From a virus: a DNA stretch of 43,799 nt. Both the position numbers and the translations under genes were made by a program. The stretch is from positions 1 to 43,799 of IMG/VR virus record IMGVR_UViG_3300025684_000022. One strand, written 5' to 3'. The notes beneath the pieces are model-generated. The model made no database searches, was not told the DNA's origin, and saw only the letters and a list, made by a program, of their open reading frames with translations. This document shows, in pieces, positions 1 through 43,799 of the stretch. Numbering within the stretch: the stretch's first letter is position 1; the number at the start of each line of letters is the position of its first letter.

Positions 1-186
1 ATCATCTACTGATTTTGCTTTCATGATTTTAGAAGCGTTCTTCCATAACCATCTATAAGTATCACCATACCAAATTCTATCAGCTGAATCTTTCCATGCC
101 GCTATCTTTTTAGATTGCGTAGTGGTAAGTTTATTATCACCGGCAGCCTCAAGCATAAACTTTTCAAATAAGTGTACCCTTCTCAT
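1..186 (-). CDS. Partial protein with capsid-targeting-like N-terminus
   Basis: This is the 5' part of a minus-strand gene that runs off the left window edge; 62 codons are visible from an ATG at 184-186. The N-terminus reads MRRVHLFEKFMLEA, which matches the motif at the start of the seven genes upstream of it and resembles the T4 internal-protein targeting peptide (MKTYQEFIAE, cut after Glu). The predicted cut is after Glu13, before Ala14. The rest of the visible part is basic and Trp-rich and gives no family match. It starts 19 nt after the stop of the 635-aa gene, with an A/T-rich leader and no Shine-Dalgarno. Packaging into the head is inferred from the motif only. Confidence 0.6.
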   Translation of the reverse strand, partial: MRRVHLFEKFMLEAAGDNKLTTTQSKKIAAWKDSADRIWYGDTYRWLWKNASKIMKAKSVDD

Positions 187-205
187 AATAATTTAATTAC
201 ATTTA

Positions 206-2113
206 TTACCAAGCGTAATCGAAGCTTTTAATTTTAGATATTTGATCTTTAATTGTTTTAGCGTAGTTTTTAGATTCTCTTTCGTAATAAGATTCAGCTT
301 GTCCGTATCTTTCTTCAGATTCTTCACCTTGTCTAATATAATCACAATACCTTGAATAATTATCTAGAATATTTGACATATGATTAGAAGCATCTCTTAA
401 TTTAGCTTCTCTACCTTTTGAATTTTCGCCAATTTTAATTTCGTCATATCTAGTCTTATCACCTTTAGCTAAACCTTCTTTAATTTGATTTGCTAATTGG
501 TCAATAGCATCTGCAACCATTTTATCAATTGGTAATGATGCAGCCTTAGTTGCTAATATTTGATTGTACCTATTCTTATTCTCAGTTTTAAAATCTTCAT
601 CTGATTTAAACGCAATTGCACCAGATTTAGCAGCTGCTCTTGCACTTCTTAATTGTTCCGTAGAATACTTTTGTCTAATTAGGTCTAAATTTACAATAAT
701 AACTCTATCAGAAACTTCTGCAATTCTTTTACCATTACTTAAACCAGAAGCATCCCAGCCTCTATATTTCTTATTTACGCCAATTTGATCAGCAGAACCT
801 TTTTTACCATCTTTTCTCCAAGTTCTATTCTTAGAATATCTAGACCAATCATTTGAGTAAAAATTTCTATCACCGGACATTGCCGCTAATAAAGTACCAC
901 CGCCCGGTACCATCTTCATCGCTGAGTATGAAGCGTCGGATGGTGTATATGGATTCTCTTTTTCATTATCTGAAATAAAGAAAATAATATTTGAAGAGCC
1001 ACCGTGGTTTTTAAATGCCTTTTGTGGTTCATTACTTACAATAAAGTCTTCATCTTGAATTTTATCTAATGCAACTTTAGTCGCCTGGTAAAATCCACCT
1101 GCTAAATCAGCTAAGTTTTTTCTTGCAAATTTACCTTCTCTACCACTCTGTAGAATATTAGATAGGATTGCACTAGAAATTTTTTCATTTAAAATTCCAT
1201 TAGATGCAGTAAAATCTGCAAAAGATTCATATAAAAATATATTTTCCATGTTTGTATTTTCTTGTAATTTTTTAGCAGCTAAATCCTTATCTTTTTTAGA
1301 AACATTATCTAGGTAAGATCCGTCTCCCCAGAATTTAACAACTAATTCAGTTTGAGTAGTTGAATGCATTCCTGGTTTGTAAACTGCAATATCTCTTAGT
1401 TTTTTATTAGAATCAATAGTTTTGTACATAAAGTCTAGTGCTTGCTTCTCGCTTTTAAATTTCTTTAATCCGGAAACACCGTCACTATAGATAACTTCAT
1501 AGTTTTCAGTAACTACTGATTCGTCTAGTGGATCTAATCCCCAGTAATTAGCCATATCATATCTTACTGGATAAATTGCAAAGTCACCTACATTACCTTC
1601 AGGTGATTCAATATTTTTAGTAAGATAATAATCTGTATTTACCATTAATTCTTCAAAACCATATTCTTCAGCATCAGCTTTCATTTCTTTCTTAAACATT
1701 TTAGCAACCTTAGCAAATCTATCAATAGCGATTATCTCTACAACATTGTCATTGTAATCTACACCACTATCTCCTACTTCTAAGTCTCCCTTAGCTTCGT
1801 TAAGTTTTCTAGACTTAGAAGATTTATTTAATTCACCAAGAATTTTAATACCCCATCTTGAAAGAGATACGCCATCTTCAGATACATTAAAATATTTTTT
1901 ATTTCTAGATTTCCATTGCTTGTGATCTCCAGAAAGTTCAGAAATAATTTTAGTAAATTCTTCTTTAGTAATTACACCATCCTTAATAGCCTCAATAACT
2001 GAGTTTCGTACACTGGCTGTTTTACCAACAGTTCTTGCCGGGTGGCTTTCAGTATATTTTCGTTTAAGTGTTAGTTTTTTACCTTCACCTAAGAATTCGT
2101 TAAATGTTTCCAT
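206..2113 (-). CDS. Putative injected multi-module head protein, 635 aa
   Basis: No enzyme family was recognised. The protein starts METFNEFLGE followed by Gly, matching the capsid-targeting-like motif of its neighbours. Similar Glu-ending segments recur inside: KLNE106/Ala, ESVVTE203/Asn and GILNE310/Lys, the last preceded by a second aromatic core (FADF near 298-301). These would divide the chain into about four modules: a basic helical one (11-106), an acidic mixed one (107-203), a small alpha/beta one (204-310) and a large C-terminal domain (311-635). The C-terminal domain is rich in Lys, Ser and Tyr and ends in a charged helical region. It lies 2 nt from the 133-aa gene and was probably co-transcribed with it. 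An injected effector, as T4 Alt is, would fit, but I see no convincing ADP-ribosyltransferase triad. Confidence 0.7.
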   Translation of the reverse strand: METFNEFLGEGKKLTLKRKYTESHPARTVGKTASVRNSVIEAIKDGVITKEEFTKIISELSGDHKQWKSRNKKYFNVSEDGVSLSRWGIKILGELNKSSKSRKLNEAKGDLEVGDSGVDYNDNVVEIIAIDRFAKVAKMFKKEMKADAEEYGFEELMVNTDYYLTKNIESPEGNVGDFAIYPVRYDMANYWGLDPLDESVVTENYEVIYSDGVSGLKKFKSEKQALDFMYKTIDSNKKLRDIAVYKPGMHSTTQTELVVKFWGDGSYLDNVSKKDKDLAAKKLQENTNMENIFLYESFADFTASNGILNEKISSAILSNILQSGREGKFARKNLADLAGGFYQATKVALDKIQDEDFIVSNEPQKAFKNHGGSSNIIFFISDNEKENPYTPSDASYSAMKMVPGGGTLLAAMSGDRNFYSNDWSRYSKNRTWRKDGKKGSADQIGVNKKYRGWDASGLSNGKRIAEVSDRVIIVNLDLIRQKYSTEQLRSARAAAKSGAIAFKSDEDFKTENKNRYNQILATKAASLPIDKMVADAIDQLANQIKEGLAKGDKTRYDEIKIGENSKGREAKLRDASNHMSNILDNYSRYCDYIRQGEESEERYGQAESYYERESKNYAKTIKDQISKIKSFDYAW

Positions 2114-2115
2114 AT

Positions 2116-2517
2116 TTATTTTATTTTAATTTTTGCTAAATTACCACGTGTTTCCTCATATTGAAATGAAAACTTAGACTTTGCAGTAAGAGTTCCCATT
2201 GAGAAAGAAACAAACGTTCCTTCTGGCTTTCTTACAGAAGTGTTATATGCAGCCATTGCATATGCTTCATCGTCAAAAATACCAATATATCTTTTTGAAG
2301 TTGTAGATCCAAATCTAGCTTCACCTTCTAATCTAACAGTTTGACCATTAAGATCTGCACTATTATGAGCAAATACTAAGTATTTAGTTTCGCCTTTCTC
2401 AGGAAGATTATCAGCATGTTCACCAAATGAAGTTCTATCATTATAGAAATAAGATCCAAACGGAATAGATTCGTTTAACTTTTCTCTAAAGTTATTAAAT
2501 GTTTTTAAGTTTTTCAT
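2116..2517 (-). CDS. Small protein with capsid-targeting-like N-terminus, 133 aa
   Basis: Family not recognised. The start MKNLKTFNNF followed by REKLNE and Ser matches the motif shared by the cassette; the predicted cut after Glu16 would leave a mature protein of about 117 aa. The remainder is mixed alpha/beta with many aromatic and Gly residues, no membrane segment and no cysteine. It sits 2 nt before the 635-aa gene and about 9 nt after the 617-aa gene in transcription order. The ATG has only an A/T-rich leader. I infer a head-packaged protein of unknown function. Confidence 0.65.
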   Translation of the reverse strand: MKNLKTFNNFREKLNESIPFGSYFYNDRTSFGEHADNLPEKGETKYLVFAHNSADLNGQTVRLEGEARFGSTTSKRYIGIFDDEAYAMAAYNTSVRKPEGTFVSFSMGTLTAKSKFSFQYEETRGNLAKIKIK

Positions 2518-2526
2518 ATTATATTT

Positions 2527-4380
2527 CTATATATTTTTTATAAAGTTATTAAATGTTAAGAATTCAACTTCTTCAGACTCAGCAAGAACTCCCATAGAAT
2601 CCTCTAGTTTAGTCTTTAACTCTCCATACATATTATGTATTGGCTTTGGAGTAAGCTTCTTAAATAGCGCCTCATCACCATCTAACATTGCATTTCTTAC
2701 CTGCGTCGCTGATATGTTCTTACCAGTTCTTGGTATTTCATAAAGTCCAAAATCAGGTCTTACTCCTAGATCTTCTCTATAAGTATCTTTATTTACTTGA
2801 AATCCATAAGTCTTCATTCTATCACTTCCTGTTCCCCATAATACTGGTTCGTATTTTGGCCTCATTGCATTGAACATAGTGTCAATACCACCAGTTGGAA
2901 TTACAAAAACTTCTTCAATTGGATATTTAGATTTTAAAGAGTTAATCATTGCTACTTGAGTCTCCTCATCGTAAGGTCTTTTAAATGCATCCTCTTTTTT
3001 CTTATTCTTAGCCTTTACTAATAGGATTACTACTGGATGTCCATTTTGTTTATGGATAGTCTCAACTACTTTAGCATGGCCTAGTGTAAATGGTTGGAAT
3101 CTACCAACAAACATATTAACTAATTTTTTACCTTGTTCTGGGTAATCTACCTTTAAAGCTTCTAGAATTGGACTTGTTTGTGTTTTAAGATTTTGGTTTT
3201 TTAAGTATGTTTCAAAATTCATAACTTCATCTTCTTTTACGTCTCCGACAATCAACCTTTGGATATTTTCGACTGTTTTATTTAACTGTACCATTAAATC
3301 CTTATTAATAATATCGGTTTCTTTAGTCCTCTTCTTTCTAAAACTACCTAATGCAATTTTAAAAAGCTCGGATAAAACTTTATTTTGTACAAGTGATATT
3401 GTTTTTTCATTCTTAATAAAAGATTTATTAAGTTCAAAACCTGGAAGTGATGCAAAATCAGCAGAATTAAAACTAGTTCCAATATACTTAGTTGCATGTT
3501 TATCAACATATGCATTAAATATAATTGAAATTAATTCAATATATCTTTCATCTGTTTTTTCTAAATCTAAATTAATTGTATTAAAATCGTAACCACTCAT
3601 GAATTCAACTAGATCTAGTATAGAAATCTGATACATGTCAGATGGTGTTCTATTACTTTTTACATCTCTATCAAATCTTTCTAGTTTAAAACTTTTTACA
3701 TTCTTACCCTCATAAAAATTAATAATAAATGAATCTATATCTTTATCTAATGTATTATTTAGTGCAGCACTAGAAGTTGCAGAATTAAATATATTGTAGA
3801 TAGCTCTGGTAAAAGATTGATCTTTAAATTTATTTTTAAAAGCCTCATCAGAAAGCTCTAATATATCTAATAAATTAGCAATCTGATCTTCCGATAGTTT
3901 GCCTTGAAATATAATTTGAGGCCTTTGTACATCCAATAGATCTGCCCAATGATAAAGTATATTAGGGTCTCTAATTACTTTTTTAATTTGAGTAGGATTA
4001 ATTGGACTTATTGTTTGAATGTGTGTTAATATTAAATTATTTTTAGGTAGGGCATCATATTCAATATCGATAGCCTTTTTAGTTGGTAAATAATCAAAAC
4101 CAAATTTCCAGTCTACTGGCAGCTTTTCTAAAATAGTAGGATCTAATGCTTTAAAGTAATTAATGGCGTTTTCATAATACTTAACAATAGTTCTATCAAC
4201 TTTATTCATAGGAGTCTTTGAGCCACTCTTATAGAATTCAAATTCTCCAGAGGTAGTTCTTTTAACATGGAATGAAGAGGCCTGTACCTTTTCAGATACA
4301 AGACTAGTTGATTTTATTAGATTAATAAAATCTTGCCTATTTGCTGATTCAAAGTATGTTTTTAAATTCTGTAATGCCAT
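2527..4380 (-). CDS. Ligase-like domain fused to NMNAT-like nucleotidyltransferase, 617 aa
   Basis: The C-terminal part (about 420-600) is a HIGH-superfamily nucleotidyltransferase. It carries GRFQPFTLGHAKV at 426-438, with the TxGH adenylyltransferase motif, and ISATQVR at 556-562, the ISxTxxR motif of NMNAT/NadM-type enzymes. These enzymes join a nucleotide to NMN or a similar phosphate substrate. The N-terminal part (about 35-240) has weak features of covalent nucleotidyltransferases (RNA/DNA ligase fold): VKR near 39-41, FGFDYLP near 93-99 like motif III, and YEGKNVKSFKL near 223-233 like motif IV. The catalytic lysine is uncertain. The protein begins MALQNLKTYFE then Ser, a variant of the cassette motif, has a second copy-like stretch (MNFETYL, 387-393) just before the NMNAT domain, and ends in FLTFNNFIKNI. 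NAD-related or RNA-end chemistry delivered with the phage DNA is an inference. Confidence 0.72.
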   Translation of the reverse strand: MALQNLKTYFESANRQDFINLIKSTSLVSEKVQASSFHVKRTTSGEFEFYKSGSKTPMNKVDRTIVKYYENAINYFKALDPTILEKLPVDWKFGFDYLPTKKAIDIEYDALPKNNLILTHIQTISPINPTQIKKVIRDPNILYHWADLLDVQRPQIIFQGKLSEDQIANLLDILELSDEAFKNKFKDQSFTRAIYNIFNSATSSAALNNTLDKDIDSFIINFYEGKNVKSFKLERFDRDVKSNRTPSDMYQISILDLVEFMSGYDFNTINLDLEKTDERYIELISIIFNAYVDKHATKYIGTSFNSADFASLPGFELNKSFIKNEKTISLVQNKVLSELFKIALGSFRKKRTKETDIINKDLMVQLNKTVENIQRLIVGDVKEDEVMNFETYLKNQNLKTQTSPILEALKVDYPEQGKKLVNMFVGRFQPFTLGHAKVVETIHKQNGHPVVILLVKAKNKKKEDAFKRPYDEETQVAMINSLKSKYPIEEVFVIPTGGIDTMFNAMRPKYEPVLWGTGSDRMKTYGFQVNKDTYREDLGVRPDFGLYEIPRTGKNISATQVRNAMLDGDEALFKKLTPKPIHNMYGELKTKLEDSMGVLAESEEVEFLTFNNFIKNI

Positions 4381-4392
4381 TATTATTAGTTA

Positions 4393-5043
4393 TTAAAACT
4401 TATTCATTATTTCAATTAGTTGACCGTTGTTGCTCATTTGATATCCAGAACATGTTAAACCAATTGTATCATAATTAGTTCCAGTAGATACATCAAACAT
4501 AATCCCACCATCAGATGAGTTGTATTGATCTAATACAAACATTAGTTCATATATTTCTTGGAACATTTTATCTTTAATTTTACTATCAATTCCACTACCA
4601 CATGTTACTGCAATTAAATAGTTTCTTCTTCCTCCTGGATTAAAGTTTGCTCTACCTTCGATTTCTCCACCAACAGTTGATCTCATTGTACCTGACCATC
4701 CACCTGCTGCAGGAACTGAAGATTGTTCAATTTCATATTTCTTATATTTTTTAATTACTTTAGAAATCTTTTCAGCTAATTGAACTGAATTCCTTCCTTG
4801 AAATATATCATATGAATCTTGTGTAATATCTCCTTGAACATTTAAATGTTCTTTATAGCTTGGTAATTTACCAGATTTTGCAGCGGCTTCAGCCTTTGCT
4901 AATACATTTTCATAAGAACCTCCCCATTTGTCAACAGCTATTTTAGCAATTCTAACCTTGTCTTCTAGTTTAGCCTTAATTCCTTTTTTACCAAATTGAA
5001 CCGATTCATTTAAGAACTGTTCAAATAATTCTACTTTTTTCAT
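4393..5043 (-). CDS. Protein with capsid-targeting-like N-terminus, 216 aa
   Basis: Family not recognised. It begins MKKVELFEQFLNE followed by Ser, one of the cleanest examples of the shared N-terminal motif; the predicted cut is after Glu13. Residues 14-110 are Lys-rich and helical. The C-terminal half is Gly/Ser-rich with likely beta strands (around GGWSGTMRSTVGGE and the Asp/Ser-rich stretch near 180). There is no membrane segment. It lies between the ligase/NMNAT fusion and the KTDG ligase-like gene with gaps of 12 and 3 nt, so it was probably expressed with them. A packaged protein is inferred from the motif and its company. Confidence 0.65.
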   Translation of the reverse strand: MKKVELFEQFLNESVQFGKKGIKAKLEDKVRIAKIAVDKWGGSYENVLAKAEAAAKSGKLPSYKEHLNVQGDITQDSYDIFQGRNSVQLAEKISKVIKKYKKYEIEQSSVPAAGGWSGTMRSTVGGEIEGRANFNPGGRRNYLIAVTCGSGIDSKIKDKMFQEIYELMFVLDQYNSSDGGIMFDVSTGTNYDTIGLTCSGYQMSNNGQLIEIMNKF

Positions 5044-5046
5044 AAA

Positions 5047-6348
5047 TTATCTTCCGTATTTTATAATTCCCATCAATTGGTTAATAGCAGCAAATGTTCC
5101 AGTTAGTTTATAGGTGTGTCCTTTGTATCTAAATACAATACCTTCAGTTGGTATAATAGATTCAATACCTCCAATTCTATCTAAACGCTCTAGTTCTTTA
5201 GCTACTTTATTTATCTGAGTTATATCTCCGCCCTTTTTAATCTTATCAGCTTCAGTTCTAATTTGATTATGTAGCCTCTGCATTTCCTTATCTGGATTTG
5301 CAGCCACAAAGTTAGAAGCGTTCTTTAAGATAACAGAACCTAATTCTAAGAAAAGATCTTCAAAAGGTCTAATGTTTTCTTTATATTTCTTTTTAACATC
5401 TTCTTTGTCAAAGCTTTTAATAAGAGCTGCTTTATCTTTTCCTAACTCTTTATCAAGTGATCTTAGATTAAGTGTTTTCTTATCTCCATAAGCCCATCTT
5501 AATAATAAGCCTTCTTTATGGTCTTGTTGTATGTCAGGGAAGTTTTTATCAATAGTTTCTCTCCACCACATTTCATGATATCTAGAAACCTCATCTGCAT
5601 CTGTTAATCCATAACGATCTCTTAATACTTCAACTTTTTTTATAAACTTAAGTTGGTTCTTTTCAAAATCAATATCTTTACCTATCTTAATAATTTGTGG
5701 TGGAATAACAGTAAAGACTTTACCAATATTAGCGTTAACTTTTTCTAAAGCAGCAGCAATTGATTTACCATACTTAGGCTCTTCGCTAATTATATTACCA
5801 TTACCATCTGTTATTTTAATTCCATGAAATTGAATAACGTCTCTATCATAATAGATAACATTTGGGTTTTTAGAGTAGATAAGCTCCATGTTCATAAAGT
5901 TCTTACCATTATCAAATGCTTCTAAATCTTTATCAGATAACTTGACTAGAGAAGTTGCTAAATCTTTAGCAGCAAAAATATAAGTTTCTTCAACTAATTT
6001 TGATGCATGTCCAGTAAACATATCGATAATACCATTAAGGTCTAATGGGCTTGCCATTTGTCCTTTATTTCTAGCAAACATTGCTTGGCCATCCTTTACA
6101 GTGACAAAAAGATTTTGTCCATCAGTTTTTTCAGTAGGCTCTTCTTCAAAATTAAGTTCACCACTAAGTCCAGATTGTATTAGACTTTTAAAGTCTCCAA
6201 ATGTTAATTGTTTATTATCAAATGGATGTGACATATGTCCTGCAGCACCACCTTCAAGTATAAGATCTTCATTAACCGAAAATGAAGGAGCCTCTTTCGA
6301 AGTCCTTCTTTCCAGTACAAATTCTCTATAAGATTGTAGTTTTTTCAT
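5047..6348 (-). CDS. Covalent nucleotidyltransferase (RNA/DNA ligase-like), head-packaged candidate, 433 aa
   Basis: Residues 74-77 read KTDG within EKTDGQNLF, matching motif I (KxDG) of the ligase/capping-enzyme superfamily, where the Lys takes AMP or GMP. Other superfamily-like pieces follow in order: ARNKG (92-96), FMNMELIY (151-158, like motif III), EGIVFRY (402-408, like motif IV) and KLTG (414-417, like motif V). An EGLLLRW stretch (279-285) could be an alternative motif IV. The long helical insert (about 300-390) is unusual. The N-terminus MKKLQSYREFVLE resembles the cassette motif, and LILE32/GGAAGHM looks like a second processing site that would leave the catalytic domain intact. It probably joins or modifies nucleic-acid ends; whether the substrate is RNA, DNA or protein cannot be told from sequence. 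Confidence 0.72.
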   Translation of the reverse strand: MKKLQSYREFVLERRTSKEAPSFSVNEDLILEGGAAGHMSHPFDNKQLTFGDFKSLIQSGLSGELNFEEEPTEKTDGQNLFVTVKDGQAMFARNKGQMASPLDLNGIIDMFTGHASKLVEETYIFAAKDLATSLVKLSDKDLEAFDNGKNFMNMELIYSKNPNVIYYDRDVIQFHGIKITDGNGNIISEEPKYGKSIAAALEKVNANIGKVFTVIPPQIIKIGKDIDFEKNQLKFIKKVEVLRDRYGLTDADEVSRYHEMWWRETIDKNFPDIQQDHKEGLLLRWAYGDKKTLNLRSLDKELGKDKAALIKSFDKEDVKKKYKENIRPFEDLFLELGSVILKNASNFVAANPDKEMQRLHNQIRTEADKIKKGGDITQINKVAKELERLDRIGGIESIIPTEGIVFRYKGHTYKLTGTFAAINQLMGIIKYGR

Positions 6349-6349
6349 A

Positions 6350-7999
6350 TTATGCTAATGATGATTGTAAGATTCCAGCTGCTTTACCATAGTCTCCGTC
6401 AGATTTTCCTAAGATACCATTAACAACCTCGTCTGCTTTAGCCTCGTCAAATTCATCTCCGAATGCTTTTTGTAATATTTCGTATGCGTATTCTTTAAAA
6501 TCTTCATCAGATTTAATTTCAGCCTCATTTACAGATTCAAAAAGGGAATTAAAATCATCTAATAAAGATTGTCCCATTGCTTCTTCTTTAAGTTCTTGTA
6601 AAAATAGAGCAGTTCCTTCAACAATTCCTTGGCCAGACCATCCTGCTGCATTAGCAATATCAGAATAGTATTTGTCTAGAATCCCCTTTAAAGTAGTAGT
6701 TCCTAGTTTTACAAAGTGTCCACCTAGACCTGGTAACTTAATCTCTAAAGCCGCCATTTTACCTTTAATGTTTCTAGAAACAATTTTTTCTCTATGGAAG
6801 TTAGCGTCTGACATTGCTTCTTCAAAAAGATATTTAATACAACCTCTAATAGACTCAGGAGACATTGCACCAAAATCTGCTAAAGTCTTATAGAATATTT
6901 TCTTATATTGTGTAACTACCTTTTTAGCGTCTCTTTTACCTTCGACGTTAATAGCTTCATTAACTACTGATTCAAAATAATCCTCATAATCACTAACACT
7001 ATCCGGACCCCATATATCAGCTAAAACCTTTTCAATATCTTTTCTTTTACCTGTTAATTTAACTTCTGGGTAACCATGGTAGCCTTCTTCTTTTTCAACT
7101 TCCATTTTAACTTTGTTCTTCTTTAAAGACACAGTTAAAGGTTTAAATTTAGTTGGGTGTATGCCATCATCGTTTCCAAATTCTATACCTGAAAGAGATG
7201 CTTCATTAATTACTGATTCATTGCACATTGAAACTAATTCTTGTGCAATCTTTTTTGCTTTAGAACCTTTATGTCCATAAGATTCAACTGTATCTAAAGC
7301 ATCTTCCATTTCCATGCCGTGTAATTCTCCCATGTCTCCTCCTCTTTCATCTAAAAGATCCTGTAAGATATTTTCAGCTTCTGATTCATTAACTACTGAT
7401 TCAAAAGCAGGATATAATTCATCGTAGCCTTTACCGTAAATGTCTGCCATTAACCATTCTTTATTAGCCTCATCCCATAAGTATACAAATTCAGCTCCGC
7501 CGCCATCTGCAACATCTCTTAAATAATTACTTATATTTGTAATAGTACCTTTAGATGGTTTAAAATCTCCATAGAAATTTATATTTTTTACATCTTTTTC
7601 TAAACCTGAATTATCTCCTTTTTTAAGGACAAAGTCTACATTTTTACCACTCTTAAATGTTGATTTAATAATAGGCAACATATTTTCAGGATATGAGTCA
7701 TAGTGAGTATAAACAGAAGTGATATTACCTCTTTTATCAATCTTACCAAATTGGCCTCGAGTACCTTCCTCTATTAAAGAAACTGATTCATTAATACCAA
7801 TCCCTCTTAGTTTATTAAAAAATTCAGATCTTTGCTCTTCAGATAATTCTTTGATTGCACCAACGCCATATTCTGACAATAGTGTTTTGAATGTAGCTGC
7901 TTCATTGGATCTCTTAGCTTCCTGTTTTTCTGCTAAATCAAAAGCTGCTTTTTCAATTTTTGATGCTGAAAATTCAGCAAATGAGTTTAATTTTTTCAT
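6350..7999 (-). CDS. Putative prohead-processed polyprotein with repeated Glu-ending linkers, 549 aa
   Basis: The chosen start is the ATG at 7997-7999, giving MKKLNSFAEF like its neighbours; a GTG one codon upstream is less likely. Five similar linkers occur: NESVSLIEE78/Gly, FESVVNE205/Ser, NESVINE266/Ala, FESVVNE348/Ala and LFESVNE492/Ala. They divide the chain into six modules: an acidic helical one (1-78), an alpha/beta one with a THYDSYPEN stretch reminiscent of small phage proteins bearing an HWDGYP-like motif (79-205), short helical (206-266), beta-rich (267-348), a larger helical one (349-492) and a C-terminal helical one (493-549). All linkers match the small/hydrophobic-x-Glu then Ala/Gly/Ser pattern of T4 gp21 cleavage. 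A scaffold-like role for some modules is possible. Function unknown; processing is inferred. Confidence 0.72.
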   Translation of the reverse strand: MKKLNSFAEFSASKIEKAAFDLAEKQEAKRSNEAATFKTLLSEYGVGAIKELSEEQRSEFFNKLRGIGINESVSLIEEGTRGQFGKIDKRGNITSVYTHYDSYPENMLPIIKSTFKSGKNVDFVLKKGDNSGLEKDVKNINFYGDFKPSKGTITNISNYLRDVADGGGAEFVYLWDEANKEWLMADIYGKGYDELYPAFESVVNESEAENILQDLLDERGGDMGELHGMEMEDALDTVESYGHKGSKAKKIAQELVSMCNESVINEASLSGIEFGNDDGIHPTKFKPLTVSLKKNKVKMEVEKEEGYHGYPEVKLTGKRKDIEKVLADIWGPDSVSDYEDYFESVVNEAINVEGKRDAKKVVTQYKKIFYKTLADFGAMSPESIRGCIKYLFEEAMSDANFHREKIVSRNIKGKMAALEIKLPGLGGHFVKLGTTTLKGILDKYYSDIANAAGWSGQGIVEGTALFLQELKEEAMGQSLLDDFNSLFESVNEAEIKSDEDFKEYAYEILQKAFGDEFDEAKADEVVNGILGKSDGDYGKAAGILQSSLA

Positions 8000-8028
8000 C
8001 ACTTATTTGTTTATTTTGTTTTATATTA

Positions 8029-8610
8029 TTATTTGATGAACATATTTAATTCGTATTTCCATCCATTTCTGCCGTAGATTCGAACATGTATCGCTTTACG
8101 CTGTTCTTTTCCTTTTTTATATAGAGTTAATGTATCTTTTTTATATTCTCCTTCTCTAGCCTTAAAGGGTGCATCAACAAATTTATTATCATATTCCTCC
8201 TTGTCCAATTCATATCCCATCTTATTGACATATTTCTCAACCTCATCAATTACTGTTGAGAAATGCTTGTGATAGACTTGAAAATATTTAGATCGATCGT
8301 CCTCTTCTTTCCAGTCGTCAGCCCATGTATCTTTACTACGGTAAGGATTAGCTCCTCTTGACATCATAAGGTCAAAGATTTCTTTTTTCGCTTTTTTATA
8401 ATCAGTATCTTTATATCCGTCAAGTTCTTCTTCAGGTGCAATTGCAATTACCATGTCAGTTGCATGTTTATACAATTTGTGTAATTCATCATTATCCATT
8501 TTATCACTAAACGTATATGGATTTTTCTTAGATTTTTTTACGCTAATTTTAATTGGTTTTAATTGGTTTGCTTCTCCAATAAATTGCTCAAATAATTTAA
8601 TGTGTTTCAT
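8029..8610 (-). CDS. Protein with capsid-targeting-like N-terminus, 193 aa
   Basis: Family not recognised. The frame stays open 17 codons further upstream, but the ATG at 8608-8610 gives MKHIKLFEQFIGE followed by Ala, an almost exact match to the cassette motif and to T4 MKTYQEFIAE/A, so I use that start. The predicted mature chain (from Ala14) is highly charged, Lys- and Asp-rich, mostly helical, with a basic C-terminal strand region. A candidate late promoter lies 33 nt before the start codon, so this may be the first gene of the cassette transcript that runs to the left window edge. Head packaging is inferred. Confidence 0.68.
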   Translation of the reverse strand: MKHIKLFEQFIGEANQLKPIKISVKKSKKNPYTFSDKMDNDELHKLYKHATDMVIAIAPEEELDGYKDTDYKKAKKEIFDLMMSRGANPYRSKDTWADDWKEEDDRSKYFQVYHKHFSTVIDEVEKYVNKMGYELDKEEYDNKFVDAPFKAREGEYKKDTLTLYKKGKEQRKAIHVRIYGRNGWKYELNMFIK

Positions 8611-8643
8611 GATGTTTGTTTTTATTATTTGTAATATTATTAG

Positions 8644-8654
8644 ATTATATATCC
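8644..8654 (-). promoter_or_regulatory. Candidate late promoter GGATATATAAT
   Basis: On the minus strand the sequence reads GGATATATAAT, overlapping the last codons of uvsW and lying 33 nt before the start of the 193-aa cassette gene. Identical copies occur at three other gene starts in the window. No shared -35 element is visible, as expected for a T4-type late promoter (TATAAATA) rather than a host promoter. Confidence 0.5.
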
Positions 8655-10153
8655 CCCTCAAAAGTTACGTTTTTAATATCATACTTAAACTTCTGTTCTT
8701 TATAGATTTTTTGCCTAGCCTTTGAGTGTCTTATTAAGTAGTTATCCCAGTCCGGAGAGCTTAAATCATCTACAAAATCAATAATGTTTACGCTATCCTT
8801 TGATTTATGTTGCCTTAAACCCCTACCAATAGATTGTCTAATGATTACTTCTGATTTAAATGATTCTGTAAAGAATATGTTGTGGATTTTCTTGATGGAT
8901 ATACCAGTTGAGAATGTACCATATGAAGCGACGATAACGACCTCTTCTCCTGCTTCCATTTTCTTTTTATATTCTTCTCTAATATCCTTATCGATTCCGC
9001 CATCAACATAATAAACTATTTTATTACTTTCCTGCCTAAGTTTGTCATATATCTTTCGGCCATGCTCAATCCTATGAAAAAGAACAAGGCTATTTCTCTT
9101 AACCCTTGAGATTATACTTGTTATAAAGTTAAGTCTTCCAGGGGAATTAATAATATAGTTCTGTTCAAATTTAAAAACATCTTTGCTTTCATATCTATTC
9201 TGTGACATCTCTCTAAAAGCATCCTTTGTAGATTGCGCAGCATAATCCATCTTAATTACCTTAACATGACACTGTGCAATATGTCCTTCATTTTGTAAAA
9301 AGTTTGCAGATACTTCTGTAATTACTGGCCCCGTATAAGCCATAAGAGTAAGTCTATCTAATGTGTTTGGTTTTGGTATCGTACCAGAGAGTCCGCTTCT
9401 ATATTCAGCGTTAACACATTTTTGTAGAATAGTTTTAATTGATGTAGACTTGGCCTTATGTGTTTCATCAATAATAACAGCATCAAACTGCTCAAAATAT
9501 TCTTTATCTTTTTTAACAAGAGATTGATATGTACCAATGACAACATTTCTGCCCGGTCTAATCTTTTGACCAGAGTAGATTTGTTGTACTTTAATAGTTG
9601 CCCTGCCTTTCCAATTATAGTCTAAAAAATCTTCAGTGGCTTGTACTACAAGAGAAACATTAGGTACAATAAAGAGTATTCTTTTTGCCTTTTGTTTTTC
9701 TAACATATATGCTACTGTAAGAAATGAAATTAGAGTTTTTCCGGCAGAAGTTGCCAATTCAGACAAGCACTTCCTAAATTTAAGAATATTAAATGCCGCT
9801 TCTATTTGATAATCTCTTGGAGTTATTTGAGAGCCCTCAAAAAATTCTAGGGCCCATTCGGTAAAATCTTCTTGATTAATATTTCTATCAAACAGTTCAG
9901 TAATACCGTTTATTTTTAATTCGTATTTATATTCTTTACAAACATTCATCACCTCTCGCCAAAGGCCAGAAGGAATCCATTTGTCATCTTTTATATAAGA
10001 TATGTAGCCATCCCATAATCCTTTTTTAACAAGAGGGTGAAATCTCCAATTTTCTACTCTCCTGTTTAAAGAAATATTGAGCTGTTCGATTTCCATTTCT
10101 GTAGCCGAATCAACTCTTAGCAATTGCTTATTATCTGTTAAACTTATTTCCAC
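8645..10153 (-). CDS. uvsW: UvsW-like superfamily 2 recombination helicase
   Basis: This 502-aa protein matches T4 UvsW, an ATP-driven helicase/annealing enzyme that moves branched DNA in recombination and fork restart. Seen in order: an N-terminal domain with RFHPLVKKGLWDG like the UvsW DNA-binding head, Walker A ELATSAGKT (132-140), DETH box (229-232), SGT motif III (256-258), and motif VI QSIGRGLR (440-447). Length equals the family norm. The start is a GTG at 10151-10153; the preceding in-frame codon is a stop, and the N-terminus aligns with UvsW from its first residues. It lies 21 nt after the uvsY-like gene, the same uvsY-uvsW pairing as in T4. Confidence in the family is high. Confidence 0.93.
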   Translation of the reverse strand: MEISLTDNKQLLRVDSATEMEIEQLNISLNRRVENWRFHPLVKKGLWDGYISYIKDDKWIPSGLWREVMNVCKEYKYELKINGITELFDRNINQEDFTEWALEFFEGSQITPRDYQIEAAFNILKFRKCLSELATSAGKTLISFLTVAYMLEKQKAKRILFIVPNVSLVVQATEDFLDYNWKGRATIKVQQIYSGQKIRPGRNVVIGTYQSLVKKDKEYFEQFDAVIIDETHKAKSTSIKTILQKCVNAEYRSGLSGTIPKPNTLDRLTLMAYTGPVITEVSANFLQNEGHIAQCHVKVIKMDYAAQSTKDAFREMSQNRYESKDVFKFEQNYIINSPGRLNFITSIISRVKRNSLVLFHRIEHGRKIYDKLRQESNKIVYYVDGGIDKDIREEYKKKMEAGEEVVIVASYGTFSTGISIKKIHNIFFTESFKSEVIIRQSIGRGLRQHKSKDSVNIIDFVDDLSSPDWDNYLIRHSKARQKIYKEQKFKYDIKNVTFEGDI

Positions 10154-10174
10154 TTAATGTGTTTTTGTTTCTTT

Positions 10175-10597
10175 TTATAGATCTTTTAATGCCAATCTAT
10201 TTCGGATTGCAAAGCCCATATTATCTAGGGTTTTAACCGATTCTCTAAAAAAGTCTAATTGATTTTCTAGATGTGATAGTATCATGTTCTCATTTGCAAG
10301 ATCAGTTTCAATAAACTTTTCTTTTTGCTTCTCACCAAGCTTATAGTCATATTCATAATAACGAATATAAGCCTCTCGATACCTAACACTTATTTTTGAT
10401 TTTTGCTCTTTAATCTTAACATTCATATATGCCATTTGATCTATAAGAGTCTGTCTAGAAGATAGCACATCTGCTATAGTGCCTTCCATTGTATTAATAT
10501 TACGAAGGCTTTGTGCGAGTGCTTTAATTTTATTAGACCACTCTGTTCTCTGGCTACTTAACTTAGTATCCAGGTTTAATATTTGTTCTTTACCCAT
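10175..10597 (-). CDS. uvsY: UvsY-like recombination mediator
   Basis: The 140-aa helical protein has the length of T4 UvsY (137 aa), which loads the UvsX recombinase onto gp32-coated single-stranded DNA. The C-terminus (FFRESVKTLDNMGFAIRNR) resembles the UvsY C-terminal helix with its GFAI core, and the central part is a charged long helix (YREAYIRYYEYDYKLGEKQ). It lies directly upstream of uvsW as in T4, and gp32 is close by. Overall identity appears low, so the call rests on length, the C-terminal motif and gene order. Confidence 0.65.
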   Translation of the reverse strand: MGKEQILNLDTKLSSQRTEWSNKIKALAQSLRNINTMEGTIADVLSSRQTLIDQMAYMNVKIKEQKSKISVRYREAYIRYYEYDYKLGEKQKEKFIETDLANENMILSHLENQLDFFRESVKTLDNMGFAIRNRLALKDL

Positions 10598-10607
10598 TTA
10601 TGTTTAT

Positions 10608-10832
10608 TTAAAATAAAGATTTATCATTACCACTCCTTGGTTTTATATAAACACTGGTTTTTTGTTTCTTTTTAAACTTGGGTTTACCAGGATCAAAAGC
10701 AACAGTTTCCGGTCTATGCTCAATTGGCGTAAAGTCAATAAGTAATTTAAGGTTTTTAAATCTACTCTTGTCTCTATAAAAATCTTCTAAGTTATCTTCC
10801 ACTATATTGTTAATATCTTCTATAAGTACCAT
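10608..10832 (-). CDS. Conserved small protein of unknown function, 74 aa
   Basis: Not recognised. The N-terminal half is acidic and helical (DINNIVEDNLEDFY); the C-terminal third is basic and Pro-rich (FDPGKPKFKKKQK) and could contact nucleic acid. Its start overlaps the 3' end of the primase gene by 13 nt and it ends 10 nt before the uvsY-like gene, so it is likely translated as part of the replication/recombination transcript. No cysteine or membrane segment is present. Confidence 0.6.
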   Translation of the reverse strand: MVLIEDINNIVEDNLEDFYRDKSRFKNLKLLIDFTPIEHRPETVAFDPGKPKFKKKQKTSVYIKPRSGNDKSLF

Positions 10833-11896
10833 AGATCTAATTGGTTTGATGTGAAATAATTATTAATTTGCTTATGTGCACTTGACTTAAGCTCAAAACA
10901 TTTTAACATCAAATCATTCAAGTCTTTGATATTATATTTATCTAGATTATTCTCTTTAAGAAATTTAGACCACATAAATACTGATTTACCTTTCTTAAGT
11001 TTCTCGATCATTTTGCCGCGGCCAGTTTTATCATTATCAAACATATATCTAATAGTAGCCATTTCGTCAAACTCATCTGTGGTTCTACCAGCAGTTGCAA
11101 GTGCAATAGAGTTATGCATAAACTTAGCATCAAGAGGGCCTTCAAAAAGAGTTACAGGCCTTTGAAAGTTAACTTGCATAATACCAAATAGAGTTGAAGC
11201 CTTATTCATATTAGCTAATAAAGTTGGTTCTATTTCTAATGGATTTCCCATTTCAGAATAGAGTTTTGATAGATCATAAGTTAGATACCTAGATCCATAT
11301 CCCTTCATTTTTCTAGTTTGAGCTCCCATTACCTTTCCGGTATTGGTCATATTAAGAATCCAAAGTCGATGGCCTTTTTCTGTATAAAGAAATTCATTAG
11401 CTCTATTATGAAGAAGCCTATCTTTTAACTGGAACCAAATCCAATCACCAGGCTCAACTGGCTTAGCTCTAAAGGACTTTTTAAAATCATCAAGTGTTAT
11501 TGCATATTCCTCAACTGAACTCATTACAGCATGTTTAAGCGTGTCCTCTGAGTTTATCTTAACCTTATTCTGTTGAATATAGTCAATTACTGTAAAGGCA
11601 TCATCAGAATTACTAAGCTTAATACCATAGTCTTTTAATAAAGAGTGGATATTTGTATGTTCGCTGCAGTTATAACAATGATATTGAAGCGTATCCCAAT
11701 ACATGTTCCCACGCTTTTTAGTATGGTCATCATGGGAATCGCCACAATAAGGACATGCCAGGGTTATTCGCCCTGGCATGCTCTTGAGAAGTTGTTTACT
11801 AGGAGAAGAATGTTCTTGTACGCAAAGTTGCTTTAGCGCTTTTTTAATTCTTTCTCTTAGTTCTTCCGTTAATTGTATATTAGATGTCGAGGTCAT
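10820..11896 (-). CDS. DnaG-type primase (T4 gp61-like)
   Basis: This 358-aa protein makes RNA primers for lagging-strand synthesis. A zinc-ribbon with C48PYC51 and C74YNC77 is at the N-terminus, including the CPYCGDS signature of phage and bacterial primases. The Toprim domain follows with FEGPLDA (251-257, catalytic Glu252) and FDNDKTGRG (286-294, metal-binding Asp residues). Length is close to T4 gp61 (342 aa). It overlaps the stop of the gp32 gene by 17 nt and the 74-aa gene by 13 nt, indicating tight co-expression. The helicase partner (gp41) is not in the window. Confidence 0.88.
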   Translation of the reverse strand: MTSTSNIQLTEELRERIKKALKQLCVQEHSSPSKQLLKSMPGRITLACPYCGDSHDDHTKKRGNMYWDTLQYHCYNCSEHTNIHSLLKDYGIKLSNSDDAFTVIDYIQQNKVKINSEDTLKHAVMSSVEEYAITLDDFKKSFRAKPVEPGDWIWFQLKDRLLHNRANEFLYTEKGHRLWILNMTNTGKVMGAQTRKMKGYGSRYLTYDLSKLYSEMGNPLEIEPTLLANMNKASTLFGIMQVNFQRPVTLFEGPLDAKFMHNSIALATAGRTTDEFDEMATIRYMFDNDKTGRGKMIEKLKKGKSVFMWSKFLKENNLDKYNIKDLNDLMLKCFELKSSAHKQINNYFTSNQLDLWYL

Positions 11897-12806
11897 TCAA
11901 GAAAGAATCTAGATCATCATCCGTACTAACTGTATTTGCTGTAGAATCTGTAGTTGCAGCCTGAGCATTATCTACTGAACCTGCGGCTTCTGCTACTTTA
12001 GCTGGAGCTGGTTTTGTTTCTTTCTTTGCAGATCCTGTCATGGCTGCAATAGACTCTCCTGGGTTAAGGTACATACGGAGTACATCGTTAACAAAGCTAC
12101 GCATATCTTCATCCCATGCTCGGTAGTCATAGTTAGCTAATGATGGTGCATTGTCTAATTCTGTTTTAATTGTACCCATTGTCTCTTTATTTCTTTCAGC
12201 TGGAGCATCTCCTAAGATGATTGCTGATTTACTTGCAGAGAATTTAGACTTGTCATAGTTGTTGTATTCACCTTGTCTTGTGATAATCAACTCAAAGTTC
12301 TTTCCTTCGAAAAGATCAAATACTTGTGTTGGCTCGCCAAAATCTGGTTTTAATTCTGCATCAATCTTCTCTTTAATCTTATATCCAAACTTGAATACTT
12401 TATAAGTACCTTCTAACTCTGGGTTTTGAGGGTCCTTAACGATTTTAATTAATGCATAATACTGCTGACGTCTCTTTAATTTCTCAGATGCCTTACGGTC
12501 AACTGCTGAGTCAGACTTTCTTAGTTTCCAAAATACATCTGCAATAGGGCACTTCTCTCCGACTGTCGATGGACTATCAACTAGTTTACCATCGCCACTA
12601 GAGTTAGTTAACCAGTGTACGTACTTTTGGATTAGTGAATTACGAGGGTTCTCTGGATTTGGTACGAAGCGAATAAGTGCTTTGTAAGTTCCATCCTTAC
12701 CATCGTCTGCTGTTGGTTTGTAAATCTCATTTGTTGAGTTACTTGTTTGTACTTGGTGAGTTTCTACGTCTTCTACGCCCAAGTTAAAAATGTCAAAATC
12801 TGCCAT
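11880..12806 (-). CDS. Single-stranded DNA-binding protein (T4 gp32-like)
   Basis: The 308-aa protein matches T4 gp32, which coats single-stranded DNA during replication and recombination. Core features: KYVHWL, a CPIADVFWKL stretch, YYALIKIVKDPQNPELEG (T4 has ILVVKDPAAPENEG at the same place), FKFGYKIKEKI, and YNNYDKSKF matching T4 SNYDESKF. The C-terminus is an Ala/Thr-rich linker and an acidic tail (DDDLDSFLNDLDI), the protein-interaction tail of the family. Of the T4 zinc ligands only one Cys remains here, so the zinc module seems lost. Its leader holds an exact tandem 9-bp A/T repeat and one of the few Shine-Dalgarno-like sequences (AAGGA) in the window, suggesting autogenous translational control as in T4. 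Confidence 0.9.
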   Translation of the reverse strand: MADFDIFNLGVEDVETHQVQTSNSTNEIYKPTADDGKDGTYKALIRFVPNPENPRNSLIQKYVHWLTNSSGDGKLVDSPSTVGEKCPIADVFWKLRKSDSAVDRKASEKLKRRQQYYALIKIVKDPQNPELEGTYKVFKFGYKIKEKIDAELKPDFGEPTQVFDLFEGKNFELIITRQGEYNNYDKSKFSASKSAIILGDAPAERNKETMGTIKTELDNAPSLANYDYRAWDEDMRSFVNDVLRMYLNPGESIAAMTGSAKKETKPAPAKVAEAAGSVDNAQAATTDSTANTVSTDDDLDSFLNDLDI

Positions 12807-12816
12807 AATTCCTTTT

Positions 12817-12834
12817 AAATTGTTTAAATTGTTT
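12817..12834 (-). promoter_or_regulatory. Tandem A/T repeat in gp32 leader, candidate translational operator
   Basis: Two exact adjacent copies of a 9-bp unit (AAACAATTT on the minus strand) lie 11 nt before the gp32 start codon, beside an AAGGA ribosome-binding sequence. T4 gp32 represses its own translation by binding an unstructured A/T-rich leader next to its start, so this repeat is a plausible operator. A weak stem (GTTATT with AATAA) lies just upstream. Function is inferred from position. Confidence 0.35.
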
Positions 12835-12893
12835 ATTACTTGAAATAACTTAATGTCCTTTCAGTTCCTTATAGTATATTACTTAATTTAGTT

Positions 12894-13070
12894 TCAAATG
12901 TTTTGCAATGTTAATACGCTACTTTCTGATTCTCTCCATCTACCGTCTGTAAGCTTAAGCAGCCCTGCTTTGTGTAGTAATGCCTCACGCTCTTCAGCTG
13001 TGATTTTATTATCTCTCACCATTTTTATAAGAACTCTATTAAGACAGAGATAGTCAGTAGTAACTAACAT
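12894..13070 (-). CDS. Small protein of unknown function, 58 aa
   Basis: A short gene starting at ATG 13068-13070 and ending at TGA 12894-12896. The product is helical and charged, with MVRDNKITAEEREALLHKAG in the centre and DGRWRESES near the end; the pattern suggests a helix-turn-helix-sized fold but no family is recognised. It lies between the RuvC-like gene and gp32 and has a candidate late promoter 36 nt before its start, matching the spacing seen at other genes; this supports it being real. It may share a transcript with gp32. Confidence 0.6.
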   Translation of the reverse strand: MLVTTDYLCLNRVLIKMVRDNKITAEEREALLHKAGLLKLTDGRWRESESSVLTLQNI

Positions 13071-13106
13071 ATGCTAAATATTTTTAATTGGTTAAGTAAC
13101 ATATGT

Positions 13107-13117
13107 ATTATATATCC
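13107..13117 (-). promoter_or_regulatory. Candidate late promoter GGATATATAAT
   Basis: The minus strand reads GGATATATAAT, 36 nt before the start of the 58-aa gene and upstream of gp32. It is identical over 11 bases to copies at 8644, 27594 and 42705. The 164-nt region 13071-13234 otherwise holds only A/T-rich sequence with no gene or clear terminator. Confidence 0.55.
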
Positions 13118-13234
13118 CACTTTAGAATTGTTTCACGTTTAACTCTAAAAAAAATAATTTGAAAAAAGTTGAAATAGTTTGGAACAAAGCTGGAAGCCTT
13201 GCATATAAGTAATGTATTTCAAGGAAAGATAAGG

Positions 13235-13885
13235 TTAGGTTAGAGTATTGGCTGTATAAGCTACAAGGTAGCAAGCATCGATAAGGTCATCAAATGGTTT
13301 AGGCACCTTTTTCCCAGTTTCAATCTCCCTAACATAATTATAGAAAGTGCTTTTAAGCAGAGATTTATCTTCAGCTGTATTAGCTTTAAAAGCATCAAAC
13401 AATTGTAGCTTACTCATATTACCTTTACCGGCAAACTTCTTAAGACTTGTTGGAGCTACAGTTAAAATATCTTCCGGCTGCAGAGTCTTAATCATCTTTA
13501 ATTTTAAGATAGCTGCGCCAGCTGCCATATCAATCATATTATTAGTTCCCATCTTTGAACCATAAGAAGAGCCTTCAAATGCAATAGTATAACCATCACT
13601 ATCAAATGAGTTCTGTAAAATTAAATTAAGAATATCATCAGCCATCCTGTCATATCTTTTAACTTTGGCTAATTCTGATTTTGAATAATCTTTATTACTT
13701 GTGAAGTCTGGCTGAGCCACTAATGTGACATCTGATAAAATGCTAATTTCTTCCTGCATTTTTTGTTCAGCCTTAGTACCTGATTTAGGCTTAAGATAAC
13801 TTATAAAGTGATACACTTTACTTTTATCATTCCAGATACAAATACCTGGTGAGTTTAATGAGAAGTCTACTCCTATAAAATTCAT
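13235..13885 (-). CDS. RuvC-like RNase H-fold nuclease, putative Holliday junction resolvase
   Basis: The 216-aa protein begins MNFIGVDFSLNSPGICIW, the first strand of the RuvC/RNase H fold with Asp7 as metal ligand. Acidic positions expected of the fold follow: Glu104 in IAFEGSSYG, and Asp200/Asp203 in PFDDLIDACYLVAY. The segment VAPTSLKKFAGKGNMSKLQL (144-163) matches the P-x-x-W/L-K-K-x-x-x-G-x-G-x-x-x-K region of RuvC-like phage resolvases. It probably cuts branched DNA, fitting the nearby UvsW, UvsY and gp32. T4 itself uses the unrelated gp49 for this job. The start codon lies 1 nt from the stop region of the 124-aa gene. Confidence 0.8.
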   Translation of the reverse strand: MNFIGVDFSLNSPGICIWNDKSKVYHFISYLKPKSGTKAEQKMQEEISILSDVTLVAQPDFTSNKDYSKSELAKVKRYDRMADDILNLILQNSFDSDGYTIAFEGSSYGSKMGTNNMIDMAAGAAILKLKMIKTLQPEDILTVAPTSLKKFAGKGNMSKLQLFDAFKANTAEDKSLLKSTFYNYVREIETGKKVPKPFDDLIDACYLVAYTANTLT

Positions 13886-14260
13886 TTAAATTCTTTTACC
13901 CATTGCAGCACCAAGAGCGGCACCAACTAATCTGGAAGTTAATAAATCGTAAAAAATACCTTGTTGAATTCCTAAAACTTTAGCAATAACTTTTCCAACT
14001 GATTTACCTAATGCAAATCCAGCTAAACCACCTATAATAGAACCTAAGATGCCTTCATTAGTCATCTCTTCATTTAACCTATCTAAATCATAAGTCCCAT
14101 CCTCTCTTTTATACTCAGCTTCAAATGTTTCAATGGCAGCATCTATTTGAGCTTCTAATTCAGGAGTCCACTCTTCTTGTAAACCCTCTTTAATTAAAGA
14201 ATAGTCCTGCTCGCTAATTTCGTTTTCTACTAAATAGTCGTTAAATGTTTTCATATTCAT
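13886..14260 (-). CDS. Glycine-zipper protein with capsid-targeting-like N-terminus, 124 aa
   Basis: The N-terminus MNMKTFNDYLVE/N matches the head-targeting motif of the 1-8610 cassette; an ATG two codons in (14252-14254) would give MKTFNDYLVE, closest to T4 MKTYQEFIAE. Residues 13-69 are very acidic. LIKE25/Gly and EMTNE69/Gly are further candidate protease sites; a cut after Glu69 would release a hydrophobic, Gly-rich segment (GILGSIIGGLAGFALGK, then VGAALGAAMG near the C-terminus) with glycine-zipper spacing, likely to enter membranes. An acidic pro-region masking a membrane-active peptide is a reasonable reading. It lies apart from the main cassette, between the tail block and the RuvC-like gene. 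Function is inferred. Confidence 0.65.
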   Translation of the reverse strand: MNMKTFNDYLVENEISEQDYSLIKEGLQEEWTPELEAQIDAAIETFEAEYKREDGTYDLDRLNEEMTNEGILGSIIGGLAGFALGKSVGKVIAKVLGIQQGIFYDLLTSRLVGAALGAAMGKRI

Positions 14261-14275
14261 AATATTTTTTATAAA

Positions 14276-14284
14276 GTATATATC
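14276..14284 (-). promoter_or_regulatory. Weak variant of the late-promoter element
   Basis: The minus strand reads GATATATAC, 15 nt before the start of the 124-aa gene (21 nt before the internal ATG). It differs from the GGATATATAAT element at both ends and is closer to the start codon, so it is a weaker candidate. Confidence 0.25.
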
Positions 14285-14287
14285 TTC

Positions 14288-14839
14288 CTATTCTATTTCC
14301 AGTCTAAGATCTAGTTTATTATAAAAAAAGGTAACTTCAAATGTATTAAACTCAGCTACATTTTGTGCCATATTAAGACTTAACTCGTTTATAGAATTCA
14401 TGATTGGTTTTTGAAATTCCATATATGCAACAGAAGCTCCTTCTGCGTCTAAAATTCTTAACGTTAAAGGTTGGGTATAAGGTTCCTTTGTGCTTCTTGC
14501 ATAATAATAAAGAAGAGTGTCCATCATAATCCAATAATTAATAAACCCATCTAATAACTGCATAGTTACTGTAAATTCTCTCTGTATTGTATTTTGAATT
14601 GGCACAGCACCTCTATGATATCTAGTTGTACCATCATTATCAGCTTGTGTAATTGGCTCAAATGTAATGCCAGGAATATTAATACCTTGTATAGAGTAGT
14701 TAATATAGTCAATTGGGTCTGCTAATAATGCCCCGGGAATTCTATTTAGATAAGCTCTGTATTTATCTGAAACCTCATCGGGTATAAATTTCCTAGGAAA
14801 CCTAAAGTCATAAAGATTATTTCTGCTATTTAAAATCAT
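14288..14839 (-). CDS. Tail tube-fold protein (gp19-like)
   Basis: The 183-aa protein has the layout of contractile-tail tube proteins: an N-terminal strand region, an IPGITFEPI stretch, then IQREFTVTMQLLDGFINYW and a C-terminal AEFNTFEVTFFYN. T4 gp19 (163 aa) has the matching RTFDDWTVTVMND and IQTFEVTLALDYW. Tube subunits stack as hexamers around the DNA channel, and related folds form the tube-initiator proteins gp48/gp54 at the baseplate; position at the end of the baseplate block would allow either. No membrane segments or cysteines are present. Confidence 0.6.
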   Translation of the reverse strand: MILNSRNNLYDFRFPRKFIPDEVSDKYRAYLNRIPGALLADPIDYINYSIQGINIPGITFEPITQADNDGTTRYHRGAVPIQNTIQREFTVTMQLLDGFINYWIMMDTLLYYYARSTKEPYTQPLTLRILDAEGASVAYMEFQKPIMNSINELSLNMAQNVAEFNTFEVTFFYNKLDLRLEIE

Positions 14840-14852
14840 AGTATCTTATGTG

Positions 14853-17291
14853 TTAAAGAACATTATTATTTTCATCCGTATTTAACTTCCCACCAAATAT
14901 ACTTTTATTTGTATTTACATTTTGCTTTCCGGTTCCACCAGTAGCTCTAGGGTTTCCATAACTACTTCTGTCGGGTTCATATTGTAAAGGAGGTCCTTTT
15001 ACAAAAGTAACACCTGACGGTACTGTTGGCTGTATTGTAAAATCACTATTAGTTGGTGATGTTGAATCATTTGTGTCACTAAAACTAGAATCTTCACTCG
15101 TGCTAATCGAATTAGTAGCACCTGTTTCACTTACAACTGCTGGCGTTGGAAGGTCTTCAACTGCAATAGAACCAGGATCTGGATCACTAGGGGCCGTAGG
15201 AGCCGTAGGGACAGTAGTAGCAGTAGGAGCATTATAAACATTTCCAACCCATCTACCGCTAGTAATCATAGTCTCATCAACACCATTATCCATACTTATA
15301 TAAAAAGTTCTAGAGCGCATGCCTCTAACAGCAACAGCATTAGCTTCACTTAGCTTAAAAAGAACTTCGCCATCTCCCATATTAATAGACTTATCTACAA
15401 TATGGTTAAATTTTAATTTCTTTTTACCATCAACAAATGATAGTACAATATTTTCTACATTGTTTAAGGGGATATTAATAATATCGCCATTTTTATTCTT
15501 TGCTAGTTTAAACTTAAAATAAGTACTAAATGGCGGTACCACGATTAATAAATTATCACTAGATGTGTATGGTTTGCTGTCAACCTCTTCTAATCCACCA
15601 TCTAACTGTTGCATACCACTAGAACCTACGACAACATTATACCTTTCTATAAATGCTGGTATTTTTTTAACACTTCTAGGTGGCATCATATTAGAAATTA
15701 AACTACCTACTTTTCTATTAGTAGAAATATTAGGAAGTATATTATAAACTTCTGTTAATGTATTATTACCATTTATATTCACCTTTTGCAATCTCTTACC
15801 ATACCTACCTGCTTGTGGCACTGTTATACTTGCTCTCTTAACAATTTGTGTATTATCAGTTTGATTCCAAATTCTCATAGTTACGTCAATTGAAAAATTA
15901 ACTGCAATATTTGAGTTAATTATAACTGGTCTAAAAACTATAGGAGTATCGAAATCTTCATACTGTGAATATGTAGTGCTAAATGTTTTAGTATTACTGG
16001 TACCAATCTGTTCAAAAACATCAACATCAAACATTACCATTATATCGTCACCGCTAAGTTGAATCTTATCTAGCAAATATCTTTCAAAGCCAGCAGTTGT
16101 ACCATCTCGCTCACCATAGATTCTAAAATAATCTCCGTCAGTAGCATCTTCAACATTAACTGTAAAATCTTGGAACTCGTCCTCTCTAGAAATAGTAAAT
16201 TTATTTTCTTCGGCAGTATGTATAAAATCAAAACCACCGCTTGACTCTATTCTAGAAATTAATTTAAAATTAATACCGTAGTTACTATCTGGTTTTAAAT
16301 CAGAAGAACCGATAGACCCATCTCCAAAAAATCTATTTAAAAACTCTGTATTCTGGTTAACTAAAGTAGGAACTTTAACTTCTATAAATTTAGCAAATAA
16401 AGTTTCTCCTAAAATAAAAGGTCTAGGATTAGCTAATTCATAATTAGAAGAGTTTAAATAAACTAATTGAGTAAGGTTATTTTCTACACCAGAATTTCTT
16501 TCAGCTAAAACTTGAAATAGAAAACCTTCATAGCCCCTAGATGCAAAATTATAACCACTTCTTAAGTGTAGCCTAATAGTATCATATTTAATATAATTAA
16601 TATTAGCTGTGTTATCCGCTTGTGTATTTAAAACATCTGTTTCATTAGAACCTGTCCAATAAGTATTATTATTTAAATAATTATAAGCATCATATGCTCC
16701 AGTAGAATCATAACCAATAAGAGCATATCTATTTGCATTATCTAAATGCTGCACTGCATGAAATCTACCAAGTATTTGATTTATATCATTACCCGCATTT
16801 TCATCAGGGTTAGCAAAAAGAGGATTAGCTCTACTTGCAACTGTGATTTTACCACCAATTAAATTATCTGCTTTATATTCTACTTGGCCATTTTGAGTTG
16901 GTGTGTAAGTTGCAATATATGTTACTGGTGAGTAATTATAAACACCCAACGCACCTGTAATTTCAAAACTAGACTGTTGTGCTAGTGATAATCCAGATAG
17001 ATCAAATTTATAAGTCTTTCCATTTTGTAAGAGAAGTGTTCTTCCGGCAAAATCTTCTATAGCTAAATATCCAGCAGTCGCTGTAACATCAAAATTAACT
17101 ACATTACCACCTAGTTCACTTATTAGGTGTCTCTTTTGTGTAGTATCACCTTGTACAGTATCTATAAATTTAACCTCACTACCATTATCATCAACCTCTA
17201 TCTGATATGCAGATGGGTTTGATTGATCGTGATAAATGAATTCAATTAGAACATCATTATCAATTCTATAATATGCTGATGATTGTGCCAT
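14853..17291 (-). CDS. Large beta-rich virion protein, 812 aa
   Basis: Family not recognised. The chain is rich in Asn, Thr, Tyr and alternating hydrophobic residues, typical of beta-structured baseplate or fibre proteins, with about 690 residues of globular sequence. The last ~120 residues are a low-complexity tail: Pro/Thr/Ala-rich (VPTAPTAPSDPDPG), then Ser/Thr/Asp-rich, then Gly/Asn-rich (GNPRATGGTGKQN), probably flexible. It lies between the tube-fold gene and the membrane-anchored coiled-coil gene. A role in the baseplate periphery or adsorption apparatus is inferred from position and composition. Confidence 0.6.
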   Translation of the reverse strand: MAQSSAYYRIDNDVLIEFIYHDQSNPSAYQIEVDDNGSEVKFIDTVQGDTTQKRHLISELGGNVVNFDVTATAGYLAIEDFAGRTLLLQNGKTYKFDLSGLSLAQQSSFEITGALGVYNYSPVTYIATYTPTQNGQVEYKADNLIGGKITVASRANPLFANPDENAGNDINQILGRFHAVQHLDNANRYALIGYDSTGAYDAYNYLNNNTYWTGSNETDVLNTQADNTANINYIKYDTIRLHLRSGYNFASRGYEGFLFQVLAERNSGVENNLTQLVYLNSSNYELANPRPFILGETLFAKFIEVKVPTLVNQNTEFLNRFFGDGSIGSSDLKPDSNYGINFKLISRIESSGGFDFIHTAEENKFTISREDEFQDFTVNVEDATDGDYFRIYGERDGTTAGFERYLLDKIQLSGDDIMVMFDVDVFEQIGTSNTKTFSTTYSQYEDFDTPIVFRPVIINSNIAVNFSIDVTMRIWNQTDNTQIVKRASITVPQAGRYGKRLQKVNINGNNTLTEVYNILPNISTNRKVGSLISNMMPPRSVKKIPAFIERYNVVVGSSGMQQLDGGLEEVDSKPYTSSDNLLIVVPPFSTYFKFKLAKNKNGDIINIPLNNVENIVLSFVDGKKKLKFNHIVDKSINMGDGEVLFKLSEANAVAVRGMRSRTFYISMDNGVDETMITSGRWVGNVYNAPTATTVPTAPTAPSDPDPGSIAVEDLPTPAVVSETGATNSISTSEDSSFSDTNDSTSPTNSDFTIQPTVPSGVTFVKGPPLQYEPDRSSYGNPRATGGTGKQNVNTNKSIFGGKLNTDENNNVL

Positions 17292-17297
17292 AGTTTT

Positions 17298-18104
17298 TTA
17301 AAATCTCAACCACTTAGGTGACCAATATACTCCTAATCCGATAGAAGGGCCAGTACTAATTACTTGATTATTATTTAAGTTTATTCCATACCCAACTCCT
17401 ATTCCAATAGACCATCCGGATTTCTTTTCGTAACGCTGGTTCAGTTTAGTATTTATCAGGTTTATATTTTCAATATCAGAGATAATTAATCCAGGATATG
17501 TTGTTGATAATTTAAGTCTATTTGCACCGTCTATATTTTCTATTGCAGCACTTAAAGAAAAAGTTTGATCTATGTTAAATTGACTCTCACCAATAACATA
17601 AAATTTTCCATCATTAAATCTAACAGTAGAAGATCCAGTTAACTTTCTAGTATTACCTTTACTAAAAATATCAAACCTATTATATTTTATTTCACTTGTA
17701 GTAGAATCAATCTTAACTACATCAGTAGATGCTAATAGACTATCCTTAATTTCAAGTTCAGCAGAAATTAAAGTATTTACATTATTTAAATCTTTATTTA
17801 AATCAAGCACATCTCCGTACTTTTTAATCATTTCTTTCTGATCCTCTTTTAAATTTACTATATCAAATTCATAACTTCTAATTGTACTAATTAAATTACC
17901 TTCGTTATTTCTATAAATATTTACAGAATCTTTACTAGCTAAATAATTATTAAAATTCCTATTTGAGGTTTCTTGTGTTATTTGAAGTTCTCTTTTAATT
18001 TTATTAGTCTGCTCACACTGTCTTAAAAATAATAAAACGAAAGCAACACCTAGTATAAAACTAAGTGTGCTCTTATTCGATAATATTTCTTTTATTTTAT
18101 TCAT
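17298..18104 (-). CDS. Membrane-anchored coiled-coil protein, 268 aa
   Basis: One N-terminal membrane helix (FILGVAFVLLFL, about 16-27) follows a short basic leader, giving an N-in anchor. Residues 30-130 are predicted coiled coil. The C-terminal third is beta-rich and ends in a Gly-rich stretch (WSIGIGVGYG, then GPSIGLGVYWSPKW). The arrangement of one membrane helix, coiled coil and C-terminal contact domain resembles inner-membrane spanins and similar proteins in phages of Bacteroidota, so a role in lysis is possible, though it is encoded inside the tail block. No lipobox is seen. Family not assigned with confidence. Confidence 0.6.
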   Translation of the reverse strand: MNKIKEILSNKSTLSFILGVAFVLLFLRQCEQTNKIKRELQITQETSNRNFNNYLASKDSVNIYRNNEGNLISTIRSYEFDIVNLKEDQKEMIKKYGDVLDLNKDLNNVNTLISAELEIKDSLLASTDVVKIDSTTSEIKYNRFDIFSKGNTRKLTGSSTVRFNDGKFYVIGESQFNIDQTFSLSAAIENIDGANRLKLSTTYPGLIISDIENINLINTKLNQRYEKKSGWSIGIGVGYGINLNNNQVISTGPSIGLGVYWSPKWLRF

Positions 18105-18121
18105 ATTTATTTTATATTAGC

Positions 18122-20329
18122 CTACTCACTAGGTACAACGATCACCGGCGTTGATGGGGGTGCTGTTGGTGTTGATATCTCGATCGGCGTTGGTATTGGT
18201 GTTGTTGGCGTACCCGGCGTAAGCGGCGTAAGCGGCGTTGTTGGCGTTGTTGGCGTTGTTGGCGTTGTTGGCGTTGTTGGCGTTGTTGGCGTACCCGGTG
18301 TTGGTATTGGCGTAGTCGTATGCGGAGTCGGGGCTACGCCAGTCATGGGTTCAGCATATTCCGTATAAGTATCAAATAATGTCGACTCATCAATAACCTC
18401 ATATGATTTAGTAAATGTAGGCATAGTAAAACTAAATGTTAATAAACATGCATATAATCCACCCGGTGTTGTGGTTTCCCATGCCAAGTCCTTAATATTT
18501 AAGAAATTAGCCTGTAGTTCATCAACGAGTTGATTTGTTATTGGGCTATATACATGTGATGAATGTTCTAGAAGCGTTGTTCCAGGTATAATAGTTGTTG
18601 GCTTCTTCTCAAGTATATTAAAATAATTAGCATTTGGCGGTATTGCACCCCAATACTCTTTAGTATAATCTTCTTCGCCGCCATTGGTTTTCTCAAAACC
18701 ATCTAATTGTATCATTAATGGAAAATAAATCCAATGTGTTGCTGCGTTCTTATAAGGAAAATAAGTAGGAGAAGGGAAAACAGCCAATCTACCGTCCGCA
18801 TTATATCCTTCAGTAAGCGCCGTGGTACTACTTTCACTATCTCCTTCACCATGAAAATTAATTCCGCCTGAAAAAACGGCCGGATTTAAAGGTGCTGGGA
18901 AGTAGTTAATATGTCCCCACACTGTAACGTTATGTCCAATTTTAGTATATGTAATCTTACAAAGCGACGGTCTAATTGCTGCCCTAACAGACTGTGCAGC
19001 GACGATCTGGTTACCTAGAACATTAGTCTTTCTATGTACCCTAAATGTATCAGTAGACACCTTCCAGGTAGAATCTAAATATCTAACATAGTTACTGTAT
19101 GCAGATGTTGTTGTAGAATCTAGAGTTGTACTTCCAAAATCTGATGTCGTAGTGGGTTGATAAAAATAATCATCTATCCTTCTTTGTGCCGGCGGAGTAC
19201 CTTCATTAGGTGCATCAGCTTCGTCAGCACCTAATGTAACAGTCTGTGCTTTAAATGCAATCCCTCTACCTCCAGTATTAATTTGAAGATCACCTAATAC
19301 TTCTGTTGACTCTTTAAGCGATATTGCATCAATAGTAATGGCAAAGCCGTCATTAATAGAAGATCCTACAGAAACCAATTCAGTGCCGGCAGCATACATT
19401 CTTAATATGTCTTCATCCGGTGCTTCTTCAGCAGTAATATAAGTATCTTGATCAGTATCAATTAAACCTCCTAAACCTCTCCAATTAGAATTATGATAAC
19501 CCTCAAATTGATCAGTCTCAGTATTAAATCTAATTTGACCTGTACTAGTATTTGTAGTTCTTTCAGCAGTGTTACCAGCCGGTAAGCGAATTGAAGAAGT
19601 ATTAGTCCAAACTGATCTAACATTAAATATAGTATGAAGATCAAATTCCACAGAATATGTATTACCACCAGCAATAGTATCGTGGAATTTAAGTTTACCA
19701 TCATTTGGTACCATATCTATAGTTAAGCCTTGTGTACTTAATTGTATATAATCTTCAGCTAAAAGATCAATGCTATTTGTAGTAATTTGAAAAGCTAAAT
19801 TACTTGCAGCAGAACCAAAATCTTTTTTAAATCCAAATGTATCGACACCATTTATTAAATCGTGTGTAAAATTAAGAATTTTACTAGGTGCCATTCTATA
19901 TGAATTAAAATGGTCGTACTCGCCAGCTTCTAACTCTAAAGTAATTCTAGCACTGGTTACATTATCGCCAGTTAGATCTAAGCCAGAACCCCCTTCATTA
20001 AAGGTTGAATCCCCTAACCAAATTGAAGACGTTTTAGAATCTCCAACTAGCTTTGGTTTAAGTATATGTGAATTTCCAGAGGTATTAGCTACGCGTTCCC
20101 ATGGAGTATCTGAAACACCAGCATCTCCTTGTGGGCCTTGCGTTCCAATCTCTCCCTTTTCACCTTTAACACCAGTAGCGCCATCAGCACCCTGTTGGCC
20201 TTTAACACCTTGAATGCCCTGTGGCCCACCTCCATTAATTAAGATTTGATCAAAATTATAATTAATTTTTTCAAACTTTATGGAGTCTGAGTCACTTGGA
20301 TGTAGAATCTCTTTTATATTGATTGCCAT
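18122..20329 (-). CDS. Tail fibre protein with collagen-like and Thr-Pro repeats, 735 aa
   Basis: The N-terminus contains FEKINYNFDQIL, a fibre-attachment-like element also seen in the 191-aa protein. Residues 35-70 are twelve uninterrupted Gly-x-y triplets (GPQGIQGVKGQQGADGAT and on), which form collagen-like trimers in phage fibres. RFNTETDQFEGYHNSNWRGL near 270-290 is a common motif of tail fibre shafts. A long beta-rich body follows, and the last ~60 residues are a Thr-Pro tract encoded by a tandem 9-bp repeat. Trimeric adhesin or side-fibre function in host recognition is inferred. A candidate promoter element lies 55 nt upstream, inside the preceding gene. Confidence 0.75.
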   Translation of the reverse strand: MAINIKEILHPSDSDSIKFEKINYNFDQILINGGGPQGIQGVKGQQGADGATGVKGEKGEIGTQGPQGDAGVSDTPWERVANTSGNSHILKPKLVGDSKTSSIWLGDSTFNEGGSGLDLTGDNVTSARITLELEAGEYDHFNSYRMAPSKILNFTHDLINGVDTFGFKKDFGSAASNLAFQITTNSIDLLAEDYIQLSTQGLTIDMVPNDGKLKFHDTIAGGNTYSVEFDLHTIFNVRSVWTNTSSIRLPAGNTAERTTNTSTGQIRFNTETDQFEGYHNSNWRGLGGLIDTDQDTYITAEEAPDEDILRMYAAGTELVSVGSSINDGFAITIDAISLKESTEVLGDLQINTGGRGIAFKAQTVTLGADEADAPNEGTPPAQRRIDDYFYQPTTTSDFGSTTLDSTTTSAYSNYVRYLDSTWKVSTDTFRVHRKTNVLGNQIVAAQSVRAAIRPSLCKITYTKIGHNVTVWGHINYFPAPLNPAVFSGGINFHGEGDSESSTTALTEGYNADGRLAVFPSPTYFPYKNAATHWIYFPLMIQLDGFEKTNGGEEDYTKEYWGAIPPNANYFNILEKKPTTIIPGTTLLEHSSHVYSPITNQLVDELQANFLNIKDLAWETTTPGGLYACLLTFSFTMPTFTKSYEVIDESTLFDTYTEYAEPMTGVAPTPHTTTPIPTPGTPTTPTTPTTPTTPTTPTTPLTPLTPGTPTTPIPTPIEISTPTAPPSTPVIVVPSE
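18234..18287. repeat. Tandem 9-bp repeat, six perfect copies
   Basis: Six perfect head-to-tail copies of GGCGTTGTT (plus strand) with degenerate copies on both sides. In the fibre gene it encodes a Pro-Thr-Thr tract. The unit is a multiple of three, so gain or loss of copies keeps the frame and changes tail length. GC content is clearly higher than the surroundings. Confidence 0.9.
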
Positions 20330-20330
20330 T

Positions 20331-23300
20331 TTAAGACTTTATTTTTATCATAGGCTTTATATCATAAGAGTAGCCTAACCTTTTATTATATATCAGCCTG
20401 AAGTTTAGTGGTGTTTGGGTATGTTGTTTATAAGTAAAACTATTATCACTTTTAAATCCATTAGAACCTAAATCATCAGTACTATTAGAGTTAATAAACT
20501 CAGATCCCTTACCCTTAAACGCTTTTGTATACAATACTAAATTATCTAAAGTAAAAACATCTATTAAGTTTTTAATAATATAATTTTGCGAATCATCAAT
20601 AAGTGTAGTTTTATCGCCAAACGATTCTTCAGGTTTAACAAACTCTATTAACGTACTTAAAACACCAGAGTCTCTAAGCTTTTTATAGATAACTGAATCC
20701 ATATAAAAATCTGCAATAATATTATTTTTATCTTCAAATATCATAATATCTGCAGTATTGTTAGAATTTCTTAAAATATCATCTAATTCTTCTTTATTGT
20801 TAACATTAGCTGTAGTATAATCTAATAGTAAATATGAATCTTCTAGTGTCATCATTGTAGAGGCTAAATAAGACCTTTCTTCAATAACCCCAAAAGTTCC
20901 CACAACATTAGTTTTTTTACCGCCGGCTAAAGATCTAGTATAATAGTCTCTATCCCACGAGGATCTAAAAACATTTATATCTTTTTTATCAATCGCGATC
21001 TCACTAATTAGCGGATATAATGGCAACAAGTCGCTACTAGCAGAAAGTTTAATAACTCCTTTAGTATTTATGTCATTAACTTTATGGTAAAAATGATTTT
21101 TTATTACACCCCAGTTAGCATCATGTTCACCGCTATCTTGTATAAAGCCAAGATTAAATGTAGTTCCAGTTCTATTATACCTATTATAGTATTTTCTAGC
21201 TATTCCAACTTCAAATACACTATTTAAAGAGTGTTTATATAAACTTTCTTCAAAAGATCTTTCAACAGCATTACCAGAAACATGATCTCTATTTACTTTA
21301 AAATGAGTATATAAATCTGTAAACGTAACTACAGGCCTCATATCTACCGTATAGTTTCCAGAATGTCTAATTAAGAATGGATAATACGTTTCTCCAGATA
21401 CAATATTATACCCGATAGTTCCAGAGCTTAACTTAAATGTCTGTGGCTTATTAGTATCTTCCTCAATCCTTAATTTAGATTCTTTAATAATTTCTTTACC
21501 ATCCTCAAAGTTTATAACAAATCTATTATCTAAAACAGTGCCATCCGATTTTATTGTTTTATATTTTACATCCGAACTACCTGAGTTTAACATTTTAGAA
21601 ACGTATTGTATAGAAAGTTTTTCAAGGAGTTTAGAATGTGCATTTACACCACCGCCCTCATATGTATAATCTGCGTTTAATAATAACGTTGAACTTAAAT
21701 AAGCAGCTGGCATTATTACACTAGGGTCATCTATTTTATATGGCACTTCTTGTAATACTAATTCTTCATTTGAATTTACAGTAGATACCCTTGCTGCCCA
21801 AGTACCAGCAGTTCCAGGAAATTCTATTATTATTCTACCATATAAATCATCACCAACTGTAGATATTTGAGTTTCAAACTCAGGATCTGTTCCATTGTTG
21901 TGCGTAATACCTGAAACAATATATGGCCCTGGCCCGTTAAAATCAGTATCTAATAAGTTTAATGAACCTGAAAGGTTTGCGTCACTATAAATATATTCAC
22001 CTTGCCCATCTCCATAAGTATCAGAATTATCAAAAATCATTTTATGATTTAATTCATATAACATTTTTCTAGAAAGGCTATTTTTAATCCAGAAATCAGA
22101 AATATTTAATGTTATAAAAAATATTACAAATTTATGAGCTTCGTTCTGTATAACTTCATATTCTATTTCGTTTTTACCAGATATAGTATCGTCTTGTTTA
22201 ACTTTAACTAAAGTACTAAAACGATAACCATTAAACTCATTATTCTTTACATATTCAGAAGCTATATTATTTGTAAATTCCTTTCTAGATTTAAATAAAA
22301 CTTTAATACCTTTAAAGAATGTACTGGCAAAAGAAATATCATTACCATTAGTAATAGTACTATATTTCTTTTTTAGAGGTTTCTTTATAAAAGTATTCAT
22401 ATTAAAGTTTGTTGAATCAGTATCATCTAAATTACTAGAGTTAGAGCTAACTTCAAGTCCTTCGGAAATCATAAACTTATCAAAATAATCAAGCTCAGTA
22501 TCCATAAACATTTCTTTAGTTAAATCAAAACCTTGTATAAAGTTAATATAACTAAAAGTATCACTGACATCATTATATCTATAAAAATTAGGAATTTTAT
22601 CCATATAGAACCATTCGTGTGTAAAGGACTTTCTATCTCTACCTTCAACTGTTAAATCCGGAGCGAAGTTAGTTCTACCAAACGCTTCATTAGCATTTAA
22701 ATAATAAGGCTGCTCTCTAACAGTATCACAATCCTTAAGTACCCATTTATTAATATTAGGAACGACTCTTGATTTTAAAGATAATTCTTTTAAATTGTTC
22801 TCTTCTAATCTATCAAATTCAGAATTAATAAAATTAGCACTAGTACCTAAAATAGACTCGCTATCTAATAGTGGTAATAGATTTGAAAAATAATTAATTG
22901 GTGTTAATTCATAATCTTCACTTAAAATTCCATTGGCTGCTAGCCCAGCATAATCTACCCTATAATTAATTGAATTTTCATCAGTCCAACTTTTAGTAGT
23001 CAAATAAGGTTCATATTCTATATTTTCAAACTCTTCTTTCTTTAGTTCTTTAAGATCAGAATTTGATGTATCGTAAAAATCAAAATTTAAATCGTAAATA
23101 TCATACGCTGAAAATAATCCAATTCTAAGTTTATTTTCCCTATATAATCTAATCTCACCGGATTTAATAGAATTAGGTTCACTTAAAATTAATCTATGAT
23201 ACCCTGCACTTAAATCCTCAACATATTCTACAACATCTTTAATTTTATTAAACCTATTACTATAATTAGTGGCAATATAATCATTAATATCAATTTCACT

Positions 23301-26300
23301 AATAGTATCACTTTTAACAAGCATAGAAGTGCCTTCGCTAGCACCACCATTAAAATAATGAGGACTCCAATTAGTAACTAAGCTAGAATCTAGGTTTAGT
23401 AATTGACCATTTGTATCTGAATTTTCAGCTGTAATAAAATCATGATTATTAGACTTATTAATTAATAAAGTATGCTGGAGAAGCCTATAACCTGGTATGT
23501 CTATGCTAACATAAACATCTGCACCCATGTTCTTAGCAGTAAAACCTTGTAATTGATTAATAGCTGCTGACATTGCAATTGCAACATCTTTAAATTCACC
23601 ATCTTGTGAAAATGTATTACCTTTAAAAGTACCTTTTGGTAGCTCATTAACGTCTGCTGCAAATATAGTATTATTATATAAATCAGCACTCGTGTAAATA
23701 TTCTTAACTTTAATAATATTACCATTAGAAGCAGAAACATGTAACCCAATGTTACCTAGGCCAGACTTTATTTCTGAAACAAATATTTCCTTTTTAACGC
23801 TATCATAAGATATTGTACATTTAGTAGATAAAGAATTAACAGTAAACGCAGCTATAAAATTATTAGCGGCATCATCTATATTATTACCAGTATCAAATTG
23901 AATATTAAAAGAACCAGTAGAGTCTGTTATAGTAACCAATGCATTTGGTGCATGTTTAATAAACTTAAAGCTAAACGCCTCCTCTTTAGTATTTACAATA
24001 GCTATACTATCATTAACAACTGGATTATCTGTTACTGTAAATTTAATATAATCAAATGCAGGCCCTTCTATATTTTCAGCCTCAATAGATTTATCTTTAT
24101 ATTTAATACCTAATTTACCGCCAATCTCATTTAAGTTATCTACAACTTCTAAGTTTAGATTAGATTCATCATAGTACCTGTTTGTAGATATTTTATAATA
24201 AGAATCTTCAATAGAAACATAACCCAATGTAGGTGTGTTATTCATCATATGGTATGAAGGAATACCTGTCTCTGGTAAGTTTGAGTCTACATAAGATTCA
24301 ACAGATTTAAATTTAATTCGGCCATTTTTAGAAGTAGAAACTTCGCCAAGGCCGGAATCTATATCATTAACATATAAACCAAAGTATCTATTAACTGAAT
24401 AATCAGCAGCAGATGAATCATCAAATAAAAACTCAAGATTTAAAATATTAGCAGATGCAAGGGAATTCCTTCTAAAACCGTCAGTAATAAAATCGTTAGC
24501 CTCTATTAAAGGTTTGTCCTTTTTAACAAAGTCATTATATAAGTATTCCGCCTTACTAATAAAACCACCGTTAGTTAAATCTATACCATTGTATGTAGAT
24601 TTCTCATCTTTTTCAAATGAAATTGTTAAAGGTGCTTCTGGGAAGCTTTCATCCTGTACGTGGTTTCTAATATAATTACCAATAGCCGATTGGTTTGTTA
24701 GATCAAACGTTTTAACGATTTCAGCATTTGCAAGAATTGATTTGATTCTTGTTAGATTATCATCACCGCTATTATCTAAGCTAGTAGACTCTCCAGGATT
24801 GTTTATTTTAAAAATAACAAACATTTTAGGCACGTTAAGATCTGCCCAAATCGGAGCAAAGATTCTAAACTTTTCATCATATAATTTTGAATAATTAAAT
24901 GTTGCACCATACTGATAATCCTCTTCAAGTTGGGATTGGTAATCTTCTAATACTGATGTATCTGAAGACACTCTTTTTGTTTTAAAAACAATATCGTTTG
25001 GTGTTTTTTTAGAATTAAAGAAATCAGCAAGATCATATGAATATGCACCATTCCTATTTAATTCATTTCTCTTATACTCAATATTAGCTAAACCTTTAGT
25101 TGCGTTAATAGACTCTAGATAGATTTTATCACTAGTATCTGCAACCAATTTAATATTTGTTGTTAATTTAGGGTTTGTTCTTAATAAAGGTTTTGAAACA
25201 TTATCTATATTGTAATTAACATCAGTATTAAAATTAACACCCAATGTTGGATCAAACTCGTCGCCTTCTATATCACCAAACTCATAAATACTTGAATCTG
25301 CTAGAGGATCTCCACATCCATTACAATCTTCAAACGCTTTTAATTGATTATTACTATAAATACCAACTGAAGCTGCTGTTTTTTGTTGGACTATTGTTTT
25401 ATTAACAGCAGTATAACCTGACTGTGCTAAGACTAATGCAGCCTCATCAATATCTGTGGCTTTAATAGTATGTGTATATGTAATACATTCACCTGATTCA
25501 CCAAGTTGATATGTTGTTTTACCTTCTCTTGTAAGATTAGAAATAAAATCAGATATATGATTAATTTCACCTTCAAAATGAGCACCATCAATAACATACA
25601 TATTCCAAGTAATTACCCCTGCTGAAGTTTCTTTCGGATTACAAGAGTAAAAAGAATAAAATATATTAGATGCAAAAGGATCACTACTTTCTAGATTTTC
25701 TGTTGGATAAGAATCAGGCCTCTCATAAGCCTCACAATCTCCACCCTCTTCAATAAAGGGCCCAAAATGTAAATTACCAGCACTAGTAAATCCAAACCAT
25801 TTCCTAGGATCATATATTGCACTTCCAAAATAAAACCAACCATCGTTAGGTGTTGAAGTTTCAATGTAGATCTGTTTAGCTGCAAATTGAGAAGAATCCT
25901 GATCAAGTGCTCCATTATAAGTTTTAAAAATAGGAATATCTTCCTGTGCAATATCAAGGAGTGTTTTATTTGATCCGGCTTCTGCTAAATAATAAAATGT
26001 ACTAGATGTTCGCGTGCCGGTACAAAAATCAGCTGCAGTAGTTGCGGTATTGTCAAGAGCATGGTCTAATAAAATTGGAAAAACTTCATATGTTATATAG
26101 ACACATTCTACTGCCTGTCCAGAATTACCCCATGCTGGTACAGTTCCATCCCATTCTAAATACGAAGTATTTGGAGCATCTGAAGATAAAAATATATGAC
26201 CAGGTATAACCGTATTTAAACTAGCAGCAGCACCAGAATTTAATTCAGTTGCGTGACTTAGTGCATTAGCATAATCCCAAAAAATAGGCATGCCTGCATC

Positions 26301-27557
26301 AGCTATAAAGTCTATTGATTTAGCACCATCATTACTAGCATAAAAAATAGGCAATGGTGTACCATTACCGTCACAAATAGTACCACTATATCCGGCTACT
26401 CCGGCAGTAACGTTATAAACTTGATAAATTGGCCCAGTAGGACATGGTATGGTATTTACTACAACACCTAAATTGTTTATTTGAAGACTAATATTTTGAA
26501 CACTTTCATAATACCAGCCGTTCCCACCTGAAATCGGCAGTGCCAAACTAGGGTCCTGGTATAATGTAGTACCAACTATAATATCTTGTGGTTGGACTCC
26601 ATTTGTAAAGAAATTTGCCACCGGACTAGTTCCACATGCAGTAAATGGATCCCCATAAGGAGCTGAAATCTGTACTTGCACTGAAGTAACAGAACATGAT
26701 CCTATATCACTAACAATTCCACTATTAATTTTGGCATAACTATTAATATCATATAGATAATAATAACCATCGCCAGGTTGTATCGTTAAGTCAATATCTT
26801 CCCAAATCTCATCACCAATTATTAAAGTAGATGTCGAAGCGCCAGATGTAGTAAAAAATGTAGCATCTAAAATATTATTAAGACATGCATCACTAATATT
26901 AAATTGTACAGGCCCAACGTTAACACCAGTAACACTTCCACATGGGTAAATATCTTGAAGTATACCTTGCTCGTCTATTAAATATACATCCCCAACAGTA
27001 GTCTCATAAAAATAATTAGTCCCAGGTTGTTTGGGAGTTGTTTCATCCGGTAAAAATGTATCATCAATTGTTCCGGAAGAATCTAAATAGATAATATCAC
27101 CCAGCGTGGGTGTTGTTTTAGAACCACCTGCATCATCAAAATATCTTTGTATAGTACTACCACCAGTACCCGAACATGCGTCTACTTCAGTTGCACTATA
27201 AATATCAACAGTATCAAATGAAGAATATGTTGGTGATGACGATGTGCTACATGTAACCACCTCTTGGACTTCGCCATTCTCATCGACTCGTATAGTAATA
27301 CCTAAATCAGTAGTATACCAATATTGATTTACTGGGTCTTTAGGTGTAGATAAATCAGATTCAAAAACATCGGCATCCGCAAGGGCATTATCAAGATATA
27401 TTACATCACCTAAAACCGGTAATCCTGATCCACCACTCGTACTATCATCAAAATATCTTTGCCCTGTTGCTCCTCCTATAATAAGAGTACATGCAGCTGT
27501 GATATCCCCTGAAAAGGGAACAGTTGGATCATTAGTATTAAAAGTGATAATTGCCAT
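20331..27557 (-). CDS. Giant virion protein with six N-terminal Cys-bracketed repeats, 2408 aa
   Basis: The largest gene of the window. Residues 23-608 hold six related units, each opening and closing with a cysteine: C23-C103, C128-C206, C225-C288, C308-C372, C395-C485 and C512-C608. A typical unit has an aromatic FF/YF early, a GDxIYxD or similar turn, a GWYY/GYYY strand and a final IxxC. Such units, seen in surface and fibre proteins of Bacteroidota and their phages, look like small beta domains for surface binding. The rest (about 800-2408) is beta-rich with many Asn, Asp and Tyr and no recognised domain. Adsorption or baseplate-fibre function is inferred. A candidate late promoter lies 36 nt before the start. 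Confidence 0.65.
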   Translation of the reverse strand: MAIITFNTNDPTVPFSGDITAACTLIIGGATGQRYFDDSTSGGSGLPVLGDVIYLDNALADADVFESDLSTPKDPVNQYWYTTDLGITIRVDENGEVQEVVTCSTSSSPTYSSFDTVDIYSATEVDACSGTGGSTIQRYFDDAGGSKTTPTLGDIIYLDSSGTIDDTFLPDETTPKQPGTNYFYETTVGDVYLIDEQGILQDIYPCGSVTGVNVGPVQFNISDACLNNILDATFFTTSGASTSTLIIGDEIWEDIDLTIQPGDGYYYLYDINSYAKINSGIVSDIGSCSVTSVQVQISAPYGDPFTACGTSPVANFFTNGVQPQDIIVGTTLYQDPSLALPISGGNGWYYESVQNISLQINNLGVVVNTIPCPTGPIYQVYNVTAGVAGYSGTICDGNGTPLPIFYASNDGAKSIDFIADAGMPIFWDYANALSHATELNSGAAASLNTVIPGHIFLSSDAPNTSYLEWDGTVPAWGNSGQAVECVYITYEVFPILLDHALDNTATTAADFCTGTRTSSTFYYLAEAGSNKTLLDIAQEDIPIFKTYNGALDQDSSQFAAKQIYIETSTPNDGWFYFGSAIYDPRKWFGFTSAGNLHFGPFIEEGGDCEAYERPDSYPTENLESSDPFASNIFYSFYSCNPKETSAGVITWNMYVIDGAHFEGEINHISDFISNLTREGKTTYQLGESGECITYTHTIKATDIDEAALVLAQSGYTAVNKTIVQQKTAASVGIYSNNQLKAFEDCNGCGDPLADSSIYEFGDIEGDEFDPTLGVNFNTDVNYNIDNVSKPLLRTNPKLTTNIKLVADTSDKIYLESINATKGLANIEYKRNELNRNGAYSYDLADFFNSKKTPNDIVFKTKRVSSDTSVLEDYQSQLEEDYQYGATFNYSKLYDEKFRIFAPIWADLNVPKMFVIFKINNPGESTSLDNSGDDNLTRIKSILANAEIVKTFDLTNQSAIGNYIRNHVQDESFPEAPLTISFEKDEKSTYNGIDLTNGGFISKAEYLYNDFVKKDKPLIEANDFITDGFRRNSLASANILNLEFLFDDSSAADYSVNRYFGLYVNDIDSGLGEVSTSKNGRIKFKSVESYVDSNLPETGIPSYHMMNNTPTLGYVSIEDSYYKISTNRYYDESNLNLEVVDNLNEIGGKLGIKYKDKSIEAENIEGPAFDYIKFTVTDNPVVNDSIAIVNTKEEAFSFKFIKHAPNALVTITDSTGSFNIQFDTGNNIDDAANNFIAAFTVNSLSTKCTISYDSVKKEIFVSEIKSGLGNIGLHVSASNGNIIKVKNIYTSADLYNNTIFAADVNELPKGTFKGNTFSQDGEFKDVAIAMSAAINQLQGFTAKNMGADVYVSIDIPGYRLLQHTLLINKSNNHDFITAENSDTNGQLLNLDSSLVTNWSPHYFNGGASEGTSMLVKSDTISEIDINDYIATNYSNRFNKIKDVVEYVEDLSAGYHRLILSEPNSIKSGEIRLYRENKLRIGLFSAYDIYDLNFDFYDTSNSDLKELKKEEFENIEYEPYLTTKSWTDENSINYRVDYAGLAANGILSEDYELTPINYFSNLLPLLDSESILGTSANFINSEFDRLEENNLKELSLKSRVVPNINKWVLKDCDTVREQPYYLNANEAFGRTNFAPDLTVEGRDRKSFTHEWFYMDKIPNFYRYNDVSDTFSYINFIQGFDLTKEMFMDTELDYFDKFMISEGLEVSSNSSNLDDTDSTNFNMNTFIKKPLKKKYSTITNGNDISFASTFFKGIKVLFKSRKEFTNNIASEYVKNNEFNGYRFSTLVKVKQDDTISGKNEIEYEVIQNEAHKFVIFFITLNISDFWIKNSLSRKMLYELNHKMIFDNSDTYGDGQGEYIYSDANLSGSLNLLDTDFNGPGPYIVSGITHNNGTDPEFETQISTVGDDLYGRIIIEFPGTAGTWAARVSTVNSNEELVLQEVPYKIDDPSVIMPAAYLSSTLLLNADYTYEGGGVNAHSKLLEKLSIQYVSKMLNSGSSDVKYKTIKSDGTVLDNRFVINFEDGKEIIKESKLRIEEDTNKPQTFKLSSGTIGYNIVSGETYYPFLIRHSGNYTVDMRPVVTFTDLYTHFKVNRDHVSGNAVERSFEESLYKHSLNSVFEVGIARKYYNRYNRTGTTFNLGFIQDSGEHDANWGVIKNHFYHKVNDINTKGVIKLSASSDLLPLYPLISEIAIDKKDINVFRSSWDRDYYTRSLAGGKKTNVVGTFGVIEERSYLASTMMTLEDSYLLLDYTTANVNNKEELDDILRNSNNTADIMIFEDKNNIIADFYMDSVIYKKLRDSGVLSTLIEFVKPEESFGDKTTLIDDSQNYIIKNLIDVFTLDNLVLYTKAFKGKGSEFINSNSTDDLGSNGFKSDNSFTYKQHTQTPLNFRLIYNKRLGYSYDIKPMIKIKS
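20385..20394 (-). promoter_or_regulatory. Candidate internal late promoter GATATATAAT
   Basis: The minus strand reads GATATATAAT followed by AAAAG, inside the last codons of the 2408-aa gene and 55 nt before the start of the tail fibre gene. It matches ten bases of the repeated GGATATATAAT element. It could add transcription of the fibre gene; a chance match in A/T-rich coding sequence is possible. Confidence 0.35.
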
Positions 27558-27593
27558 TAGTTATTAAAATCTTTTATATAGAGGTTGTTCTCT

Positions 27594-27604
27594 ATTATAT
27601 ATCC
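27594..27604 (-). promoter_or_regulatory. Candidate late promoter GGATATATAAT
   Basis: The minus strand reads GGATATATAAT in the 54-nt gap between two large structural genes, 36 nt before the start of the 2408-aa gene. The spacing to the start codon is the same as at 13107. This is one of the few real gaps in the tail block, which supports a regulatory role. Confidence 0.6.
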
Positions 27605-27611
27605 TAGATTA

Positions 27612-30600
27612 TTATCTAACTAATTGAGCTGCTCTAATAGAATTTAAATTCTTACCTTTAGGAGAATACTTAGCAAATACTTCTAGGTCAAATGAAAATT
27701 GATTATCATATTTATCAAAAATATCTAAACCGATAGTTTTAGTATATGTTAGATTACCAAATCCAAATTTAGTAAATCCTCCAATTCTACCAAGATCTGA
27801 TTCTGAATCATTTCCATAATAATCTGTCATTCTATATTGGAATACCACATCTAACGAAAGTCCATTACTATCACCCGATAAAACTTTCTTAGTACTCTGT
27901 TTTGCGTCACCGCCTACAGATAGTGTATCTGGGTTAATTGGAGATAAGAATAAGAAAGAACCTACTGATTTACCACCTAATAAATATTGGTCATTTGCAT
28001 CAAATGACATTTTAAAAGATCTATCACCAGCGGCAATTACATTATCCATTTCCATAAAGGCTAATTGCTTTTTAGAGTTTTTAGTATCAAGCCCGATAAC
28101 ACCACTTATTAAAGATTGGTATGGAGTTATTCTTCCAGCACTCTCTAGTGTAGCAGTTATAGGCATCGTATATATTGCATTGTTAACAAGTGCTTGTAAT
28201 GATACACCCTGTTCAGTTATAGTAACTGCTTGGCTATCTACTGCAGCATTTCCATAGTCTAAGTATAAGTTTTCTAAATCTGGATGTTCTTTATGTAAAT
28301 AAATACCTGTATTATATTCAAGTGCACTAACATTGGCAAAGGTTGTTACATCAATAACACTAGGCCCAAATGACAAACTTAAGTCTGCATTTGCTCCTGG
28401 AGTACCTGCATTGCTAATACCAAATGTACCTGCCCAAATAAAGTTTGATGAGCTTGCATCGCCAGTAGTAGTCAATATAGATGGTAATGTAGTATCTTCG
28501 AAATTAGCATAACCTAAAATATATTCATAATTAGTTAAAGAACCAATACTACCGATAGTAGTATCTGCTGGTGCTGTAATATATAAAGGCTTTGTTCCAG
28601 AGATATCCATATACCTAGAGTAAATAAATTGTCCTCTTCTTTGTGCAGATTGATATGGAGCCTCATGTAATAAATCCATTGAGCTTAATTGATTAGCAGA
28701 TATATTTTGATACTGTATCGGTACTAAATCATAGTTACCCTCTGTTGTATAATAAGTATCGCTAATAATTCTATCATCTACCAACTGATTCCCTGCATCG
28801 TTTACAGGATTACCAAAGCCATTTATAGAAGCGCTACCTGCATTTGATTTATATGCTGGGAATGTTCTATCACCAGTAAGTCTAGAAATTAATTCTAATG
28901 TAGTCGCTTTTGTATTTTCAATTACTAACTTAAATGTTTTAGTAACAATATGCCCCTTCTTGACAGTTAAATCGGCAACTTCATCTGTATAATAACCTGC
29001 GAAGATTTGATTAGTAGTATCTTTATTGATATTAGTAACAGTTCCATCCTCACGTACAAGTTTAACAAATAATTCACCCTTAACAGTTTCAATATTTTCT
29101 TGCAACGCTTTAATCTGTAGTTGCAGTTCAGCTAATTTATCATATACTGATATTGGCTTTTGTTCCGGGGATAAAAATCCAGATGCTAAGTCTGTTGCAG
29201 TATGTGCATAATAATTTTCATTAGAAGTAAAAGATCCAGCAACGTGTGTATAAACACCCTGTGCATTTAATTCTTCAGTTAACCTTACCTTTGTTACCTC
29301 AGCTATATTTTGTTGAAGCAGTACATTTAGGTCTGTTGTATCAACCTCTCCGGCTGGGAAACCTATAATAACAGGTTCTGACCAATCAGAATAGATTGGG
29401 TTAGCAGGATATCCGGCTTCAGAAACTGCTTTAACTCTAATTTCAACAGATTCTCCCTGTGATATTGGTAAGTCTAACTGATTAAAGTTAACCTTCTGCC
29501 CATCCTCAACCTTAGAGTCTTGCCATCTAAATTTACCTTTAATGTCTTTAGCTCTATCTCTTACTGGAGTTTTCTTTTCATTCCAATTTGAAAAGACTGC
29601 AGTTTTTTCTCTAGATTCTTCAAAGAATTTAAGTTGATTTACTTCTGGTGCTTTACCAGAGGTAGAAATGTATCTATATTGAATAACAAATTGAACAACA
29701 TTTTGATCAATTGTTCCAGCAACTGATTTTGGAGTAGGTACCGTCCAAAAACCTCGTATTCTGTATTTAGGAGCAACATTACCAATATTTGTATCTGTAG
29801 ATAACGATTGTATTTGATTAACAATTGAACTATACAGAGATGCCTCAGATGCCCTCTGGTCAATTAGCGTTTGTAGTTCATTACTATCTTTATCTTGCTC
29901 AATCACAGAGCTATATTTCTTAGTAGCAATTTCAGATCTTTTCTTAGCAATAGTTTCATCTAATTTTTCTATTGTCTTTTCAGCTGATGTTTTAGTAGAG
30001 TTTAGCTTTTTAATTTTTAACGCGGAATCACTCTCGGTTAAATGTTTATTAATTTGAACTACTTTAAAGTTTTCTACAAGAAGTGTAGGTGAATCTGGCT
30101 GAATACCTTGTGTTGCTGGCGGGATTGCATCATCTTTAAGCGCTTTAATATATCTACCAAAATCAGCAACTTCATCTCTATAAAATTCTGAAAGTTTTAA
30201 TACAGCACCATCATCTCTAGTAATTGTTAAATCATTAGAATAAAATCCAACACCAGGTGACCAACGCTCAGCTAGCATTTTTGAAACTGGGTCAATTGCT
30301 TTAATAAAGACTAAAAGCCTTTCATTAAATCCAACATTAAGTTCAGCTTCTAGTACATTACCAACATTTTTATAAATACCAATAACATTTGCTCCAATCT
30401 TAATAGGCTCAAACCCTTCAATTAATTCTAATTCAACTTGACGAGAAGATCCATCAACTCTAGTAACTTTATACCTAGTATTTTTATATGAAGAGTTTAC
30501 CATTATCTCGTCACCAGGCTTAATAACCTCGGTGTTGGTTACATCTTTATTAGAGTCACTATAGTTTAATTGATCTAATGTATATAGTTTAATAGCCTGC

Positions 30601-31298
30601 TTCTTAGTAACTCCATCGACAATAACTTCTCTTTTAGAATTACTAATCTTAGTAACATCAAACTTTCCATAGTATCTACTATTTCTATGAGGCATATCTC
30701 GAACCTCTTCGTCTACTATGTATTTAATATTGTTATTCTCTAAGCCCGCAATTGCAGCAGTATATGAAATATTGTTCTGGTTTACAAAATTAAGATTAAA
30801 GTAATCTACAGCAATTTGATCAGTAGAGTCAAAAATAAATCTTTTAACTAAGATACGCTCAGTATCATTAGGAATTTGATTAGTAATATTAAATTTAGTT
30901 ACTAATAAAGGGTTTAAGAAATCTTCAAAAAAGTAATTAGTTTTAACACCAAATGTTAATGGCCTATTTAAAGATTCAATATTACTTGCTGGCGTTTTAA
31001 GAGACGAAGTAATTACCTTTTGGTAAGTTCCGTCCGAAAGCCTAATATTAGTATCTCCAGTTCCAAGCCCACTAATAGCTTTAAGATTAGTATCTAATCT
31101 ATCAAGTTCTCTTTTCATAAAACCAAATGAAGGCACATAAACTGTAGTAGTTGTACCGTCTGCATTTAGTATTTCTAATGGAACATTTTTCTCACTAGTA
31201 GTTACCGCTTCATTGATTCTCTCAAATGTCTTTAATGAATTAACATTAATTTCAAGAAGCTGTTTAATTGTGCTGGAAATAGAATTATTTGTATTCAT
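27612..31298 (-). CDS. Large baseplate or tail protein with coiled coil and fibronectin-like domain, 1228 aa
   Basis: Not assigned to a family. Residues about 420-498 form a strong coiled coil (KIKKLNSTKTSAEKTIEKL and on). Next, about 500-650, lies a fibronectin type III-like region with WNEKKTPVRDR, FRWQDSK and ESVEIRVKAVSEAGYP before a YSDWSEPVII strand. The C-terminal 500 residues are beta-rich with short Gly turns. This architecture, a trimer-forming coil flanked by beta domains, fits a baseplate or fibre-network protein. It ends 54 nt before the 2408-aa gene and begins just after the 646-aa gene with a one-base gap. Confidence 0.6.
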   Translation of the reverse strand: MNTNNSISSTIKQLLEINVNSLKTFERINEAVTTSEKNVPLEILNADGTTTTVYVPSFGFMKRELDRLDTNLKAISGLGTGDTNIRLSDGTYQKVITSSLKTPASNIESLNRPLTFGVKTNYFFEDFLNPLLVTKFNITNQIPNDTERILVKRFIFDSTDQIAVDYFNLNFVNQNNISYTAAIAGLENNNIKYIVDEEVRDMPHRNSRYYGKFDVTKISNSKREVIVDGVTKKQAIKLYTLDQLNYSDSNKDVTNTEVIKPGDEIMVNSSYKNTRYKVTRVDGSSRQVELELIEGFEPIKIGANVIGIYKNVGNVLEAELNVGFNERLLVFIKAIDPVSKMLAERWSPGVGFYSNDLTITRDDGAVLKLSEFYRDEVADFGRYIKALKDDAIPPATQGIQPDSPTLLVENFKVVQINKHLTESDSALKIKKLNSTKTSAEKTIEKLDETIAKKRSEIATKKYSSVIEQDKDSNELQTLIDQRASEASLYSSIVNQIQSLSTDTNIGNVAPKYRIRGFWTVPTPKSVAGTIDQNVVQFVIQYRYISTSGKAPEVNQLKFFEESREKTAVFSNWNEKKTPVRDRAKDIKGKFRWQDSKVEDGQKVNFNQLDLPISQGESVEIRVKAVSEAGYPANPIYSDWSEPVIIGFPAGEVDTTDLNVLLQQNIAEVTKVRLTEELNAQGVYTHVAGSFTSNENYYAHTATDLASGFLSPEQKPISVYDKLAELQLQIKALQENIETVKGELFVKLVREDGTVTNINKDTTNQIFAGYYTDEVADLTVKKGHIVTKTFKLVIENTKATTLELISRLTGDRTFPAYKSNAGSASINGFGNPVNDAGNQLVDDRIISDTYYTTEGNYDLVPIQYQNISANQLSSMDLLHEAPYQSAQRRGQFIYSRYMDISGTKPLYITAPADTTIGSIGSLTNYEYILGYANFEDTTLPSILTTTGDASSSNFIWAGTFGISNAGTPGANADLSLSFGPSVIDVTTFANVSALEYNTGIYLHKEHPDLENLYLDYGNAAVDSQAVTITEQGVSLQALVNNAIYTMPITATLESAGRITPYQSLISGVIGLDTKNSKKQLAFMEMDNVIAAGDRSFKMSFDANDQYLLGGKSVGSFLFLSPINPDTLSVGGDAKQSTKKVLSGDSNGLSLDVVFQYRMTDYYGNDSESDLGRIGGFTKFGFGNLTYTKTIGLDIFDKYDNQFSFDLEVFAKYSPKGKNLNSIRAAQLVR

Positions 31299-31299
31299 A

Positions 31300-33240
31300 T
31301 TATCTTAAAATATCTGCTTCAAATTTATAGTTTATTGGATCTAAACATGTAATCTCAATATACGGCTTAGCTGTAATTAGCTGGTCTGGTTCAATATGTG
31401 TAATAGTTTTAGTAAAACCACTTGTCTTACCGGTCTTAATAATAATGCTATTACCATTAATATTTATTGTATCAAATACTATTTTAAATACATGACCAAC
31501 TTGCCATGCAGTAGTACTATCATCAATGTATATATACAAATCATCATTAGGGTCAGTTGAAAAAGTTTCATAAAGACTTAACCTATTAGTAAAATCTTGA
31601 AGCCTAGTCCAAATAGCGTACCTATCTGCACCGGATCCTAATAAACCTGCGTCAAATAGAGTATTATTTGTAATTTCCGCTGCTACAGTTTCCGCAGCTA
31701 AATCCCATAAAAACTTTTGACTTGGCGCATAACCAACAACATTATTATTAATTTTAATATGCCCCGTTGCGTTTTTTGAAATAGAAGTTCCCTTACCATT
31801 AAAAATAACATCAGTATTGTATTGTAATTCTGTGGGTATTGTACCATCAATCAAAGAATTTATCTTTTCATGTGCTTTCTGTATTAATTTTAACAAAGCA
31901 TCAGAATCTTCTAACTGTATTGAGCTATTTTGAAAACTATCTTCTAACTCTCTTAATCTTTTTAAAATATCATCAGAGTCGTCACCCGACACTAATAAGT
32001 TTTCTAAAGTATCAAGTCTAGATGCAATTCTAGAATATCTAGCATTAGCATCTAATAAAACTTCTACGGCATTTTCTAATGCAGTAGTTGTATCCATAAA
32101 AAGATCCATCGAGAATGTAGTAAAGTCATTAATACTTGTTTCTACACCAACGTTATCTAGAGAGGAATTAAATTTAAGATTAAGCTTTAATGAAAAAGCA
32201 TTACCATTAAGTCCAGTAACTTCATTTGGCTTATTCTTAATTTGTTCGTTAATTTTAGAACCGATACCACCAACCGACTGGATATCATCTAGTATAAGTA
32301 TACCATATAAATTTGTCGCTCTATTTGAAGGTACTGATTCACTGTATAAGTCATAATAAACTAAAATAGCATTAAAAGTAAATTTCTGACCAGTTTTTGA
32401 GTAATCTAATAAGTTTTTAACAGAAGATGTATTTACAACTTCATGGTATGCTGTTGCATCCCATTCAATTTGAACACTATCTGTAGCGTTAACTGAAATA
32501 TCATAATAAGGTCCATCAGATAAAGTATAATTGTCAACAACAGTATTTACATCTAAGCTTGGGTCTGGGTGTGTTTGTCCAGCTCTACCCTCGATCTGAT
32601 CTGAAGCATAAAGTTTACTTGCCGTTGTATTATAATTTTCAGGACTAAAAATAACTTGCGGCGTATAACCAACCGATGTCGGCACATTAATAAACACCTC
32701 ATGATAAGTATTCCCAGCATATGCAACGTCATTTTCGGCGTCAATTGTACCTAAATACTTTACAACTCTATCATATGCTGCTGTACCAATACCATCACTA
32801 TTGACTGGTTCAGTATAACCACCTATTGTACTAGTATTAGAGTCCGCTGCATTATATCTAATTGCACCAAGGGTACTTAACCACTTAAAGAATATTTTTT
32901 CAGAGTCTGATTGCATTATGATTGGGTCATAATCATCATCCTGTAGAAGCAATTCTTCCATGTTCAATGCGTAGTTCTGAAAAGTTTGAGCAAAATCTAT
33001 ATTCGGAGCGCTAGCAACGTAATTTGCACCAGAGGCTTGCTTAAGCCCTAGTTCAAAATCGATAGTATTTGAGCCAGATACTGCTGTTGTAAAATCCGGA
33101 AGATCTATTAACGCAAAGTTACTAAACTCAAATTTAATATCTGGGTTGTTAAACGCCCTAGTCATGTCCTTCGCAGAAGACGCAAATGCATACATAGTGC
33201 CCCCTTGGGCCTGTGGTATTCTAACTAGTGGAGTTGCCAT
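31300..33240 (-). CDS. Baseplate or tail structural protein, 646 aa
   Basis: Family not recognised. The first ~390 residues are mixed beta/alpha (MATPLVRIPQAQGGTMYAF at the start). Residues about 400-466 are a coiled coil (SRLDTLENL, then ILKRLRELEDSF and KLIQKAHEKI). The C-terminus is a smaller beta domain rich in Ile, Thr and Asp. It lies in line with wedge and fibre genes, 1 nt from the 1228-aa gene. Position matches the gp8-gp10 part of the T4 baseplate order, but there is no sequence motif to decide. Confidence 0.55.
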   Translation of the reverse strand: MATPLVRIPQAQGGTMYAFASSAKDMTRAFNNPDIKFEFSNFALIDLPDFTTAVSGSNTIDFELGLKQASGANYVASAPNIDFAQTFQNYALNMEELLLQDDDYDPIIMQSDSEKIFFKWLSTLGAIRYNAADSNTSTIGGYTEPVNSDGIGTAAYDRVVKYLGTIDAENDVAYAGNTYHEVFINVPTSVGYTPQVIFSPENYNTTASKLYASDQIEGRAGQTHPDPSLDVNTVVDNYTLSDGPYYDISVNATDSVQIEWDATAYHEVVNTSSVKNLLDYSKTGQKFTFNAILVYYDLYSESVPSNRATNLYGILILDDIQSVGGIGSKINEQIKNKPNEVTGLNGNAFSLKLNLKFNSSLDNVGVETSINDFTTFSMDLFMDTTTALENAVEVLLDANARYSRIASRLDTLENLLVSGDDSDDILKRLRELEDSFQNSSIQLEDSDALLKLIQKAHEKINSLIDGTIPTELQYNTDVIFNGKGTSISKNATGHIKINNNVVGYAPSQKFLWDLAAETVAAEITNNTLFDAGLLGSGADRYAIWTRLQDFTNRLSLYETFSTDPNDDLYIYIDDSTTAWQVGHVFKIVFDTININGNSIIIKTGKTSGFTKTITHIEPDQLITAKPYIEITCLDPINYKFEADILR

Positions 33241-33263
33241 TTATTAATTTGTTTATTTATTTA

Positions 33264-33839
33264 TTAAGCTATTGTTGCACCATAAGAGCTAATAACAAAC
33301 CATCTGTTATTAAAACATCTTAAAGTTACAGAAGCATTTACTAAAGGTGCTCCTTGTAGTACTATGCTAGTTACACCTAAGTCAACAGCAGCAGCAGCTT
33401 GAACATTGATATCACTTGCATTTCTACTAATAATAGTTACCTCTTGACCTTCTGCCGCGGCAGGAAGTGTAAATGTACTTGAAACAAAATATGTACTTGC
33501 TTCAATTGATACTGGGCTATTATTAGTAGTCGGTGTATCATATGATCCAACTATTCCTGTTTTAATTAATTTGCCACCAATCTTAAGAGCGCCATTAAAT
33601 GTAGAATCTACTTCAAATGCAGCTTCAGTTGTATTGATAGAAGCAATAGAGCTACCACCAGATGTTAATAGAAGCGCTCCAGCAGAAACACTAGCAACGT
33701 TAGTAAGAGTTGCTGTAGTTGGATCTAATAAAGCTGTGATTGAAGAAAGTTCATCATTTAATAACTCAAAGTTACTATTGATAACTGGTCTCGACGAAGA
33801 AACTGAATCAGTTCCTAAAATTTCAGTAATGTTTGCCAT
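33264..33839 (-). CDS. Short fibre-like virion protein, 191 aa
   Basis: The N-terminus (MANITEILGTDSVSSSRPVINSNFELL) shares the ILxxDS...INxNFxxL pattern with the 735-aa tail fibre, suggesting a common attachment point. The rest is Ala/Ser/Thr/Val-rich with short strands and a C-terminal FNNRWFVISSYGA strand typical of trimeric fibre tips or decoration domains. The length and composition fit a small trimeric fibre or whisker component. Direct evidence for its place in the virion is lacking. Confidence 0.6.
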   Translation of the reverse strand: MANITEILGTDSVSSSRPVINSNFELLNDELSSITALLDPTTATLTNVASVSAGALLLTSGGSSIASINTTEAAFEVDSTFNGALKIGGKLIKTGIVGSYDTPTTNNSPVSIEASTYFVSSTFTLPAAAEGQEVTIISRNASDINVQAAAAVDLGVTSIVLQGAPLVNASVTLRCFNNRWFVISSYGATIA

Positions 33840-33849
33840 TTTAAATTTT

Positions 33850-36648
33850 TTATTTTACTTTTATCATATTACGTTTTACAACGTTTTTATTTCCATATGT
33901 GTCTTCAGCATTTAACTCAATTGAGTAGAATCCCGGCTCCTTAAAAATATAAGTCAACCACATATTATTATAGTATATATCATCATTTGCTGGGTTAGTT
34001 GCATGTTTAATATTCCATGTCGGGTTTTTTAAGCCTGGCATTTTAGAACTATCCACTGCAATTGTTACGTGGGTTGATCTTTCTACTTCTGCAAAGTCTT
34101 TAAAAACTCTAGTATCATCAAATGTTGGATTGTAATGTATTACGTGTTGTAAGCCCTCAGTTATATATGTAGGATTTAAATCTCCAGGTGCCTGAAATGA
34201 TACAGAATTAAAATCATAATTCTTAGAATACTCTTTACCAACTGCTAAAATATAGTAAAAGGTTTCACCAGTACCATCATTATCAATATCGTAAAAAACA
34301 GGATTATAATTAAATTTACTAATAATAGGGTCGGCTGATGCGTTTAATTCATCTGCAATAGTTTGCCAAGCAATAATATCTAAAGTACTTGCTGGAGTTG
34401 GTGATGTAATAGTTATTGTACCAACGTTTACTGCATTACTAGTAGGATCTATATGTTCTATTTTTAAAACAGTCCCATTAACAATATTTTCTATTTTAAA
34501 AGAAGCAGTTTGGTCCGGTCCAATTCTAGTAGAATCCCAAGAAAGATTTTTTGTATCAAACCACCTATATGAAGATTCTTCCCATCTATAAGGACCTGTT
34601 GTTTCACTAAATCCAGTCTCACTATAAATATCCTGATACCTTCGTACTGTAGAAAATCTAATTCCCTGGCTTTCATCATGTTGGTAATTAGCTCTATCTA
34701 ATGTTAAATATAGAGCCGCTATATGCTCATCAACAGTAGTATTATTATTTTGTGGATTGTTCCAATACCCACCAGACTTATTCCAATCTAATATTTTATC
34801 GTTCCATGTAAACGATTCTAGCCACTTATAAATTCCATATAACTCTATGTCCTTTAGATTAACTTCTATTAAATCACCCATCCTATAATGAGACCTATGT
34901 CCAAATAAATCATAAGTTCTCATTTCAACATCATATGCACCATTGTGTGGTAAAAAAATAGGAAGCCTTAAGTAATCGTCAATCGGTCCTCTAAAACTTT
35001 GATTGTAACCTTTGTCACCAGTAACAATCCATTCTACTTCATATACCCATCTTTTCCACCAGTCATTCCATGTTATACCTGAGTGTAATTGTACAGTTCC
35101 ATTAGGTACTGGAGCGATTCCAGTTGGGTCTGCATCTTCCCATGTAAATAGTGCCTCATCCCAAATATCATCAAACGTAGGTGTTCCATTAAGTATAACA
35201 GGACATCCTACTGGAGTGCCTTCATTCCAGGTCTCTAAAGTTCTATCATGATAATTTTCATAGAATGCATCTACGATATCTCTTAGCTCAGTTATTTCAG
35301 CAGAGGTAAGAGTAGAATAATCTAGATCTCGGTAATTTAAAAACTTTACATAATTAGTAGCAGCATCATTTTGATCTAATACATTACCAATTACAAGTGC
35401 CATATCTTCAATAAAGATTGCTCTTTCTTCTTGGTCAATTTTAAATTCAATATCATGACCCTCACTAAAATAAGAAACAACATTTTGAGTATTCCACACA
35501 TTAATATTCTTTTGTGTAAAATAATCACCCTCTGCTGTAATGTCAATAATTTTAGCATTAAGGGGTAAAAAATCTAATTGTAATTTATTCTTTAATCCGT
35601 ATAATTTAAGTAAGACTTCTTCTGGTGTAAAATCAAAAATTTCAGTTACGTTAGGAATATCCCATTCATCATAAGTTCCATTGGGCTCATTGAGCCTATA
35701 GACAAGACTAAACTTACTAGTCTTCTTCATTGTCTTAGATGGAGTTTGAATAGTCCTCTTTTTTCTAATCATTTCACCCCTAACCGAAGAGTTAGGAACT
35801 GGCACTGCATGTAGCTTGCCGAAATTACTACCAGTTGAATCTACATTTAACCAATACTCTTTTAATGTAATATTATTATAACCAAAAAAGTCAATAGCAT
35901 TTAAGATTGCCTTATACGTACCGACAAACGGCTTAATATTATGTAGCTCTAATAAGAGTTCCTTTCTTTTCTGGTTTAATAAAATATTATCTGGTGACAT
36001 TTCAGATAGGTCATGTTCTTTAAATAAAAGAAAATCACCCTCGTTTAATGAGGCACCAAAGTTTTGTAAAAGTACTTTTAATCTTTCATCTTCAGCAACA
36101 ACCTCACCGTAACATAGAATAGAAGCTACTCGTGTCTTTGTAGATCCAGTTTTTGCGTAAACATACAAAGTTCTTCGATGTGCTCCTTCAATATCAGATT
36201 TAATAGCAATATTAACCTGGAGTGCTGATGTATTATTTTTAGAATCATTAATAATATAATAACCATCTGCATTTACACTATCAACATCATTAAAATCACC
36301 TAATTCAATTTCAACTGTTGCATTTTCTGTAACAAGCGGTAGACCATCTTTAATATCCGCACTGTACATAAAAATATCAGTACTTTCATTAGGTAGTCTA
36401 TCTGCCCATTCAAAACAAAATGTAGTTGAAGCACTAGATTCAGATCTAGGATAGTTAAATGTAAAATCATTTCTATGAATAACCTCTTCTAGTATAAATA
36501 TATTAGAAGTTTCATAGAGGCCAGTAGATACTTCGTCTAAAAATAAATTACCATACAAAAAATTACCATATGTTGCCCCTAAGTCACGAGGTACTAGGTT
36601 TAAATCATTTTCAGTATCTTTAAAAAATCTTAAATTATTATAGGCCAT
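33850..36648 (-). CDS. Baseplate wedge protein candidate (gp7-like position), 932 aa
   Basis: The gene follows gp25, gp6 and a 93-aa protein, where T4 has gp7 (1032 aa). Residues about 225-265 (QKRKELLLELHNIKPFVGTYKAILNAI split here as KRKELLLEL and GTYKAILNAIDFFGY) resemble the phage tail protein I helical motif of wedge proteins. Residues about 535-600 and 850-930 look like Ig/PKD-type beta domains (DVEMRTYDLFGHRS; FYSIELNAEDTYGNKN). Many Trp and Tyr residues are present. Its start overlaps the stop of the 93-aa gene in a TAATG arrangement, indicating translational coupling. The gp7 link is by position and layout, not by clear similarity. Confidence 0.5.
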   Translation of the reverse strand: MAYNNLRFFKDTENDLNLVPRDLGATYGNFLYGNLFLDEVSTGLYETSNIFILEEVIHRNDFTFNYPRSESSASTTFCFEWADRLPNESTDIFMYSADIKDGLPLVTENATVEIELGDFNDVDSVNADGYYIINDSKNNTSALQVNIAIKSDIEGAHRRTLYVYAKTGSTKTRVASILCYGEVVAEDERLKVLLQNFGASLNEGDFLLFKEHDLSEMSPDNILLNQKRKELLLELHNIKPFVGTYKAILNAIDFFGYNNITLKEYWLNVDSTGSNFGKLHAVPVPNSSVRGEMIRKKRTIQTPSKTMKKTSKFSLVYRLNEPNGTYDEWDIPNVTEIFDFTPEEVLLKLYGLKNKLQLDFLPLNAKIIDITAEGDYFTQKNINVWNTQNVVSYFSEGHDIEFKIDQEERAIFIEDMALVIGNVLDQNDAATNYVKFLNYRDLDYSTLTSAEITELRDIVDAFYENYHDRTLETWNEGTPVGCPVILNGTPTFDDIWDEALFTWEDADPTGIAPVPNGTVQLHSGITWNDWWKRWVYEVEWIVTGDKGYNQSFRGPIDDYLRLPIFLPHNGAYDVEMRTYDLFGHRSHYRMGDLIEVNLKDIELYGIYKWLESFTWNDKILDWNKSGGYWNNPQNNNTTVDEHIAALYLTLDRANYQHDESQGIRFSTVRRYQDIYSETGFSETTGPYRWEESSYRWFDTKNLSWDSTRIGPDQTASFKIENIVNGTVLKIEHIDPTSNAVNVGTITITSPTPASTLDIIAWQTIADELNASADPIISKFNYNPVFYDIDNDGTGETFYYILAVGKEYSKNYDFNSVSFQAPGDLNPTYITEGLQHVIHYNPTFDDTRVFKDFAEVERSTHVTIAVDSSKMPGLKNPTWNIKHATNPANDDIYYNNMWLTYIFKEPGFYSIELNAEDTYGNKNVVKRNMIKVK

Positions 36649-36929
36649 TATCTAACGTTTATATCGTCTTTTTTAGTAGTATAATTCTTATAGTTTTTTA
36701 AGAACGCAGGTCCCTTTAAAATATCAGATAGTGCCAGATCTATAATAGAAATAAAACCTGAAAGTATTTCACTTCTTAAAATAAAGGAAGATATAGAATT
36801 ACTTAAGATGCCAATTAAACCCCTAGGAATACCGGTGTTTAAGCGCTGGTCTTTTCTAACTCTAGCCGCCTCATAAAGCTTACTACCTGTAGCTGCATTC
36901 GCTATCGTTCTATCAGAATTCTTCTTCAT
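36648..36929 (-). CDS. Small protein between gp6 and the wedge candidate, 93 aa
   Basis: Not recognised. The N-terminal third is basic and polar (NAATGSKLYEAARVRKDQR); a hydrophobic, possibly amphipathic helical stretch follows (LIGILSNSISSFILR, then GFISIIDLALSDIL); the C-terminus is Lys-rich. Start and stop each overlap the neighbouring genes by one base in TAATG junctions, so its translation is coupled to gp6 and to the wedge candidate. That suggests a stoichiometric small baseplate component. Confidence 0.55.
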   Translation of the reverse strand: MKKNSDRTIANAATGSKLYEAARVRKDQRLNTGIPRGLIGILSNSISSFILRSEILSGFISIIDLALSDILKGPAFLKNYKNYTTKKDDINVR

Positions 36930-38761
36930 TATCTAAGTGCTTTTCTATTTCCGGCCTGAACTCTAGTATAAATAGTTCTAGGCACTGGCTTTTCATCAAA
37001 ATTAATACTTAATGCAGCTTCCCTATTTATGTCAACACCATCGGGGATCATATCACCATCTCTATCTTCCCAGCCACCTCTAAATACTGCAACCTCTTCT
37101 TTCTCCATAATAATGTCGCCCCATTGGTCTAATCCAGCAATATCTTCTGGAATTACTGAGTTAGCATCAACATTTACTATGTTCACCGTTTCTAACTTTT
37201 TAAAGAACACATATTTTTGTTTACCATTTCCTATCTCTTCTAATAATACAGGCTCTTGTGGTTGCACTTGTGTTGTGATTGATTCATAGTAACCAAGCCT
37301 TCTAGCTCTTTCTTCAGTTTCAGAAATAAATCTAACATTTACTGAATCAATACCTTCTATTTCTTCTAAGATATAAATAATATCAGATTTAGGTAATTTA
37401 TCTCTTCTTGTTATATTTAATAAGTAATCAGAAACAACAGCCGTAACATCACTAGAAATATCTGCCGTACTAAATCCTTCAAAATATCTAATATCAATAT
37501 CCATTGAATATTTTCTAATCTTTGGTTTTACAAAATTAACTTCCGTTGTTACCATCATTTGACCAGAGTCTTCTAATACCTTTAGCATTGCATCATACTC
37601 TTCTTGTTGAAAAAACATCTCATTTTGCGGTATTGAAAAATAATCGCCACCTTTAGAAACTTTTTTCTTAATGTCTGGTACTGCAAAAATATAAATAACG
37701 TTATCATCATCTAAATACTGGTCGTCAGTTCTATTGTAAGCGTCAATATAAGAGAATATAGCATATCTAGAAAGAAAGTATTCATAATTATCTGGAGTTG
37801 CCAGTACGAAGCTCTTAGAGGCCATAGGAGTTAATATCTTTGTAAAGTCAATAGATTCTCTATTAGCTCCCATCTTTGGCGAAGAAGTTACTTCAACCAT
37901 TAATAAATCATCAAGGTTATGTAGTGTACCTGTTGAATCTTCACCTTCAACTTTCCATTTAACTTTTAATTCACCAGAGTCATTAAGATTCCCTTGTACA
38001 CCTTTATGTTTTAAATACTCTACTTCTATGATTGCACCAGTTTGTGGAATTGCTCCAAAATTAGAGTTTCCAAAATAAATATCTAGTCCCCCAGATATTC
38101 CTGTTTTAATTAAATAGCCTTTTTCATCCGGTAATAAGTCATATAAAGATTCATGCTTAGTCCATAATTCACCATTAACACTAAGTGAAACTCTATTATG
38201 GTCTGTTAACGAGCTACCAGTTTTACAATTAAAAGATTGCATTGCTGTACCAGAACTAGTAAACGTTTGTCTCTCAAAAACACCTTGTACAATACTACAT
38301 GTAGTCCAATCTTTATTTAATGTTGAAATTCTAAATGCATCTTTAGAAGTTAATAAGGTATAAAAAAGCCCGTTTGATTCAAACTCAAGCTCGGCTCTAC
38401 CGTCTATTGTTAATCCAGTTCCTGCAATTGATTGTAAGTCAGCACTTGGATTCCACTTAAATCTAATTTCACCAAATGCAGCATAACCCCTAGTAGCGTC
38501 ATGTCCGGTTAATCTAGACATTCCATAAATAGATTCTGGATGTTGAGCTGTATAAATATTTTGCTCAACTAAAGCGTCTTCAATATAAAACATAATAAGC
38601 TCAGTGATTTCAGATAAAACTGTAACAATTTGAGCAAACGGAGATGCTGCCGTAAATAACGTACCAGCTCTTTTATATGCCGATATAATATAATCACGGG
38701 CATCCTCTCTAATTTTATTAGAAGTAATCCTTAGTGTATTTAAAAACTTTTGTTCAGCCAT
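36929..38761 (-). CDS. Baseplate wedge protein gp6-like
   Basis: This 610-aa protein resembles T4 gp6 (660 aa) and its relatives, the dimer-forming ring that joins the wedges of the contractile baseplate (the J protein of simpler phages). The N-terminus is helical (DYIISAYKRAGTLF, IVTVLSEITELIMFYIEDAL), as in the gp6 family, followed by beta domains and a C-terminal J-like part with YSMDIDIRYFEGF and the ligand-facing SDIIYILEEIEGIDSVNVRF. It lies 23 nt after the gp25 gene; gp25 and gp6 bind each other in the wedge core, supporting the call. Confidence 0.72.
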   Translation of the reverse strand: MAEQKFLNTLRITSNKIREDARDYIISAYKRAGTLFTAASPFAQIVTVLSEITELIMFYIEDALVEQNIYTAQHPESIYGMSRLTGHDATRGYAAFGEIRFKWNPSADLQSIAGTGLTIDGRAELEFESNGLFYTLLTSKDAFRISTLNKDWTTCSIVQGVFERQTFTSSGTAMQSFNCKTGSSLTDHNRVSLSVNGELWTKHESLYDLLPDEKGYLIKTGISGGLDIYFGNSNFGAIPQTGAIIEVEYLKHKGVQGNLNDSGELKVKWKVEGEDSTGTLHNLDDLLMVEVTSSPKMGANRESIDFTKILTPMASKSFVLATPDNYEYFLSRYAIFSYIDAYNRTDDQYLDDDNVIYIFAVPDIKKKVSKGGDYFSIPQNEMFFQQEEYDAMLKVLEDSGQMMVTTEVNFVKPKIRKYSMDIDIRYFEGFSTADISSDVTAVVSDYLLNITRRDKLPKSDIIYILEEIEGIDSVNVRFISETEERARRLGYYESITTQVQPQEPVLLEEIGNGKQKYVFFKKLETVNIVNVDANSVIPEDIAGLDQWGDIIMEKEEVAVFRGGWEDRDGDMIPDGVDINREAALSINFDEKPVPRTIYTRVQAGNRKALR

Positions 38762-38784
38762 TTTGTATTCTTATAATTTATGTA

Positions 38785-39138
38785 CTATGTACGGATAGAG
38801 ACTTCATATTTATTATCTATCTTAATATCAATATATCCAATATCTCTTGCATTACCCCTTTCAAAAGAAACATCAATTGTAACTTTGTGTTTATTTGATA
38901 ATGGGCAATATGCATTTAATTGGTTCCTTATTTGTTTTTTAATTTTATATTCGGCAAAACCAAACGTATATATCATATCTCCTAGATTACATCCAAACCC
39001 AGGAAGACCCAAAACATCGCCCCTTCTAGTAAATAGAATAGTCTCAATTTGAGTAATTAACTGTTGTACCTCATCCTCAATGTGTACTTTATCCCTGTCA
39101 AAATTTGGGTCGCCATCGACTTTAATATAGATCTCCAT
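38785..39138 (-). CDS. Baseplate wedge protein gp25
   Basis: The 117-aa protein has the gp25/GpW (lysozyme-like) fold signature: VHIEDEVQQLITQIETILFTRRGDVLGLP in the first half (shown in parts: QQLITQIETILFTRRGD), then GFGCNLGDMIYTF, an IKKQIRNQLNAYCP helix and a basic strand region with YIDIKIDNKYEVSI. Length is close to T4 gp25 (132 aa). It initiates sheath attachment and binds gp6. It directly precedes the gp6 gene, the standard order in contractile systems. Confidence 0.88.
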   Translation of the reverse strand: MEIYIKVDGDPNFDRDKVHIEDEVQQLITQIETILFTRRGDVLGLPGFGCNLGDMIYTFGFAEYKIKKQIRNQLNAYCPLSNKHKVTIDVSFERGNARDIGYIDIKIDNKYEVSIRT

Positions 39139-39156
39139 TTTATATGTATTCGTTTT

Positions 39157-40023
39157 TTATGAGTGCATCATCCAATCGACACCTTCATCTCCTTTAATTT
39201 CTTCTTCAATTACAGAAAGTTCTTCATCACCCATATCTTTTATAGCTCCATAATCAAATTCAACATTACCAGGCATTGCAAATTTAAAGATACCTAATTT
39301 TGCACCAAGTGATTGTTTAATCTTAGCACTTACATATCTAAAGAATAGCTCGTCGCTGTATAAAGCACAGTCATGGATTGTTTCATAAACTTCTAATATT
39401 ACGTCACCCTTTGGAGTATCCCCCATGATTTTTAAATCACCGGTTAATTGAGAATAATGAAATGAGATAGGATTTTCTAGAATCTGTCTAGATAAATCTG
39501 CTAAAGAAGCATTAAGAACATAATATTGTAATTCTTCAGCAGCATCAGCAGCACCAGCACCATCATACATTCTTCTAAATAACATTCTTTCCATAGAAAA
39601 GTCAGATCCGCTTTGAAATCTTTTATCCATGCCACTACCAACACCATTCCAACCCGACGCAAGGTCATATAATCCATATACAGAATAGACTTGGCCACCC
39701 AAATCTTTCTTAAGCCCGGCTACATCACTAGAACCTGCGTTTGGCAGTGTTAACGTCCTATGCTTCTTAAAATATTCAGTTTCAAATATCTCATGTGGTA
39801 TATGATAATAATTCTCTTTAACTGAGTACTCATACTTTTTATACATCCACTTTTTAGCCCTCTTAATAATATTAATGACCTCTTTTTGTGGTAACTGTAT
39901 TGGAATCATACAGGCTCCAGAAATATCATCTGCAATTTCGCTAAGAAATTCATTTAAACAATTTGTACCAAAATCTCTTGGCGTGTTTAAACTACCTTCA
40001 TTTCCACTTCTAATTTCACTCAT
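39157..40023 (-). CDS. Neck protein candidate (gp13-like), 288 aa
   Basis: The layout matches neck proteins of T4-type marine phages: an N-terminal helix (KEVINIIKRAKKWMYKKYEYS), a strand pair with RTLTLPNAGSS and QVYSVYGLYDLA, a central helical part, and a C-terminal RYVSAKIKQSLGAKLGIFKF leading to AMPGNVEFDYGAIKDMGDEEL and an acidic helix. Neck proteins seal the head-tail joint. Residue-level similarity could not be verified, and a connector or baseplate role remains possible. It lies between the amidoligase-like gene and gp25. Confidence 0.5.
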   Translation of the reverse strand: MSEIRSGNEGSLNTPRDFGTNCLNEFLSEIADDISGACMIPIQLPQKEVINIIKRAKKWMYKKYEYSVKENYYHIPHEIFETEYFKKHRTLTLPNAGSSDVAGLKKDLGGQVYSVYGLYDLASGWNGVGSGMDKRFQSGSDFSMERMLFRRMYDGAGAADAAEELQYYVLNASLADLSRQILENPISFHYSQLTGDLKIMGDTPKGDVILEVYETIHDCALYSDELFFRYVSAKIKQSLGAKLGIFKFAMPGNVEFDYGAIKDMGDEELSVIEEEIKGDEGVDWMMHS

Positions 40024-40035
40024 TTTATTTTATTT

Positions 40036-41343
40036 TTATTTTATTTTTGTACTTACTACTATTTCAGTATCTTCAAATCTAGCAGTATTACTTTTAAAGC
40101 CTTCTCTAAATATACCCCCAATCATTTTACCTTTAAAGATTCCATCTCTACCAAAGACATAACAATTAGTCACCTCACAGCTACCATGAACATAAGAAGA
40201 TTCAATCTTAGATTCACGCACTTCAGTCGATCTATAAAAATCACATCTTATTAAATTAGCTCCTTTAACAGTGCATCCATATAAATTAGACGTTTCAATA
40301 TTACCGGCTAATTCACAATCTATAAAATCATAACCTTCTAATAAATAACAGATTCCAAACTTACCATCTTTAACCTGTACCTTTCCTATGTCGCTGTCAT
40401 AATTAATCTTACCCGAGGTCATACCACCATTAACAATTAAGTCTATTACCTTTTTTTTGATTTTAGCCCATTGTAATTGTATAATTTGCTCATGTTCCTG
40501 TAGGTCTACCATAAGAGTAATTTCAGGCCAGTATTTATTGATATTTTTCCAATCTTTAGCACTCTCTATTATTGGTAAATTCTTGTTAAGAATCTTTCTA
40601 AGCTCAATCTTATTCTCTTCAGTAAAAAGAGGGCTATTACAAGAATTCCACATTTGCATCAAAAACATTTCAGAAAGATAAAAAATATTATCAGCTTTCT
40701 TTTCGTAATCAGCACCACCCAAATATCTAAACTCTAAATAATTGCTTTCTTTTTTAGAAAAGTTAATTCCATAATATTTAGTGTCTGCAAATTTATAACT
40801 CATTGACGAAATATTACTTCCATCAAAGAAATAAGCTTCATCTTTAGGCATAATCCATTTTATGCTTTTGGCATAAACTGACTTCTCTCTACCTGGAAAG
40901 AATTTGTAAACTTGTGCTTCGTTAAAATCAAGAATAAACTTTAAGACATTCATCTTAGAAATCATTGCAGGATCCTCTAAGTATTTTTTATCAAATGAAA
41001 GATTAATATGTATAGAAGCTCTATCATTAGTATAACCATTCTCTTTAATCCAATTTAAAACATTAGAAATCATAATTCTAGCGTTTCTATATGGAAGTGG
41101 TCCTGTTACTAATTCTGTTAAGCCCTTACCACCAGACATATCTGGCTCTAATTTAAACTCATCAGCAGATGGTTGAAAATCAGAATGTGCTTTATCTTCA
41201 AGCCTAATAGGTCGGCCTAGGAGCTTACTCAATGATTTTTGAGTCTCTTCTAGGCCGATATTAGAGTAGAATTCGAACTCGACACCTACTAGCGCTGCGT
41301 TCAGTACTGAGTTACGATCTGAATTCTTATTTAATTTTTGCAT
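40036..41343 (-). CDS. Amidoligase-like enzyme fused to a C-terminal beta-helix, 435 aa
   Basis: Residues 19-25 (VGVEFEF) and 75-83 (LTELVTGPL), followed by NDRASIHINLSF (106-117) and NYLEFRYLGG (about 205-214), fit the amidoligase family (glutamine-synthetase-like fold, COOH-NH2 ligases), whose members join a carboxyl to an amine using ATP. The Glu residues of VEFEF and the His112 region fit its metal and substrate sites. Residues about 340-425 have pentapeptide-like periodicity (YDFIDCELAGNIETSNLYG; GANLIRCDFYRST), a right-handed beta-helix. Such an enzyme could attach amino acids or peptides to proteins or cell-wall components. It sits between the S1 gene and the neck candidate, so a virion link is possible but unproven. 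Confidence 0.65.
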   Translation of the reverse strand: MQKLNKNSDRNSVLNAALVGVEFEFYSNIGLEETQKSLSKLLGRPIRLEDKAHSDFQPSADEFKLEPDMSGGKGLTELVTGPLPYRNARIMISNVLNWIKENGYTNDRASIHINLSFDKKYLEDPAMISKMNVLKFILDFNEAQVYKFFPGREKSVYAKSIKWIMPKDEAYFFDGSNISSMSYKFADTKYYGINFSKKESNYLEFRYLGGADYEKKADNIFYLSEMFLMQMWNSCNSPLFTEENKIELRKILNKNLPIIESAKDWKNINKYWPEITLMVDLQEHEQIIQLQWAKIKKKVIDLIVNGGMTSGKINYDSDIGKVQVKDGKFGICYLLEGYDFIDCELAGNIETSNLYGCTVKGANLIRCDFYRSTEVRESKIESSYVHGSCEVTNCYVFGRDGIFKGKMIGGIFREGFKSNTARFEDTEIVVSTKIK

Positions 41344-41366
41344 CTTAGAGTATGATATTACGTTTC

Positions 41367-41376
41367 AATATATATC
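41367..41376 (-). promoter_or_regulatory. Variant of the late-promoter element
   Basis: The minus strand reads GATATATATT in the 54-nt gap before the amidoligase-like gene, 23 nt from its start. Eight of ten bases match the GATATATAAT element. It may serve the amidoligase gene and the neck and baseplate genes after it. Confidence 0.4.
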
Positions 41377-41397
41377 ACGCTTAAAGTGCTTTAGTTA

Positions 41398-42678
41398 TTA
41401 TGGCATCTTTAAAAATACCTTTTTACTCTCTGTATCAATTCTTGTAATCTGAACTGTAATTTTATCACCACTATTAAAGACGTCTATTAAGCCATCTTCA
41501 AGTTCACTAACATGTAACAAACCGGTGACTCCATCTTCAATGTTTACAAATAAACCATACTCTTTTTTCGTCTTAATGATAGCCTCAATCGTAGATGGAA
41601 TTTGATATCTTGTACTAATATCATTCCATGGGTTAGATACTATATTATCTTTTTGAGTTAATGTAATCTTAGTATTAGAAACAATATCTTTTACTTTAAA
41701 TGTAATTGCATCACCTGGTTTAATATCTCTAGATTTAAACAACCCTGAAGTCGCGTCGTCTAGATCATTAATGTGAATCATACCAGTAAGACATTTATTA
41801 AATTCTACAAAGACACCATATCTAGCAGTACCAGTAACATTACCAGTATATTCAACACCCTCGTTATCCTTAATAGACTGAATTTCTGTTGGAATTAATG
41901 CTTGTAAATATTTTCTATGGGATACCACAATCGTGCCTCTATCTGAAGAGAAGCTTACCGGTACCACATAAATTTCAGTACCAATAATAGATTCAAAGTC
42001 ATGGAGTTTATTAATTCCAGCAAGTGAACCTGGCATAAAACATTCTACGCCTTGTACTTCTATAATATAACCACCGTTCTCAATCATATTTTTAACAGTA
42101 CCAACCCAAGCAGTATTACCTTCTTCAACACCTGCTCTTAGGTCTAGGAATACTTTATGCCTTACACCACCTGATATTGAACCAAGTACATGTGTGTTAT
42201 TTTTATTAGAAGTAATTAAAACAGCAGTTTCTTCACCTGGTTGTAATGCTTTAACAAGAGCAGTCTCTTTATCATACTTAACATAGATTAGTTCTCTATA
42301 TCCAATATCGACTGAAATAAATTCTTGACTTACAGCAAAGATCTTGCCCTCATAGATAGAACCTTCTGTGATTAATGGCAATACAGGATTTTGCCTATCC
42401 ATCTCCTCCATTAAATCATAAAGTTCTTGAGCATAAGATTCTCTCGAATATACTTTATCTCCTTTTTTAGTCTTAATGTGTGGGTTTGGTTTTCTGGTTT
42501 TAGAAGGACATGTGGCCTCGTAAGCATCCCACATGAATTCACCATTTTCATCGTAAAAGCTCTGTTCAGTTTCTGGAGCTTGTTCTTTAACTTCGATTTG
42601 CGGTTCTGGAAGTTTATCAACCGTTTTGTCTAGGGTTACCGTAGTAATTCTAGGTCTTTTGTTTTTTTCGTTGTTCAT
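41398..42678 (-). CDS. Ribosomal-protein-S1-like RNA-binding protein, 426 aa
   Basis: Four S1 (OB-fold) repeats follow an acidic N-terminal region of about 100 residues: about 105-175 (GSIYEGKIFAVSQEFISVDI), 185-262 (WVGTVKNMIENGGYIIEV), 272-345 (YTGNVTGTARYGVFVEF, GMIHINDL) and 360-426 (IEAIIKTKKEYGLFVNI, GLLHVSELED). The last two carry the typical G-x-F-V and G-h-h-H-x-S/N-x-L signatures. Cellular S1 has four to six repeats and holds mRNA on the 30S subunit. A phage copy could favour translation of its own leaders, which lack Shine-Dalgarno sequences. It ends 54 nt before the amidoligase-like gene and has a candidate late promoter 26 nt upstream. Confidence 0.8.
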   Translation of the reverse strand: MNNEKNKRPRITTVTLDKTVDKLPEPQIEVKEQAPETEQSFYDENGEFMWDAYEATCPSKTRKPNPHIKTKKGDKVYSRESYAQELYDLMEEMDRQNPVLPLITEGSIYEGKIFAVSQEFISVDIGYRELIYVKYDKETALVKALQPGEETAVLITSNKNNTHVLGSISGGVRHKVFLDLRAGVEEGNTAWVGTVKNMIENGGYIIEVQGVECFMPGSLAGINKLHDFESIIGTEIYVVPVSFSSDRGTIVVSHRKYLQALIPTEIQSIKDNEGVEYTGNVTGTARYGVFVEFNKCLTGMIHINDLDDATSGLFKSRDIKPGDAITFKVKDIVSNTKITLTQKDNIVSNPWNDISTRYQIPSTIEAIIKTKKEYGLFVNIEDGVTGLLHVSELEDGLIDVFNSGDKITVQITRIDTESKKVFLKMP

Positions 42679-42704
42679 TTATTTTTATATTAAAGGTGTA
42701 ACAT

Positions 42705-42715
42705 ATTATATATCC
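42705..42715 (-). promoter_or_regulatory. Candidate late promoter GGATATATAAT
   Basis: The minus strand reads GGATATATAAT, 26 nt before the S1-like gene, inside the divergent gap 42679-42837. It is the fourth exact copy in the window. The upstream sequence shows no -35 element in common with the other copies. Confidence 0.55.
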
Positions 42716-42837
42716 ACTTTCTTTTCTATTATGGGAGCATTGGCTTCTACAAAAAATAATTGCCAAATAATTTTTTTATGTCAAATAAAATGATTATATT
42801 AGTACTGTAATTAAACACAAACAAAAAACTAAAAGTT

Positions 42838-43059
42838 ATGTCAACAGAATTAAAATCATTAAAAGGTCAATTTCACAGTCAAAAGACAAACGAAATGGAA
42901 AACACTGAAATGTCATTGACAAGATTCAGTGGAGGTAAAGAGGGTATGAAACTTCAATTAACAATGAGAGAGCAAGGAGACTTCTTTACTCATATCACCC
43001 TTAACACAGAAGAACTTAGAACTTTAGTTAAGGAAATCCAAGAGAACTTCGAATTATAA
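42838..43059 (+). CDS. Small protein of unknown function, 73 aa, only plus-strand gene
   Basis: Not recognised. The product is charged, with a FSGGKEGMKLQLTMRE strand region, an HITLNTEELRTL stretch and a C-terminal acidic helix. It is preceded by an A-rich leader (AAACTAAAAGTT) without Shine-Dalgarno, as for the minus-strand genes. Its gene is divergent from the S1-like gene and convergent with the gene at 43117, so it needs its own promoter in the 159-nt A/T-rich gap; none is clear. An early or regulatory gene would fit, but this is inference. Confidence 0.65.
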   Translation: MSTELKSLKGQFHSQKTNEMENTEMSLTRFSGGKEGMKLQLTMREQGDFFTHITLNTEELRTLVKEIQENFEL

Positions 43060-43116
43060 AATAATTAAATATGAAAATGTTTAAGAAAGACGGTAAGACC
43101 GCAGTTTTAGTAAGCT

Positions 43117-43799
43117 TTAAAACACAACCGGTACAAAACCAATCATAGGTACATAAGGCACCAGTGGCACTGGAATACCTCCAAGATATATTAGTTTAAA
43201 CTCTAATAAATGTAGAGCATATGTTGCTGCAAGTGCAGTGGCAACTGTCGCTGCTGGTGGTATCGTCGCTGGTAATTTATCAAAAGACTTACCACTATTT
43301 AAGGCTCTTCTTAAACCCTTTGCAAGTCTGGTTTTGCTTCCGTAATAAATTGGTATATAAAAACCCATTAATGGTGGAACACTTAATGCCGGAAGCATTG
43401 GGGTAGCTTTATTAAAGGGCTGCACTAGATGCAAATACCAATATGTAATTGTAGCTTCTGCCAATTCTTCATAAGGGTCGCCAGATGGATATTGGTATGG
43501 AATATCTGGAAGCTCTTCTTTAGCATCACATTCATCCGCAGCCTTTTTAGCGTCTAGTGCTAATTGTACTGTAAATTTATAAACAGTTCCGGCATTGGCA
43601 TTACTTCGCAATGTGTCAAGTTCATCTAATGTAATATTTTCATTAATCCCGGGAGGTGTGCCTTGCCACTTAACCTTATATTCTAAATCTTCATAGTTAT
43701 ATTTAATCCAATTAGTTTTTTTATCATAATAAATATGCTTTAAATAATTATTTGAATCCGGAGCCCAATTATAACCTCCAGTATAAACCTTCCTTTGGT
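43117..43799 (-). CDS. Partial probable virion protein with hydrophobic C-terminus
   Basis: The frame is open from the stop at 43117 to the right window edge, so the start lies outside (at least 227 codons). A TTG at 43609-43611 is not needed as a start. The N-terminal visible part is aromatic and polar (NYLKHIYYDKKTNWIKYNYE, then TPPGINENITLDEL); the middle has PDIPYQYPSGDPYEELAEA; the C-terminus is hydrophobic and Pro-rich (PPAATVATALAATYALHLLE and GGIPVPLVPYVPMIGFVPVVF in two pieces: GGIPVPLVPYV and MIGFVPVVF), possibly membrane-active. No family recognised. It borders the structural block, so a virion role is inferred. Confidence 0.55.
   Translation of the reverse strand, partial: QRKVYTGGYNWAPDSNNYLKHIYYDKKTNWIKYNYEDLEYKVKWQGTPPGINENITLDELDTLRSNANAGTVYKFTVQLALDAKKAADECDAKEELPDIPYQYPSGDPYEELAEATITYWYLHLVQPFNKATPMLPALSVPPLMGFYIPIYYGSKTRLAKGLRRALNSGKSFDKLPATIPPAATVATALAATYALHLLEFKLIYLGGIPVPLVPYVPMIGFVPVVF

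Follow-up and report, generated by a model that had tools for sequence, protein, structure and literature searches.

A putatively head-targeted polyprotein of a T4-related jumbo phage: exchangeable cassettes joined by probable prohead protease sites that may double as recombination seams

The window analysed in this study, a stretch of 43,799 nucleotides (IMG/VR record IMGVR_UViG_3300025684_000022), is a fragment of a T4-related phage. Sequence inspection and profile scans revealed genes for UvsW, gp32-like, primase, RuvC-like, neck and baseplate proteins. The source is a T4-related jumbo phage, the structural genes of which are closest to those of Bacteroidota phages and uncultured huge phages; the nearest relatives of its gp6-like protein come from uncultured huge phages (LR756500, 40% identity), Tenacibaculum phage pT24, Prevotella Lak phages and Sphingomonas phage PAU. 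Block 206-8661 of the window is a row of ORFs, most of which begin with capsid-targeting-like (CTS-like) peptides, e.g., MKHIKLFEQFIGE/A, MKKVELFEQFLNE/S and METFNEFLGE/G (here and below, a slash marks a putative cut). Gene A of this block occupies 6350-7999 on the (-) strand and encodes a protein of 549 aa (polyprotein A), as counted from the ATG at 7999; a GTG codon stands in frame ahead of this ATG, and the frame 6350-8002 (-) is open for 550 codons from that GTG. The features of gene A and of two neighbouring genes are as follows:

8029-8610, (-) strand: neighbouring CTS protein, single product, MKHIKLFEQFIGE/A
7970-7999, (-) strand: capsid-targeting-like peptide MKKLNSFAEF, the only one in the gene A ORF
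7766-7999, (-) strand: residues 1-78, N module with a long helix and a LSEEQRSEFFNKL helix, putative cleavage after E71 and E78
7766-7780, (-) strand: linker SLIEE78/G
7385-7765, (-) strand: cassette M1, residues 79-205, phrog_1987 domain, GTRGQFGKID...YTHYDSYPE
7385-7402, (-) strand: linker ESVVNE205/S, DNA GAATCAGTAGTTAATGAA
7202-7384, (-) strand: cassette M2, residues 206-266, SEAENILQDLLDERGG...
7202-7219, (-) strand: linker ESVINE266/A
6956-7201, (-) strand: cassette M3, residues 267-348, ASLSGIEFGNDDGIHPTKF...
6956-6973, (-) strand: linker ESVVNE348/A, E348 invariant in 29 homologues
6524-6955, (-) strand: cassette M4, residues 349-492, GKRDAKKVVTQYKK...
6524-6538, (-) strand: linker ESVNE492/A, E492 and A493 invariant in 29 homologues, pLDDT <50 at 489-493
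6353-6523, (-) strand: cassette M5, residues 493-549, usual C-terminal module, ending in SSLA
4393-5043, (-) strand: neighbouring CTS protein, single product, MKKVELFEQFLNE/S

Five Glu-ending linkers had been proposed for gene A in a preliminary description made from the sequence alone, and all of them (LIEE78/G, ESVVNE205/S, ESVINE266/A, ESVVNE348/A and ESVNE492/A) were located where it had placed them. They recur more often than expected by chance: with up to three mismatches allowed, the window contains four copies of the linker DNA GAATCAGTAGTTAATGAA where 0.16 are expected, and none of 100 shuffles reached four. Three of these copies are linkers of gene A, while the fourth is found at 1505-1522, in ORF 206-2113. 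The loose motif [VILMF]-x-E-[AGS] is met in polyprotein A at five extra places (71, 394, 461, 488 and 519), at least two of which, 394 and 461, lie inside confidently predicted folded helices, so that the Glu residues at these two places are inferred to be probably inaccessible. Because the motif also occurs within folded modules, it cannot define a cut site alone.

As far as resemblance of sequence can tell, the claim that the chain carries a single targeting peptide was also upheld. MKKLNSFAEF shares the [K]-x-F-x-x-F pattern with the other head-targeted ORFs of the block (MKHIKLFEQFIGE, METFNEFLGE, MKKVELFEQFLNE), and the N-terminus as a whole (MKKLNSFAEF...GINE71/S...LIEE78/G) resembles a short targeting peptide ending at a prohead-protease-type site. 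In the alignment of 29 homologues of polyprotein A, E71, E78 and G79 are conserved at ≥90%; pLDDT is below 50 at 71-78, and the N module gives weak matches to phrog_18562/22695. There are no cleavage data, but the N-terminal propeptide is probably cut twice, at E71 and E78.

An AlphaFold2 model of polyprotein A was built with 29 homologues; a MAFFT alignment of module fragments (A1) was misaligned and was left out of the folding. The model has a mean pLDDT of 74.7 and a pTM of 0.34, and its internal stretches of pLDDT <50 (71-78, 201-203, 262-286, 337-348 and 489-493) coincide with all five linkers, which thus lie between predicted folded modules. The models of M2 and M3 are weaker because few homologues are available for each. 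No match at E ≤ 0.001 was obtained when the whole model was compared with the PDB by Foldseek. Taken with the independent movement of the modules described below, the model meets the picture of separately folding modules joined by unfolded putative protease sites.

The search of IMG/VR for relatives yielded 108, of which 80 loci were kept. Among these, modules are permuted, duplicated, replaced or moved into another head-targeted gene, with about 48 arrangements of 18 hand-defined module families (some arrangements are cut by contig ends). The module order is M4, M3b, M1, M2 in locus L016 and M1, M1, M3, M2, M4, M5 in L008/L033; the position of M1 varies among L014, L016 and L048, and M4 precedes or follows M1 depending on the phage. 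M3 is a tandem duplicate in L034, and a copy of it with 90% identity lies within a different CTS gene (L016, 18553-20382). The DNA of M2 is 99% identical to that of L033, where M2 comes after M3, not before it, whereas in L013 (93% identity) M2 is the last module of another CTS protein. Neighbouring modules of gene A show 99%, 87% and 93% DNA identity to L033, and the alignments of 99% and 87% share 21 bp, which are the linker. Only the presence of the loose motif within modules speaks for the possibility that the modules make up one folded protein, with the linkers being coincidental Glu-rich loops. That possibility is barely tenable in view of the low pTM, the low pLDDT at every linker and the independent module histories, and the permuted module order already contradicts it. 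The modules had been described as unrelated-looking, which their independent movement between phages bears out, and the two computational checks suggested along with that description, structure prediction and a comparison of homologues for module shuffling, both came out in favour of the polyprotein reading: the linkers are low-confidence stretches, and the junctions of shuffled modules fall at them.

One and the same cassette lacks the linker when it is C-terminal and carries it when another cassette comes next. Cassettes with the final residues SSLG, WDIEAFA, LHSLCNA and YSKSQK at the end of a protein have internal counterparts SSLGESVVTE/, WDIEAFAESLVTE/, LHSLCNESVVTE/ and YMKSQNESVVTE/, respectively, and M5 is without a linker when last and has ESVVTE when internal in L048. 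Linkers are therefore elements added to cassettes. Likewise, M16 follows a targeting peptide when it is first (MKKFEEFIGE/GKITLKRR) and a linker when it is internal (ANVNE/SRIVIKRK). In the L048 protein (6861-8795), one further cassette stands after the normally C-terminal M5 with its appended ESVVTE.

Beyond what the preliminary description had covered are a second polyprotein, the conservation of the linkers at the DNA level and the exchange of cassettes. The second polyprotein of the window is organized as follows:

206-2113, (-) strand: polyprotein B (gene B), CTS METFNEFLGE/G, then M16-M9-M10-M17
about 1796-2083, (-) strand: M16
1505-1795, (-) strand: M9
1505-1522, (-) strand: linker ESVVTE, DNA GAATCAGTAGTTACTGAA
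1250-1504, (-) strand: M10
1184-1249, (-) strand: internal CTS-like peptide ENIFLYESFADFTASNGILNE, directly before M17
209-1183, (-) strand: M17

The linkers of polyprotein B are KLNE106, ESVVTE203 and ILNE310, and cassettes M1, M2, M3, M3b, M7, M8, M9 and M10 are common to gene A and gene B. A full internal CTS-like peptide (ENIFLYESFADFTASNGILNE/K) is held ahead of M17. Polyprotein B looks like two head-targeted genes fused, since M17 stands in its own ORF in some siblings (L036, L072 and L017).

Other products of the window carry CTS-like elements as well. ORF 2527-4380 (-) encodes a cytidylyltransferase-like protein with the CTS-like C-terminus ...GVLAE/SEEVEFLTFNNFIKNI, which is conserved in L079, L034 and L007 and is possibly a C-terminal targeting propeptide; T4 Alt, for comparison, is cut at both ends. 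Early in this protein, L079 has EKIDGSSF, which is like the KxDG motif of nucleotidyltransferases/ligases, while the window has EKVQASSF and L034/L007 have KIQA/KVQA; judged by these altered residues, most members of the family seem to have lost activity. ORF 5047-6348 (-) encodes a CTS protein with the ligase-like motifs EKTDGQNL and EGLLLRW, which is 36% identical to a protein of Microcystis phage Mel-JY01 and 34% identical to one of LR756500, where the counterpart also adjoins a cytidylyltransferase-like gene. The small protein encoded at 13886-14260 (-) has the CTS-like start MNMKTFNDYLVENE and a glycine-rich hydrophobic C-terminal half.

The junction motif was derived from the upstream flanks of each module in other proteins, which gave 155 distinct contexts; neither these contexts nor the breakpoints considered below are statistically independent, because the phages are related. 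Glu is found at position -1 in 143 of the 155 contexts and at a distance of one or two residues from it in a further 11 (154/155 in total), against a background of 9.8% Glu. At the Glu sites, P3 is Val, Leu or Ile in 96% (41%, 30% and 25%, respectively), P2 is mostly Asn or Thr, and P1' is Ala, Gly or Ser in 89% (54%, 28% and 7%, respectively). T4 gp21 cleaves after L/I-X-E (PMC9026906), and gp245 of phage SPN3US cleaves after A-X-E (PMC10052503). The junction consensus, [VLI]-x-E/[AGS], is close to the gp21 motif, in line with the fit to the T4 prohead protease pattern claimed at the outset, and represents a widening of it, as P3 is most often Val, unlike the Leu/Ile of T4.

The window, a 44-kb fragment, does not cover the genes for the prohead protease or the capsid protein; both were found on sibling contigs, with gp23 (PF07068) in 8 of 15 and an S77 prohead protease (PF03420) also in 8 of 15. 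In the major capsid protein (MCP) of the siblings, TGINE/[SA] is invariant some 25 residues into the chain, and their protease domain is followed by RVNE/S, ahead of a Glu-rich scaffold-like region. The same [hydrophobic]-x-E pattern is thus common to the targeting peptides, the linkers, the MCP and the protease, with cleavage of the last two being an inference. Long ORFs of L092 and L093 (662-831 aa) have the S77 protease as N-terminal domain, VNE/S after that domain and a scaffold-like, Glu-rich C-terminal region, and cassette M8 is found inside the protease-bearing ORF of L093. Computationally, the reading of gene A as a head-processed polyprotein is thus supported, while there are no data on cleavage, presence in the virion or number of products.

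The DNA of the linker, GAATCAGTAGTTA[AC]TGAA, is conserved over and above its protein sequence. Codon statistics were restricted to loci found by protein alone, and those for all loci were dropped, because loci found by the DNA pattern are preselected for that codon pattern. GTA GTT encodes Val-Val in 44 of 50 linkers, whereas outside the linkers it does so in 30 of 144 pairs (Fisher p 2e-17); Ser is encoded by TCA in 81% of linkers against a 37% background. In IMG/VR, the 20-mer GAATCWGTAGTTAMTGAAGC is present in at least 120 viral stretches; among the matches listed, it is in frame as ESVV[NT]EA in 154 of 154 cases. Most of the ORFs concerned are long, and a single protein can hold as many as 12 linkers. 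Bacterial and archaeal genomes totalling 257 Gb contain the 20-mer in one stretch only. This sole match, L215 (CAMOYX010000005.1), is a MAG contig labelled Tenericutes and is possibly a phage contig or a chance match. A degenerate 18-mer gave 49 matches in 12 sibling records, on a single strand in each genome, and its reversed-pattern control gave none.

Breakpoints were mapped from DNA alignments of ≥80% identity between polyprotein genes. Of 125 internal alignment ends, 102 (82%) fall within 6 nt of a linker, compared with 14% at random, although the pairs are not independent. A first test, which used protein alignments and a narrow linker regular expression, put alignment starts within 10 residues of a linker in 30% of cases and alignment ends in 44% (12% at random) and was replaced; its enrichment was only partial because other linkers are in use at many junctions and because alignments extend into the linker that both proteins share. 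On the simplest reading, the linkers provide homology for recombination, though the mechanism is inferred, and neither common descent of an inserted linker nor an RNA constraint is excluded as the cause of the DNA conservation. Conservation of the linker DNA beyond its protein sequence and the fall of breakpoints in the linkers would also be expected if the linkers were recombination seams alone in an uncut, bead-string protein, the Glu and its neighbours being kept through conservation of the seam DNA. This is improbable, as many junctions without ESVVNE DNA (LIEE/G, KLNE/A, LCE/A, LLNE/A and VEE/G) keep the hydrophobic P3 or the P1 Glu before Ala, Gly or Ser, and as the motif is also seen at the end of the targeting peptides in single-product proteins, in the MCP and behind the protease domain.

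Functions of the modules are mostly unrecognised, and to call them effectors is a guess. M1 matches the phrog_1987 profile (E 7.1e-11, profile positions 2-118 of 128), and a relative of it stands alone in Streptococcus phage YS387, upstream of the portal gene; M6 weakly resembles a zinc ribbon. M16 of polyprotein B was modelled as a winged helix, with the T4 MotA activation domain as the first Foldseek match (probability 1.00, TM 0.57 of the target, E 0.08) and with similarity to MarR-type proteins (Z 7-8). A small helical ribosomal protein resembles M2 (Z 7.7) no more than chance would allow, and weak matches of cassettes to Cas2b/Csn2 were not accepted as evidence. A partial sample of 616 cassette segments fell into 227 families, 77 of them with at least two distinct sequences. 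Pfam scans of 141 cassette representatives hit only 7 families; when about 140 cassettes were scanned with Pfam, PHROG and PADLOC, DUFs, a zinc finger and cytidylyltransferases were nearly all that emerged. The polyproteins of the window are far poorer than those of L201, L148, L145 and L149, which have 8-12 strict linkers and, for the most part, unknown cassettes. By tblastn against named phages, no relative of polyprotein A was found except for a weak M1 match, and none of polyprotein B; no cultured representative is therefore at hand.

Alternatively, the chain could be part of the prohead core or scaffold, like T4 gp22, gp67 and gp68, the pieces of which would be cut and leave the head to make room for DNA, the modules being undelivered filler. 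T4 core proteins are indeed cleaved into multiple fragments (PMC9026906). The N module forms a long helix, a copy of M8 lies in the Glu-rich region to which the L093 protease is fused, and, at the matching place in gene order next to UvsW, the distant relative LR756500 has a short helical protein of 287 aa without a linker array and with a similar LSDDDRKKFYDEI motif. As an inference from this one genome, the short protein suggests that cassettes were added onto a simpler core-associated protein. PHROG and Pfam gave no match to gp22, gp67 or gp68, although homology to these was not specifically sought. Filler leaves unexplained the conserved folded domains, the stand-alone occurrence of phrog_1987 elsewhere, the winged helix, the zinc ribbon and the trading of these cassettes with a second CTS gene, and the scaffold alternative is considered unlikely, though less so than an uncut chain.

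The linkers, the exchange of modules at linker junctions, the conservation of the P1 Glu and of the linker DNA, and the protease and capsid protein motifs of the siblings were computed directly. It is likely that the product of gene A is a polyprotein that is packaged into the head and cleaved by the prohead protease, its linkers doubling as recombination seams, where cleavage, packaging, injection, effector function and recombination are inferred in the absence of proteomics. The single N-terminal targeting peptide would carry the whole chain into the prohead core, as in T4 internal proteins, and a gp21-type (S77) protease would cleave after the Glu of [VLI]-x-E/[AGS] in the unfolded linkers, which would free the propeptide and, in equal amounts, some five small folded proteins; these proteins would most likely be injected along with the DNA. 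Near-identical linker DNA (~18-21 bp) would allow homologous recombination between linkers to insert, delete, swap or duplicate cassettes in frame, every exchanged cassette bringing its own cleavage site, and the phages may so trade head-delivered effectors inside a few long genes. That all this amounts to a cassette-exchange system for such effectors, with a coding linker of ~18-21 bp as both protease site and recombination seam, is held with less assurance, as the somewhat favoured interpretation.

According to the literature, T4 IPI, IPII, IPIII and Alt have capsid targeting sequences and are matured by the prohead protease gp21 (PMC9026906, PMC3012670). The genes described here share with those of the T4 internal proteins a short N-terminal targeting peptide ending in hydrophobic-x-Glu, small payloads that vary highly between related phages, and the S77 protease and gp23 in the same phages. 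In T4, however, each gene has one payload and one targeting peptide, whereas here one peptide serves up to ~12 cassettes, separated by repeated cleavage sites with conserved DNA. Head proteins of the giant phages SPN3US and phiKZ have propeptides cut several times at an A-X-E motif (PMC10052503). They resemble polyprotein A in having multiple cuts after Glu within one head protein (cuts that are inferred here), but those cuts trim a discarded propeptide, whereas the [VLI]-x-E sites separate individually folded, exchangeable modules. RNA-virus polyproteins likewise yield several folded products from a single chain with protease sites in linkers; here the setting is a tailed DNA phage, with the protease inside the prohead and modules shuffled between phages and genes. 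Integron-like and other cassette arrays also consist of exchangeable units with recurrent short DNA between them, but here the units are fused in frame in a single ORF and the seam is protein-coding. In the literature, with subscription papers and preprints outside our coverage, multiply cut head propeptides are known, but no phage polyprotein with exchangeable modules was found.

Few phage proteins act in the infected cell earlier than the internal ones: IPI of T4 inhibits a restriction enzyme, and Alt of T4 modifies RNA polymerase. Many such proteins could be delivered efficiently and in equal amounts by means of one tag and interchangeable, self-releasing cassettes, an arrangement that would also be evolvable and would represent a natural design for multi-protein delivery via phage heads. 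The linker DNA provides a sequence handle with which uncharacterised head-delivered proteins can be mined from metagenomes, and makes it testable whether a short coding repeat is maintained as a recombination seam. If the cassette-exchange interpretation is true, a phage lineage can load, reorder and trade dozens to hundreds of small effector modules in a few head-targeted genes.

Follow-up and report, generated by a model that had tools for sequence, protein, structure and literature searches.

What does a phage gain from encoding its own protein of the ribosomal S1 type? We analyzed a 43,799-nt stretch of viral DNA (IMG/VR record IMGVR_UViG_3300025684_000022), here named the window, that carries a gene for an S1-like protein. 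The initial annotation, made from the sequence, noted that almost all genes of the window have A/T-rich leaders without a Shine-Dalgarno (SD) sequence, and speculated that the phage may supply an S1-type factor to steer host ribosomes to its mRNAs, or may use the protein to bind RNA for another purpose. Ribosome specialization by phages is an open question, and the window belongs to a widespread lineage in which S1 looks like a core gene with intact docking domains and a putative late promoter, and in which most of the long related records contain a gene for bS21. Purified ribosomes, bS1 and initiation assays exist for Flavobacterium johnsoniae, so that the claim is directly testable.

That a phage S1 may act in initiation was already proposed for huge phages, which have S1 proteins of up to six domains and rarely any SDs; the protein was envisaged to work either on or off the ribosome (Al-Shayeb et al. 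2020, PMC7162821). In 2019 Mizuno et al., who left S1 out of account as ambiguous, showed that phage bS21 and bL12 enter ribosomes (PMC6375957), and the term "ribosomal protein S1" is absent from the 2022 paper on phage bS21 (PMC9723584). In the open-access literature we found no report of S1 being core to the lineage studied here; the "Moraphages" (PMC12619734) may be relatives of it.

Domain composition of the S1-like protein

The four S1 repeats described in the initial annotation were recovered by HMMs of the bS1 domains and as four OB-like beta sets in an AlphaFold model (Table 1). The Pfam S1 family scored above its cut-off (E 6.6e-22), with two stretches individually significant, and phmmer aligned residues 20-344 of E. 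coli bS1 to residues 105-423 of the window protein (E 2e-50). The bS1 domain HMMs assigned a D1-type domain to residues 103-161, a D2-type domain to 192-260 and D4/D5-type domains to 274-353 and 356-423. The AlphaFold model (pLDDT 74.3, pTM 0.45), for which 22 family members were used, shows four OB-like folds as well as a helix spanning residues 83-96; its top fold match in the PDB is bS1 in the 30S mRNA-delivery complex (E 5e-27), its whole-chain TM-scores being low because of flexible linkers. A PDB search with the N-terminal 155 residues returned nothing useful, and PHROGs gave no S1 family match for the protein. The best NCBIfam models were all bS1 (rpsA) models or fusions, with scores below the bS1 equivalog cut-offs (158.5 vs 524 bits and 142.7 vs 577 bits).

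Table 1. Features of the S1 locus in window coordinates
Feature	Position	Strand	Basis or remark
S1-like gene, 426 aa, four OB/S1 domains	41398..42678	-	ATG start
Late promoter motif GATATATAA	42706..42714	-	begins 36 nt upstream of the S1 ATG
FMWDAYE motif, residues 48-54, Bacteroidia bS1-like (FxWDAYE)	42517..42537	-	F48 and W50 invariant in 22/22
Phage-specific RKPNPHIK segment, residues 62-69	42472..42495	-	R62, N65, P66 and H67 invariant in 22/22
Helix YAQELYDLMEE, residues ~82-96, candidate uS2-anchoring	42391..42435	-	Y82, A83 and Q84 invariant; helix 83-96 in model
OB1, bS1 D1-type, residues 106-176	42151..42363	-	best match in 22/22
OB1 loop DIGYR, residues 124-128, counterpart of E. 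coli Asp39-Lys43	42295..42309	-	alignment to E. coli bS1
OB2, bS1 D2-type, residues 187-260	41899..42120	-	best match in 22/22
OB3, D5-like RNA-binding domain, residues 272-345	41644..41865	-	bS1 domain HMMs
OB4, D4/D5-like RNA-binding domain, residues 356-426	41401..41613	-	bS1 domain HMMs
orf435, conserved downstream gene	40036..41343	-	synteny; own GATATATA at 41376
Neck/head-tail adaptor gene	39157..40023	-	PHROG 211
Baseplate wedge genes, gp25-like and gp6-like	36929..39138	-	family matches and synteny

S1 domains also occur in proteins other than bS1, and the domain types were used to tell these apart. HMMs for D1 to D6 were made from 32 bacterial bS1 proteins, each split by domain, and the four phage folds were scored in the 22 family members. 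The best match of fold 1 was D1 and that of fold 2 was D2 in every member (22/22 each); fold 3 matched D5 best in 22/22, and fold 4 matched either D4 (12 members) or D5 (10 members). As controls we took two Polaribacter S1 proteins, presumed to be Tex and PNPase from their length and the position of S1, which reached 29-54 bits with D3-D5 and stayed at or below 9.5 bits with D1 and below 1 bit with D2, compared with 17.3 bits (D1) and 37.5 bits (D2) for the window protein. D1 and D2 are the ribosome-docking domains of E. coli bS1 (PMC10123108), and the number of domains in bacterial bS1 varies from one to six (PMC6705787). Searches of Pfam, PHROGs and NCBIfam revealed only S1-type matches, with no catalytic or other large domain joined to them; a PNPase-, Tex- or RNase R-type protein was ruled out by the presence of the D1 and D2 types and the absence of a catalytic domain. 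With D1 followed by D2 in all 22 members and the controls failing, we therefore assign the protein, as judged by its domain types, to the ribosomal S1 (bS1) lineage and not to other S1-domain proteins. The S1-type factor of the initial annotation thus finds support, as the protein is of bS1 type with its docking domains in order and no link to non-ribosomal S1 proteins appeared.

Ancestry of the viral S1

A tree of 61 rows was built over D1-D3 (nine from the window family, five huge-phage S1s and 47 bacterial bS1s; Lak proteins were left out and one truncated row, L159, was dropped beforehand). Records LR756500-504 and LR745206 are presumed here to be huge-phage records of Al-Shayeb et al. 2020. 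The window family grouped with the five huge-phage S1s in a single 14-row clade (100/100), set apart from all 47 bacterial bS1s by a branch of length 3.9, in a tree for which the program warned of long branches. Grouping with the bS1 of Bacteroidia was neither rejected nor established (p-AU 0.36). A genome scan with two phage-type patterns gave 25 matches, none of which was confirmed as a bacterial carrier. The separate clade and the lack of a bacterial carrier by these patterns argue against recent capture of a host gene, and by this evidence the window S1 is an old viral bS1. We did not file it as bS1 proper because of the missed equivalog score and its position outside the bacterial tree; given the long branch, the task of the viral S1 may have changed relative to that of bacterial bS1.

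The huge-phage S1s resemble the window protein in being phage-encoded S1 repeats from SD-less genomes with Bacteroidota hosts, besides the common clade. The window lineage differs in its records of at most ~210 kb, its four full OB folds and its fixed place in a structural-gene cluster. The proteins of Lak phages, which infect Prevotella, have an N-terminus of the form W...KV[YF]S.ESYAQ.LYD in common with the window family, but, as read by eye, no recognizable D1 and an acidic tail end. With the bS1 of Bacteroidia the window protein shares D1 and D2 in order, D4/D5-type folds, the FxWD motif and a basic residue at the Lys43 position; unlike it, it has four instead of six OB folds, an extra NPHIK segment, 22-30% identity and a separate clade. 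The jumbo cyanophage PhiMa05 also carries a bS1, which according to its description in 2026 was acquired from Vampirovibrio-like bacteria (PMC13157829).

N-terminal region and candidate docking features

In E. coli, bS1 binds uS2 through Phe5 and Phe9 of its N-terminal helix and through Asp39 and Lys43 of D1; the two phenylalanines are essential for this interaction and the salt bridges less important (PMC10123108, PMC4288201). The positions of Asp39, Leu42 and Lys43 are taken in the phage family by D124, Y127 and R128, which are invariant in 22/22 members, and position 87 of the helix is Y or F in 22/22. Because the helix aromatics are five residues apart in the phage family vs four in E. coli bS1, homology of the phage helix to the uS2-binding helix is plausible at most. 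The RKPNPHIK segment was not seen in the bacterial bS1s compared.

A GxFxW sequence lies upstream of the helix in all 22 family proteins. Among the best 80 of 596 matched bacterial bS1 stretches, ranked by likeness to the query in a way that favors the FxW motif, F[DNSAE]W occurred upstream of D1 in 55/57 Bacteroidota-labelled loci and in 0/23 others. Among 61 genomes drawn evenly from the GTDB phylum, 15 carried FxW (none of the 30 best-scoring, 14 of the other 30, and the centre genome G016), so that the motif marks a subset of Bacteroidota and was rejected as a mark of the whole phylum. The named carriers are Bacteroidales, Flavobacteriales and Cyclobacteriaceae. Together with the Lak-related N-terminus and bS21, the motif points to a host among the Bacteroidia. 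The hosts of the lineage are probably marine and of Flavobacteria type.

Compared with a 93% identical relative (L008), dN/dS was 0.11 overall, 0.034 in OB1 and 0.015 in OB2; with more distant relatives it rose to as much as 0.267 in OB1 (L034) and stayed at or below 0.10 in OB2. OB2 is thus the most constrained part of the protein, and OB1 ranks among the most constrained domains in some comparisons and not in others.

Conserved locus and promoter class

The neck gene was used as an S1-independent probe of IMG/VR, and the best 80 of 202 loci were inspected, many of them close relatives or contigs already present in our earlier set of relatives. S1 was found upstream of the neck gene in 76/76 evaluable loci, the contig ending first in the other four; "evaluable" means at least 2.9 kb of upstream sequence or S1 found, a definition that leans slightly towards presence. 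The order orf226-S1-orf435-neck-gp25-gp6 is kept as far as each contig reaches, and in one locus S1 and orf435 are broken into several reading frames. S1 therefore looks like a core gene of this phage lineage. Pfam, PHROGs and NCBIfam yielded no family for the adjacent orf435, the C-terminal half of which looks repeat-like by eye.

Of 33 distinct relatives that could be evaluated, 32 have the motif GATATATA at a distance of 33-53 nt upstream of S1, the sole miss (L064) having a doubtful start and one locus (L082) being open-ended. In a related record of 178.7 kb (G001), 29 of 33 copies of GATATATA lie 8-120 nt upstream of a gene on the same strand, a zone that covers 6.3% of positions. When ten G001 genes behind the motif were scanned, four belonged to capsid, head protease, sheath or tube families; the other six comprised one family of unknown function with a weak match to the terminase small subunit (E 0.00097), one other unknown family and four genes without a match. 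As its promoter is common to capsid and tail genes, S1 is placed under a structural-gene, late-type promoter, and late expression is predicted from the motif. The late promoter proposed in the initial annotation thus stands as a late-type promoter in the form GATATATAA, and not in the T4 form TATAAATA, which was at chance and was rejected (0 vs 0.28 expected in the window, 3 vs 3.5 expected in G001).

In G001 (loci L251-L259), 15 genes are preceded, at 17 sites, by another promoter-like motif, (G)CTTATATTAG. Ten genes behind it were scanned, with matches to a DnaB-like helicase, an exonuclease and a sigma factor, which are early-type genes, and to a nucleotidase among others. The sigma factor (PHROG 1740; L259:4013-4612, + strand) is a candidate reader of the GATATATAA late promoters. 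In the window, (G)CTTATATTAGTA occurs at 42794 (+), ahead of a small ORF (42838-43059, +) that faces away from S1.

Several other genes of the window (8029-8610, 4393-5043, 206-2113 and 13886-14260, all on the - strand) encode a start of the form MK-x(2-3)-FExF(I/L)xE, which resembles the capsid-targeting N-terminus of T4 ipI-ipIII. A loose MKxxxFExF-type pattern, which also catches gp32 and some others, is present in 5/31 window genes, 18/200 genes of G001 and 10/84 of a second related record (G012), and such N-termini suggest a large set of packaged internal proteins.

Leaders without Shine-Dalgarno sequences and the bS21 genes

We searched for SDs (GGAGG, AGGAG or GAGGT at -20 to -4) and found 0/31 in the window genes (0.15 or 0.35 expected in two separate estimates), 1/200 in G001 (1.2 expected) and 0/84 in G012 (0.3 expected), vs 12/54 in T4 as a positive control (1.6 expected). 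The leaders, which are ~53% A, are thus without SDs beyond chance in all three records, as had been described for the window. The exception made for gp32, whose leader ends in AAAAGGAATT, did not hold, since one SD-like 4-mer in 31 genes (1.25 expected) is not above chance. Nor can the leaders serve as evidence for a role of S1, because Cellulophaga phage phi14:2 is equally SD-less (0/53) although nowhere in its record is a protein with an S1 domain encoded.

Bacteroidota hosts do not use SDs (PMC9976891, PMC6847099), the anti-SD being occluded in their ribosomes (PMC9976891), and initiation in F. johnsoniae is favored by upstream adenines (PMC6847099). Taken with the S1-less phi14:2, the occluded anti-SD and the adenine preference lead us to regard SD-less leaders as a host-type trait; host phylum confounds the pairing of absent SDs with a phage S1, and the SD-less genome that the window has in common with the huge-phage S1s is not diagnostic, as it is also found in an S1-less Bacteroidota phage. 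D4 of bS1 has been placed near nt -12 to -15 (PMC6847099), and F. johnsoniae bS1 raises initiation on SD-less mRNA about twofold (PMC9976891). That bS1 could read A-rich, SD-less leaders is a reasonable proposal.

Of 15 long related viral records, 11 carry a bS21 gene, as do 4 of 7 records of huge phages or Lak phages; the 43.8-kb window has none. The aligned phage bS21 proteins keep a tyrosine at F. johnsoniae position 54, already reported in other phage bS21 (PMC9723584). The 11 phage bS21 copies examined (L091-L101) have no SD, the best pairing being -0.5 kcal/mol, vs 7/25 host rpsU genes (L349-L373) at -8 or stronger; these copies represent three distinct proteins with two leader types, a small and non-independent sample. 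Without a strong SD, phage bS21 genes may escape the autoregulation by host bS21. A GATATATA copy upstream of bS21 in G001 was not accepted as its late promoter. The gene end just upstream of bS21 in G001 (~36100-36220) reads by eye like a DnaJ C-terminus. Phage-encoded bS21 (PMC9723584, PMC6375957) is a different protein from phage S1, and parallels it as a ribosomal protein homologue of Bacteroidota myoviruses with late expression, which for S1 is predicted, and a proposed substitution into host ribosomes.

Proposed role of the phage S1

The mechanism that we consider most likely, and hold with moderate confidence, is late docking of a phage variant of bS1 on host 30S subunits. Made late in infection, the four-domain phage S1 would dock on the platform of the host 30S subunit, by analogy on uS2 and beside bS21, through its N-terminal motif, its aromatic helix and its D1-D2 pair. 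The two D4/D5-type folds would then bind A-rich, unstructured leaders at about nt -12 to -15, and the phage S1 would thereby assist initiation on late phage mRNAs, which are abundant. In this it would probably compete with host bS1 or take its place; related phages would also make bS21, which neighbors bS1 where the mRNA leaves the subunit. We observed the order of the domains, the ancestry that their types indicate, the constraint on the protein, its core-gene status, the class of its promoter and the bS21 genes of related records, and from them we infer docking, replacement of host bS1 and preference for phage mRNAs. Against this reading count the low NCBIfam scores, the long branch of the viral clade, the helix spacing unlike that of E. 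coli, the variable constraint on OB1, the SD-less leaders of a phage that has no S1 and the lack of a bS21 gene in the window. Since its own S1 stands under a promoter common to particle genes, the virus probably re-tools host ribosomes late in infection. A tentative extension, which we find possible and more doubtful than the docking itself, is a late "phage ribosome", in which phage S1 and bS21, the latter from a gene without a strong autoregulation-linked SD, would together remodel the Bacteroidota 30S subunit at its mRNA exit, tuned to A-rich leaders.

The same features can be read in other ways. The position outside all bacterial bS1s and the phage-specific NPHIK segment would suit an RNA-binding protein working off the ribosome in late-mRNA protection, in RNase regulation or as a partner of RNA polymerase or replication, comparable to host bS1 in RegB activation and in Q-beta replicase; such roles of bS1 are known (PMC13157829), and "on or off the ribosome" was left open by Al-Shayeb et al. 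(PMC7162821). We regard this as unlikely, as D1-D2 and the docking loop are kept, OB2 is the part under the strongest constraint and no catalytic domain has been added according to Pfam, PHROGs and NCBIfam. Slightly less likely still is a function in host shut-off, by which phage S1 would take the uS2 site, bar host bS1 and cut host initiation, with A-rich, unstructured phage mRNAs needing little bS1 and the RNA-binding half being secondary. A fragment of E. coli S1 (residues 1-106) does bind ribosomes and apparently abolishes binding of native S1 (PMC4288201), and the phage protein keeps D1-D2 with a smaller number of C-terminal OB folds than our reference, a Bacteroidia bS1 of six domains; however, OB3 and OB4 are conserved, full-length and constrained, which would be needless in a mere plug, and the late promoter would be late for a shut-off factor.

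Its fixed place upstream of orf435-neck-gp25-gp6 and its structural-gene promoter could also mean that S1, with its neck and baseplate neighbors, is packaged or structural. This we hold to be improbable, because all four folds match bS1 and the protein does not have the MKxxxFExF-type N-terminus found, with the loose pattern, in window genes and in T4 internal proteins. Docking on host 30S subunits thus remains our preferred reading.

Two database entries with bS1 genes were noted in passing. MT835643.1 (L090, "Bacteriophage sp.") carries a full six-domain Bacteroides-type bS1, and "Acinetobacter phage MD-2021a" carries rpsA among host genes; both are probably bacterial contamination.
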